Source: Panopea generosa (Eukaryota; Mollusca; Bivalvia; Adapedonta; Hiatellidae). From it: a DNA stretch of 64,000 bases. Below the pieces are notes generated by a model. That model was not told where the DNA came from and made no database searches. It saw nothing but the letters and a program-made list of their open reading frames with translations. Made by a program: the position numbers and the translations under genes. Where the stretch lies: the NCBI GenBank assembly GCA_029582155.1, contig CM055901.1:48605228-48669227 (forward strand). Direction: 5' to 3'. Shown here piece after piece: positions 1 through 64,000 of this stretch (the first letter of the stretch is position 1; the number at the start of each line of letters is the position of its first letter).

Positions 1-2011
1 CAGAGCATCATAGAGGGTTTGTCTTTATTTACAAGAAGTTTATTCTCATTTGTCATGCAAGCAGGTGCATTTTCAGTGTCCATGTTTGTTCTAAGATTCA
101 CACATCGTGGTTTGCTTTTGCTTTTGGCTTGCTTTTGTTTTTGTTTTTAATGTGGTTTAATGCGGGTTTCCAACACAATTTTCAGAATGTACATGGTATC
201 CAGCTTGTAATGGTGAAATTCAAAGACCTCAAAATTGAATCTTTGTAATAACTGCTGACCTTCTGCAAGTAACTGGTAATTTTAAAGTACCTAAAATTTT
301 AATTAAAGGTTTTGGGCCAGGTTGGGCTTCAAGCAATGACCTCATTGGAAATTTATGTGATCTTGAGAGAGAACCTCAGACTTCCATGCCACGCATGTCC
401 CATATGTTTTTGTAAGCTAACAGAGTCGACTGGTTGCCTGCATGGTTGCCTAAAAAAGGGATAGTAGCATCTGTTTGAGTTGGTCAGCAGGTCAAGCTGA
501 TAATGTGTGAAACATCTAGTTTGTCAGCTACCACCATTGAGAAGAGCTCTTGATTGGCTGAAAAAGTACAGGGATGTATATTTCTTGATAGTAAGCTTAT
601 TTCTGGTTAGATGAAAATGTCAAAGTGACAAAAGATCACAATAAGGTATAAGTTTGTTATGTTTGTGTCAATAAAAATTTAAAACTATGTTTATTTGACC
701 GACTTCATTTCATTCAGGAAACTGTATGGAAAGTAAAATTGGATGAGGTACCTAACTTCAGAGGGCCAAAAAAGTGATAAAAAACAACACTGTGGCCACA
801 TTTTTGAACATATTCATTTATATATGGGATAGTAGCTTAATATGATCAGGACATTTTGTTCTTTAAATGTTAGAAATAGTGAAAATTAGATCAAAGGTTA
901 TAATGGTTATCTATAGAAAACACAATGGTGGAAGCTGACTAGTTACGATGCCCCTTCTGTTATATTGAGTTTTATCAGTTGTGAAACATACTTTGCTGCA
1001 AACCAGCCTATCTAGGGGTCCCCATCGCTTCATGTTACACAATGCCTGCATTATACAGTTGCATTATAATGAACATATATGATTGCATATACTGATAACT
1101 TAGACATAACATAAAACTCATTTTCATATGGAACACATTCATCAGATAAAATGCGGGACTTTCATCGAACTCCGTGTTCTTTTTGCAAAGATGTTTTGTG
1201 AAAGCAACTATTTGAGATATTATAATTTTGTAATTTATAACCCAGATACTATGAATGGCATAATTGTTGTGAATAATTGTCAGTTTGTTTTGCATATTCA
1301 GATGTCAATTAACAAGCACAGTGGTGTTGAACGTGTCCAATTATGATTTCATTGATATCACTGCTTTCAGTGTTGATTAAAACATTAATATGTCTGTGTA
1401 TTTTTTGTGTAATAAAGATACCTGCAGACACCAGAAGATGATGCAGGTATCACACTATTGTGTTGGGTGTATGTCTAAGCAAAAGATTTTTTTTTGTTTT
1501 AAAAATACAATTTCAGTGGTGTATTTATAAATTAGATATCAGGACATTAATCTCTTTAGCGGTAAAAAAAAATGTTTTACTTGTGAAAATAAATATGACA
1601 AAATTTATAAAATTTAACATTCTACTGTAATTGGTCTAAATAAACTAAATAGATCAACTGCATTTCATTTCCCAGTGACAAACATTTGCAGCTGGGTAGG
1701 GCTTAAAAGGACCAGTTTGTATTTCATTGGTTGCATGGTCTTGGTTTGCTGATATGATGTCATGTTATGAGTTTTATTTGACGTTTGCCCTAAGTTGCTA
1801 TAAAAGTGCATGCACATGTTCAATGTGTTAACATCCAAATTTTATACATTTGACCCATATCAATGCAAATTTCAACATAATTCTTTTTTTCCCTCCAAAT
1901 TTTCATCAGTCAAAATAGTGTATTGAAATTTGTTATATTTCAAAAAAATATCTGACCTTATTTGAAAAATGAAATATTTTTATTTACCACGGATAAAAAC
2001 TGGCTATTAGA
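1..2011. other. AT-rich non-coding stretch
   Basis: No convincing coding region is visible; the two overlapping open frames near 1035-1346 lie on opposite strands and look like chance. The stretch holds a decayed SINE B copy (listed separately). At 718-747 a 30 bp open segment (ETVWKVKLDE) is preceded by a pyrimidine-rich AG acceptor and followed by GTACCT, which could be a micro-exon but is far too short to support. Probably intronic or intergenic. Confidence 0.6.
148..290 (-). repeat. Decayed SINE family B relic
   Basis: Read on the minus strand this matches the 3' half of the better preserved SINE B copies at 9047, 41203 and 59063. A segment reading GGTTTAATGCGGGTTTCCAA corresponds to their GGTTTAATGCCGCTTTCAA tail, followed by the counterpart of their CAAGTAACTGG segment (259-274). 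It is strongly diverged and the tRNA-like head is not recognisable, so this is an old copy. Confidence 0.4.
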
Positions 2012-5000
2012 TACTTAAACATTAAAATACTTGTCCCAGCTGTGTCAGGTACACTCAGGTACACTCAGGTACACTCACAGTGATGAAGCTGCCACTAGTG
2101 TTAATACTTAAACATTAAAATACTTGTCCCAGCTGTGTCAGTTACACTCAGGTACCTTCATAGTGATGAACCTGCCACTAGTGTTAATACTTAAACATTA
2201 AAATACTTGTCCCAGCTGTGTCAGTTACACTCAGGTACACTCACAGTGATGAAACTGTGACTAGTGTTAATACGTAAACATTAAAATACTTGTCCCAGCT
2301 GTGTCAGGTACACTCAGGTACACTCACAGTGATGAAACTGTGACTAGTGTTAATACGTAAACATTAAAATACTTGTCCCAGCTGTGTCAGTTACACTCAG
2401 GTACCTTCATAGTGATGAACCTGCCACTAGTGTTAATACTTAAACATTAAAATACTTGTCCCAGCTGTGTCAGTTACACTCAGGTACACTCACAGTGATG
2501 AAGCTGCCACTAGTGTTAATACTTAAACATTAAAATACTTGTCCCAGCTGTGTCAGTTACACTCAGGTACCTTCATAGTGATGAACCTGCCACTAGTGTT
2601 AATACTTAAACATTAAAATACTTGTCCCAGCTGTGTCAGTTACACTCAGGTACCTTCATAGTGATGAACCTGCCACTAGTGTTAATACTTAAACATTAAA
2701 ATACTTGTCCCAGCTGTGTCAGGTACACTCAGGTACACTCACAGTGATGAAACTGTGACTAGTGTTAATACGTAAACATTAAAATACTTGTCCCAGCTGT
2801 GTCAGGTACACTCACAGTGATGAAGCTGCCACTAGTGTTAATACTTAAACATTAAAATACTTGTCCCAGCTGTGTCAGTTACACTCAGGTACCTTCATAG
2901 TGATGAACCTGCCACTAGTGTTGATACTTAAACATTAAAATACTTGTCCCAGCTGTGTCAGGTACACTCAGGTACACTCACAGTGATGAAACTGTGACTA
3001 GTGTTAATACTTAAACATTAAAATACTTGTCCCACTGTGTCAGGTACACTCAGGTACACTCACAGTGATGAAACTGTGACTAGTGTTGATACGTAAACAT
3101 TAAAATACTTGTCCAAGCTGTGTCAGGTACACTCACAGTGATGAAGCTGCCACTAGTGTTAATACTTAAACATTAAAATACTTGTCCCAGCTGTGTCAGG
3201 TCACTCACAGTGATGAAACTGACTAGTGTTAATACTTAAACATTAAAATACTTGTCCCAGCTGTGTCAGGTACACTCACAGTGATGAAGCTGCCACTAGT
3301 GTTAATACTTAAACATTAAAATACTTGTCCCAGCTGTGTCAGTTACACTCAGGTACCTTCATAGTGATGAACCTGCCACTAGTGTTGATACTTAAACATT
3401 AAAATACTTGTCCCAGCTGTGTCAGGTACACTCAGGTACACTCACAGTGATGAAACTGTGACTAGTGTTAATACGTAAACATTAAAATACTTGTCCCAGC
3501 TGTGTCAGGTACACTCACAGTGATGAAGCTGCCACTAGTGTTAATACTTAAACATTAAAATACTTGTCCCAGCTGTGTCAGTTACACTCAGGTACCTTCA
3601 TAGTGATGAACCTGCCACTAGTGTTGATACTTAAACATTAAAATACTTGTCCCAGCTGTGTCAGGTACACTCAGGTACACTCACAGTGATGAAACTGTGA
3701 CTAGTGTTAATACTTAAACATTAAAATACTTGTCCCACTGTGTCAGGTACACTCAGGTACACTCACAGTGATGAAACTGTGACTAGTGTTGATAAGTAAA
3801 CATTAAAATACTTGTCCAAGCTGTGTCAGGTACACTCACAGTGATGAAGCTGCCACTAGTGTTAATACTTAAACATTAAAATACTTGTCCCAGCTGTGTC
3901 AGGTACACTCAGGTACACTCACAGTGATGAAACTGTGACTAGTGTTAATACTTAAACATTAAAATACTTGTCCCACTGTGTCAGGAACACTCAGGTACAC
4001 TCACAGTGATGAAACTGTGACTAGTGTTGATAAGTAAACATTAAAATACTTGTCCAAGCTGTGTCAGGTACACTCACAGTGATGAAGCTGCCACTAGTGT
4101 TAATACTTAAACATTAAAATACTTGTCCCAGCTGTGTCAGGTACACTCACAGTGATGAAACTGTGACTAGTGTTAATACTTAAACATTAAAATACTTGTC
4201 CCAGCTGTGTCAGGTACATTCACAGTGATGAAGCTGCCACTAGTGTTAATACTTAAACATTAAAATACTTGTCCCAGCTGTGTCAGTTACACTCAGGTAC
4301 CTTCATAGTGATGAACCTGCCACTAGTGTTGATACTTAAACATTAAAATACTTGTCCCAGCTGTGTCAGTTACACTCAGGTACCTTCATAGTGATGAACC
4401 TGCCACTAGTGTTGATACTTAAACATTAAAATACTTGTCCCAGCTGTGTCAGGTACACTCAGGTACACTCACAGTGATGAAACTGTGACTAGTGTTAATA
4501 CGTAAACATTAAAATACTTGTCCCAGCTGTGTCAGGTACCTTCATAGTGATGAAGCTGCCACTAGTGTTAATACTTAAACATTAAAATACTTGTCCCAGC
4601 TGAGTCAGGTACACTCAGGTACACTCACAGTGATGAAATTGTGACTAGTTTTAATATGTAAACATTAAAATACTTTTCCCAGCTGTGTCAGGTACACTCA
4701 GGTACACTCACAGTGATGAAACTGTGACTAGTGTTGATACGTAAACATTAAAATACTTGTCCCAGCTGTGTCAGGTACACTCACAGTTATAATACTGTGA
4801 CTAGTGTTGATACGTAAACATTAAAATACTTGTCCCAGCTGTGTCAGGTACACTCACAGTGATGAACCTGCCACTAGTGTTAATACTTCAACATTAAAAT
4901 ACTTGTCCTAGCTGTGTCACGTACACTCAGGTACATTCACAGTGATGAAACTGTGACTAGTGTTAATACGTTAACATTAAAATACTTGTCCCAGCTGTGT

Positions 5001-5057
5001 CAGGTACACTCAGGTACACTCACAGTGATGAAACTGTGACTAGTGTTAATACGTTAA
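2012..5057. repeat. ~83 bp minisatellite array, left part
   Basis: About 38 tandem copies of a unit containing AAACATTAAAATACTTGTCC, then CAGCTGTGTCAGG, one to three copies of a GGTACACTCA sub-repeat, CAGTGATGAA and CTAGTGTTAATAC. Length varies from ~73 to ~93 bp because the 10 bp GGTACACTCA sub-repeat varies in number. Two main unit types alternate (GTGACTAGTG and CCACTAGTG types), giving higher-order blocks. The array is cut at 5057 by a TTAA-flanked transposon and resumes at 7997. Confidence 0.95.
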
Positions 5058-5275
5058 AGGGTACCGCACGTCAGAATATAAATGGCTATTTATCGTTAAA
5101 TACACATGTAAATAACACAAAAATCAACAAATTTTAATTGTACGAAATTTATCAAATGAGAAAAATGACATTAAATATCATGATTTCAAGCGTTTCCTAA
5201 ATGCTATGGGCGCCGCCATTTTGTAGCTCTTTTGTGATGGAGGTATTCGGTGACGTCATAACTGCACTTCCGTTC
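5058..5275 (+). repeat. Left subterminal inverted repeat of the TTAA element
   Basis: The outer ~220 bp mirrors 7780-7996. Matching landmarks on the two sides are the terminal AGGG..CGCA, a GCCATTTTG / GCCATATTGG motif, and TGACGTCATAACTGCACTTCC, which is identical over 20 bases on both sides. Overall identity is moderate and gapped. TGACGTCA (5251-5258) is a perfect CREB/ATF-type palindrome; whether it is functional is unknown. Confidence 0.7.
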
Positions 5276-5996
5276 TAGTTATCGCGCAAATTGTATTGTG
5301 TCGTTAGTGACTGCTCTCTACTGAAACTCTTATGTATATACACTAATATACGTAATCAGTTTATATACAGATATACAGTGCATTAGTGAACATCGAAGGT
5401 AGACAATTAAACGCGAAAACGATTCTGAATTGAAGGACTTAACCCATTAAACATTGTTTTCTTCAGCGGAATAAGTGAGTGGAGTAATGCGATATGTTTT
5501 GTGGACAGCGTTGTGTTTAGTTTTCCTAATATGTGATTTCACATTGCTTCAGTGTCAAGCTTCTGGTGACATCACGTGCAAAACGCCTTAATACTTTGGG
5601 GTAGGACTTAAGATTGCAGAAAGAAGCGTACCAATGCCTTGGCGTACTACTACCCAAGCATACAATTTCTGATGATTTCAGTACGAAGATGACCATATGC
5701 GACATACATATAGACTTAGTGTATATTATCCAGTGGGAAGCTCTTTAAAATGTGCTAATAACATATAGCTCAGCTGATTTCTGAAATTTAATTTGTAATT
5801 TTATTATCTCTTCCAAAATATTGCGAAATTGATATAGCAAACTTTCACAATCTTATAACTGCAGGCTGTTTAAACAGGTGTGATAATCCAATTAACAATA
5901 AAAACAAGAGGTAAATGCCAAAACATAAGGTGTGAAAACGACATGGTATCTAAAAGTTATTATTAAAATACAAATTAAGGTCAATTAATTGTGACA

Positions 5997-6285
5997 GGCC
6001 CGATTAGCTCAGTCAGTTACGTGTCTAACTATCAATCCAGGTGTCTCGAGTTCGAATCCCCACCCGGCGACAGTCTCTGTGATGACTGACATACAACATT
6101 GTGTCTCAATATCATTTGTCTCTCACTGCTGATTCGAGTGAAAAAATTATCAGTTACTTGCGGTTGCTGGGTGTGCTCGAGTACTGGTTAACTTTTGCAG
6201 GAAACAGTGGTTAGGTTAACTGAACATCTGTACAGTAAACCCTCGATGGCAAAAAAATGATGCTAAATATTTAGTCAACCATTAA
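5997..6285 (+). mobile_element. tRNA-derived SINE, family A, copy 1 (inside the TTAA element)
   Basis: The head is tRNA-like: an A-box in TTAGCTCAGTCAGTTAC and a B-box in GAGTTCGAATCCCC about 38 bp later, closed by CCCGGCGA. The body carries TGTGCTCGAGTACTGGTTAA, GGAAACAGTGGTTAGGTTAA and a tail with CCCTCGATGGCA...AATGATGCTAAATATT. The same body is found at 22189-22483, and in reverse at 11440-11560. It is a retroposed SINE rather than a tRNA gene because it has a long conserved non-tRNA body. Confidence 0.8.
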
Positions 6286-7440
6286 TTGTTCATAAACTCA
6301 TTTTATTAATTTTATAATTAATAGGCAATTTAGTTTATTGATATATGGCTTTTTCACAGTCAACTAGGTCATTATTCTCGAATAGACATTTGAACTACCT
6401 CTACTTCGTAATGAAAAAAGCTAAAGTAAAACCTTTATTTATTCATTAATACATGAAAAGTTTTTTTTACTGTTAAAATAGTGTTCTGGTATACAGTTTA
6501 TGAAAAATATTCATAAAATCATATAACATAATTTTTTTACTTGTAAGTTTGCATTGATATTGAAACCCTTATTAACTGAAAATGTTTAAATTAGTAATAA
6601 GGCATAATACTATGTGATATAACATCCTGTCATAAAGCCTGGGGTCATTAAACCTGGGGTGATTACGCTTATTAGGGTACAATATGCACACTGTGGCAGG
6701 GTATTTCTCATTACCACATGGTGTGAATTATGAAAGCTCAGTAGGGTGCCAGTAGCTGGACAGTAACATACACTTTGTGCAATATGCCTGTAGACATTAT
6801 AATCCATATGACACTCCCTATAAGCAGACACATTCATATATGTTCAGAGAACTGGTAGAATAGATAATCATCATATATCAAATTGGGAAATAACACCATT
6901 TGAATAACCAAAAGACAGTGCCAGTTATGTAAAACAACCCCCCCCCCCCAACTCATTCATGCTTCATCTAAATTTACTAAAAAGGGTATGAAATCAAAAT
7001 TTTATCAGCCATTTCTCAGTACGCAACAATGGCCGCACCAGCTAAACACGATAAGAATTGAGATATAATATTATTTCTTATTCTCTCTTAGACAGGTAAA
7101 TATATGTAACAAAACATTTTCCCTTAAATTCCATTCCTGGTCTAATTAGTGTATGTTTTTTTTTGATAATGTATTGACTGAGTAGCAAACAGTATATACC
7201 CTGATAGTACAGCATGAATGTGCAGGCTCGCCTGGATCTACATCAATACACCAATACTGACGGCAATAATTACTTTTTTTATCAAGCTAAGGGTAATTTT
7301 ACTATTTTGAAAAATTCAATCATCAATGTCAGGCTACATGATAAGATGTCAGAGTCGTGATTGATGGGTTTCGGGTTTGATCTCTGGTTCATGATCGGTA
7401 TGACTGTTTAACAGTTATCATCTTTTTGGGTGAAAACTTC
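6286..7440. other. Interior of the TTAA element, no intact gene
   Basis: Apart from the possible downstream relic at 6610-6837, this interior shows only AT-rich sequence with many stops on both strands, a run of Cs at about 6937-6949 and short T runs. A transposase would be expected in an autonomous element of this type; none is recognisable. Confidence 0.5.
6610..6837 (-). pseudogene. Possible downstream segment of the cysteine-rich gene relic
   Basis: A 75-codon open frame on the minus strand, about 600 bp downstream of the relic at 7441-7710 in the same orientation. Its motifs YRHIA (near residue 16) and LPQCAY (near residue 47) vaguely recall the R..AYR..F ... IPSC segment that follows the zinc cluster in P2X7 C-terminal-domain proteins. 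The spacing between the motifs is longer than I remember for the family and the key aromatic positions are not clear. It may be chance. Its position inside the TTAA element and its strand are what make it worth listing. Confidence 0.25.
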
Positions 7441-7710
7441 ATAAGACATTGCTGTGACATATCTGTATTATTTCTGTGATACATTCTAAATCTTCTAAAT
7501 TTCCAATTGTGTGGTCATTGCATCTGCAGCACGTATTTTCGTCAGACGAAAGCATCATACACAGTTTTCGCAGCTGCAAAAATCTTTCACATGTGTGAAC
7601 AACTGTGCCGTCTCACTATTTCTCTCGTCTTCTAGTTAATTTAACTCTTCTTCTGAAATTTCTGGTTCAAAGTTGTAGGCCACAAGTCCTTCCCCGTTAC
7701 TAAAATCCAT
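7441..7710 (-). pseudogene. Decayed gene fragment resembling the P2X7 C-terminal cysteine-rich domain
   Basis: Starting at the ATG at 7710-7708 the minus strand reads MDFSNGEGLVAYNFEPEI, SEEEL, then an in-frame TAA (7638-7636). It continues in the same frame to a C-x-C-x-x-C cluster (codons 45, 47, 50, ending FCSCENC). A stop follows, and after a one-base shift the frame carries SSDENTCCRC, then ECITEI and CHSNVL. The order (acidic FEP..EEEL leader, CxCxxC, E-x-C-C-x-C, CIT, ..C...VL) is the pattern of the zinc-binding C-terminal ballast domain of P2X7 receptors and of many P2X7-like invertebrate proteins. One stop and one frameshift make it a pseudogene. It lies wholly inside the TTAA element, pointing inward from its right end. 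Family assignment is by remembered pattern and was not searched. Confidence 0.6.
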
Positions 7711-7779
7711 TTTATTATTCTTGCTAGTACTTTTGCCGGTGATTATAATTGCACGTTTCTATATCTGCTGTTGTGTATA

Positions 7780-7996
7780 AATCAATTATGTTTTAAACCG
7801 GAAGTGCAGTTATGACGTCACGCAGGTATCCAATATGGCGACTTCCACCACAAAGTCGATGTGCGAAAATGACCGTTACAAAACGAGCTGATATATCTTT
7901 ATGGACTCGAATTTATGCATAATAATACTATTAATAGAAAGCTGAACTCATAGCTATTCATATTATCCAGTTTTATACACAGGGTTGCGTTCCCCT
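7780..7996 (-). repeat. Right subterminal inverted repeat of the TTAA element
   Basis: Reverse-complement partner of 5058-5275. The palindrome TGACGTCA lies at 7813-7820, followed toward the terminus by a GCCATATTGG-type motif and ending in the AGGGGAACGCAACC terminus (minus strand). The decayed gene fragment at 7441-7710 begins about 285 bp inside this end and points inward. Confidence 0.7.
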
Positions 7997-8245
7997 TTAA
8001 CATTAAAATACTTGTCCCAGCTGTGTCAGGTACACTCAGGTACACTCACAGTGATGAAGCAGCCACTAGTGTTAATACTTAAACATTAAAATACTTGTCC
8101 CACTGTGTCAGGTACACTCAGGTACACTCACAGTGATGAAACTGTGACTAGTGTTAATACGTAAACATTTAAATACTTGTCCCAGCTGTGTCAGGTACAC
8201 TCACGGTGATGAAGCTGCCACTAGTGTTAATACTTAAACATTTAA
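7997..8245. repeat. ~83 bp minisatellite array, right part
   Basis: Three further copies of the unit seen at 2012-5057, starting with the duplicated TTAA directly after the transposon, so both parts were one array before the insertion. The last unit dissolves after AATACTTAAACATTTAAAG. Confidence 0.95.
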
Positions 8246-8684
8246 AGATGTGTCAACTTCACATGCTTGCTCTGTCTGTTGTTAAAGTTTTCTGTTTTCT
8301 GAGTTAATTTACATTCAATGCAGTTCTTTTGAGGGAAAAAATCGTTAAGACGGGTAAATCCTTTTGATAAATTATTTGGCAAAATACACCACTTCTAAAA
8401 TAGACACAGTCTTCTGTAAAAATTGTTAAGTAGTTTCTTTGTAACCCTGACACATAAAATACTAGATAATTATCTTCGTGAAATACAAATAAATCTTGTG
8501 CTTTATTATAGCTGTCTTCAATTCTAGTTAGATATCTGCAAAAAAATTCAAATAAAACATGAAAACTTCAATCTAAGCCTTTGCAAAGAGACATGAGAAC
8601 TACAATGGTATGAGTATTTCTTTCCGTTTTGAAACTACTCAGAAAATTTATCTCTTTTTATTAATTTATTTTAGCTCAATTGCG

Positions 8685-8985
8685 ATGAAAGTGTACAGCT
8701 TATATGAACTGCTGTCGAGTTCGTTTCTTAGGTGGAACCAGTACTGAGTGTGTTTTGAGCAAACCTCAAAGTGAACTACACTCAACACCCTCTGTCTGTC
8801 GTTCGCCATCTGTTGTTCACTGTTCGTCCGTGAACTTTTTGTTGGGTGCACTCTAGTACAAGCATTTTTATTGGATCTTTACCAAACTAATACAGTAGTA
8901 TAGAAATTGTCAGAGTTACCGCCCTTGAATCATCAAAAATTGTTATATTTGATGTTGTGTTCACTCTACCACCAGCTTTGTTTAG
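8685..8985 (-). repeat. Fragments of two dispersed repeats (SINE C tail; 160 bp module)
   Basis: 8685-8800 on the minus strand resembles the tail of SINE family C (a GGTTCCACC / CAGTACT segment next to a GAACTCGACAGC-type segment, compare 10905-10965). 8840-8985 on the plus strand is one copy of the ~160 bp module tandemly repeated at 32.7-34.1 kb: it holds GCATTTTTATTGGATCTTTA, ACCAAACTAATACAG and CCCTTGAATCATCAAAAATT. Both are partial and diverged. Confidence 0.45.
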
Positions 8986-9032
8986 TCTTTGTGTCATTGT
9001 ATCTTGTTAGAAAAAAAAATTCTTTAAACTAT

Positions 9033-9296
9033 TTCATATGGTTTATGGGGTCTTCCGGGGTCGAATGGTCGTAGGTGCCATTTCAAGATCACTTACCTCT
9101 CATCATTAAGGTCGTAGGTTAGTCCTGCTCAATCCAAAAATTTTATGTTGGAAAGTTTGCCAGTTACTTGGGGAAAGACGGTGGTTCTACCCAGTCTGAC
9201 ACAGTCTGAGGTCTTCCTCCACCAGTAAAAATGGATATGCTGTATATAACCTGAAATATGTTGAAAATGGCATTAAGCCCCATTCATATGGTTTAT
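9033..9296 (+). mobile_element. tRNA-derived SINE, family B, copy 1, with 14 bp target duplication
   Basis: The element spans 9047-9282 and is bracketed by a perfect 14 bp direct repeat TTCATATGGTTTAT (9033-9046 and 9283-9296), the mark of target-primed retroposition. The head includes CTTACCTCTCATC and GGTCGTAGGTTAGTCC (B-box like). The body includes AGTTTGCCAGTTACTTGG, CTACCCAGTCTGACACAGTC and GAGGTCTTCCTCCACCAGTA, and the 3' end reads TTGAAAATGGCATTAAGCCC. Related copies lie at 38685, 41203 and, reversed, 59063. Confidence 0.85.
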
Positions 9297-10822
9297 TTGT
9301 CCATGCATGCATAATAAGAATATACTATCAATTACTTAGTGACTGGTATAATTTGTAATTGGTTACATAGCATGCAAAGAGTTAACTCTCTTATTATTTG
9401 GGAATATGAAGAGTTTCTCAGAACTGACCTAGCACCTCACCCAATTTGGGAATAACTCAGAAACTGTCTCTTTAATAATGGAAAACAACAGTAGAATGAA
9501 CAATCTAAACAAACAAATTGACTAGATACGCATTTTTTTTCCATATAATATTAGAGGTATACATAACAAAATATCGGTCAAGATAAAAAACTAAGCACTA
9601 AGTGAGGCCATAGTATTGTCCTGTACACCAAAACAAATCATAAATCAGAATGATTCAGGATAAATTTTGGCACATGATGTCCTTTGCATATGTCCATAAC
9701 CATAAATGACAAAATATATTATATACTCATGGTGTCCACTCCCATAAATAGTGACTGATGATGGCTGTATGTATGTTAATAACTGGGTGTGCGCAGCACT
9801 TCCGGGTCATCAAGTCTGAAGTAAATCCAGACCAAGGCATTCGTGGCCAGTATGATGTCCAGCACAGAACATAATATTGTAACTGCAGGTACAATACCAG
9901 AATATTGATGTCTGTTGTATAGTTGACTGACTGGTTGACAGTTTTGTGGAGATTCTATGTGACATCTGAGGTTCTTTTACACACATTTGAGGTGTGTTAA
10001 AATAAAATAAATATGTGGAACTTTGTGTAAAATCATATTGCTGTAACCTCTTAGTAATTGCCAAAATTTCCCATTGATATTGAATACCATAATGTAACAA
10101 CGGCGCTAGAACATATTCATGTAATGGCTACATGCAGCAGTCCAGTGAAGTTGTTAACTTCAATATTTGCACAATGTTTAACCGGCCAAATCTGCATGAC
10201 CTTCAGTTTGAAACTCATTGCATCATTGCACAGTTCAAGGAAAAGTGATACAGAGATGTGTATGATAAATGGTTACTTTGACAAGATGTGATTTGGCCGT
10301 TTAAACGTCATGCAAAAATATTTTTCATGACAATATGATTTTATTAGCTCACTTGAGCAAAGCTCAAGCACCTGCTTTTTTTCATTTGGCTTTTGGGCAA
10401 ATCAAACACTCATGTTATTCATGTGCTATGCTAAAGTTGAAAATGCTCCAACCTAAAGAATGCACCAACCAAATCGGTTATGAATGAGTAGTGGTTTCAA
10501 GTTAGTTTATATTTTAGATGGGGTAGGGTGTATTGGGACTGCAAATGCTATGGAAAAGAGATAATTCTCATTTAGGTATCTCTTTGAGCAATTATTTTAT
10601 TCAGCTTCAGATCTGAAACATTGTGTAGTCATAACAGTTTAGGTTGGGACCATTTAAGGTTTCGTATAGAACGTTATGCCTGTCAGTAGATTTTGACCTA
10701 CCAGTAATTCCTCAAATAACGAAAATGCTCCAGGAATGATAAAGTAGGTCAACATCTAACCTCTTCTTATTTTAAATAAAATGGAAGGTGGCTATCTTTA
10801 ATGATATGATAATGATACAAAG
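9297..10822. other. Non-coding stretch
   Basis: No supportable gene. The two open frames at 9810-10100 (minus) and 10058-10291 (plus) overlap head to head, lack splice or start context and look like chance. A 5' fragment of the AGCTCACCTGAGC-headed family is at about 10348-10385, including the perfect hairpin CTTGAGC-AAA-GCTCAAG. The GTAGGTCAACATCTA segment near 10745 recurs at 37369 and 53465, so it is a dispersed repeat fragment. Confidence 0.55.
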
Positions 10823-11015
10823 CAGGGCTGTAGTCTAATGGATAGGGTGTTGGCTGCTCACAACAAAGGTTGCGGATTCGATCCCCAGCTCGACCTGATG
10901 CCTTTCATAAAACAACACTCAGTACTGGTTCTATCCAGGAAGTGGATTCCAGAGCAGCTCATATAAGCCCCTAGCTTTCATCACAATCAAGCAAAAATAA
11001 ATTAGTATAAACTAA
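10823..11015 (+). mobile_element. tRNA-derived SINE, family C, copy 1
   Basis: The head is tRNA-like: TAGTCTAATGGATAGGG (A-box region) and GCGGATTCGATCCCCAGC (B-box region) about 40 bp later. The tail contains CAGTACTGGTTCTATCCAGG and AGCAGCTCATATAAG. Diverged relatives occur at 18045 and, reversed, at 31745, 53690 and 57262. The head is also the best match in the window for the tRNA-like 81 bp units at 45.2-51.6 kb. Confidence 0.75.
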
Positions 11016-11040
11016 TGATATGATGTGAAATAAATCTGTC

Positions 11041-11067
11041 CTGGCGGGGGAGGGGGGGGGGGGGGGA
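11041..11067 (+). other. G-rich run, possible G-quadruplex
   Basis: GGCGGGGG is followed by A and a run of about 14 Gs. The sequence meets the simple G-quadruplex rule (four or more G-tracts of at least three). The exact G count may be a sequencing or assembly artefact. Confidence 0.5.
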
Positions 11068-11439
11068 GTCAAGTGATGAACAATAAAATGTCAACATGAT
11101 GCTGGTATGGGGGAGGAAGAGCTAGGCTAATGTTATTCTTACCTTATATAATAATAAAAAGCAATCATTTTGACAGTTTTTAATTTCATGACAAGAAGAG
11201 ATATGACTGTTAATAACTTTTTCACCTAACCGCAAGACAATCATAAAACATTGTGTGGTATTTTTGTAATATTTTAGTGACATATTGAAGGGCAGGTTTT
11301 AGTTATGCTCGCCCACTACACATTGAAAAAGACATGATGACATAATGTTCCATATGTGCCATTTGTAAAGCAAACAAGATGTAAGTTATGCATTGTTATG
11401 TAATTGTGGAAGTCTGTCAGCTATAAGTTGTTTGTTTGA

Positions 11440-11560
11440 ATATTTAGCATCATTTTTATATCATCGACGGCTAACAGACGAATAGCTAATCTGACCACTC
11501 TTTCCGGGTTACTGGAAGGTTAACTAGTACTCGAGCACATCCATCTCTGTAACAAGCTGC
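11440..11560 (-). mobile_element. SINE family A fragment, copy 3
   Basis: On the minus strand this matches the 3' half of SINE A (compare 22360-22460): the complements of TGTGCTCGAGTACTGGTTAA, a diverged GGAAACAGTGGTTAG segment, CTGTTAGCC and GATGCTAAATATT occur in the expected order. The tRNA-like head is missing, so it is 5' truncated. Confidence 0.6.
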
Positions 11561-12939
11561 CGCTATGTTTGTCCGTCCGTCCCTCCATCATGTCTAAAGC
11601 ATTGTTTGTAACAAAACTCTAACAGTTCTGAGGGAATACAAAGAAACTTGGAACATGGATAGAGGACAATGTGTGTAAGTGCAGAACAAATGAATCATAA
11701 CTCCACCTTGTTGTCTCCCTTATATTCTTTATTTTTGTCGATTATTTTTACTTGTCCAGAGCATTTGTATATTGAAATCAAAAATATCAAAAATATGGAA
11801 GGAAATCCAACTTCACTTTGAACATGGATAGAGGTCATAGTTCCTGCGGGGTTTTGCAGTCTCACTACAGAAATGTGTTTTTGACATCCTTGTTTCAAAA
11901 TGGAAACTATATCTAAAAACAAACATAAAACACTGATGAGCATGTTAGCACTATCTTTGCTTTCTTGTTAGTTCTGAATCACATACACAGTTCTAAAATA
12001 GAGTATTTGTTATTTACCTAAGATAAAATTAATGTCGTGCTCAAACTACTGTTGCTTTGTCACTATAACAAGGTTGGAAAAATACTATATTGGACAATGC
12101 ATTGCCAATTCCACGATGATGTGTTTTGATTGTTATTTATACCATTCATGCTAACCCCTCTCTGAGAATATAAGTTGAAACAGTACAAGAATAGATATCC
12201 CCGCTGTGTTGCTGTTATGGTTAGGTCATTAACTGGACATGCCATATATAACCTGAAATGTGTTGAAAATGGTGTTAGTTCCCATTGAAAAAAATATATA
12301 TACTTCGGGAATAAATTAGTTCTATTGAAAACAAATCCTAGGATCCATGTGTTGGGACACCTGTTGGTAACACAATTCTGTTTATGTGTGTGCCAAAAAA
12401 AATAACAGAGAGCGCAAGTATTTTAACTCTTGTCATTCAGATTTTTGTTAATAGTTATTTCCCTTTCCACAAAAACTACTACTTTTATTTGGATCAACAT
12501 TTCTGCATATTTATGTTTTCATGACAGTACAATGAATGGTTGCCAAGTGATATATAGGTAATAGTGGTTGCCCATTAAAAAACAAAATCATTTGTAAAAG
12601 TGTGTCACTGAAATCGATTCCTTGGTGTCAATAACAATTGCTCATTGCTTTAATACTATTTCAGTCCCAGGTCACTGGGATAATGTATGCAATGGACTCA
12701 CTGAAACTAATGACCCAGCTATGAACTCGTAACTCAATATTCTGCTCTGAAAGGTGGCGGCAGGGTTAAGGAATGATATTCTGATGATTGTTTCAGTTCT
12801 CTTACAATAATGTATTGTAGTGTAACAGTATGAATATAGGTCTGCTGCTGGAGTAGACATGCCATATACCTCACCTAAATACCTCTCAGCTCCCAAAAGG
12901 GATTTTATTGGGATCTCGAGAAGTCGCAATTTAGGTTTT
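11561..12939. other. Non-coding stretch
   Basis: Holds dispersed repeat debris. GAACATGGATAGAGG occurs twice (11651 and 11819), and 12236-12295 is a 3' fragment of SINE B (CCATATATAACCTGAAATGT, then GTTGAAAATGGTGTTAG). No gene is supportable. Confidence 0.55.
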
Positions 12940-13335
12940 GTATGAAATGTGTGTATGAAATGTGTGTATGAAATGTGTGTGTATGAAATGTGTGTGTATG
13001 AAATGTGTGTATGAAATGTGTGTGTATGAAATGTGTGTGTATGAAATGTGTGTATGGAATGTGTGTATGAAATGTGTGTATGAAATGTGTGTGTATGAAA
13101 TGTGTGTATGAAATGTGTGTATGAAATGTGTGTGTATGAAATGTGTGTATGAAATGTGTGTATGAAATGTGTGTGTGTGAAATGTGTGTATGAAATGTGT
13201 GTATGAAATGTGTTTGTATGAAATGTGTGTATGAAATGTGTGTATGAAATGTGTGTGTATGAAATGTGTGTATGAAATGTGTGTATGAAATGTGTGTATG
13301 AAATGTGTGTGTATGAAATGTGTGTATGAAATGTG
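12940..13335. repeat. 13/15 bp minisatellite (ATGAAATGTGTGT)n
   Basis: About 30 copies of ATGAAATGTGTGT, with or without an extra GT, so units are 13 or 15 bp; single-base variants are rare. The long His/Thr/Phe-rich open frames read from the minus strand here are a by-product of the repeat. Confidence 0.95.
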
Positions 13336-13503
13336 GTAATGAATGCCATAAAGCATACTGCCAGTTTATCTAATATTAAAGTGTTTACCTAACCTGAAAC
13401 TCTATGTAATTTATAGTGTAATAAAGACCAATTCCAGAGCCATTTATTGTTCATAAAAATGGGTGGACATTCATTGGGAGGCGGGTAGCGCTATTTGTGG
13501 ATA

Positions 13504-13981
13504 CACTCGGGTGCCATTATAACACGGTCCGATATAACGTGTAACTCGTTATAGCGTGGTTTGTCTATAGCTCCCAAGTTAAAAATTTATATTTTCAACC
13601 AGATTTATTAAAAACCCGTGGTATAACAACTGGTGAATTGATAAAAAAATCTCAACTAAATCGCTAAGTGTTTGCAAGCTCATTATATTTTTCAAAACTG
13701 TGACCATGTATTTGTGCCTCAATAACACTTTGATTTAGGCTGACATGGTAACTTCTTATTGTTATAAACAACATCACTTTTAATTGATTTACACAAACAC
13801 ACAATGGTCTGTCATATTTATCAACCATTGTCATATGTTTGTTTACTGTACTTCCACGGATAAAACATTGCCAAATAATGAAGCACAGTGCACCTTGGGA
13901 TATTTATAAAACGGTTCCTCATTTATCGCAGTTTCATTCTGTGAATCCCCGCCACCCCATTATATAACGGGACCCCGAGTG
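13504..13981. mobile_element. TA-flanked MITE-like element, copy 1
   Basis: Terminal inverted repeats: CACTCGGGTGCC at the left and CACTCGGGGTCC reading inward from the right. TA precedes the left end; the right flank has CA, probably a mutated TA. Subterminal text is rich in CGTTATA/TATAACG motifs. The interior (around 13800-13910) matches the reverse complement of 54840-54970, so this and 54782-55247 are the same family in opposite orientation. TA target and CAC/CAG ends suggest a Tc1-mariner/pogo relative; no coding capacity. Confidence 0.75.
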
Positions 13982-14857
13982 CATTTGTAGATAAATTAAT
14001 TAATTTATAAGTACAGTTTATTGGTGGTAAATGAAAATGTATCACTTTTGGAAGCCTGTCTAGATAAATATATTTAATAGCCAAAAAGGATGTTGTTTTA
14101 TGGACTTTTTATGCTGTTGTATTCCAACATTAAACTTTTACCTTGAATTTAAAGAATTTAAGTTGTAAAATAATAAGTCTGACCCACTGAGTTGATGATC
14201 CATAAAATGTTGTTTTACACTTTAAAAAGAACAATTTCTGAAATTTCTAGAATTTTTTATATAAATAGCAATACAAAACTAATAATTAAGCAGTGTATGG
14301 ATAGCACTGCCCTAAACCATACTGCAATATTTAGGGTGACCTTGACCTTTGTGGAACAATAACTTTTAAGTTGAGTTATCAAATTTACTCTATAGTTATG
14401 GTATTGGTAGTACTATTTAAAATGAAGCAGATTTGCCCAGATGACTTTGACCTCTAACAATAACAATTATTTTATTTTTTTGTCTTTAACTCTGTTTCTC
14501 ATTTAGTATTAGCCCCAGAGCCACTGACCTTTGTCCATAATTTTGTTATGAGTAGTAATACTACCCAAAAGCATGAAACATTTGTGTAAATGACCTTGTC
14601 TTCTACAATTAAATAACTTGACATACAAATTGTAAAGTTTTTGTGCTAAGCTGCAATTCTTTGAAACTGTTTGCGCAAAAGTCAAATGAATAACTTCGTA
14701 GCCTTACTTTAGTCAAGATTACCAGATACTTACCTATCTATACTTCCAGCAATCATGAATTGATTGGTATAAGAACCCTAGCTTCCAAGGGAGAACATTT
14801 ATTGGCAATTGCATTACTGATTAACCTATAAATTAAGGAAGATATTTACCTGCACTT
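13982..14857. other. AT-rich non-coding stretch
   Basis: No gene. Between about 14330 and 14620 there is a loose repetition of TGACCTTGACCTTTG/TGACTTTGACCTCT motifs, which looks like a decayed ~110-160 bp tandem module. Confidence 0.5.
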
Positions 14858-17800
14858 CCATAGGTCAGGACAGTAGCTTTCTGGTCAGGACAAATAGCTT
14901 TCTGTTCAGGACAAGTAGCTTTCTGATCAGGACAGTAGCTTTCTGGTCCAGACAAGTGGCTTTCTGGTCAGGACAAGTACCTTTCTGGTCAAGACAAGTA
15001 CCTTTCTGGTTAGAACAGTAGTTTTCTGGCCAGAACAGTAGCTTTCTGGTGAGGACAAGTAGCTTTCTGGTCAAGACAAATAGCTTTCTGGCCAGGACAG
15101 TAGCTTTCTGGTGAGAACAAGTAGCTTTTTGGTCAAGACAAATAGCTTTCTGGTCATGACAGTAGCTTTCTGGTAAGGACAGTAGTTTTCTGGTCAGGGC
15201 AAGTAGATGTCTGGTCAGGACAAATAGATTCCTGGTCAGGGCAGTAGCTGGTCAGAACTGTAGCTTTCTAGTCCGGACAAACAGCTTTCTGGTCAGAAGA
15301 AGTAGCTTTCTGGTTAGGACAAACAGATTTTTGGTCAGGACAGTGGCTTTCTGGACAAGACAAACAGTTTTTTGGTCAGGACAGTGGCTTTCTGGACAAG
15401 ACATGTAGCTTTCTGGTCAGGACAAGTAGATTTCTTGTCAGGACAAGTAGCTTTCTGGTCAGAACAGTGGCTTTCTGGTCAAGACAAGTAGCTTCTGGTC
15501 AAGACAAGTAGATTTCTGGTCGGGACAAATAGCTTCTGGTCAGAACAAGTAGCTTTTATAAAAAGTAATTTTCTGGTTATCCGGTCAGGACAAGAAGCTT
15601 TCTGGTTAGGACATCAGCTTTCTGGTCAAGACAAGTAGCTTTCTGGTCAGTACAAGTAGATTTCTTGTCAGGACAAGTAGCTTTCTGGTCAGAACAGTGG
15701 CTTTCTGGTCAAGACAAGTAGCTTCTGGTCAGGACAAGTAGATTTCTTGTCAGGACAAGTAGCTTTCTGGTCAGAACAGTGGCTTTCTGGTCAAGCCAAG
15801 TAGCTTCTGGTCAAGACAAGTAGATTTCTGGTCGGGACAAATAGCTTCTGGTCAGAACAAGTAGCTTTTATAAAAAGTAATTTTCTGGTTATCCGGTCAG
15901 GACAAGAAGCTTTCTGGTTAGGACATCAGCTTTCTGGTCAAGACAAGTAGCTTTCTGGTCAGGACAAGAAGATGTCTGGTCATAAGTAGATTTCTTGTCA
16001 GGACAGTTACTGTAGCTTTCTGGTCAGGACAAGTAGGTTTTTTCATCAGAACTGGCTTACTGGACAAGACAAGTAACTTTCTGATCAGGACAAGTAGCTG
16101 TCTCTGGTCAGGACAAGAAGATTTTTTGTCAAGACAAGTAGCTCTCTGATCAGGACAGGTAGCTTTCTGGTCAGGACAATATCATTTTGGTCAGGACAGT
16201 GGCTTTCTGGCTAAGACAAGTAGCTTTCTCTGGTCAGGACAAGTAGCTTTCTGGTTATCTGGTCAGGATAAGTAGCTTTCTGGTTAGGACAGCAGCTTTC
16301 TGGTCAAGACTAGTAGCTTTCTGATCAGTACAAGTAGATATCTGATCAGGACAAGTAGATTTCTGGTCAGGTCAGATAGCTGTCTGGTCAGGACAAGTAG
16401 CTTTCTGGTCAAGACAAGCAGTTTATTGGTCTTAACAGTAGTTGGTCAGAACAGTAGCTTCTGGTCAGGACAAGTAGATTTCCAGTCGGGACAAATAGCT
16501 TTCTGCTCAGAACAGTAGCTTTCTGATCAAGACAAGTAGCTTTCTGGTCTGGACAGTAGTAAGTTAGGACAGTAGCTTTCTGGTCAGGACAAGTAGCTTT
16601 CTGATCTGGACAGTAGCTTTCTGGTCAGGACAAGTAGCTTTCTGGTCAGGACAGCATTTGGTCAGGAAGGGTAGCTTTGTGGTCAGGACAAGTAGCTTTC
16701 TGGTCAGTACAGAAACTTTTTGGTCAGAATAAGTAGCTTTCTGGTAAGGACAGAAGCTTTCTGGTCAGGAAAAATGGCTTTCTGGTCAGAATGAGTAGCT
16801 TGCTGGTCAGGACAGTGGCTTTCCGGTCAATACAAGAAGCTTTCTGGTCAGGACAAGTAGCTTCTGGTCAGGACAAGTAGCTTTCTTGTTAGGACAAGTA
16901 GCTTTCTTGTCAGGACAAGTAGCTTTCTGGTCAGGAAAAAACAATTTTCTGGTCAGAACGAGTAGCTTGCTGGTCAGGACAGTGGCTTTATGGTCAATAC
17001 TTGAAGCTTTCTTGTCAGCACAAGTAGCTTCTGGTCAAGACAAGTAGCTTTCTGGTTAGGACAAGTAGCTTCTGGTCAAGACAAGTAGATTTCTGGTCGG
17101 GACAAATAGCTTCTGGTCAGAACAAGTAGCTTTCTGGTAAGGACAAGAAGCTTCTGGTCAGGAAAGGTAGCTTTGTGGTCAGAACAAGTAGCTTTCTGGT
17201 CAGTACAGTAGCTTTCTGGTCAGGACAAGTAGCTTTCTGGTAAGGACAAGTAGCTTTCTGGCCAGGACAAACAGCTTTATTGCCAGAACAAGTAAGTAGC
17301 TTTCTGGCCAGGACAAGTAGCTTTCTCATCTGGACAATAGCTTTCTGGTCTGGACAAATAGCTTTCTGGTCAGGACAGTAGCTTTCTGGTCTGGACAAGT
17401 GGCTTTCTGGTCAGTACAGTAGCTTTCTGGTCCGGACAAGTTACTTTCTGGTTAGAACAAGTAGCTTTCTGGTTAGTACAGTAGCTTTCTGGTCAGGACT
17501 GTGGCTTTCTGGTCAGGGCAAGTAGTTTCTGGTCAGTGCAGTAGCTTTCTGGTCAGGACAAGTAGCTTTCTGGTCAGGACAGTAGCTTTTTGATCTGAAC
17601 AGTAGCTTCTGATCAGGACAAGTAGCTTTTTGGTCAGTACAGTAGCTTTGTGGTTAGGTCTATGGCTTTCTGGTCAGAACAAGTATCTTTCTGGTCAGGA
17701 CAGTGGCTTTCTGGTCAGAACTGTGGATTTCTGGTCAGAACAAGAAGCTTTCTGGTCAGGACTTCGGCTTTCTGGTCAGGACAGTAGCTTTCTGATCAGA

Positions 17801-17885
17801 ACAAACAGCTTTATTGTTAGGACAAGTAAGTAGCTTTCTGGTCAGGACAAGTAGCTTTATGGTCAGGACAAGTTGTTTTTTAAGT
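14858..17885. repeat. 20/21 bp minisatellite, ~145 degenerate copies
   Basis: The unit is close to GTAGCTTTCTGGTCAGGACA, alternating between CAA-type (21 bp) and CA-type (20 bp) spacing, with many substitutions and small indels. Higher-order duplication is visible: the block around 15551 (AGCTTTTATAAAAAGTAATT) recurs at 15863, an offset of 312 bp. Short open frames here are repeat artefacts. Confidence 0.95.
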
Positions 17886-18044
17886 ACTTGGTTGTCTGGA
17901 CAAGTACATGTAGAAGTAAATGTCATACCTGGAATATAATTCATATGTTTGTAGATTGGTAAGATGCGTAAAAATGGTTAAAATCAATTTCAACAATGCC
18001 ATGTGTCCCCTATGACCTTGTCTATTTAATTAAAGGGACAGTAG

Positions 18045-18175
18045 AAAGTTGTATAGGGTTGACTGCTCGGGCCAGAGGATCCCAAGACCCAACCAGATGA
18101 CCTCTCAGAAACAACTCTCATTACTGGTTTTATCCAGGAAACAATCTCTAGAGTAATTCATATATCACAAATCAG
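18045..18175 (+). repeat. Diverged SINE family C copy 2
   Basis: Matches the family C tail (ATTACTGGTTTTATCCAGGA, then AGAGTAATTCATAT) with a decayed head around 18055-18090. Much less preserved than the copy at 10823. Confidence 0.45.
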
Positions 18176-20770
18176 TATGAGTTTATACATGACCAGCATT
18201 GCTACATGTAGATCCGTATTTAACAAAGTTTAATATGAAACAACATATTTTGGACTCTGGTGACGTATTTCATCTAAATTGGCCATTAACATACGTCTGT
18301 TAACTTATCTTCCAGCAGATACACTCTCAGCCGTAACAAAATCTGCATAATACATTACAAGAACTTTAAACACTTTATTTTATTTGCTGATTTTATTGAT
18401 TATAAAATGTACTCAACTCTACTGCAAGTGTGATTCTTTCTTCACATTTGGTGTATTTTGAAAACAGTAATTATGGTAATGACAGTTTAACATGCAAGTG
18501 GTTAATTAGCATCGTGTCCAATTACATAACATTAAGATTTTCTTCATAGTTAAATACTGGCGCTTTATTTTTTTTTTAAGAACTGTAGACGGTATAATTA
18601 CCTAGCTAGATTTAAATTGTTGCCCGCCCTAATTATCACAGGATTGTATAAACAAACAAACCAATTTAAAATGTTAGTCGGTCAATTTTAAGATAATGTC
18701 CTTTTTGACTGTTAATTGCTGTACTACCAGTACAGTGAACCCTATATATGTATATATGTACATTTATTTTCTATTTTCTTGTAAGTAGATATGCCATATC
18801 ATATGTGTCATATTATAACAAAAAGGCAAACATCTTCCGTTTAATTTTGCTTTCAACAATTGCATTTTGAAATCTCATGACATTTTTGTCATCTATAAGT
18901 TCTCCATAGGCTTTGGCCATTCAGAGTTTGGAAAGTAGTGACAAATGAAATCAGGTGAGCAAATTAAGCCCAGTTGGACCTCTTGTGCATTTATTAATTT
19001 ATCAGACAACTGCCACAAGACAAATAACAAATAGATTAGTTGTCATTCCCTCCTGGTAAGGTAAGTTTTGATATTGCCATGTGACAGCCAAGCTCCTTAT
19101 AAAGTCATTTGCTGTATGTTATATCTAGCCTTTATCATATAGGGTCACCTCAGTTGAGAACAGTTATAATGAAAAAAACGTGTTACTTCTATAAAAGACC
19201 AAGTGACACCATTTGCGAGACAAAAAAAATCAGAAAGTACATCTATAATATTTTCTTTCAAAAATCTTCCTCAAAGAAGTAACCTTATTACACAATTTTT
19301 GATAAAGGCCAGATGGCTGAAAATTAAATATTGAGTGAATTAAATTGAACTTGTGTAACATCTATAATATACCACAGAAAAATCAGAAAGTACATCTATA
19401 ATATACCACAGAAAAATCAGAAAGTACATTTATAATATACCATAGAAAAATCAGAAAGTACATTTATAATATACCACAGAAAAATCAGAAAGTACATCTA
19501 TTGTATACAACAAAATAAAAGTCCATTTAACATGCAGTGTATAAAAGGCGATCAAAAAATTACTTTTGACATGTGTGTAAAATGCCAGTAATGATTCTTA
19601 ACAGTTACCAACTTTAAAACATTTCAACCAACTTCCCGAGTGGTTAATCATTTTACTTTCCATAAAAAATTGATGTTTATTGTTAGGGGGTGTTTATTAG
19701 AACATATGTGGTATAAACCTGTCTGTTTGATACAGATCACATCAAGACAAAATATTAATAATTCCATTTTCTGAGCAAACATATTGTTCATTAAACACTG
19801 AAATAAATTTGGTTTAGGATGGGCATGCAACTGAGTGTCATTTTTAGATTGGATACTAAAGCTTCCTGATAACACATACTTTTCTTTCAGTGAATTAACC
19901 ATATTTCTTACTATTAATCATCTTCCAGTCACTAAAGCCTAATATTTCTTATTCTATTCATTTACCACATAAAGCTTCGCAATTTTTTTGCTGTAACTTA
20001 TCTCCGACTGTATAGAGCCTCTAATACTTCTTGCTTTTCTAATGCTGACTGACATTTACCTAATACAGACGAGAGCATTTGAGAGCATTTTGACACGGGC
20101 AGATAAAAGGTAAAATAATCCTTTCCTTACCACTCTTATCAATCGATCATCCATTTCTTTATTTTTTGTCAGCAATACGTTTCTCAAAATCTTATTATGG
20201 AATAAAGTTGACACTTTATTATTAGCATTTTTTTCTGGTTTTAATTTGAAATTCAGAATGACAGGTTAAATTTGATATACACTAGAGGTTGGTTTCCATA
20301 TAAGGTGTCCATTTAAATAACTAGTTGTTAATTGCAATGTGTTGTCATTGCATAGGTTGTGTAATGGAAATTGATAAAAATGGTTATTGTTTGCTAATTG
20401 ATTCATTTAATTTCTTATGTGTCGACTGACTAATTTGAATTATTTGGCATTCTCAAATTAAAACTATATATTTCTCAACCAAGGCCTATTGGGGAATTTT
20501 TATTAACTTATCCAAAAAAAAGAGAAGACATTTCACAGTAACTGGCTTCTTTTATAGTCACGCTAGTTTTAAATGTTGAAAGGAAAATGGTAGCAGAAAT
20601 GTGCAAAAAATAATTGTGAAATATGAAGAGGAAAATTTACATATGGAAGTATGTAGGTTTGACTGCCATTAGTCTCATACCAAGTATTTAAAAAAAATAT
20701 ACTAAAAGTCGACACGGTGACAGTGTGGGGTATCATATCATGTATCTAGGGCAATAAAGCTGATACAGTA
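18176..20770. other. AT-rich non-coding stretch
   Basis: No gene and, apart from the short array at 19377-19507, no strong structure. CAGTGAACCCTATATATG near 18733 could be one end of a CAGT-type MITE, but no partner end was found. Confidence 0.5.
19377..19507. repeat. 34 bp tandem repeat, ~4 copies
   Basis: The unit contains AAATCAGAAAGTACAT followed by YTATAATATACCACAG, repeated about four times with one or two changes per copy. An isolated related copy lies at 19225-19250. Confidence 0.9.
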
Positions 20771-21035
20771 CACTACACTACACTACACTACACTACACTA
20801 CACTACACTACACTACACTACACTACACTACACTACACTACACTACACTACACTACACTACACTACACTACACTACACTACACTACACTACACTACACTA
20901 CACTACACTACACTACACTACACTACACTACACTACACTACACTACACTACACTACACTACACTACACTACACTACACTACACTACACTACACTACACTA
21001 CACTACACTACACTACACTACACTACACTACACTA
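20771..21035. repeat. Perfect pentanucleotide microsatellite (CACTA)53
   Basis: Fifty-three uninterrupted CACTA units with no substitution, 265 bp. This is a microsatellite and unrelated to CACTA transposons. Such purity implies recent expansion or strong homogenisation; assembled length may underestimate true length. Confidence 0.98.
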
Positions 21036-21040
21036 CAAAG

Positions 21041-21445
21041 TATAGTACAGGTACCAGGTACAGTACAGTACAGTGCAGGTACCAAGTACAGTACAGTATA
21101 GTACATGAACCAAGTACAGTACAGGTACCAGGTACCATACAGTACAGATACCAGGTACAGTACATGTACCTGGTACAGTACAGTACAGGTACCAGGTACA
21201 GTACAGTTCAGGTACCAGTACCAGGTACCAAGTACAGGTACCAAGTACAATATAGGTACAGTACAGTACAGGTACCAGGTAAAGTACAGTTCAGGTACCA
21301 GTACCAGGTACCAAGTACAGGTACCAAGTACAATATAGGTACAGTACAGTACAGGTACCAAGTACAGTACAGTACTGTACAAAGTATAGGTAAAGGTACA
21401 GTTCATTACAGTACAGTATTGTACAGTACTGTATGGTACAGTGAA
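21041..21445. repeat. GTAC-rich cryptic repeat (GGTACC / AGTACAGTAC)
   Basis: An irregular mix of GTACAGTACA, GGTACCAGGTAC and related words follows directly after the CACTA tract. Nearly every word contains the self-complementary GTAC or GGTACC, so each strand can fold on itself. A block around 21191-21255 is repeated at about 21279-21340 (88 bp offset). Open frames on both strands here are composition artefacts. Confidence 0.9.
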
Positions 21446-21556
21446 TTAGAATACATTACATAATGTTATTGGATACTCAGAACTAATGTATAAATACAAC
21501 ACAAAATTTTATTCAGAAGTGTAGACCACTGGCCCATAATACAAATATATACAATA

Positions 21557-22697
21557 CACTTGGGTCCTGTTATTTCGCAGTTCTTGGGGCACAAAACGAA
21601 ACCGCGTTATAAGCGGACCGTGTTATAGCAATAATTACCTCGAAAAAAATCAATGTCGGTTATTCACACCTATCGTGCTGTCCAACTCTAAGTGAATGCT
21701 ATTTTTGGCATTGTAATATGATACAATGCGTATTTGGTTACAACAGATACACTTAAATATGTATAATATTAATACAAAAAAAAAGAAAAGAAAGAAAAAC
21801 GTTTTCGTGTTTCAATTATTCTAAAATTGGCAGCCATTTCCATTTAACCTGGAAGGAGAAAAATAGGTGTCTATATAAAAAATCGCACTTCAATTTAAAC
21901 ACAACGCTGTTAGTGTTAAAATATTAAAAATGTATATCTGAAGTATTAACAACAATAAAATAATAAAAATAAGTTTATATTAATACCTGTCAACCACTTC
22001 GTTGCTTGATCATGTGATCACTCGATAAAAACAAAGTTTGCATATGGCTTCTGTGTTTGGCGCGTGACAGCATTTATTGAAACGCTCGGGATTATTACAA
22101 ACTGTTAATAGTCAATGCTGGCATGAATCAATCACTTAAACTATCCTTTAAACCACCATGAGGTAATGGTTGTAATAGTTCATTAAAAGCCGGACCCAAT
22201 AAGCTCAGTCCGTTACGCGTCTGACTATCAATCCAGGGGTCGTGAGTTCGAATCCCCCGCCCGGCAACAGTCTCCGTGATGATTGATATACGACATTGTG
22301 TCTCATTATCATTCGTCTCTCACCACTGATTCAAGTGGGAAAGTTATCAGTTATTTGCGGAGATGGGGTGTGCTCGAGTACTGGTTAATCCCAGGAAACA
22401 GTGGTTAGGTTAATTGATTGTCTGTTAGCCCTCAATGGCATAAAAATGATGCTGAATATTCAATCAATCAATCAATCAATCATTATAATCAAGGCTAATT
22501 GGTGAGAAGAAGATGAGCGGTTATCAAATCAAAACATGGCGACGATCTTTTGTTTGGTTGTCATTTGATCATTCGCGCAGATTTTTAAGTTTTATATCAC
22601 GACTTTTCCACCCTGCTGAAAAAATGGAAACCAAGCAAAAACCGCGTTATAATGGAATTCGCATTATATCGGGCTGCGTTATAACACGACCGCAGTG
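21557..22697. mobile_element. TA-flanked MITE-like element, copy 2, containing a SINE
   Basis: TA at 21555-21556 and 22698-22699 brackets termini CACTTGGGTCC (left) and, reading inward from the right, CACTGCGGTCG. Further in, both ends carry AACCGCGTTATAA-type motifs, as in copy 1. The SINE A copy at 22189-22483 is nested inside. The 63-codon open frame at 22513-22704 overlaps the terminal repeat and is not a recognisable protein. Confidence 0.75.
22189..22483 (+). mobile_element. tRNA-derived SINE, family A, copy 2
   Basis: The head has TAAGCTCAGTCCGTTACGCG (A-box) and GTGAGTTCGAATCCCCCG (B-box), closing with CGCCCGGCAA. The body matches 6066-6285 closely: GTGTCTCATTATCATTCGTC, TGTGCTCGAGTACTGGTTAA, GGAAACAGTGGTTAGGTTAA. 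The 3' end is an (ATCA)n-type tail (ATTCAATCAATCAATCAATC). Head and tail are both intact, so it is the best preserved family A copy in the window. Confidence 0.85.
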
Positions 22698-22699
22698 TA

Positions 22700-23240
22700 G
22701 ATAGAAATCATGAGAGTGATTCTTGACAGTCATTTCAACTGGCATGTTCTAATTTCTAAGCATTTTATAAATATTACAAAAACCAGGCTGACATTTACTA
22801 CATTGTTTTATCATTTATATAGAACACAAATATAATGCTTGAAGCAAATTCATGGCATTGCTAGTGTTACTTTATTATATTGTCGGAAAGAAGCAATTTA
22901 CCTTATTATCTTTTCTTTTTTTTTGTAAAAAATAAAGAAACTGTATAATATATGTATGCCGCATATAGAAAAAACTTCATGTACTTTATTTCTCCTAATT
23001 AACGTGCCTGGGTACTTCACATTTTATTTTAGACTTTACATTCACATTACCAGAAGTGTGATATGAAAACTTAGACCTTATGTTTCCTAAGGTAAAAAAC
23101 AATGGTTACCACTGAACTCATCTAAAAGCACTGATCAGGTTCCTGAATAAAACTTTTGTTGGTCTTTTAGAATTTTCAGTTATTATCTTTTTTAGAAAAA
23201 AGTGTCAAATTGGTATAAAATCATCACAATAACATTAAAA
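22700..23240. other. AT-rich non-coding stretch
   Basis: Nothing supportable: no gene, no array, several A/T runs. Confidence 0.55.
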
Positions 23241-23780
23241 TCAATGATATCTATGTAGATTAATACATTAAATTGCAGTGGCGATCATTGTCAATGATAT
23301 CTATGTGGATTAATACATTAGATTGCAGCGGCGATCATTGTCAGTGATATTTATGAGGTTAAATACATTAGAATGCAGCGGCGATCATTGTCAGTGATAT
23401 TTATGAGGATTAATACATCAGATTGCAGGGGCGATCATTGTCAGTGATATTTATGAGGATTAATACATTAGATTGCAGCGGCGATCATTGTCAGTGATAT
23501 CTATGTGGATTGATACATTAGATTGCAGCGGCGATCATTGTCAGTGATATTTATGAGGATTAATACATTAGATTGCAGCGGCTATCATTGTCAGTGATAT
23601 TTATGAGGTTAAATACATTAGATTGCAGCGGCGATCATTGTCAGTGATATTTATGAGGATTAATACATTAGATTGCAGCGGCGATCATTGTCAGTGATAT
23701 TTATGAGGATTAATACATTAGATTGCAGCGGCGATCATTGTCAGCGATATTTATGAGAATAAATACATTAGATTGCAGTG
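23241..23780. repeat. 50 bp minisatellite, ~11 copies
   Basis: The unit contains GATTGCAGCGGCGATCATTG followed by TCAGTGATATTTATGAGGAT and TAATACATTA. The spacing is exactly 50 bp throughout with a few substitutions (TCTATGTGG versus TTATGAGG types). Confidence 0.95.
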
Positions 23781-24734
23781 ATTTTCTTTTACTATTTATC
23801 GTATTTATATAATGTGACACTGGTTCTGTTCCAAACGCAAATCAATATAATCCTTACAATAAAAATAAATGGTGCCTGCATAAGATTTGACTTTCGCTTG
23901 CTATACGCGGTAATTTCAAGTTTCAGAACAATTGAATAAGAATTTGGTCAGGTAAGCATCAAAACAATCGAATTTGAATAGGATTTAACGAAGAATTTGC
24001 TCAGGCAAGCATTGATTTGTGCATGTCTGAGCTTACCTTGGAGCATTTGCATTTCGCGAACACAATTTTCCGCAAAATAAAATACCTGCACCCTCTTCTA
24101 AGAATGGAGGCATGACTTATAGGGACGGAGCGAATATTAGGAAAAAATATCGTATGTTACATATGATAACATCAGAGACATCAAAAGGAATTTAAAATAA
24201 AAAAGTCAACACCATGAAGGTATACATTCACTGTTATCTTACCACATTATGATCAAACAGAAACATCTATGTGTAAATAAGTAGCAAGATTTTTTGTTCT
24301 GTTTATCTATTCAATTATTGATGAAAACTAAAAATAAACCACTGAATTTCAAGCCAGATTGGAGATGATATTTGGCTATGAAGTATACAAATGATGACAG
24401 AGATGATGATAATGATGACAGGATGAGTGACTCTCTCAGACCATCCTTAAAAAAATATTTGTTTGCTGTGCTCTGACCCAGTATTTTTTATGGTAGTTAG
24501 AAGCTAATTTATTTTTTTTGCCATATTTTGATTTTGCTTAGTTATTTTAAAGAAAATGGACAGAAATCATGAAAAAAAGAATTAAATGCTTTGAATGTCA
24601 ATAAAAAAAATGTGTGGGTAACTGCAATTTTGTTAGAATAGAGCCCCGTTATTTGCATGTATAATATTTTCTTTAAACCCTCAAATTTTCTTATCCGGTC
24701 AGTCAGTTAAGCATTTACCCTGTAATTGTTGTTA
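23781..24734. other. AT-rich non-coding stretch
   Basis: No gene. Two loosely similar ATTTG(C/G)TCAGG(C/T)AAGCAT segments near 23941 and 23996, and a GATGATGA-rich patch near 24391-24420, are the only structure seen. Confidence 0.5.
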
Positions 24735-27700
24735 TTGTATGGTATTTAGCATTGCTTCAGTTTTATTTTGACAATGTCTACTCAAGATAGTATTCTGAAT
24801 GCTGCCACACTGGAGTATCATGCCCCAGACACGTGGTATGACGATGTCTACTTGAGATAGTATTCTGAATGCTGCCACACTGGATTGTCATGCCACATAC
24901 ACATGGTATGAAGATGTCTACTTGAGATAGTATTCTGAATGCTGCCACACTGGAGTATCATGCCACATACACATGGTATGAAGATGTCTACTTGAGATAG
25001 TATTCTGAATGCTGCCACACTGGAGTATCATGCCCCAGACACGTGGTATGACGATGTCTACTTGAGATAGTATTCTGAATGCTGCCACACTGGAGTGTCA
25101 TGCCACATACACATGGTATGAAGATGTCTACTTGAGATAGTATTCTGAATGCTGCCACACTGGAGTATCATGCCACATACACATGGTATGAAGATGTCTA
25201 CTTGAGATAGTATTCTGAATGCTGCCACACTGGAGTATCATGCCACATACACATGGTATGAAGATGTCTACTCGAGGTAGTATTCTGAATGCTGCCACAC
25301 TGGAGTATCATGCCCCAGACACATGGTATGACGATGTCTACTCGAGATAGTATTCTGAATGCTGCCACACTGGAGTATCATACCCAAGACACATGGTATG
25401 AAGATGTCTACTAGAGATAGTATTCTGAATGCTGCCACACTGGAGTATCATGCCCCAGACACATGGTATGATGATGTCTACTAGAGATAGTATTCTGAAT
25501 GCTGCCACACTGGAGTATCATACCCAAGACACATGGTATGACGATGTCTACTAGAGATAGTATTCTGAATGCTGCCACACTGGAGTATCATGACGCATAC
25601 ACATTGTATGAAGATGTCTACTAGAGATAGTATTCTGAATGCTGCCACACTGGAGTATCATGCCACATACACATGGTATGAAGATGTCTACTTGAGATAG
25701 TATTCTGAATGCTGCCACACTGGAGTATCATGCCCCAGACACGTGGTATGACGATGTCTACTTGAGATAGTATTCTGAATGCTGCCACACTGGAGTATCA
25801 TGCCCCAGACACGTGGTATGACGATGTCTACTTGAGATAGTATTCTGAATGCTGCCACACTGGAGTATCATGCCCCAGACACGTGGTATGACGATGTCTA
25901 CTTGAGATAGTATTCTGAATGCTGCCACACTGGAGTATCATGACGCATACACATGGTATGAAGATGTCTACTAGAGATAGTATTCTGAATGCTGCCACAC
26001 TGGAGTATCATGCCCCAGACACGGGGTATGACGATGTCTACTTGAGATAGTATTCTGAATGCTGCCACACTGGAGTGTCATGCCACATACACATGGTATG
26101 AAGATGTCTACTTGAGATAGTATTCTGAATGCTGCCACACTGGAGTATCATGCCCCAGACACATGGTATGAAGATGTCTACTAGAGATAGTATTCTGAAT
26201 GCTGCCACACTGGAGTATCATGCCCCAGACACATGGTATGATGATGTCTACTAGAGATAGTATTCTGAATGCTGCCACACTGGAGTATCATACCCCAGAC
26301 ACATGGTATGAAGATGTCTACTAGAGATAGTATTGTGAATGCTGCCACACTGGAGTATCATGCCCCAGACACATGGTATGACGATGTCTACTGGAGATAC
26401 TATTCTGAATGCTGCCACACTGGAGTATCATGCCGCATACACATAGTATGACGATGTCTACTTGAGATAGTATTCTGAATGCTGCCACACTGGAGTATCA
26501 TACCCCAGACACATGGTATGATGATGTTTACTAGAGATAGTATTCTGAATGCTGCCACACTGGAGTATCATGCCCCAGACACATGGTATGACGATGTCTA
26601 CTAGAGATAGTATTCTGAATGCTGCCACACTGGAGTATCATGCCCCAGACACATGGTATGATGATGTCCACTAGAGATAGTATTCTGAATGCTGCCACAC
26701 TGGAGTATCATGTCCCAGACACATGGTATGATGATGTCTACTAGAGACAGTATTCTGAATGCTGCCACACTGGAGTATCATGCCCCAGACACATGGTATG
26801 ATGATGTCTACTAGAGATAGTATTCTGAATGCTGCCACACTGGAGTATCATGCCCCAGACACGTGGTATGACGATGTCTTCTTGAGATAGTATTCTGAAT
26901 GCTGCCACACTGGAGTATCATGCCCCAGACACATGGTGTGACGATGTCTACTAGAGATAGTATTCTGAATACTGCCCCACTGGAGTATCATGCCCCAGAC
27001 AAGTGGTATGATGATGTCTACTAGAGATATTATTCTGAATGCTGCCACACTGGAGTATCATGCCCCAGACACATGGTATGACGATGTCTTCTTGAGATAG
27101 TATTCTAAATGCTGCCACACTGGAGTATCATGCCCCAGACACGTGGTATGATGATGTCTACTTGAGATAGTATTCTGAATGCTGCCACACTGGAGTATCA
27201 TGCCCCAGACACATGGTATGATGATGTCTTCTTGAGATAGTATTCTGAATGCTGCCACACTGGAGTATCATGCCACAGACACATGGTATGACGATGTCTT
27301 CTTGAGATAGTATTGTGAATGCTGCCACACTGGAGTATCATGCCACAGACACATGGTATGACGATGTTTACTCGAGATAGTATTCTGAATACTGCCACAC
27401 TGGAGTATCATGCCGCATACACGTGGTATGAAGATGTCTACTTGAGATAGTATTCTGAATGCTGCCACACTGGAGTATCATGCCCCAGACACGTGGTATG
27501 ACGATGTCTACTTGAGATAGTATTCTGAATGCTGCCACACTGGAGTGTCATGCCACATACACATGGTATGAAGATGTCTACTTGAGATAGTATTCTGAAT
27601 GCTGCCACACTGGAGTATCATGCCACATACACATGGTATGAAGATGTCTACTTGAGATAGTATTCTGAATGCTGCCACACTGGAGTATCATGCCACATAC

Positions 27701-30450
27701 ACATGGTATGAAGATGTCTACTCGAGGTAGTATTCTGAATGCTGCCACACTGGAGTATCATGCCCCAGACACATGGTATGACGATGTCTACTCGAGATAG
27801 TATTCTGAATGCTGCCACACTGGAGTATCTTACCCATGACACATGGTATGAAGATGTCTACTAGAGATAGTATTCTGAATGCTGCCACACTGGAGTATCA
27901 TGATGCATACACATGGTATGAAGATGTCTACTAGAGATAGTATTCTGAATGCTGCCACACTGGAGTATCATGCCACATACACATGGTATGAAGATGTCTA
28001 CTAGAGATAGTATTCTGAATGCTGCCACACTGGAGTATCATGCCCCAGACACATGGTATGGTGATGTCTACTAGAGATAGTATTCTGAATGCTGCCACAC
28101 TGGAGTATCATGCCCCAGACACATGGTATGAAGATGTCTACTAGAGATAGTATTCTGAATGCTGCCACACTGGAGTATCATGCTGCATACACATGGTATG
28201 ACGATGTCTACTGGAGATAGTATTCTGAAAACTGCCACACTGGAGTATCATGCCCCAGACACATGGTATGATGATGTCTACTAGAGATAGTATTCTGAAT
28301 GCTGCCACACTGGAGTATCATGCCCCAGACACATGGTATGAAGATGTCTACTAGAGATAGTATTCTGAATGCTGCCACACTGGGGTATCATGCCCCAGAC
28401 ACATGGTATGATGATGTCTACTAGAGATAGTATTCTGAATGCTGCAACACTGGAGTATCATACCCCAGACACATGGTATGAAGATGTCTACTAGAGATAG
28501 TATTGTGAATGCTGCCACACTGGAGTATCATGCCCCAGACACATGGTATGACGATGTCTACTGGAGATACTATTCTGAATGCTGCCACACTGGAGTATCA
28601 TGCCGCATACACATAGTATGACGATGTCTACTTGAGATAGTATTCTGAATGCTGCCACACTGGAGTATCATACCCCAGACACATGGTATGATGATGTCTA
28701 CTAGAGATAGTATTCTGAATGCTGCCACACTGGAGTATCATGCCCCAGACACATGGTATGATGATGTCTACTAGAGATAGTATTCTGAATGCTGCCACAC
28801 TGGAGTATCATGCCCCAGACACGTGGTATGACGATGTCTTCTTGAGATAGTATTCTGAATACTGCCACACTGGAGTATCATGCCCCAGACAAGTGGTATG
28901 ATGATGTCTACTAGAGATATTATTCTGAATGCTGCCACACTGGAGTATCATGCCCCAGACACATGGTATGACGATGTCTTCTTGAGATAGTATTCTGAAT
29001 GCTGCCACACTGGAGTATCATGCCTCAGACACGTGGTATGATGATGTCTACTTGAGATAGTATTCTGAATGCTGCCACACTGGAGTATCATGCCCCAGAC
29101 ACATGGTATGATGATGTCTTCTTGAGATAGTATTCTGAATGCTGCCACACTGGAGTATCATGCCACAGACACATGGTATGACGATGTCTTCTTGAGATAG
29201 TATTGTGAATGCTGCCACACTGGAGTATCATGCCACAGACACATGGTATGACGATGTTTACTCGAGATAGTATTCTGAATACTGCCACACTGGAGTATCA
29301 TGCCGCATACACGTGGTATGATGATGTCTTCTCGAGATAGTATTGTGAATGCTGCCACACTGGAGTATCATGCCACAGACACATGGTATGACGATGTCTA
29401 CTGGAGATAGTATTCTGAATGCTGCCACACTGGAGTATCATGCCCCAGACACATGGTATGATGATGTCTACTCGAGATAGTATTCTGAATACTGCCACAC
29501 TGGAGTATCATGCCCCAGACACGTGATATGATGATGTCTACTAGAGATAGTATTCTGAATACTGCCACACTGGAGTATCATGCCCCAGACACATGGTATG
29601 ATGATGTCTACTCGAAATAGTATTCTGAATGCTGCCACACTGGAGTATCATACTGCATACACATGGTATGACGATGTCTACTCGAGATAGTATTCTGAAT
29701 GCTACCACACTGAAGTATCATGCCCCAGACACATGGTATGAAGATGTCTACTCGAAATAGTATTCTGAATGCTGCCACACTGGAGTATCATGCCCCAGAC
29801 ACATGGTATGACGATGTCTACTCGAGATAGTATTCTGAATGCTGCCACACTGGAGTATCATGCCCCAGACACATGGTATGATGATGTCTACTAGAGATAG
29901 TATTCTGAATGCTGCCACACTGGAGTATCATGCCCCAGACACATGGTATGATGATGGCTACTAGAAATAGTATTCTGAATGCTGCCACACTGGAGTATCA
30001 TGCCCCAGACACATGGTATGATGATGTCTACTAGAGATAGTATTCTGAATACTGCCACACTGGAGTATCATGCCCCAGACACGTGGTATGACGATGTCTA
30101 CTCGAGATAGTATTCTGAATACTGCCACACTGGAGTATCATGCCCCAGACACATGGTATGAAGATGTCTACTCGAAATAGTATTCTGAATGCTGCCACAC
30201 TGGAGTATCATGACGCATACACATTGTATGAAGATGTCTTCTCGAGATAGTATTCTGAATACTGCCACACTGGAGTATCATGCCGCATACACATGGTATG
30301 ACAACCTGCCCAGTCACATTATACTGACACTAGGATGACCAGCCAAGTTAGAAAGCTTCTAGTACCATTTTACAAGACTTTGGTATGACCTGGCCGAGAC
30401 CGAACCAGCAGCCTTCCAAATGCAAGCGGGACAGTCTAAAAGGAGACCAA
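24735..30450 (-). mobile_element. SINE family D copy 1, interrupted by expansion of its own 70 bp segment
   Basis: Left of the array, 24735-24771 (TATGGTATTTAGCATTGCTT) matches the family D end seen at 39117 and 41585. Right of the array, 30303-30450 continues with CCCAGTCACATTATACTGAC, GGAAGCTTCTAGTACCATTT-type text (AAAGCTTCTAGTACCATTTT here), TTTGGTATGACC and a tRNA-like head read on the minus strand, in the order of the intact copies at 39110-39425 and 41580-41823. The copy at 39.1 kb carries exactly one 70 bp monomer at the corresponding place. So the tandem array is an internal expansion inside one SINE copy. Confidence 0.8.
24773..30302. repeat. 70 bp minisatellite, 79 units, no length change
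   Basis: The unit contains TATTCTGAATGCTGCCACAC, TGGAGTATCATGCCCCAGAC and ACATGGTATGACGATGTCTA then CTNGAGATAG. The landmark TATTCTGAAT is at 24791 in the first unit and 30251 in the last, exactly 78 x 70 bp apart, and I saw every unit in the same register: 79 units without net insertion or deletion. Substitutions define variants (CCCCAGAC or ACATAC; CTCGAG, CTAGAG or CTTGAG). Larger duplications are visible at offsets of 1890-2170 and 2450 bp. The 60-66 residue open frames here are artefacts. Confidence 0.97.
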
Positions 30451-30639
30451 GCTGCGGTGTGCATTTGTCCTTTATGAGAAAAGTTCCTGAGGTTCCAATC
30501 CTGGCTGCATATTTTCTAATCTTGTTACACATGCATTCCATCTTTTGATTTGTTTCCTTGTACCATGGTACTTTGGAAAGCAGAGATTTGTATGTGCATA
30601 CTAACCTCCATTATACGTTACACATTTAATTAACTTGGG

Positions 30640-31645
30640 CTGAACAACATGAGTATTGGGGCTGATCAACATGATTATTGAGGCTGATCAACATGATTAT
30701 TGGGGCTGAACATGATTATTGGGGCTGATCAACATGGGTATTGGGGCTGATCAACATGCTTTTTGAGGCTGATCAACATGATTATTGGGGCTGATCAACA
30801 TGAGTATTGAAGCTGATCAACATGATTATTGGGGCTGATCAGCATGATTATTGGGGCTGATCAACATGATTATTGAGGCTGATCAGCATGATTATTGGGG
30901 CTGATCAACATGATTATTGGGACTGATTAACATGATTATTGGGGCTGAACAACAGGGGCTGATCAACATTATTATTGGGGCTTAACAACATGATTTATAG
31001 GGCTGATCAACTTGATTATTGGGGCTGAACAACATGATTATTAGGGCTGATCGACATGATTGTTGAGGCAGATCAACATGATTTTTGAGGCTGATCAACA
31101 TGAATATTGGGGCTGATTAACATGATTATTGGGGCTGAACATGATTATTGGGGCAAATCAACATTATTATTGGGGCTTAACAACATGATTTATAGGGCTG
31201 ATCAACTTGATTATTGGGGCTGAACAACATGATAATTGAGGCTGATCAACATGGTTATTGGAGCTGATCAACATGATTATTGGAGCTGATTAACATGATT
31301 ATTGGGGCTGATTAACATGATTATTTGGGCTGAACAACAGGGGCTGATCAACATTATTATTGGGGCTTAACAACATGATTTATAGGGCTGATCAACTTGA
31401 TTATTGGGGCTGAACAACATGATAATTGAGGCTGATCAACATGGTTATTGGAGCTGATCAACATGATTATTGAGGCTGATTAACATGATTATTGGGGCTG
31501 ATTAACATGATTATTTGGGCTGAACAACAGGGGCTGATCAACATTATTATTGGGGCATAACAACATGGTTTATAGGGCTGATCAACATGATTATTGGATC
31601 TGATCAACATGATTATTGAGGCTGATCAACATGATTATTGATGGC
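30640..31645. repeat. 22 bp minisatellite, ~44 copies
   Basis: The unit is ATTATTGGGGCTGATCAACA TG, with GAACAACATG and ATTAACATG variants. A higher-order block beginning AACAGGGGCTGATCAACATT recurs at 30952, 31336 and 31525 (last offset ~189 bp). Confidence 0.95.
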
Positions 31646-31744
31646 ATGCAGATAAAGATGATTTCGGTACAAATTATCCAGTTAGTTTATACTAACTTAT
31701 TATTCTAGTTTGATTACAAAGAAAACTCCAAGCTTACATTATAA

Positions 31745-31885
31745 ACAGCTCTTGAGTTCGCTGCCTAGGTAGAACCAGTATCTAATGTTGTTTATTGAGA
31801 GTCATCTTATCCAGCTGGGGATCAAACCGGCAGTCTCTGGTTTAAGTGGCCAACACTATTCATCGCACTACCCACTTTTTTATCC
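31745..31885 (-). repeat. SINE family C copy 3
   Basis: On the minus strand the order is GTGGGTAGTGCGATGAATAG (A-box region), GGTTTGATCCCCAGCTGG (B-box region), then TACTGGTTCTACCTAGGCAG, as in the family C copy at 10823. The tail is truncated at CTCAAGAG. Confidence 0.6.
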
Positions 31886-32374
31886 TTTTTAAACAGTGTT
31901 ATTCATTTCTATATCTTGTGTTTTAAGATGCCTTGAGTATTGTATTATAAGCAAGATTTTTCAGTTGGATTGGACAACATGTTTAGACAACTGTCATAGA
32001 TGCTCTCTTGTGATAGATCATCATTCCTTTATTACGCAATTACAAGCTTCATTAATGTGACGTGTGGATGACATTGTTTTTTGTACCCAAGCTGATTCTG
32101 ATCTAATCTAAATGAATTCATTGAGATTGTGGATGTACTTGATGGAGAACAATGAAATAAAACAACACAAAAAAACAACATGAACCATTAATTTTGTACT
32201 TGACATCCCTCTAGTAATTACTGCTTGATGTGGGTTAGTTGATATACTTAAAGTACAAGTGCAAAAAAATAAAAAAATGAAATACATACAAAATTTAGTT
32301 TGAGGTTTGTGACGTTTATAGTATGCTATTTAATGATGTTCAGTAAAAAAAAATGCAACTCAACATAACAATAG
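31886..32374. other. AT-rich non-coding stretch
   Basis: No gene or clear repeat structure seen. Confidence 0.5.
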
Positions 32375-32660
32375 TTTGACCTCCGAATTTAGCATAATGC
32401 AACACTATGTAGAAATAATTTGACTTCCAGATTAAGCATATTAACTGCTTAATTCTATAGTGATAGTGACTTCTAGTTTAGTTTAATTCAACACTCTTTA
32501 GTGTTATTTGACTTCAAGATTTAGCATAATGCTTGTAAATAAATAGTGATATCGACTTCAAGATTTAGCACAATTCGACACTCTTAAGTTATAATTTAAC
32601 TTCCAGATTGATCATAATGGTAAATTCTTAAGTAGTACTTAGATTTAGCATAATATGAGT
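32375..32660. repeat. Decayed ~55-60 bp tandem repeat
   Basis: About five degenerate units sharing TTTGACTTCCAGATTTAGCA, TAATGC and an AACACTCTTAAGT-type segment. Spacing varies and divergence is high, indicating an old array. Confidence 0.6.
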
Positions 32661-32712
32661 AGTATATTGTTTAAAATGGGACTCACATAAATTGATATCA
32701 GTAGTGAATTGT

Positions 32713-34115
32713 TAGCTCATCTAAGCAAAGCTCAAGGTGAGCTGTTCTAATGGCCAGTGTTGTCCATCATATGTAAGCTGTCGTCTGTCCTAAAAAAATT
32801 TGTTGTGTGCACTCTAGCACCTGCATTTTTCATTGGATCTTCACTAACTTATGTAGTAGTTATATAACCATAATATCTCGGACATATTGTTGAACTGGCC
32901 AAATCGGATTATTAATGTCAGAGTTATGGCCCTTGAAACATAAAAAAATCCACCATTTAACCTTGTGTGCACTCTGACACCCACATTTTTCATTTGATCT
33001 TCACCAAACTTGCAGAATAGTTATATAAGCATAATATCTTGGACAGTTTGTTGAAATGGTCAGATCAGATTATTAATGCCAAAGTTATGGCCCTTGAAAT
33101 ATTAAAGATGCAATATTTGACCATGTGTACACTCTATCACCTGCATTTTTCATTTGATTCTCACTAAACTTACACAGAAGTTATATAAACATAATATCTC
33201 GGACATGCTGTTGAACTGCTCAAATCCAATTATTAATGTCAGAGTTATGGCCCTTGAATTGTCAAAAACAGCATTATTTGACCTTGTGTGCTCTCTAACA
33301 CCAGCATTTTTTATTTGATTCTCACCAAATTTATTCAGTTGTTATATAACCAGAAAATCTTGGATAAGTTTTAGAACAAGCCAAATAGGGGAATTAATGT
33401 CTGAGTTATGGCCCTTGAATTGTCAAATATTGCATTATTTGGCATTATGTACTTTCCAGTACTTGCAACTTTCACTTAAAGTCAACCAAACTTACGTAAC
33501 ATTTATATAACCATAATATCTTGGACAAGTTGTTGAACTGGTCCAATGGGATAACTATTGTCACAATTATGACCTTTGATTCATCAAAAACGTTTTTTTT
33601 TGCTGTTGTTGTGTACGCTCTAGCATGTGCAGTTTTTATTTGATCCTCGTTAAACTAATACAGTATTTATATAACTATAATATCTAGGAAAAGTTTTTGA
33701 ACTAGCCAAAATCGGATAATTAGTGTTGGAGTTACAGCCCTTGAATGTAAAAAATTGTGATATTTGACCTTGTGTGCATCTAGCACTTGCAGTTTTCATT
33801 TAATATTCAACAGACTTAGACAGCAATATATTGTAACAACAATATATTGTACAAGTTCTTGAACTGGGTGATTGGATAAATATTGTCAGAGTTATGGCCC
33901 TTGAATTGTCAAAAATTATGTGTATTTGATGTTGTGTGCAATCTAGAACTCACAGTTTATATTTGATCTTCATTAAACTTACACAGTTGTTATGTAACCA
34001 TAATATCTTGGACAAGTTCTTGAACTGGTCAAAGTGGAAAATTAATGTGTTATGGTTTTTAAATCGACAAAAATTGCAATATATGAATTTATGTACACAC
34101 TACACCTGCAAAAAT
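32713..34115 (+). repeat. AGCTCA-headed element with ~8 tandem ~160 bp modules
   Basis: Begins TAGCTCATCTAAGCAAAGCT, the head seen also at 10348 and 44207. It then consists of ~160 bp modules containing GTGTGCACTCTAGCACC, CATTTTTCATTTGATCTTCA, CATAATATCTTGGACAAGTT and GAGTTATGGCCCTTGAA. The last motif occurs at 32922, 33083, 33243 and 33404 (spacings 160-161 bp) and, more decayed, near 33565, 33728 and 33890. GTAGTGAATTGT occurs immediately before the head (32701-32712) and again at 34138-34149, a possible target duplication, although that word is itself locally repeated. Confidence 0.75.
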
Positions 34116-35267
34116 ATTGTTTTCTCTGCCAATATGAGTAGTGAATTGTAAAGTGAGACTCATATAAATTAATATGAGTACTGAAACATAAATTGATATG
34201 AGTAGTGAATTGTAAATTGTGAGTCATATGAATCAATTTACATATAATTGTTATGCATAGTTTTTTTTTTCTGGAAATTTGGAAGAGGTCCAAACCTTCG
34301 AGATTGGGAGAAAAAAAAAACAGTGCGATTTAGGGGAAATTGGGAGTTTTTTTTTTTTAAGGCTTTAGCAAACTGGAAAATAAAGCGTAATACTGTTAAG
34401 ATCATGTTCAAACCAATAATTATCAGATATTACAGTAATACTGCATATCCAGTTATTTGTTTATCCCCTAATTTAAGAAAAATTACATATTTTCCTTTTG
34501 GGAAATTTTATGGCCTCAATTGGGGGGAAAAAACATGATTTTATAATTGGGAAGCCAGCGAATTTTGGTCTCAGTTTAATATGGTAAAAAAAGTGCTGCC
34601 ATGAGTATCGAGTATAACAATAAAGCTTGAAGTTGTCACATGATCAATTGTTACAAAAAAAATTAAAAAAAGAATAATCCAGATTCAACTCCAATGAAAC
34701 AGGACCTGTATTTATGAAGAGTTTATGAAATTTTGCAATGGAATAATCTGTTAAAATGATACATCACATATCACTTTGGTGTCATTAGTAATGGAAAAGC
34801 TAATTACAATATGACACCAAATGTGTGAGGAAAATGGGAGTGGTGGGAGAGGCAAACGGTGTGGACATGTGAGTAAAAATATGTTGGCAGATGTACCGAT
34901 ACTTGAGAGATGGAAAATAAATGCCTTGTGATCGGCAAGAAATGAAAAAAGTCACTGGAACTTAAAAAGTACTTAAGTTAGTTAATTTTCTGGATTGACC
35001 CATACATTGATTGCTCTGACACCAAAAATATGAAACAAAGCTGTGAAGCAGCATCTGGATCTTTTGATAACTGATGTAATTTAACATCATAAAACCTGAC
35101 ATGGTGATAGAGAATGCAGCCGGAGGGTCTGATGTGTCCGTCTGTCTGTGTTTTGTTTGCAAAACCTGGATCCTGCGATAACTTAAAGAAATTGCTTTCT
35201 TTGGCATTTTTTTATACCAGTAATACATGTATACTGATTAACAAAATTTTTGTTTGTTTATTTTCAG
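34116..35267. other. AT-rich non-coding stretch
   Basis: 34130-34240 holds two or three copies of a TATGAGTAGTGAATTGTAAA motif. Long T and A runs follow at 34261-34360. The overlapping open frames (34248-34538, 34962-35228) have low-complexity composition and no support. Confidence 0.5.
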
Positions 35268-35333
35268 GTCCCCCTGCAGTTCCACACAGACTTATAGATT
35301 GTTATTTCCTGAAACCGATTGTCTGTTTTAATT
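35268..35333 (+). other. Candidate internal exon (weak)
   Basis: A 66 bp segment preceded by a good acceptor (TTGTTTGTTTATTTTCAG, with a branch-like CTGATTAAC 30 bp upstream) and followed by a perfect donor GTAAGTA. In one frame it is fully open and reads PPAVPHRLIDCYFLKPIVCF with split codons at both ends. The other frames contain stops. If spliced directly to the candidate at 36463 the junction would make TGA, so both cannot be consecutive exons of one transcript. Product unknown. Confidence 0.25.
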
Positions 35334-35513
35334 GTAAGTATGGAATAAATTATGTGTTAGAAGAATTCAGCAGAAACATATCTTTGTATCTCCACAGTAT
35401 CTAGTTACTTGTGCACATAATTATTACCAATCAACATGAAATATGACAAAATGTTGCAATCCTCTCATTTTTGGAAGGAGAAGAAGCTTTAGCTGTCGTG
35501 TAGCCCTAGCAAT

Positions 35514-35839
35514 CTGTTATAAAGGTAACGTATGGCAGGAACCGCCATTTTCATCCGACCGATAAAGTAGTTCACAAGTTTCAAAACTCATTTGCCGTAT
35601 AAGAACGTATATATACAACAAAAGATTCAATTTTTTTTTATTTATTGTGGATTTTTTTCTGTATAAAAATTCAAAGATACGATACGTGAAGCATACAATT
35701 TCCATTTAAATGCGGAAGAATACAATTATCTCGCTGTGCTCTAAAAAAACGCGGCAATTTTCGTTGATAAAAAAACTGTTTTACACATTTACTACTATGC
35801 ATAGTGACGTCATCTGGTGGGGGGCTATAATCTCGTTAA
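35514..35839. mobile_element. Possible small TTAA/T2-like MITE
   Basis: The left part has AAAGGTAACGTATGGC and ACCGCCATTTTCATCC; the right part has TGACGTCA (35805-35812) followed by GGGGGGCTATAATCTCG and TTAA (35836-35839). CCGCCATTTT and TGACGTCA are both subterminal features of the TTAA element at 5058-7996. The left target site is not a clean TTAA and the terminal repeats are poor, so this is tentative. Confidence 0.25.
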
Positions 35840-36462
35840 CATCATTCTACTGTAATCAGGTGTAATCATTAACAGGGTGAAATATTGACATGTTTTCAAT
35901 ATAATAACTCGTAGTTTGAGTAAAAAGTGATTGTTAGTGTAATTTCATTCACTTTTGAATGTCCTCTTTGATTTTGATAATAAAATAAAGAAATAAGGTT
36001 CGGGGCTATTTTTGTTGTTGGCAGAAAAACAGGCCAATCTGTCATCTTATGCAAGCAGTGCTTTGATGTTGATGTACAGATCCACGGCTCAAGTAATTTA
36101 TTTAAATATACATTCATAATTTCATATATATATTTACCCTTATCATATACTGTTATATTGCTACTCAATTTTTGCTGCTAATTAGTTTATCCAAACATAT
36201 TTAGCTGTTAATTAGGTCATCCGACATATGTTTGTTGTGTCTGTGTTGTATTTTTTAGATTGATTAAATCTAGGTCACGCAAAACCGTTTTTTCATTATC
36301 CATAAATCGTTGCTATTGAATTGGAGATATTAAAATTGACTGGAGTTATAGCACAAAATATATGATACCAGACTGAAGATGATTCATGGAAAAACAAAAA
36401 CTGGAGTTGAAGTTAAAATATAATATATATCTGGAACTGAATCGTTGAAATTCTTGCTTCAG

Positions 36463-36537
36463 GAGTTGGACAAGTTAAGAGTTCAGATGACTCATTTGAT
36501 CAATATCTGTCAAAAAGTCAAATGTCAGAATATGAAG
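36463..36537 (+). other. Candidate internal exon
   Basis: A 75 bp segment after TTCTTGCTTCAG and before GTTTGT. In the frame with two leading bases it is open and reads VGQVKSSDDSFDQYLSKSQM then SEYE, a polar, serine/acidic composition unlike the random frames nearby. The split-codon phase is the same at both ends, so the exon would be symmetric. It stays open past the donor to 36653 or so if unspliced. No family recognised. Its trailing base is phase-compatible with the candidate terminal exon at 63794. Confidence 0.3.
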
Positions 36538-36562
36538 GTTTGTTTGTCAAGTTTTCATATAG

Positions 36563-36745
36563 GTTGTTCATGTTGATAACTTTTATGTGGAGATGTGGAA
36601 AGGATTCCTGGACCGCCACGTTACCAGTTTACAAAATTCCCTGTTAATGGCAATTTTCACCAGAGTCATCGAATATTCAGTCAAATTTCACAGGGAAGAT
36701 AGTGTGTACCATGTTGTTCAGCATTTTTTGCAAATGCAATATTAA
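36563..36745 (+). other. Short coding-like open frame, possible gene relic
   Basis: A 60-codon open frame, ending in TAA at 36743-36745, with protein-like composition (it contains VDNFYVEMWKGFLDRHVTSL and later FTRVIEYSVKFHRE). Local GC is higher than in the flanks. It starts right after a TAG that is also a possible acceptor AG, only 25 bp after the candidate donor at 36538, too short for an ordinary intron. The frame differs from that of 36463-36537. Together they could be a frameshifted pseudogene fragment. No family recognised. Confidence 0.25.
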
Positions 36746-37540
36746 AACCATTTGATAGGTACTGTTGGAAAAATATTGATATGGACTCTGTATTGTATGC
36801 AGGAGATTATTTATACAGATACACAAAAGAAATATCAAACACATCACATTCTTTTCTAAATCCCGATGAATTGCCTTCTTACTTAACATATCAGAAATCC
36901 AATTTCCCGTACCTACATTTTCGAATTAACACAAGCAGAAGCCTTTTCTCAGGCCTTTGAGACCTTTGATTTTTGTTTATTTTTGTTTTCAGTAAAACTA
37001 TCATTCTGTAAATGTAAAATGTATTCTGTAAACTAATCACCATCAACTAAAAAAAGTTTACATTATTGACCTTGACTTATTTAATGGACTTATATTATCT
37101 AGTTAAAGTTTTATATTTAGCTCACTTTTTTATCTGTTTCTGAACTACTTGCATTATAATGACTTAACTTCATAAACACATTCATAAGTGGACTTTGATA
37201 AAGACAAGTGTCTGCACCCCTTTTTGGTGCTCTTGTATAATATTGCAATAGTCTCATGGAAAATGGAATATATCCATGGAAAATCATTTCAACATGATGA
37301 TGTATAGGTTAGAAGTCACGTCAGTTAATCTACTTTCTCATTTAAGAGCAATTTGATTGGCTGAGGAAGTAGGTCAACATCTACTGATGGTCTTTACATT
37401 CTATATAAATGGAATGTGCTATTTTGAAAAAATCTTCAGTGATTTTATTGGCTGAGAAAGAAGGACAACATCTAAATGGTGTTGTAACATGACATGGTGG
37501 AAATATATCCATGGCATGATCGATAGAGTGTTGTAACATG
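36746..37540. other. Non-coding stretch with decayed repeat fragments
   Basis: Fragments of a dispersed repeat, TTGGCTGAGGAAGTAGGTCA at 37357 and TTGGCTGAGAAAGAAGGACA at 37450, also seen near 53456. A stray diverged copy of the following 81 bp unit is at 37252-37300. Confidence 0.55.
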
Positions 37541-38290
37541 AATTGGTGTCGTGAAAGTCCCATTGGAAAGCATCTCAACATGATATGGTGTTGTAACCTG
37601 ACTTGGTGTTGCAATAGTCCCATGGAAAATGGAAATATATCCATGGGAAAGCATCTCAACATGATATGGTGTTGTAACCTGACTTGGTGTTGCAATAGTC
37701 TCATGGAAAATGGAAATATATCCATGGGAAAGCATCTCAACATGATATGGTGTTGTAACCTGACTTGGTGTTGCAATAGTCCCATGGAAAATGGAAATAT
37801 ATCCATGGGAAAGCATCTCAACATGATATGGTGTTGTAATCTGACTTGGTGTTGCAAAAGTCCCATGGAAAATGGAAATATATCCATGGGAAAGCATCTC
37901 AACATGATATGGTGTTGTAACCTGACTTGGTGTTGCAATAGTCCCATGGAAAATGGAAATATATCCATGGGAAAGCATCTAAACATGATATGGTGTTGTA
38001 ACCTGACTTGGTGTTGCAATAGTCCCATGGAAAAGGAAATATATCAATGGGAAAGCATCTCAACATGATATGGTGTTGTAACCTGACTTGGTGTTGCAAA
38101 AGTTCCATGGAAAATGGAAATATATCCATGGGAAAGCATCTCAACATGATATGGTGTTGTAACATGACTTTGTGTTGCAATAGTCCCATACAAAATGGAA
38201 ATATATTCATGGAAAAGCATCTCAACATGATTTAGTGTTGTAACATGACTTGGTGTTGCAATGGTCAAATGGAAAATGGAAATGGTCAAA
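37541..38290. repeat. 81 bp minisatellite (CCATGGAAAATGG type), ~9 copies
   Basis: The unit contains GAAAGCATCTCAACATGATA, TGGTGTTGTAACCTGACTTG and GTTGCAATAGTCCCATGGAA then AATGGAAATATATCCATGG. Spacing is 81 bp (27 codons), so long open frames run through on both strands; their perfect repetition and presence on both strands argue against coding. Decayed units continue to about 38570. Confidence 0.95.
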
Positions 38291-38684
38291 TAAGTTAAAG
38301 CAAATTTTATAACTATGGGAAAACATCTCAAAATGACAAAATATTGTAATATGTTATGGAAATTATAGGAGACAGTCTAGAAATTACAATTTTTCGTTAT
38401 GATGTCATGAAAACCTTGTATATCCATGAGAAACCATCTCAAAATGACAAGAAGTTGTAAAGTACCATGGAAAAAGTTCCATACAAAACAATCCAAATAA
38501 TAAGTTGTATAATGTTTTGTAATGTCATGGAAATATTTCTGTCGGGAACCATCTCTGCATGACACAGTTTGGTCTTATCACAACAATGTCATAATACAGA
38601 AAAGAAAATGCAGTTTCAAATCCAATGTCTGCCATCTTCTGGTTCAGGTTTGTTATATACCCTGATGTAATAGATTGGAGTTTC
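38291..38684. other. Decayed flank of the 81 bp array
   Basis: Recognisable remnants (ACCATCTCAAAATGACAA, ACCATGGAAAAAG, TGTAATGTCATGGAAAT) of the array unit with growing divergence; no gene. Confidence 0.5.
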
Positions 38685-38880
38685 CTTGGGTCCTCAGTGG
38701 ACGTGTGGTGTGGCCTTAGGCACCTTACCTCTCACCGCTAATTTCGTAGGTTGCAGTCCTACTCGCTCCAAAAACCTTATGTGAGAAAGTTTAACAGTTC
38801 CTTGAGGTCTTCCTCCACCAATAAAAGTGAATATTCCATAATATATAATCTAAAATGTGTTTAAATGAATCCCTTTCAAA
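38685..38880 (+). mobile_element. SINE family B, copy 2
   Basis: The head has CACCTTACCTCTCACCGCTA and CGTAGGTTGCAGTCC (B-box like), then GAGAAAGTTTAACAGTTCC, a deletion relative to copy 1, GAGGTCTTCCTCCACCA and a TAAAATGTGTTTAAATGAA-type 3' end followed by A-rich sequence. No clear target duplication seen. Confidence 0.75.
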
Positions 38881-39109
38881 AAATGAAAAAAAGGAATTAC
38901 CTGTCTGTCCCACACACAAATCCTAGCACTTTAATGCTGTTGCCAAATTGTGACTTCATAAGTTCACTTTCCAATGGTGTAACTGACCAATCCAGCATGC
39001 CCTTACCTCAGTGTTATGTAACGGTCCCTAAAGAGGAGATATAGAACTGTTTCTGCAATTTAAATCTGATGTCATCTGTTTAGCTTTGTTAAATTCATTA
39101 ATGTTGTAC

Positions 39110-39425
39110 TTGTTGTATGGTGTTTAGCATAATTTTCAGCAATTTCTCAGTCATATCTGGACAGTGTCTACTTAGGACAGTATTGTAAAGGCTGCTACAC
39201 TGGGGTATCATGCTGCAGACACATGGTACGACATCCCACCCAGTCACGTTATACTGACACTGGGCAGATCTAGAAATACTCTGTAAATGCTGTGTGCCAA
39301 GCGAGGAAGCTTGTTGTCACTTTTCTCAAGTCTTGAGTACAACCTGGCTGGGGACCAAACCAATACATACCACATGCAAGACGAACACTACCGCTAGATC
39401 AATGCTGCAACATGCTTCATGTGTG
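39110..39425 (-). mobile_element. SINE family D, copy 2, with a single 70 bp monomer
   Basis: Reading the plus strand: TTGTATGGTGTTTAGCATAA, then one monomer (about 39164-39233, holding ACAGTATTGTAAAGGCTGCT and ACTGGGGTATCATGCTGCAG), CCCAGTCACGTTATACTGAC, GCCAAGCGAGGAAGCTTGTT, and at the right end the tRNA-like head on the minus strand (GGTTTGGTCCCC as B-box; TAGCGGTAGTGTTCG as A-box region). This copy shows the ancestral, unexpanded state of the array at 24773-30302. Confidence 0.75.
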
Positions 39426-40556
39426 CGGTGATCAAATAAGAGATGTTATGCCAACCTTGTCAGCAAACTAACTAAGGCTTTTTCTAAGATAATTACCATT
39501 GTTTATATGACAGAAGAATGACTGGTCGAGGTTTCATCTTGCCATATGAAACTAATTTCTGTAACTTCTTATGAATGGAACTATGAATCTTGAAAATACA
39601 TGTACCATCATTTTCATAAAGTAGGAAAGGTTTGACTATGATGTCTTATTATACATGAAGATCCGTTTATGTTTTCAATCCAGTGTTTATCCATGATTTG
39701 TCTAGACACTGTTATACTTGGAAATTATTAGTACAGCAAAACTTGTTCAATAGGCAAGCCTTTATGATATAGCTTCTGGAACTACTTTCTCATGTTTTTG
39801 GTATGACACAGGTAGGGATAAAACATACAACTACAAGGACTCGGTAGTTTAACTAAAAGTGTTAGAGGCTGATTTTGGTCTAATGTTGTGATGTGTGTGT
39901 TCAAGGAGATAAAGGAGATAGGAAAATTATATAAATCCCACATCTGTGTCATAATTAGGTAATTCAGTATTTATCTTGCAGTTGAGATATAGATTGAGTG
40001 GTCTGTCTGGCCGTGCATACCACATGATAACCCTATCTTGTCATATCAGTCATTGTCATCAATTGTAAGATTTTAATTGAATCTTTGTTTTGTGACTCAT
40101 TGTCACAGACATGTCAGTTACTAATAAAAACCATCCCTGCCAACCAGGAAGGACAACAGAGAAGGGACTGTCACTGATATGTCTGTTTACTGATAGAAAC
40201 CATCCCTGCCAGCTACCAAGGGAACGGACTGGACAAGTAAAGCTGCTTATGCCGTCAGTAGATGGCCGCTGACTATTGAACTTTGAGTCAGATTATTAGA
40301 GCACTTTTATTCAAGGCCTGGATGTTGTTGTTTTAAACTTTGCGTTGTGAATTATAAATAAGAAAGACAACACTCCCAGTCACATAATAGAAAATGAAAT
40401 ATACCTTAATGCATTATCATGCTCAGATCACATTAAAACCTCGACATACACCAATTATTTTATACATAATTTTTATTATGAAAATATAAAATTAAAACAC
40501 CTTGGTATATATACAGACAATCAAGTTCATAATTGATTTGGAAAGGATTGCTTACT
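39426..40556. other. Non-coding stretch
   Basis: No gene seen. A ~69 bp direct duplication is at 40105-40240: ACCATCCCTGCCA occurs at 40130 and 40199, each preceded by an ATGTCAGTTACT / ATGTCTGTTTACT segment. Confidence 0.55.
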
Positions 40557-40670
40557 GTCAAGCGAGGAAGCTTCTTGTCTTTGGTTATAATGACCCGGTT
40601 TGGGATCGAAGCCATGACCTACCAGATGTGCCGGGGATGATCTACCCCTAGACCATCACTGCTGTCTTTT
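40557..40670 (-). repeat. SINE family D, head-only fragment (copy 3)
   Basis: Contains TGTCAAGCGAGGAAGCTTCT, a TATAATGACCCGGTTTGGGA segment and CTACCCCTAGACCATCACTG, corresponding to the head half of family D. The 3' half, including the 70 bp monomer region, is absent. Confidence 0.6.
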
Positions 40671-41202
40671 TTCTATATGACAACAAAAATAACAAAGGAT
40701 CAAAGATTTTTTTGGACAAAATTGATTTGAGACATAATTATTTGATTTTTGAAAAGAATTTAAACTCATTTAATCATTTTTAATAAAAATCCCATTGATG
40801 GATAATAATGTTTTATCACGATTATTTGAAATCTTTCTTTATGCATATCTCTCATCATTTCTTTCATTTATTTATTTGAAAATAGTTTGAAGCTATCTTA
40901 AACAGCCAGTCAAGAGAGGAACAAAACTGGCTATTTAAGACAGGTTGTTGTTTAATACAGGTAATTTTTTTCTTGCAAGCATATAAATGGAAAATCCCAA
41001 ATGTGACTGCTGAAGACAAGTGGCTGCTTAATAGAGGTGACTGCTTATGCAAGTTTAACTGTACTTTTAACCATATTTATTTAAAATATTATTGTCAGCA
41101 TCACTTTCATTAACCTATGCGCACACCACATGACCTTTTTATGTGTTGATGTGATGTAAAAACTCCATTCATTCATCCATTCAGTAAATTCTATATTCAA
41201 TG
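40671..41202. other. AT-rich non-coding stretch
   Basis: No gene or clear repeat seen. Confidence 0.5.
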
Positions 41203-41430
41203 TTCATAATGGGCGCTGTCTTAAGATCACTTCTCATCGCTAAGGTTGTAGGTTCACGTTCCGCTCGCTCCAAAATCTTATGTGCGAAAGTTTGCCAGTT
41301 ACTTGTGGAAAGACGGTGGTTCTACTCGGTCGGACTCAATCTGAGGTCTTCATCCACCAGTAAAGCAGGATATGCCATAAATAACCTGAAATGTGTTGAA
41401 AATGGTGTTAAAACCCATTAAAAAAACAAC
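41203..41430 (+). mobile_element. SINE family B, copy 3
   Basis: Starts inside the head (GGGCGCTGTCTTAAGATCAC, GGTTGTAGGTTCACGTTCC). It continues with AAAGTTTGCCAGTTACTTGT, GAGGTCTTCATCCACCAGTA and the 3' end TTGAAAATGGTGTTAAAACC followed by an A-rich tail. It is 5' truncated relative to the copy at 59063. Confidence 0.75.
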
Positions 41431-41579
41431 AAATAATGGATCTTATACTCAGTGGCGTCACTCACAAATCAGCATCTGATAACAAGGTTTAGGGAAAAAA
41501 TTGGGGGCAATCACAAACAAATGCTGATCAAATCAATTATTATAGTAGTTTGATGTGTTTGAAAGGTAGATAAAAGTTG

Positions 41580-41823
41580 TTGTTGTATGGTGTTAAGCAT
41601 CGCTTTCAAAAATGCCGCAGACACGTGGTATGATATCCCACCCAGTCACATTATACTGACACTGGGCTGACAAGACCTATAATTGTCCTCTAAATGCTGA
41701 GTGCCAAGCGAGGAAGCTTCTAGTACCATTTTTAAAGTTTTGGTATGACCCTGCCAGGGATTGAACCCACGACCTTCCGCATGTGAGGCTGGCGCTCTAC
41801 CACTTGAACACGCTGCGGTCTTG
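41580..41823 (-). mobile_element. SINE family D, copy 4 (best preserved head)
   Basis: On the minus strand the head is clearly tRNA-like: CAAGTGGTAGAGCGCCAGCC (A-box region) and CGTGGGTTCAATCCCTGGCA (B-box) about 33 bp later. The body has the complement of CCCAGTCACATTATACTGAC, and the 3' end the complement of GTATGGTGTTAAGCAT. Most of the 70 bp monomer is deleted in this copy (only CCGCAGACACGTGGTATGAT remains). Confidence 0.85.
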
Positions 41824-42044
41824 TAAATAAAAGTAAAACAAATAAAGGACAGACAGACTGACAAACATATAATTATTATCAGTAAGCATTGTAGAAATAG
41901 TATTTTCTGTGTGATCTTAGTGAAACAGGGTTTCCGATGTTATATTTTGGCCTATATTAGAGGATAGTTCTAGGTCTGGTCGACCCAGTTCATCAATGGT
42001 CCATTTTGAGCTTGACTATTTGAAAAATAAAGAGATTCTACTCC

Positions 42045-42900
42045 CCTGGATGTGAGATAACTCTTGCTTGTAAATAATGCAAATTATTGCCCTTGTTTGA
42101 CTTAGAAATTATGGTAAAGTTTTGCGTGCAAGTACTATCAAGTCCATATCTCAGCAACTATTTAATGTATTTGATGGAAACTTCACACAATACTTTCCAG
42201 TCATCAAACCTACTACAATAATTAATTTAGATAACTCATGGATGACTATAATACAAAATTATTGCCCTTGTTTGACTTAAAAATTCTGGTTAAAGTTTTG
42301 CGTGCAAGTACCATCAAGTCAATATCTCATCAACCACTCAATGTATTTGATTTAAACTTCAGACAAGACATTCCAGTTACAATATTACTATTACAATAAG
42401 TGTTAGATAACTCTTGCTTGAATATATTGTAATTATTGCCCTTGTTTGACTTAGAAATTCTAGTTAAGGCTTTGCATGCAAGTACCATCAAGTCCCTTTC
42501 TCAGTAAACATTCCATGTGTTGGATTTAAACTAAATACAAGAATTTCCAGTTATCAAATCTACTAAAATAACCAAGTTAGATAACTCTTGTATGAATATA
42601 ATGAAAATAATGGCCCTTCTTTTAACTTGGATTTTGATTGTTTTGCATGCAAGTACCATCAAGTCCATATCACAACAACCACTCAATGTATTTGATTGAA
42701 ACTTTACAAATGGCTTTGCCAATTAAATAATCAAGTGGGATAACTCTTGCCAGATATTTTTTTGCAAATTATGGCCTTTGTTTGACTTAGAAATTCTATA
42801 ACCCAGCAGCCACTGCATGTATTGCATTGAAACTTCATACAAAGTATTGCAGTTATAAGACCTATTCAATTTAGTAAGTAAGATAAGTCTTGTTTGCTTG
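42045..42900 (+). repeat. Five tandem ~175 bp modules (TTATTGCCCTTG type)
   Basis: Each module holds GATAACTCTTGCTTG, AATTATTGCCCTTGTTTGAC, TTAGAAATTCTGGTTAAAGT, GCGTGCAAGTACCATCAAGT and an AATGTATTTGATTGAAACTT-type segment. The CCCTTG landmark recurs near 42090, 42265, 42439, 42613 and 42772. Modules are 70-85% alike by eye, so the tandem is old. Confidence 0.8.
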
Positions 42901-44206
42901 GATTTATAATCAGTCTCAATCCAATTGGTACTTTTGTGACAATATTTGAATAGTTGAGCGTGCTGTCTTATAGGCAGCTCTTGATTTCATGGCTTTCGAT
43001 CACAAATGTTTTCAATGTCGCAATAGTTCAATGTATATTGCTCTACTTCCTCCTGTTGTAAACATGGCGCTATGGCATAATTGCTGATATGAACAAGGAA
43101 GTAAAATTTTATTGTAATATAAACTAGTCAATAACACATTCTTTCAATAACAAATATGAATTCATTAGACCAGCTAATATACTGTGAATGACACAATGTC
43201 ATGTGCATATGATAAACAACGTCATGTGCATATAATTTATCAATAACACACTACTGTGTCTGATGTTGTCAGTCTATAGTCTGTTTCAATACAGTTTATA
43301 CCCAGCCAGTACGCCAAAAGCACAGAGATGTAGGTTCCTTTTTGTAGAGTTGTATGATTTTTATGTATATTACGTATATTATGCGAGTGAGTGACGCAAC
43401 ATGTGCAGAATTAGCTGATATGTGGAATGCCCAGATACAGATGTTTGTGGAACCAACTGTTGTGAAGTGGATTATTCTCCGAGCCTGTAACAATTATAAA
43501 TTCAAACCATTTCATACAATTTTGTCAATTTTACAATGTTCTGGTAAAGGTCTCAAATCATTGTGATAACTCTGGTATATACAAACACTATGACAACCTC
43601 ACTTGTGGAAATATTTCACCAGTATTAAAAGACATTACAGACATGTGTCATACTATTCCTCAGTGTTGTTTACCACCATGTATACAATTTTCAGGGCGTA
43701 TGTTAGTGCCAAAGCTGATATTTTTTAGCACAATTTATGGAGCAAAAATCTAAAATAAAATTATGTTGAACAGTTGTTTTATGTGGTAATGAAAATACAA
43801 TATTTTTTAGTCGGTTGAATACTCTCAGAAAAAATCACAAAAACATAATTTTTATGGGGAGAGTGCAGTGCTAAACTTTGATGGAAGAAAATGCCTATAT
43901 TAAGAAGGGTTGAAAGTTTTAACACAGTATTTTATGCCTATCAGAAGTTATTGCATAATATCTAAATGTTTGCAGTTTTGTTAACACTAAATTTGCCTAT
44001 TTGCTGTAAAATTTGTTTTACTTGACAGATCTTAGGGGTTAAAACATTTCTATATTCACCACTAAAAATGATTGATCTCTTGATATATAATTTATATACT
44101 GTGGTGCGATGTTAACAATTGCCACAATGTACACGTATATATATACCACTGAAATTGTATTTTTAAAAGCCAATTTACCTTTGCTTGAAACATGTGCCAC
44201 AATTTT
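42901..44206. other. AT-rich non-coding stretch
   Basis: No supportable gene. The open frame around 43378-43566 (+) has somewhat protein-like composition (RVSDATCAELADMWNAQIQM) but no splice or promoter context, an overlapping frame on the other strand and no recognisable family. A CGTCATGTGCATATAAT-type duplication is at 43195-43240. Confidence 0.5.
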
Positions 44207-45110
44207 TAGCTCACCTGAGCCAAGGGCTCACAGGTTAGCTTTTGTGATCGCCTGGTGTCCGTCGTCTGTCTTCCGTTGTTAACTTTTAGTTTCTAATAAC
44301 TTCTCTTCTGAAATCACTAGGCCAATTTTTATATAACTTCACAGAAATGTTCCTTGGGTGACCCTCTACCAAGTTTATTTAAGCCATCTTGATTTGTCAA
44401 AAAACATGGCGCCAGGGGGCGAGGCAAGTTTAATTAGTAAAAACTGAAAAAAATCTTTTTGTCAGAAATTACAGGCTTGATTTTAAAACAATTTCAATGA
44501 AATGTTCCTTGGGTGACCCTCTACCGAGTTTGTTCAAGCCATCTTGATTCGTCAAAATACATGGCTGCCAGGGGGCGGCAAAGTTTAATTAATAAAAACT
44601 TAAAAAAGCTTCTTGTCAGAAACAACAGGCTCGATTTTAAAATAATTTCAATGAAATGTTCCTTGGGTGACCCTTCACCAAGTTTGTTCAAACCGTAGAG
44701 ATTCATAAAAAACATGGGGGCATGGAGGTTGGGTTAGTTTACTTTATAAGCTTAAGTAAAATCTTAAAAAATCTTCTTGTCAGAAACCACCAGATAGATT
44801 TTAAAACAATTTCGCAGAAATGTTCCTTGGGTGACCCTTTACCAAGTTTGTTCAAGCCGTTGTGATTTGTTAAAAAACATGACCGCCACAGAGAAGAGAG
44901 GTGCTAGTTTACTGTATGGGCAGCTATAGTAAAAACTTCCAAAAGCCTTCTTGTCAGAATCTACAGACCTGATTTCGATGTTATTTCACTGACATTTACC
45001 ATTGGTGAACCTTTACAAAGTTTGAACTCACATGTATTATATAATCTACTTAAGTTGGGTGACTCAAGGTCAGTCAGGTGAGCTATATAGGGCCATCTTG
45101 GCCCTTTTGA
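44207..45110 (+). mobile_element. AGCTCACCTGAGC-headed non-autonomous element with ~157 bp modules
   Basis: Begins TAGCTCACCTGAGCCAAGGG and ends with GTCAGGTGAGCTATATAGGG followed by a GGGCCATCTTGGCCC hairpin, so AGCTCACCTGA is inverted at the two ends. Inside are about five tandem ~157 bp modules with AATGTTCCTTGGGTGACCCT, ACCAAGTTTGTTCAAGCC and an AAAACATGGC segment (near 44346, 44501, 44657, 44818, and a decayed one near 44990). No coding capacity. The hairpin near the 3' end is reminiscent of Helitron-like elements, but the required terminal bases are not demonstrated. Confidence 0.65.
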
Positions 45111-45173
45111 TTTAATTTAGCTTGTCTGAGTAGAGCCAAAAGGTTGTGAATTGCTCAAGGCCATCTGGTTGAG

Positions 45174-48100
45174 CAACCCACAACCTCTGGCACAAGCAGC
45201 TGACACTATCCACTGTACTACCACATATTTAACAGCCACGGTTGAGTCGTGGATCAACCCACAACATCTGGCATAAGGAGCTGATACTATCCACTGTACT
45301 ACCACATATTTAACAATCAAGGTTGAGTTTGGGATCAACCCACAACCTCTGGCACAAGGAGCTGACACTATCCACTGTACTACCACATATTTAAAAGTCA
45401 AGGTTGAGTCTGGGATCAAACCACAACCTCTGGCACAAGGAGCTGACAATATCCACTGTACTACCACATATTTAAAAGTCAAGGTTGAGTCTGGGATCAA
45501 CCCACAACCTCTGGCACAAGGAGCTGACACTATCCACTGTACTACCACATATTTAACAGTCAATGTTTAGTCTGGGATCAACCCACAACCTCTGGCATAA
45601 TTGGCTGACACTATCCACTGTACTGCCACATATTTAACAGTCAATGTTTAGTCTGGGATCAACCCACAACCTATGGCATAAGGAGCTAACACTATCCACT
45701 GTACTACCACATATTTAACAGTCAAGGTTGAGTCTGGGATCAACCCACAACCTCTGGCATAAGGAGCTGACACTATCCACTGTACTTCCACATATTTAAC
45801 AGTCAAGGTTGAGTCTGGGATCAACCCACAACCTATGGCATAAGGAGCTAACACTATCCACTGTACTACCACATATTTAACAGTCAAGGTTGAGTCTGGG
45901 ATCAACCCACAACCTCTGGCACAAGGAGCTGACACTATCCACTGTACTACCACATATTTAACAGTCAAGGTTGAGTCTGGGATCAACCCACAATCTCTGG
46001 CATAAGGAGCTGACACTATCCACTGTACTTCCACATATTTAACAGTCAAGGTTGAGTCTGGGATCAACCCACAACCTCTGGCATAAGGAGCTGACACTAT
46101 CCACTGTACTACCACATATTTAACAGTCAAGGTTGAGTCTGGGATCAACCCACAACCTCTGGCATAAGGAGCTGACACTATCCACTGTACTACCACATAT
46201 TTAACAGTCAAGGTTGAGTCTGGGATCAACCCACAATCTCTGGCATAAGGAGCTGACACTATCCACTGTACTACCACATAATTAACAGTCAAGGTTGAGT
46301 CTAGGATCAACCCACAGCCTCTGGCATAAGGAGCTGACAATATCCACTGTACTACAACATATTTAAAAGTCAAGGTTGAGTCTGGAATCAACCCACAACC
46401 TCTGGCATAAGGAGCTGACACTATCCACTGTACTACCACATATTTAACAGTCAAGGTTTAGTCTGGGATCAACCCACAACCTCTGGCATAAGGAGCTGAC
46501 ACTATCCACTGTACTACCACATACTTAAAAGTCAAGGTTTAGTCTGGGATCAACCCACAACATCTGGTATAAGGAGCTGACACTATCCACTGTACTACCA
46601 CATATTTAACAGTCAAGGTTGAGTCTGGGATCAACCCACAACCTCTGGCATAAGGAGCTGACACTATCCACTGTACTTCCACATATTTAAAAGTCAAGGT
46701 TTAGTCTGGGATCAACCCACAACCTCTGGCACAAGGAGCTGACAATATCCACTGTACTACAACATATTTAAAAGTCAAGGTTGAGTCTGGGATCAACCCA
46801 CAACCTCTGGCATAAGGAGCTGACACTATCCACTGTACTACCACATATTTAACAGTCAAGGTTGAGTCTGGGATCAAACCACAACCTCTGGCATAAGGAG
46901 CTGACACTATCCACTGTACTTCCACATATTTAACAGTCAATGTTGAGTCTGGGATCAACCCACAGCCTCTGGCATAAGGAGCTGACACTATCCACTGTAC
47001 TTCCACATATTTAACAGTCAATGTTGAGTCTGGGATCAAACCACAACCTCTGGCATAAGGAGCTGACACTATCCACTGTACTTCCACATATTTAAAAGTC
47101 AATGTTGAGTCTGGGATCAACCCACAACCTCTGGCATAAGGAGCTGACACTATCCACTGTACTACCACATATTTAACAGTCAAGGTTTAGTCTGGGATCA
47201 ACCCACAACATCTGGTATAAGGAGCTGACAATATCCACTGTACTACCACATATTTAAAAGTCAAGGTTTAGTCTGGGATCAACCCACAACATCTGGCATA
47301 AGGAGCTGACACTATCCACTGTACTACCACATATTTAACAGTCAATGTTGAGTCTGGGATCAACCCACAGCCTCTGGCATAAGGAGCTGACACTATCCAC
47401 TGTACTACAACATATTTAAAAGTCAAGATTGAGTCTGGGATCAACCCACAACCTCTGGCATAAGGAGCTGACACTATCCACTGTACTGCCACATATTTAA
47501 AAGTCAAGGTTTAGTCTGGGATCAACCCACAGCCTCTGGCATAAGGAGCTGACACTATCCACTGTACTACCACATATTTAACAGTCAATGTGGAGTCTGG
47601 GATCAACCCACAGCCTCTGGCATAAGGAGCTGACACTATCCACTGTACTGCCACATATTTAACAGTCAAGGTTGAGTTTGGGATAAACCTACAGCCTCTG
47701 GTATAATGGGCTGACACTATCCACTGTACTTCCACATATTTAACAGTCAAGGTTGAGTCTGGGATCAACCAACAACAGATGGTATAAGGAGCTGACACTA
47801 TCCACTGTACTATCACATATTTAACAGTCAAGGTTGAGTCTGGGATCAACCCACAGCCTCTGGCATAAGGAGCTGACACTATCCACTGTACTACCACATA
47901 ATTAACAGTCAAGGTTGAGTCTGGGATCAACCCACAGCCTCTGGCATAAGGAGCTGACACTATCCACTGTACTTCCACATATTTAACAGTCAAGGTTGAG
48001 TCTGGGATCAACCCACAACCTCTGGCATAAGGAGCTGACACTATCCACTGTACTACCACATATTTAACAGTCAAGGTTTAGTCTGGGATCAACCCACAAC

Positions 48101-51100
48101 CTCTGGCATAAGGAGCTGACACTATCCACTGTACTGCCACATATTTAAAAGTCAAGGTTTAGTCTGGGATCAACCCACAGCCTCTGGCATAAGGAGCTGA
48201 CACTATCCACTGTACTTCCACATATTTGACAGTCAATGTTGAGTCTGGGATCAACCCACAGCCTCTGGCATAAGGAGCTGACACTATCCACTGTACTTCC
48301 ACATATTTAACAGTCAAGGTTTAGTCTGAGATCAACCCACAACCTCTGGCATAAGGAGCTGACACTATCCACTGTACTTCCACATATTTAACAGTCAAGG
48401 TTTAGTCTGGGATCAACCCACAACCTCTGGCATAAGGAGCTGACACTATCCACTGTACTTCCACATATTTAACAGTCAAGGTTGAGTCTGGGATCAACCC
48501 ACAACCTCTGGCATAAGGAGCTGACACTATCCACTGTACTACCACATATTTAACAGTCAAGGTTGAGTCTGGGATCAACCCACAACATCTGGCATAAGGA
48601 GCTGACACTATCCACTGTACTGCCACATATTTAACAGTCAAGGTTGAGTCTGGGATCAACCCACAACCTCTGGCATAAGGAGCTGACACTATCCACTGTA
48701 CTTCCACATATTTAACAGTCAAGGTTTAGTCTGGGATCAACCCACAACCTCTGGCATAAGGAGCTGACACTATCCACTGTACTGCCACATATTTAACAGT
48801 CAAGGTTGAGTCTGGGATCAACCCACAACCTCTGGCATAAGGAGCTGACACTATCCACTGTACTACCACATATTTAACAGTCAAGGTTGAGTATGGGATC
48901 AACCCACAACATCTGGCATAAGGAGCTGACACTATCCACTGTACTGTCACATATTTAACAGTCAAGGTTTAGTCTGGGATCAACCCACAACCTCTGGCAT
49001 AAGGAGCTGACACTATCCACTGTACTTCCACATATTTAACAGTCAAGGTTGAGTCTGGGATCAACCCACAACCTCTGGCATAAGGAGCTGACACTATCCA
49101 CTGTACTACCACATATTTAACAGTCAAGGTTGAGTCTGGGATCAACCCACAACCTCTGGCATAAGGAGCTGACACTATCCACTGTACTGCCACGTATTAA
49201 ACAGTCAATGTTGAGTCTGGGATCAACCCACAACATCTGGCATAAGGAGCTGACACTATCCACTGTACTACCACATATTTAACAGTCAATGTTGAGTCTG
49301 GGATCAACCCACAGCCTCTGGCATAAGGAGCTGACACTATCCACTGTACTTCCACATATTTAACAGTCAAGGTTGAGTCTGGGATCAACCCACAACATCT
49401 GGCATAAGGAGCTGACACTATCCACTGTACTTCCACATATTTAACAGTCAAGGTTTAGTCTGGGATCAACCCACAACATCTGGCATAAGGAGCTGACACT
49501 ATCCACTGTACTACCACATATTTAACAGTCAATGTTGAGTCTGGGATCAACCCACAGCCTCTGGCATAAGGAGCTGACACTATCCACTGTACTTCCACAT
49601 ATTTAAAAGTCAAGGTTTAGTCTGGGATCAACCCACAACCTCTGGCATAAGGAGCTGACAATATCCACTGTACTGCCACATATTTAAAAGTCAAGGTTTA
49701 GTCTGGGATCAACCCACAACATCTGGCATAAGGAGCTGACACTATCCACTGTACTACCACATATTTAACAGTCAAGGTTGAGTCTGGGATCAACCCACAG
49801 CCTCTGGCATAAGGAGCTGACACTATCCACTGTACTTCCACATATTTAACAGTCAATGTTGAGTCTGGGATCAACCCACAGCCCCTGGCATAAGGAGCTG
49901 ACACTATCCACTGTACTTCCACATATTTAACAGTCAAGGTTGAGTCTGGGATCAACCCACAGCCTCTGGCATAAGGAGCTGACACTATCCACTGTACTTC
50001 CACATATTTAAAAGTCAAGGTTGAGTCTGGGATCAACCCACAACCTCTGGCATAAGGAGCTGACACTATCCACTGTACTTCCACATATTTAACAGTCAAT
50101 GTTGAGTCTGGGATCAACCCACAGCCTCTGGCATAAGGAGCTGACACTATCCACTGTACTTCCACATATTTAACAGTCAATGTTGAGTCGTGGATCAACC
50201 CACAACCTCTGGCATAAGGAGCTGACACTATCCACTGTACTGCCACATATTTAACAGTCAATGTTGAGTCTGGGATCAACCCACAACCTCTGGCATAAGG
50301 AGCTGACACTATCCACTGTACTTCCACATATTTAAAAGTCAAGGTTTAGTCTGGGATCAACCCACAACCTCTGGTATAAGGAGCTGACACTATCCACTGT
50401 ACTTCCACATATTTAACAGTCAAGGTTGAGTCTGGGATCAACCCACAACCTCTGGCATAAGGAGCTGACACTATCCACTGTACTTCCACATATTTAACAG
50501 TCAATGTTGAGTCTGGGATCAGCCCACAACCTCTGGCATAAGGAGCTGACACTATCCACTGTACTGCCACATATTTAACAGTCAATGTTGAGTCTGGGAT
50601 CAACCCACAACCTCTGGCATAAGGAGCTGACACTATCCACTGTACTTCCACATATTTAAAAGTCAAGGTTGAGTCTGGGATCAACCCACAACCTCTGGCA
50701 TAAGGAGCTGACACTATCCACTGTACTTCCACATATTTAACAGTCAATGTTGAGTCTGGGATCAGCCCACAACCTCTGGCATAAGGAGCTGACACTATCC
50801 ACTGTACTGCCACATATTTAACAGTCAATGTTGAGTCTGGGATCAACCCACAACCTCTGGCATAAGGAGCTGACACTATCCACTGTACTTCCACATATTT
50901 TACAGTCAAGGTTGAGTCTGGGATCAACCCACAACCTCTGGCATAAGGAGCTGACACTATCCACTGTACTACCACATATTTAACAGTCAATGTTGAGTCT
51001 GGGATCAACCCACAGCCTCTGGCATACGGAGCTGACAATATCCACTGTACTAGCCAAATTTAACAGTCAAGGTTGAGTCTGGGATCAACCCACAGCCTCT

Positions 51101-51560
51101 GGCATACGGAGCTGACAATATCCACTGTACTACCACATATTTAACAGTCAAGGTTGAACCTGAGATCAACCCACAGCCTTTGGTAGAAGGAGCTGACACT
51201 ATCCACTGTACTACCACATATTTAACAGCCCAGGTTGAGCCTGAGATCAACTCACAGCCTCTTGCATAAGGAGCTGACCATTATCCACTGTACTACCACA
51301 TATTTAACAGTCAAGGTTGAACCTGAGATCAACCCACAGCCTTTGGTAGAAGGAGCTGACAATATCCACTGTACTACCACATATTTAACAGCCCAGGTTG
51401 AACCTTGGATCAACCCACAACCTCTGGCATAAGGAGCTGACACTTTCCACTGTGCTACCACATATTTAACAGCCAAGGTAAACCTGGGATCAACCCACAA
51501 CCTCTTGCATAAGGTGTTGGCACTATTCACTCTACTACCACATATGTAACAGCCCAGGTT
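45174..51560 (-). repeat. 81 bp array of tRNA-like units, ~79 copies
   Basis: On the minus strand each unit reads GTGGTAGTACAGTGGATAGT, GTCAGCTCCTTATGCCAGAG, GTTGTGGGTTGATCCCAGAC, then TCAACCTTGACTGTTAAATA T. TAGTACAGTGG fits the A-box consensus TRGYNNANNNG exactly. GGTTGATCCC, 42 bp later, is a B-box with the C of GGTTC missing. The whole ~60 bp aligns with the head of SINE family C at 10823. Roughly one unit in five carries TTTT (GACTTTTAAA) about 15 nt after the B-box. Register is kept exactly over long distances (stop-codon positions differ by multiples of 81 from 45648 to 50346). Open frames through the array are artefacts of 81 being a multiple of three. Units at 51040-51560 are clearly more diverged. 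Confidence 0.9.
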
Positions 51561-51668
51561 TTGAAAGCTGGTGTAGTTATTGAGGCAGTTAGTTACATGG
51601 TGATGTAAATGATTATTACTCAATCTGTATGATTCACATTTTATTTTTTGTCCTTCATCATCACACAG

Positions 51669-51750
51669 CCTGGCAGTCTTGATAGATGCTGATTATTTTT
51701 CATCATTAGTTCCAACTTTGATCAGTGCCTGTGCACTTCACTGCAATGAG
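51669..51750 (+). other. Candidate exon (weak)
   Basis: An 82 bp segment after a pyrimidine-rich acceptor (TTTTTGTCCTTCATCATCAC ACAG) and before GAG-GTATTG. With one leading base it is open and reads LAVLIDADYFSSLVPTLISA then CALHCNE; the frame stays open for another ~45 codons if unspliced. No recognised family. It lies in the unique 51.56-52.03 kb stretch between two arrays. Confidence 0.2.
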
Positions 51751-52029
51751 GTATTGACTTGCCTTTGCTTGCAGGCTGGTTTTCCAATTATTTCTGAAGC
51801 TTGTCTGTGGGGAACGATTTCCTGTCTCAACCAATATTACATTAATATTGACTGGTTTTTCTCTGGGTCACTGGAACATCATCCATGAAGTTCCATGACC
51901 TGGAATACTGGAAAGGAAATATAATTAACATTTGCAATTAGTTACAGTTCCAAAGTAGCATGCATGCAATTTGTCATTGCAGTTTGCTGTGTTGACAAAC
52001 TGCTTAAGATTGTTTAATAGTTTTGTTGT

Positions 52030-53156
52030 ATACTTGGATCAGTACCCAGGTGTCTACATTTTACTTTCTTGCTGGACTTAAGTTTGATTATTGACTGACC
52101 CAGGTGTCTACATTATGCTTTTATGTTGGACTTATATTTGATTTTTTGACTGACCAAGGTGTCTACATTTTGCTTTCTTGTTGGACTTGTGTTCCATTAT
52201 TGACTTACCCAGGTGTCTACATTATGCTTTCTTGTTGGACTTATGTTCTATTATTGACTTACTCAGGTGTCTACATTATGTTTTCTTGTTGAACTTATGT
52301 TTTATTAGTGACTGACCCAGGTGTCTACATTATACTTTCTTGTTGAACTTATGTTCAAAAAATGACTGACCTAGGTGTCTACATTATGTTTTCTTGTTGG
52401 ACTTATGTACTATTATTGACTGACCCAGGTGTCTACATTATGCTTTCTTGTTGGACATAGGTTCCAGTATTGACTGACCGAGGTGTCTACATTATGCTTT
52501 CATGTTGAACTTATGTTCCAGTATTGACTGACCCAGGTGTCTACATTATGCTTTCATGTTGGACTTATGTTCCATTATTAACTTACCCAGGTGTTTACAT
52601 TATGCTTTCTTGTTGGACTTGTGTTCCATTATTGACTTACCCAGGTGTCTACATTATGCTTTCTTGTTGGACTTATGTTACATTATTGACTGACCCAGGT
52701 GTCTACATTATGCTTTCTTGTTGGACTTTTGTTCCATTATTGACTGACCCAGGTGTCTACATTATGCTTTCTTGTTGGACTTATGTTCCATTATTGATTT
52801 ACCCAGGTGTCTACATTATGCTTTCATATTGGACTTATGTTCCATTATTGACTTACCCAGGTGTTTACATTATGCTTTCTTGTTGGACTTGTGTTCCATT
52901 ATTGACTTACCCAGGTGTCTACATTATGCTTTCTTGTTGGACTTATGTTCCATTATTGACTGACCTAGGTGTCTACATTATGCTTTCTTGTTGGACTTAT
53001 GTTCCATTATTGACTGACCTAGGTGTCTACATTATGCATTCTTGTTGGACTTATGTTCCATTATTGACTTACCCAGGTGTCTACATTATGCTTTCATGTT
53101 GGACTTATGTTCCATTATTGACTTACCCAGGTGTTTACATTATGCTTTCTTGTTAG
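52030..53156. repeat. 54 bp minisatellite, ~21 copies
   Basis: The unit contains TGTTCCATTATTGACTTACC, CAGGTGTCTACATTATGCTT and TCTTGTTGGACTTA. The first units (52030-52520) are more diverged and include an AAAAAATGACTGACC variant; later ones are nearly identical. 54 is a multiple of three, so a 210-residue open frame runs through on the plus strand; it is perfectly repetitive and not considered a gene. Confidence 0.95.
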
Positions 53157-53689
53157 ACTAAATCATTGTGTTCTAGTTTTGACTACATTTTGTGATTAAC
53201 TCATGTTACCTTGTTGAACTTTTGTTCCATCTCACATTCTCTGATAATAGTACAAAATGATGCAATCATTCAACTGCACACTGAGTGACATTATAATTAT
53301 GGTATGATACTATTCATTTTGTGAAATAAATAACACCTGATGTTATATATAAATAAATATGACTAATAGTCAAGTAAACAGGATTAAGAATAGGTTACAA
53401 GTTCTAATCAGCTTATATGTTGATCTACTTTCTTGTTGCTGGAGTGATTTCCCTTGGCTGAGGAAGCAGGTCAACATCTATGTAAAACAGAATGCTCTGT
53501 TTAGTAAAATCTGAGTGATTAACTGAGAAAGTGTGTCATGGTACTTTTATATCATTTATTTATATCAGGTACAAGAGCTCCCCTTCATTGTTTAATAAGC
53601 TGCAGTGGAATTGATTTGATTTAAACGTGTTTATTTTACTTTGGTTGTGAAACAAGTTATTGCAACTTGGACAAATCATGGTTGAGGTC
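53157..53689. other. Non-coding stretch
   Basis: A dispersed repeat fragment (TTGGCTGAGGAAGCAGGTCAA near 53456, related to 37357) is the only recognisable item. Confidence 0.5.
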
Positions 53690-53815
53690 TTCCTTGGTAG
53701 AACCAGTACTAAACATAATGGAGATAAAGTGTCTTGATCAAACAAACCACACATAGCTGCTGTTCCATAGGATCGAACTAAAGACGAGTAGCTTGCTGAG
53801 ATTAGCTCATAATCT
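53690..53815 (-). repeat. SINE family C copy 4 (diverged)
   Basis: On the minus strand the family C order is visible: a TAATCTCAGCAAGCTAC A-box region, GTTCGATCCTATGG as B-box region, then TTAGTACTGGTTCTACCAAG. The head is decayed. Confidence 0.5.
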
Positions 53816-54781
53816 TGTCTCTCTTCACGGCCTACATTGTTTGGCCGGCAGTCTGTACATTATTTCAGAACCCCAATGACAATGGAGTTGTCTAAAACTG
53901 ATGATGGGAGGAGAGTGGGACATCAAAGGGAAGTCGATGTTAATTAGGACAGAACTGCCAACTGGTGACACAGATGTATAATGGTTTACACAAGTTTGAT
54001 GTACATGTTAAGCTGCTTTATTTATAGAATTGCAAGACAAAGTTCTTGTAGGTGACTTTGATGTTATGAAGACATGCCCTCTTAATTAGATGTAAGTGTT
54101 TTGTCCTACTGGCACACTGGCAGATGCTCGTCTACCTTTGTGTGTTATCATAATGTCGCCTTGTAACTGACATGTGCTTCCGAGAGCTCAAGTCAATATG
54201 AGTGGTTTGCTTTACTTTTTATCGTGTCAGGTGACTTATTCTGGCTTGTGCATGATATTTATTTATTAGTCACGAGTGACAACCGACTAGTTGATTGCCA
54301 CCTATGTTACTTATCAAGATCATTTGATAGTGAATATGCATATTCAGCAGTCAAGATGGTGTTTTTATATATCTACTTTGTATATGTTATATGATTCTCT
54401 TGTTTGGTTTAAACGATAGTGGCTGATTGTAATAGATGAAATGTCTAGATTCTGACCTTTGCTAATTTATATTTAAATGTGTTAGATACCTTTAAATGAC
54501 AATGTACTATAATTATACACTAAGTAATACAAGTATGTGCTTATTCTCACCTCAGATTCATAATTGAGAAAGTTTGCCACTTATTTGTGGACTGTTTTTT
54601 ATATAAGTATTGTTATAATATATACTCGCTGTAGTCTGGTCTGTAAATTTATGTCTGGTTGTTCACAAATATATATATATATATTATATAATAATGTCAT
54701 ACATTGTTACCTAAGAAATTGCATCAAAAAAAAATTCCGTTAATGTGAAATTTTTATCTCCCTTTATATATTATGTATGTA
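53816..54781. other. Non-coding stretch
   Basis: A short open segment at 53869-53947 (+) follows an AG acceptor and reads TPMTMELSKTDDGRRVGHQR before ending at TAG; it could be a terminal exon but has no other support. 54545-54600 is a fragment of SINE B (GAGAAAGTTTGCCACTTATT). A TA microsatellite is at 54668-54692. Confidence 0.5.
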
Positions 54782-55247
54782 CACTACGGTTCCGTAATAA
54801 TGCGGTTACCGGGATTCACGGAATGAAACCGCAATATACGCCGAACCACATTATAAATATCCCAAGGTGCACTGAGCTACACTATTTGGTAATACTAGTT
54901 TCTGTCGCAGTACTGTAAACAATGTCTGATAAATATGACAGAGCATTGTTTGTCAGCGTAAATCAATTAAAAGCGATGTTGTTTATAACAATAAAAAGTT
55001 GTCATGTAAATCTGTATTATCAAGGTGTAAATGATGCACAAATACAAGATCATAGTAAAAACATAACAAGTTCACAAATACTTTGAGATTTTGTTGAGGT
55101 TTCCACGCAATTCATCAATAATTAAACTGCATTTTTATTGATAAATCTGGTTGAAAATATAAATTTTTAATTTGGGAGCTGTAGAATAACAGCATTATAG
55201 TAAGTTTTGCGCTATATCAAATCGTGTTATTACCAAAGATCTGACTG
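54782..55247. mobile_element. TA-flanked MITE-like element, copy 3
   Basis: Flanked by TA on both sides (54780-54781, 55248-55249). Termini are CACTACGGTTCC on the left and CAGTCAGATC reading inward from the right. The interior TCCCAAGGTGCACTGAG... segment matches the reverse complement of the copy at 13504-13981 (around 13880-13910), including the neighbouring AATATGACAGA-type stretch. Non-coding. Confidence 0.75.
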
Positions 55248-55255
55248 TATATGTA

Positions 55256-55269
55256 TTGTTGTGTATATG

Positions 55270-55304
<35 letters not shown>

Positions 55305-55543
55305 AAAGGACTGATATATGTCCATATGGGTTTTGATTATCTATATATTGATTGCATGTTATCTTGAATTGGATTGTTATCTAGATATTTTTCTATTTAT
55401 CACTCACCATCATTTGTATGTATATATATATAGAAAGGACTGATATATGTCCATATGGGTTCTGATTATCTATATATTGATTGCATGTTATCTTGAATTG
55501 GATTGTTATCTAGATATTTTTCTATTTATCACTCACCATCATT
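55256..55543. repeat. Two-copy 129 bp tandem duplication with TA microsatellite
   Basis: GAAAGGACTGATATATGTCC starts at 55304 and again at 55433, and the following ~108 bp are almost identical, through TATCACTCACCATCATTTG. Each copy is preceded by a GTATGTATATATA tract (longer before the first). Confidence 0.9.
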
Positions 55544-55544
55544 T

Positions 55545-56722
55545 GCGCACCGATCAATTACCTGCCTGTCATAGTTTACACATTGATCAGTAACCTGTCA
55601 TAGTTTACACATTGATCATTTACCCATCCTAGTATATACATTGGTCATTTACCTGTCATAGTTTACACATTGATCATTTACCCATCCTAGTATATACATT
55701 GATCATTTACCCATCATAGTTTACACAATGATCATTTACCTGTCATAGTTTACACATTGATCATTTACCTGTCATAGTTTACACATTGATCATTTACCTA
55801 TCCTAGTATATACATTGATCATTTACCCATCATAGTTTACACAATGATCATTTACCTGTCATTGTTTACACATTGATCAATTACCTGTCATAGTTTACAC
55901 ATTGATCATTTACCCATCATAGTTGACACAATGATCATTTACCTGTCATAGTTTACTAATTGATCAATTACCTGTCATAGTTTACACCTTGATCATTTAC
56001 CCATCATAGTTTACACATTGATCAATTACCTGTCATAGTTTACACATTGATCATTTACCCATCATAGTTTACACAATGATCATTTACCTGTCATAGTTTA
56101 CACATTGATCAGTTACCTGTCATAGGTTACACATTGATCAGTTACCTGTCATAGTTTACACATCAATTACCTGTCAAAGTTTACATATTGAACAATTACC
56201 CATTATAGTTTGCACATTGATCTATTACCAGTCATAGTTGACACGTTGATAATTTACCTGTCAAAGGTTACACATTGATCAATTACCAATCACAGTTTAC
56301 ACAGTGATCAATTACCTGTCATAGTTTACACATTGATCAATTACCTGTCATAGTTTATACATTGACCTATTACCAGTCATAGTCTTTTACGTTGATCAAT
56401 AACCTGTCATAGTTTACACATTGATAAATTACCCATCATAGTTAACACTGTGATCAATTACCTGTCACAGGTTTTACATTGATCAATTACCCGTTATAGT
56501 TTACACATTGATCAATTACTGTTCATAAGTTACACATTGATCATTTACCTGTCAAAGGTTACACATTGATCAATTACCATTCATAGTTTACACATTGATT
56601 ATTTACCTGTCAAAGGTTACGCATTGATCAATTACTCATCATAGTTTATACAGTGATCAATTACCTGTTGTAGTTTACACATTAATCAATTACCCATCAT
56701 AGTTTACACAATGATCAATAAC
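55545..56722. repeat. 29 bp minisatellite, ~40 copies
   Basis: The unit is CATTGATCATTTACCTGTCA TAGTTTACA, with CCCATCA or CCTGTCA and CATTTAC or CAATTAC variants. Divergence increases toward the right end. Confidence 0.95.
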
Positions 56723-57994
56723 TAGTCATTTACCTCTCCACTCTTATTTTTATACATGAAATAGGAGATCAGAAGATTATGAGTGGAAATCCTGCCATAC
56801 CCACCTGTAACTTTTTCCGTTCATGTCACATCATATCATGATTTTGACATATCAGAGAATGTATAATTATATTTAATCTGAAACTAAAACAAGAGATGAT
56901 TAAATAGGCATTCGCACAACATTAGGACATAAAAAAACTTTTACATTAATTTAAGTTTTCATTTATTCTGAACATAGTCACATAATTTGTTGTCATTTTG
57001 ATATTGATCACTTGTGTGTCAATCTGACATTAAGAAAATTGTGTCAAGGTGACATAATAATGTAAAAGCTGTACAGAGAGAAATCCACATGATTCTTTGA
57101 AGGAAGTTTGGAGGAAAAAGAAACATCATTAAATAACTAGGATTGGTTATTTCACATTCTGCCAGTGAAGATTTTCTGTATTGTATCAACTTGAGATCTG
57201 GATGCTATTAGTTTATACTCTAATTTATTTTCGCTTGATTGGGAAGAAAGCTTGTAGCATATACGAACCACTCTTGAGTCTGTTTCCTGGGAAGATTCAG
57301 TACTGAGTGTTGTATTTTGAGAGGTGTCAGATCGAGCTGGGGATCATGCTTGCTTGAGCTGTGATGTGCGGAACAAAAATGACCAGACAGTTTTTGATAT
57401 TTCTTAATGTATAATAATGTCATCAAATATTTTACTATGAAATTAGATGAAGTATTGTCTGCTATTAAATGAACTGCTTCCACCATAGCTCCCATTCATT
57501 CATTGTCCAGTGTTTGTGTAAATTACCAAGTCAAACTTAATTCTTTGGTGCTACTAGATTTGTAATTTTGCTGTTGCCTCATTAGTCATGTTTCTGTTAC
57601 TGTGAACAAACTGACAAATGGTTAAAATATTTGAAAATGAGATCCTCAACGATACCTCTTATTTTATGAATCTTACGATACTGGACACATAAATGGTGGT
57701 TTGAAACATGTGCAGGCTGAACAGTTGGAGATGATGTCATTATACCATATTAAGCTCTGACTGAAGGCTACACTCTCCTCCTTATTGGAGAGTTATTTTG
57801 GTCCAAATAATAATGGTATGTATCTATATATTTGGTATTGATACATTATATTAAGAGAATAAAAACATTACCGACTCCCAATACTTCTAACAGTTATTGT
57901 ACTGGTAATAATGTATAATAATGAAATATCACATTGCCAAATAATTATGACCAAAGATTCAATGTATTCTGTAACTTATCTTGTTGCATCATTG
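56723..57994. other. AT-rich non-coding stretch
   Basis: Apart from a SINE C fragment at 57262-57370 (separate entry) no gene or array was seen. Confidence 0.5.
57262..57370 (-). repeat. SINE family C copy 5 (fragment)
   Basis: Minus strand: GCATGATCCCCAGCTCGATC, then AACACTCAGTACTGAATCTT and GGAAACAGACTCAAGAG, the family C head-to-tail order with a decayed A-box region. Confidence 0.5.
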
Positions 57995-58200
57995 ATGATG
58001 TTGTTGTATGTGTCACTTTCAAATTTTTTTATAGTCATATCTGGATGGTGTCCACACTGCAATATCAGCCGCAGACACATTGTATGATACCTTTACCAAT
58101 CACATACTAACACCTGGCCAACCAGACCTAGAACTATACACCAAGCAAGGAAGCTTCTAGTACCATTTTTCAAGTTTTTGGTATGGTCTGGGTGTTTCAT
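57995..58200 (-). mobile_element. SINE family D, copy 5 (diverged)
   Basis: Plus-strand order: TTGTTGTATGTGTCACTTTC, TATCTGGATGGTGTCCACAC, a shortened monomer region ending CCGCAGACACATTGTATGAT, a CCAATCACATACTAACAC segment, CCAAGCAAGGAAGCTTCTAG and TTTTTGGTATGGTCTGGGT, where it stops before the tRNA-like head. The monomer is present once and partly deleted. Confidence 0.7.
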
Positions 58201-58429
58201 TCTTTTAAAGATTCAGTGTCATAATGTTTGATAATTCTGTCATTTGTCATGTTTCTCATTTCTATCTAAAATAAAAAAAATTGGTATTACCCTGCTGTGA
58301 AAGTTAATGATACATTTTGCCCTATTTTGCAGTCTTAAAACACTTGCAGTCAGATCACAGTCTACATTGTTTGGAACTCAGTCTAAAAAAATAAAAACAC
58401 TCCTTTATATACACAGAATGGTGCATGAC

Positions 58430-59062
58430 TAGTGCAAATGTATATAAGTCGAAAGAGAACATCACAATAATAAAATAAATGTATATAAGTCAATAAAGAC
58501 CATTTAATAGCAAAATAAATGTATATTAGATGATAAAGAATGACACAATAACAAAATAAATGTATATAAGTCAATAGAGAACATCACAATGTATACAAGT
58601 CAGTAGAGAACATCATAATAACAAAATAAATGTATGTATGCAGATAAAGAACATCACAATAACAAATAATTGTATACAATTCAGTAGAGAACATCACAAT
58701 AACAAAATAAATGTATACAATTCAGTAGAGAACATCACAATAACAAAATAAATGTATACAAGTCAGTAGAGAACATCACAATAACAAAATAAATGTATAC
58801 AAATCAGTAGAGAACATCACAATAACAAAATAAATGTATACAAGTCAGTAGAGAACATCACAATAATTATATAAATGTATACAAGTAGAAAGAGACCATC
58901 ACAATTACAAAATAAATGCATATATGCCGATAGAGAACATCACAATAAAAAATAAATGTATACAAAAGTCGATAGAAAACATCACAATAACAAAATAAAT
59001 TAATACAAATGTCAATAGAGAATATCACAATAACAAAATAAATGTAAATAAGTCAAATTTTT
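58430..59062. repeat. 41 bp minisatellite, left part
   Basis: The unit contains AACAAAATAAATGTATACAA and GTCAGTAGAGAACATCACAA T. TCAGTAGAGA is spaced exactly 41 bp at 58681, 58722 and 58763; outer units are more diverged. The array is interrupted by a SINE at 59063 and resumes after 59325. Confidence 0.92.
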
Positions 59063-59325
59063 TTTTCATAGGGTTTAATGCCGCTTTCAACACATTTCAG
59101 ACCTCAGACTGAGTCAGACTGAGTAGAACCTCTGTCCTGAGTCAGACTGAGAAGAACCTCTGACCTGAGTCAGACTGAGTAGAACCTCTGTCCTGCCACA
59201 AGTAACTGGCAACCTTTCTTACATAAAGTTATTGTAGTGAGTGGGACTAGAACCTATGACCTTAGCGGTGAGAGGTAAGTGATCTTGAGACAGGGCCATA
59301 GACCACTGGGCCTCCGCGGACCCCT
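59063..59325 (-). mobile_element. SINE family B, copy 4, inserted in the 41 bp array
   Basis: Read on the minus strand it has the full head (GGAGGCCCAGTGGTCTATGG, CTTACCTCTCACCGCTAAGG, AGGTTCTAGTCCC as B-box), the TTGCCAGTTACTTGTGGCAG body and the 3' end TTGAAAGCGGCATTAAACCC with an A-tail (T9 on plus at 59060-59068). ATAAGTCAA occurs on both sides (about 59049-59057 and 59330-59338), a probable target duplication, although the array itself also carries this word. A 28 bp segment (AGTCAGACTGAGTAGAACCT on plus) is present three times inside this copy. Confidence 0.85.
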
Positions 59326-59375
59326 GTATATAAGTCAACAGAGAACATCAAAATAACAAAATAAATGTAATACAA
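59326..59375. repeat. 41 bp minisatellite, right part
   Basis: One further unit plus a partial one (CAACAGAGAACATCAAAATA, then AAATAAATGTAATACAAGTC), continuing the array interrupted by the SINE. Confidence 0.85.
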
Positions 59376-59711
59376 GTCAGTAGAGTCTGAACATTGCTCA
59401 GAATAGAGAAGCCGTTAATATAAAACATTTTAAGAAAAACCCTATGATACCTAATTTTTTATTTTTGTAAATATAAAAGATCATAGTAAAATGGGCAATA
59501 AATTGTTAATACAAAATTGTATCGACAAACAGCATTTGGTGCTGGTGGAGAGATGTCATCTACAAGTGACAGACATGACATACTTCAGGCTAAAACCATG
59601 CATCTCTTCACTAGGAAATGTTTAAAAATAGTAACAAGTGACATCAATTTAAAGTATTTTTGCAGTTGTCAAACTTGGCTGTTCTTCTAATGGTTTATAT
59701 TTAAAATGTAG
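59376..59711. other. Non-coding stretch
   Basis: Unique-looking, AT-rich sequence without repeats or genes. Confidence 0.5.
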
Positions 59712-59751
59712 GCCATACATGACAGAAGACGGTGCCAGTTTAGTTGACAAG
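59712..59751 (+). other. Candidate small exon (weak)
   Basis: A 40 bp segment after AAAATGTAG and before AAG-GTAATT. With one leading base it is open and reads PYMTEDGASLVDK. The polypyrimidine tract is poor. The frame would run into the 52 bp array if unspliced. Listed only because the local composition looks coding-like. Confidence 0.17.
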
Positions 59752-59784
59752 GTAATTCATTGCCCAGGTAATCAGTTCACCTGG

Positions 59785-60629
59785 CTGTCTACACACAGTT
59801 TACCCTATATATACTTACTGTGTGTATATACTGTTGCTGTCTACACACAGTTTACCCTATATATACTTACTGTGTGTGTATACTGTTGCTGTCTTCACAC
59901 AGTTTACCCTATATATACTTACTGTGTGTGTATACTGTTGCTGTCTACACACAGTTTACCCTATATATACTTACTGTGTGTGTATACTGTTGCTGTCTAC
60001 ATACAGTTTACCCTATATATACTTACTGTGTGTGTATACTGTTGCTGTATTCACACAGTTTACCCTATATATACTTACTGTGTGTGTGTACTGTTGCTGT
60101 CTACACGCAGTTTACCCTATATATACTTACTGTGTGTGTATACTGTTGCTGTCTTCACACAGTTTACCCTATATATACTTACTGTGTGTGTATACTGTTG
60201 CTGTCTACACACAGTTTACCCTATATATACTCACTGTGTGTGTATACTGTTGCTGTCTACACACAGTTTACCCTATATATACTTACTCTGTGTGTATTTT
60301 GATGTTGTTGTTTACACACAGTTTACCCTATATATACTTACTGTGTGTGTATACTGTTGCTGTCTACACACAGTTTACCCTATATATAATTAGTGTGCAC
60401 ACAGTTTACCCTATACATGTATATATTAGGTGTGTACTTGATGCTGTTGTTTACACACAGATTACCCTATATATACTTGGTGTGTATGATGTTGATGTCT
60501 ACACACAGTTTACCCTATATATACTTAATGTGTGTATGATGTTGCTGTCTACACACAGTTTACCCTATATATACTTACTATATGTATGATGTTGCTGTCT
60601 ACACACATTTTACCCTATATATACTTACT
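59785..60629. repeat. 52 bp minisatellite, ~16 copies
   Basis: The unit contains TGTCTACACACAGTTTACCC, TATATATACTTACTGTGTGT and GTATACTGTTGC. Regular at the left; units after ~60300 vary in length and sequence (TTTTGATGTTGTTG, GATGTTGATG forms). It passes straight into the 45 bp array. All three plus-strand frames are open for long stretches because the unit has few stops; not coding. Confidence 0.95.
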
Positions 60630-63055
60630 GTAAAGCAATAATATCTCCCCTATGTTCCCTGTTGTTCCCCTACTGTTAAGCAATAATATGTCCCCTATGT
60701 TCTTTGTTGTACACATACTGTTAAGCAATAATGTCTCCCCTATGTTCCCTGTTGTACCCCTACTGTAAAGCAATACTATCTCCCCTATGTTCCCTGTTGC
60801 ACCCCTACTGTAAAGCAATAATATTCACCCTATGTTCCCTGTTTTACCCCTACTGTTAAGCTATAATATGTCCCCTATGTTCTTTGTTGTACCCCTACTG
60901 TAAAGCAATAATATTCACTCTATGTTCCCTGTTGTTCCCCTACTGTAAAGCAATAATATGTCCCTATGTTCTTTGTTGTACCCCTACTGTAAATCAATAG
61001 TATCTCCCCTATGTTCCCTGTTGTACCCATACTGTAAAGCAATAATATCTCCCCTATGATCCTTGTTGTTCCCCTACTGTAAATCAATAATATCTCCCCT
61101 ATGTTCCCTGTTGTACCCATACTGTAAAGCAATAATATATCCCCTATGATCCTTGTTGTTCCCCTACTGTAAAGCAATAATATCTCCCCTATGATCCTTG
61201 TTGCACCCCTACTGTAAAGCAATAATATTCACCATATGTTCCCTGTTTTACCCCTACTGTTAAGCTATAATATGTCCCCTATGTTCTTTGTTGTACCCCT
61301 ACTGTTAAGCAATAATATTCACTCTATGTTCCCTGTTGTTCCCCTACTGTAAAGCAATAATATGTCCCTATGTTCTTTGTTGTACCCCTACTGTAAATCA
61401 ATAGTATCTCCCCTATGTTCCCTGTTGTACCCATACTGTAAAGCAATAGTATCTCCCCTATGATCCTTGTTGTTCCCCTACTGTAAATCAATAATATCTC
61501 CCCTATGTTCCCTGTTGTACCCATACTGCAAAGCAATAGTATCTCCCCTATGATCCTTGTTGTTCCCCTACTGTAAAGCAATATCTCCCCTATGTTCTCT
61601 GTTGTACCACTACTGTAAATCAATAGTATCTCCCCTATGTTCCCTGTTGTACCCCTACTGTTAAGCAATAATATCTCCCCTATGATCCTTGTTGTTCCCC
61701 TACTGTAAAGCAATGATATCTCCCCTATGTTCCCTGTTGTACCCCTACTGTAAAGCAATAATATCTCCCCTATGATCCTTGTTGTTCCCCTACTGTAAAG
61801 CAATGATATCTCCCCTATGTTCTCTGTTGTACCCCTACTGTAAATCAATAGTATCTCCCCTATGTTCCCTGTTGTACCCCTACTGTAAAGCAATAATATC
61901 TCCCCTATGATCCTTGTTGTTCCCCTACTGTAAAGCAATGATAGCTCCCCTATGTTCCCTGTTGTACCCCTACTGTAAAGCAAAAATATCTCCCCTATGA
62001 TCCTTGTTGTTCCCCTACTGTAAAGCAATGATATCTCCCCTATGTTCTCTGTTGTACCCCTACTGTAAAGCAATACTATCTTCCCTATGTTCCCTGTTGC
62101 ACCCCTACTGTAAAGCAATAATATTCACCCTATGTTCCCTGTTTTACCCCTACTGTTAAGCTATAATATGTCCCCTTTGTTCTTTGTTGTACCCCTACTG
62201 TTAAGCAATAATATTCACTCTATGTTCCCTGTTGGTCCCCTACTGTAAAGCAATAATATGTCCCTATGTTCTTTGTTGTACCCCTACTGTAAATCAATAG
62301 TATCTCCCCTATGTTCCCTGTTGTACCCCTACTGTAAAGCAATAATATCTCCCCTATGATCCTTGTTGTTCCCCTACTGTAAAGCAATAATATCTCCCCT
62401 ATGTTCCCTGTTGTACCCATACTGTAAAGCAATAGTATCTCCCCTATGTTCCCTGTTGTACCCCTACTGTAAAGCAATTATATCTCCCCTATGATCCTTG
62501 TTGTTACCCTACTGTAAATCAATAGTATCTCCCCTATGTTCCCTGTTGTACCCATACTGTAAAGCAATAATATCTCCCCTATGATCCTTGTTGTTCCCCT
62601 ACTGTAAAGCAATGATATCTCCCCTATGTTCTCTGTTGTACCCCCACTGTAAATCAATAGTATCTCCCCTATGTTCCCTGTTGTACCCCTACTGTAAAGC
62701 AATAATATCTCCCCTATGATCCTTGTTGTTCCCCTACTGTAAATCAATAGTATCTCCCCTATGTTCCCAGTTGTACCCTTACTGTAAAGCAATAATATCT
62801 CCCCTATGATCCTTGTTGTTCCCCTACTGTAAAGCAATGATATCTCCCCTATGTTCCCTGTTGTACCCCTACTGTAAAGCAATAGTATCTCCCCTATGTT
62901 CCCTGTTGTACCACTACTGTAAAGCAATAGTATCTCCCCTATGTTCCCTGTTGTACCACTACTGTTAAGCAGTAATATGTCCCCTATGTTCCCTGTTGTA
63001 CCCCCACTGTAAAGCAATAATATCTCCTCTTTGTTCCCTGTTGTTTCCTTACAAC
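60626..63055. repeat. 45 bp minisatellite, ~54 copies with higher-order structure
   Basis: The unit is TACTGTAAAGCAATAATATC, TCCCCTATGTTCCCTGTTGT ACCCC. Variant units (GATCCTTGTTGTTCCCC, TTCTTTGTTGTACCCC, ATTCACTCTATG) recur in the same order: the one-base-shorter TATGTCCCTATG variant is at 60957, 61361 and 62257 (offsets 404 and 896 bp, close to 9 and 20 units). 45 is a multiple of three, which explains the long Gly/Thr/Ile/Leu-rich open frames on the minus strand. Confidence 0.96.
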
Positions 63056-63793
63056 ATTATAAAAAAATATCTCCCCTATGTTTCCCGCAGTACACAAACT
63101 GGTATCACAATTATTCCTACCCCAGTATGTTTTTTTAGGCCTACCCTAAATTATAAAGTGTCTACTATGTTTCCTACTGTACACACAACAATGAAATAAT
63201 ATTATAATATATCTTCTTTGTTGGCATGGTTCCCCTTCAATAAATAATTATGTCTCCCCTGTGTTCCTCATTCTGCCCCACTAATTCGTAATATGATAAA
63301 ACAGGTTTTTTTCTTGCAATATGTTTTTTTTTTTATTAATTGATTGATGTGTTGTTGATTTTTTACTTATGACTATATATTAGTTAGGTAATCTTGTTAA
63401 ATTATTGAAATTATAATAATAATTAGAATAGTAATTAAGTATGGTGCACATCAACGCCAGGTCTTTTTTTGTGATGCGCATTATATATATATGCATGCAA
63501 AACAGAAAATTCCCTTCATGAACCTTGGGCGCAGACATGCTGCAGTATTTCATGATATTTTAAACCTAAAGCATGTGCATGCATACATGTACATGCATGT
63601 GTGCGCATGATAATTTGCTGCACCACTGCAGATAAGCTGCACTTCACACTTGCATAATAATGCATGAGATAATGCAAGTGTCGCGCTATGTAGGTTACTA
63701 GGTCTTGGGAACGTAATGATATTGACAAAAACTGGATGCCAAGACAACTTTGCTGTATTTGGTATCGCCATTTTGAGTCTGGTCTTATAACAG
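63056..63793. other. Non-coding stretch with decayed 45 bp units and a purine-pyrimidine tract
   Basis: 63056-63260 contains scattered decayed pieces of the 45 bp unit (ATCTCCCCTATGTTTCCCGC, TGTCTCCCCTGTGTTCC). 63571-63609 is an almost alternating purine-pyrimidine tract rich in CATGCATG/ACATGTACATG, able to form hairpins or Z-DNA. No gene. Confidence 0.6.
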
Positions 63794-63984
63794 ACGTATT
63801 TCACAAAGACATATTATATATAGTATATAAAAGAGAAATTTCCATAAATGGAAAGAAGAATTTCGCTAATGACGTTTGTTTGAAATCTGGTCTAGATATA
63901 AATAAAGGACTAATTGACAATAATGTTGGGAATATGTGCTTTGAAGAGAGAATGAATGAAATGATGAAGGAAATAATACTGTGA
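63794..63984 (+). other. Candidate terminal exon
   Basis: Follows the acceptor GGTCTTATAACAG and is open to a TGA at 63982-63984. The frame with two leading bases reads VFHKDILYIVYKREISINGK and ends FEERMNEMMKEIIL; it is rich in Lys, Asn, Asp and Glu, unlike the low-complexity frames elsewhere. The frame is also open upstream to an ATG at 63736, so a short intronless ORF of 82 codons is the alternative. No family recognised. The phase would fit the candidate exon at 36463 (G|AC), which is only weak support. Confidence 0.3.
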
Positions 63985-64000
63985 TGTCTAAGTAGTATAA

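Follow-up and report, generated by a model that had tools for sequence, protein, structure and literature searches.

The window, which is the whole 64-kb stretch of Panopea generosa DNA analysed here, lies 48.6 Mb along a 76.7-Mb contig, and the tandem array described below is therefore not near the contig end. The array occupies positions 45171–51560 on the minus strand and consists of about 79 units of 81 bp. TRF called it at 45174–51560 (period 81, 78.9 copies, 94% matches), and wrap-around alignment placed it at 45171–51560 with 6149 matches, 240 mismatches, one inserted base and two missing bases, which confirmed the array reported in the earlier note. Such a repetition is far beyond chance. 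The 78 full units stand head to tail with a mean pairwise identity of 93.9%, and the edge units are more divergent (3.8 and 7.4 differences per unit) than those in the middle (2.6). In the core of 72 units, 44 of the 81 columns are invariant. Each unit contains a SINE head of ~66 bp and ~15 bp without a SINE counterpart, which we read from the alignment as the 5' flank of the SINE.

Parent SINE and edges of the array

A search of the unit against its own genome gave at least 66 matches, of which 22 were the array itself, 10 were arrays on another contig (C12) and 34 were dispersed; among the matches listed, the 81-bp head array was found at one locus. All 34 dispersed matches listed fall in the head slice of the unit, and when their flanks are included the alignment shows a single SINE of ~190–195 bp, whose consensus is identical to the unit at 58 of 67 positions. 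The earlier proposal that the array is an amplified SINE head was borne out by this match and by a degenerate SINE body at the 3' edge; the similarity in the alignment is real, and a SINE-head origin of the unit is well supported by these comparisons. Near-full-length dispersed copies are also present in the window at 10822–11015 (plus strand) and 31682–31872 (minus strand), together with a copy lacking most of the head at 57208–57346 (minus), a body fragment at 8655–8766 (minus) and a partial copy at 18050–18164 (plus). Five short stretches of the SINE, searched as text words, gave no match in the texts of papers. The SINE may resemble RUDI, a V-SINE (Luchetti et al. 2016) that is reported to be spread in mollusc genomes (PMC5139131, PMC10294476).

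In line with a tRNA origin of the head, the relaxed ARAGORN search (80%) recognised a tRNA in 14 of the 34 dispersed heads, compared with 2 of 77 heads in the array and 2 of 1000 shuffled sequences, and the Rfam tRNA model matched at full length in one of the 20 loci tested, at 22.1 bits, which is below the gathering score of 29. ARAGORN found no tRNA genes in the 64-kb window and Rfam found no tRNA in 44900–51700 up to E 10; a tRNA gene cluster was rejected on these results.

Directly downstream of the last unit lies the degenerate SINE body remnant (45106–45173, minus strand), collinear with the head. The full SINE model aligns to 45224–45111 across this 3' edge with 71.0 bits, the top of the 85 SINE-model matches in the array (median 60.0). 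The body model alone aligns to 45173–45106 from model position 1, weakly (E 0.051). In a sample of 5000 80-mers, which contains some real SINE-like fragments, 17 reach the match of the 3' flank to the SINE body. At the 5' edge, AACC and the flank are joined to the first head (51541–51560, minus strand), and AACC recurs within CTCAACC, the point where the array stops at the 3' edge. The AACC is a very short match. By eye, without a systematic scan, no target-site duplication was noticed.

A-box and B-box motifs and their conservation

The type 2 pol III promoter has an A-box motif, TRGYNNARNNG, and a B-box motif, GWTCRANNC. In one typical unit (46065–46145), the A-box-like TAGTACAGTGG is at 46101–46111 and the B-box remnant GGTTGATCCC, which is the SINE consensus GGTTCGATCCC minus one base, is at 46141–46150, both on the minus strand. 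Counted on the minus strand of 45100–51640, flanks included, there are 37 exact copies of TAGTACAGTGG, 77 of any base followed by AGTACAGTGG, 63 exact copies of the one-base-short GGTTGATCCC and 67 of GGTTGATCC, and no match either to the canonical B-box GGTTCGANNCC or to the relaxed GWTCRANNC. The latter is present in 14 of the 34 dispersed SINE copies. The A-box motif TRGYNNARNNG has 38 matches for ~79 units. The earlier note had described the unit as having an exact A-box; the A-box-like sequence stood, but it is exact in about half of the units only. The first A-box base on the minus strand (T in 38, A in 28 and C in 12 of the 78 full units) varies more than any other column, with 40 of 78 units off the majority. 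The deleted B-box that had been noticed 42 bp after the A-box held in the consensus (42 bp from start to start, a gap of 31 bp), and it is short by one base in all 78 full units, with the base at the C56 position wrong in all of them. TTTT was likewise recovered in ~1 unit in 5 (16 places within 45171–51560). Judged from the alignment with the parent, the resemblance to A and B boxes is an inheritance from the SINE head, and the motif counts suggest that the pol III promoter of the array is already broken.

It had been suggested that substitutions falling on the boxes as often as elsewhere would speak against a promoter array, and on raw counts this is what was found: 0.0348 substitutions per site per unit at box positions and 0.0370 in the rest of the unit. 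As few distinct variants as in the A-box occurred in 6 of 81 rotations, and as few as in the B-box in 58 of 81. On these counts, selection on both boxes was rejected. One result points the opposite way to the raw counts: the 13-column block AGTACAGTGGATA, in which most of the A-box lies, shows no variation among the 72 core units. A longest invariant run of this length was reached in 25 of 5000 column shuffles of the core, for a block picked after the data were seen. This 13-mer varies like the rest of the unit in the C12 arrays (0.0429 and 0.0422 substitutions per site per unit, respectively).

Other tandem arrays

The C12 arrays form a second head array, with a 95-bp unit, at four duplicated loci. 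At three of the four loci (all except L047) they run out into the SINE body more clearly than the 81-bp array does, and ATCAAAA stands at both ends in these three. GWTCRANNC was found in one of the 163 C12 units; TAGTACAGTGG is intact in 101 of the 163 and is no more conserved than the rest of the unit. The 95-bp array looks to have been born independently of the 81-bp array. Arrays made of SINE body pieces were found at 3 of the 34 dispersed copies. The share of sequence taken up by tandem arrays is 48% in the window and 29% in 20 pieces of 5 kb (100 kb) sampled elsewhere; therefore, such arrays are ordinary in this genome. When nine other window units were compared with the SINE, none stood out clearly from shuffled sequences (best 26 of 300), and a SINE origin was rejected for these nine.

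Discussion

In this study, we found that the array is best explained as a SINE-derived satellite (minisatellite) that would have formed where it stands and has no pol III or TFIIIC function, a reading to which we give a probability of about 0.87. The features of SINE-derived satellites (sSats) are present, namely tandem units of high identity, homology to a dispersed SINE and a terminal unit extending into SINE sequence. Most likely, the copies arose at this site through ordinary errors in DNA copying. The array would have started from an old SINE copy on the minus strand. Replication slippage or end joining may have produced a first tandem duplication between two short matching stretches, the AACC in the flank and the AACC in the SINE, and the array may then have grown and been homogenised through unequal exchange and gene conversion. 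Since all 78 full units are short of the one B-box base, either the founder lacked it or the loss spread through the array. A purely neutral reading must call the invariant 13-column core block luck. We think that the array has no selected function.

The earlier note suggested that the array could bind TFIIIC at dozens of sites, act as a chromatin boundary or give rise, by pol III transcription, to RNAs of ~80 nt or multiples of that length. This would agree with an A-box-like block that hardly any unit lacks (77 copies of AGTACAGTGG), with its 13 invariant core columns, with TTTT in 16 places, and with the 31-bp gap to the B-box remnant, which is inside the range of 30–67 bp given for tRNA genes in a part of PMC11811891. 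However, every one of the 78 full units lacks a B-box base, GWTCRANNC occurs in 14 of 34 dispersed copies and nowhere in the array, and no column of the unit varies more than the first A-box base. The 95-bp units argue in the same direction, as 162 of 163 are without GWTCRANNC and the 101 intact copies of TAGTACAGTGG are not conserved above the rest. Passages of two papers report that yeast TFIIIC binding dropped 370-fold with C56G and 56-fold with G57C (PMC11811891) and that hardly any binding was left on A-box-only DNA (PMC11724288), which would also speak against the TFIIIC reading; these are arguments from sequence. Binding, transcription and boundary function are thus not supported by the motifs in the array, and we regard this explanation as very improbable.

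It is just as improbable that AGTACAGTGGATA has been kept by a binding factor other than TFIIIC, such as a satellite-binding protein. The run of 13 columns without variation across the 72-unit core (25 of 5000 shuffles) would fit it, but the block was chosen post hoc, more than half of the core columns (44 of 81) do not vary in any case, and the 13-mer is as variable as its surroundings in the 95-bp units (0.0429 and 0.0422). Slightly less probable still is a putative A-box-only cluster in which AGTACAGTGGATA would be bound at ~75 sites by tau-A of TFIIIC or another factor; if true, the A-box block would have gained a new role that replaces the pol III promoter and marks chromatin. Finally, as 81 is 3 × 27, one minus-strand consensus frame is open and ORFs on that strand of the array reach 268 aa, the array might code for a protein of 27-residue repeats. 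This idea is hardly credible and was rejected, because a stop-creating variant occurs in that frame in 18 of 78 units, the longest ORF covers ~10 units, and all 19 listed ORFs of at least 110 aa in the window overlap tandem arrays, which makes an open frame within an array nothing unusual here.

Taken together, the data argue for a SINE-derived satellite of a kind that is already known, and the array looks like a clear fossil of satellite birth rather than a new regulatory element. It catches the step from a dispersed SINE to a tandem satellite with the parent family, the 5' flank, the junction repeats and the downstream SINE remnant preserved. The head appears to have multiplied twice independently in one genome (81 and 95 bp), and with the arrays of body pieces, this genome offers a way to study what favours the tandem growth of a sequence. 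It also shows that A-box and B-box motifs in an array can reflect inheritance and not function.

Our literature search, mostly without subscription papers, found no case of a tRNA-head satellite of molluscs or bivalves, and passages on Antarctic scallop satellites, in which tRNAscan-SE was used for A and B boxes, describe none (PMC5874043). The limpet Patella caerulea has PcH-sat, which like the present array is a mollusc satellite of SINE origin (Nin-SINE); according to the part of PMC11121367 concerned, it is without A and B boxes, but its unit is 179 bp long and stems from the 3' region of a different SINE, and the satellite makes up ~10% of the genome and is pericentromeric.

Sections of Vassetzky et al. 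2023 (PMC10702118) describe sSats of squamate reptiles, in which part of a tRNA-headed SINE is likewise in tandem and further SINE sequence adjoins the array at one end; such satellites are reported to have arisen several times independently, from different parts of SINEs, as in this genome. There, a terminal unit adjoining the SINE is common but not universal, and heterochromatic or subtelomeric placement is a preference and not a defining feature. The snake unit of 67 nt is near the 81 bp of our array; it consists of the 3' part of the head with box B and of body, whereas the unit here is head and 5' flank, and both head arrays are without a working B-box motif. The squamate cases also differ in SINE family and animal group. 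The same sections list newt PolIII/TAN, which is transcribed in vitro, Xenopus OAX, Rana/polIII and Hydromantes Hy/polIII as tandem repeats that contain, or are said to contain, tRNA-like sequence. Their units are ~200–360 nt where the length is given, compared with 81 bp here, and their link to SINEs is described as unproven, whereas the parent SINE of the present array is identified.

Results

The 81-bp tandem array is real. TRF placed it at 45174-51560 with a period of 81 and 78.9 copies, and wrap-around alignment over 45171-51560 gave 6149 matches, 240 mismatches, and 3 indel bases; the array holds 78 full units, with the minus-strand consensus GTGGTAGTACAGTGG...GTGGGTTGATCCCAGACTCAACC. 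On this strand, counted over 45100-51640, the A-box TAGTACAGTGG has 37 exact copies (77 with any first base) and GGTTGATCCC has 63, while TTTT occurs 16 times in the array. These motif counts and the alignment confirmed the counts, the box spacing, and the missing B-box base described in the earlier note. Its A-box is also present, but the exact form is found in only about half of the units, as the first base is T in 38 of the 78 full units.

A 401-bp piece of the array was searched against the genome it belongs to (1.47 Gb, 39 contigs); only the best candidates were scored. Of at least 66 matches, 22 belong to the array, 10 to 95-bp head arrays on another contig (C12), and 34 are dispersed. 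Among the matches listed, the dispersed ones all fell within a single slice of the unit, its tRNA-like part. Aligned together with flanking sequence, they form a SINE of about 190-195 bp, in which the head and body are conserved and the upstream sequence is unrelated; five clear further copies and a weaker one lie in the window. The unit and the SINE consensus share 58 of 67 positions and the parent SINE is dispersed in the same genome, so the proposal that the array is an amplified SINE head was borne out. About 15 bp of the unit has no SINE counterpart; where the array begins on its 5' side, this piece precedes the first head, and we therefore read it as 5' flank.

The SINE may resemble the mollusc RUDI. 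Its body centre also matches weaker elements without a clear head copy (L057 1168-1258, L062 3415-3577, L068 1117-1279, and window 53617-53713), as if a central domain, perhaps V-domain-like, were common to other SINE families.

The Rfam tRNA model aligned at full length in one of the 20 SINE loci submitted (of 34), at 22.1 bits and E 1.6, and the gathering score of 29 was not reached. ARAGORN at full stringency called no tRNA among the dispersed heads, array heads, and C12 units. Relaxed to 80%, it called tRNAs in 14 of the 34 dispersed heads among the matches listed, compared with 2 of 1000 dinucleotide shuffles, 2 of 77 array heads, and 1 of 163 C12 units. The SINE head is thus tRNA-like, a likeness that is mostly gone from the array units; derivation of the head from a tRNA is modestly supported.

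At the 3' edge, the alignment to the SINE model begins in the head and continues across the array boundary to model position 124 (45224-45111, minus strand). This alignment, at 71.0 bits, is the top of 85 SINE-model matches in the array (median 60.0). The flank beyond the edge alone matches the SINE body model weakly (E 0.051), and its alignment score to the SINE body was equalled by 17 of 5000 sampled 80-mers, a sample that includes some real SINE-like fragments. We are persuaded that a putative SINE remnant lies downstream of the last unit because the match begins at position 1 of the body model, exactly where the array ends. Directly left of this remnant, window 44344-45107 holds a 164-bp tandem array and adjoining sequence, which may represent the end of another mobile element; this sequence may have replaced the 3' flank of the SINE.

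The four C12 loci (38.8, 39.1, 39.4, and 39.7 Mb; range 38.79-39.67 Mb) are mutual segmental duplicates, with 83-96% identity, mostly >90%, in the reported blocks. Their arrays are built from a 95-bp unit that contains the same SINE head, present in 38, 78, 16, and 31 full copies, respectively. At three of the four, the array runs on into the SINE body, and ATCAAAA stands at either end of the repeated segment; among the four, this exit is absent at L047. The 81-bp unit of C8 and the 95-bp unit of C12 agree at 49 of 64 positions, and the C12 unit matches the SINE at 56 of 75. Since they are no closer to each other than to the SINE, and lengths and breakpoints differ, we read the two head arrays as probable independent births. 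A 37-bp tandem family adjoins the 95-bp arrays on C12. Short-unit arrays of SINE-body pieces occur in 3 of the 34 dispersed copies among the matches listed: L021 (300-485, 34-bp unit) and L030 (81-480, 33-bp unit), both from SINE about 87-126, and L024 (605-1058, 41-bp unit).

By TRF, tandem arrays make up 48% of the window; in 20 stretches of 5 kb elsewhere (L051-L070; 100 kb in all), hand-picked at round coordinates, the share is 28.6%. One of these, L064, is a single 44-bp array end to end. Tandem growth is thus widespread in the genome, so that no particular cause has to be sought for an array of 79 units. Nine other arrays of the window were compared with the SINE and showed no clear relation to it. 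A large homogeneous array at 24769-30302 (70-bp unit, 79.1 copies, 93% matches by TRF) is unrelated to the SINE, with an alignment that 272 of 300 shuffles equalled. All 19 listed ORFs of at least 110 aa in the window overlap tandem arrays.

Discussion

The array could be thought to serve as a pol III promoter or to bind TFIIIC at many sites, as the earlier note envisaged. However, no match to the B-box GGTTCGANNCC or to GWTCRANNC was found in the array; among the matches listed, 9 and 14 of the 34 dispersed SINE copies carry them, respectively. The B-box is one base short in all 78 full units, and the C56 base is not C whichever side anchors the motif. In yeast, TFIIIC binding is reported to be 370-fold lower with C56G and 56-fold lower with G57C (PMC11811891), and DNA carrying an A-box alone is reported to have lost nearly all TFIIIC binding (PMC11724288). 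Substitutions also fell on box positions at much the same rate as elsewhere in the unit: per site per unit, they were 0.0348 at box positions and 0.0370 at others over the 78 full units, and 0.0337 and 0.0317 in the 72 core units. The most variable column is the first A-box base (40/78 units). The unit head is 86.6% identical to the SINE consensus, and the dispersed copies have a median of 86.4% (range 76-94%), a figure biased by their having been found by similarity to the array; two other SINE copies in the window reach 82% and 76%. Such a distance is as expected of an unselected fossil. With no B-box, box positions hit like others, and a head as diverged as the dispersed copies, a working pol III or TFIIIC array appears improbable.

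One result, on the A-box, speaks for the reading of the earlier note. Columns 34-46, which contain all of the A-box but its first base, show zero variation in the core; 25 of 5000 column shuffles gave a run as long as this one of 13, which was picked after the fact. With all 78 units included, the longest invariant run was 8, matched in 185 of 5000 shuffles. Of the 81 rotations, only 6 (8 in the core) had as few distinct variants as the A-box, and 58 (68 in the core) as few as the B-box. The C12 arrays were used as an independent check, and there the 13-mer was not conserved above the rest (0.0429 vs 0.0422); A-box substitutions were as few in 52 of 95 rotations, and the A-box was kept in 101 of 163 units. 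Since the 13-mer varies there like the rest, we do not take the invariant block as selection, yet it leaves room for a function.

We consider that the array is a SINE-derived satellite formed in place with no selected function, with a probability of nearly nine in ten; our confidence is held down because two points, the SINE remnant after the last unit and the reading of the 15 bp as flank, are in part inferred. AACC opens the array at the 5' edge and is also the point where the unit phase is left at the 3' edge (CTCAACC). These short repeats would have bounded the first duplication, and unequal exchange would have come next. Differences per unit were 3.8 in the first five units, 7.4 in the last five, and 2.6 in the middle, and such divergence at the edges is as unequal exchange predicts.

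No report of an array of this kind from this SINE was found among the papers listed in searches of the open-access literature, which misses most subscription journals. In amphibians, tRNA-like tandem repeats are known, one of them transcribed in vitro, according to PMC10702118, and our array has the features of the SINE-derived satellites described there in squamates. A limpet satellite from a Nin-SINE is reported to be likewise without boxes (PMC11121367). The array is real, well explained, and a further example of SINE-derived satellites.
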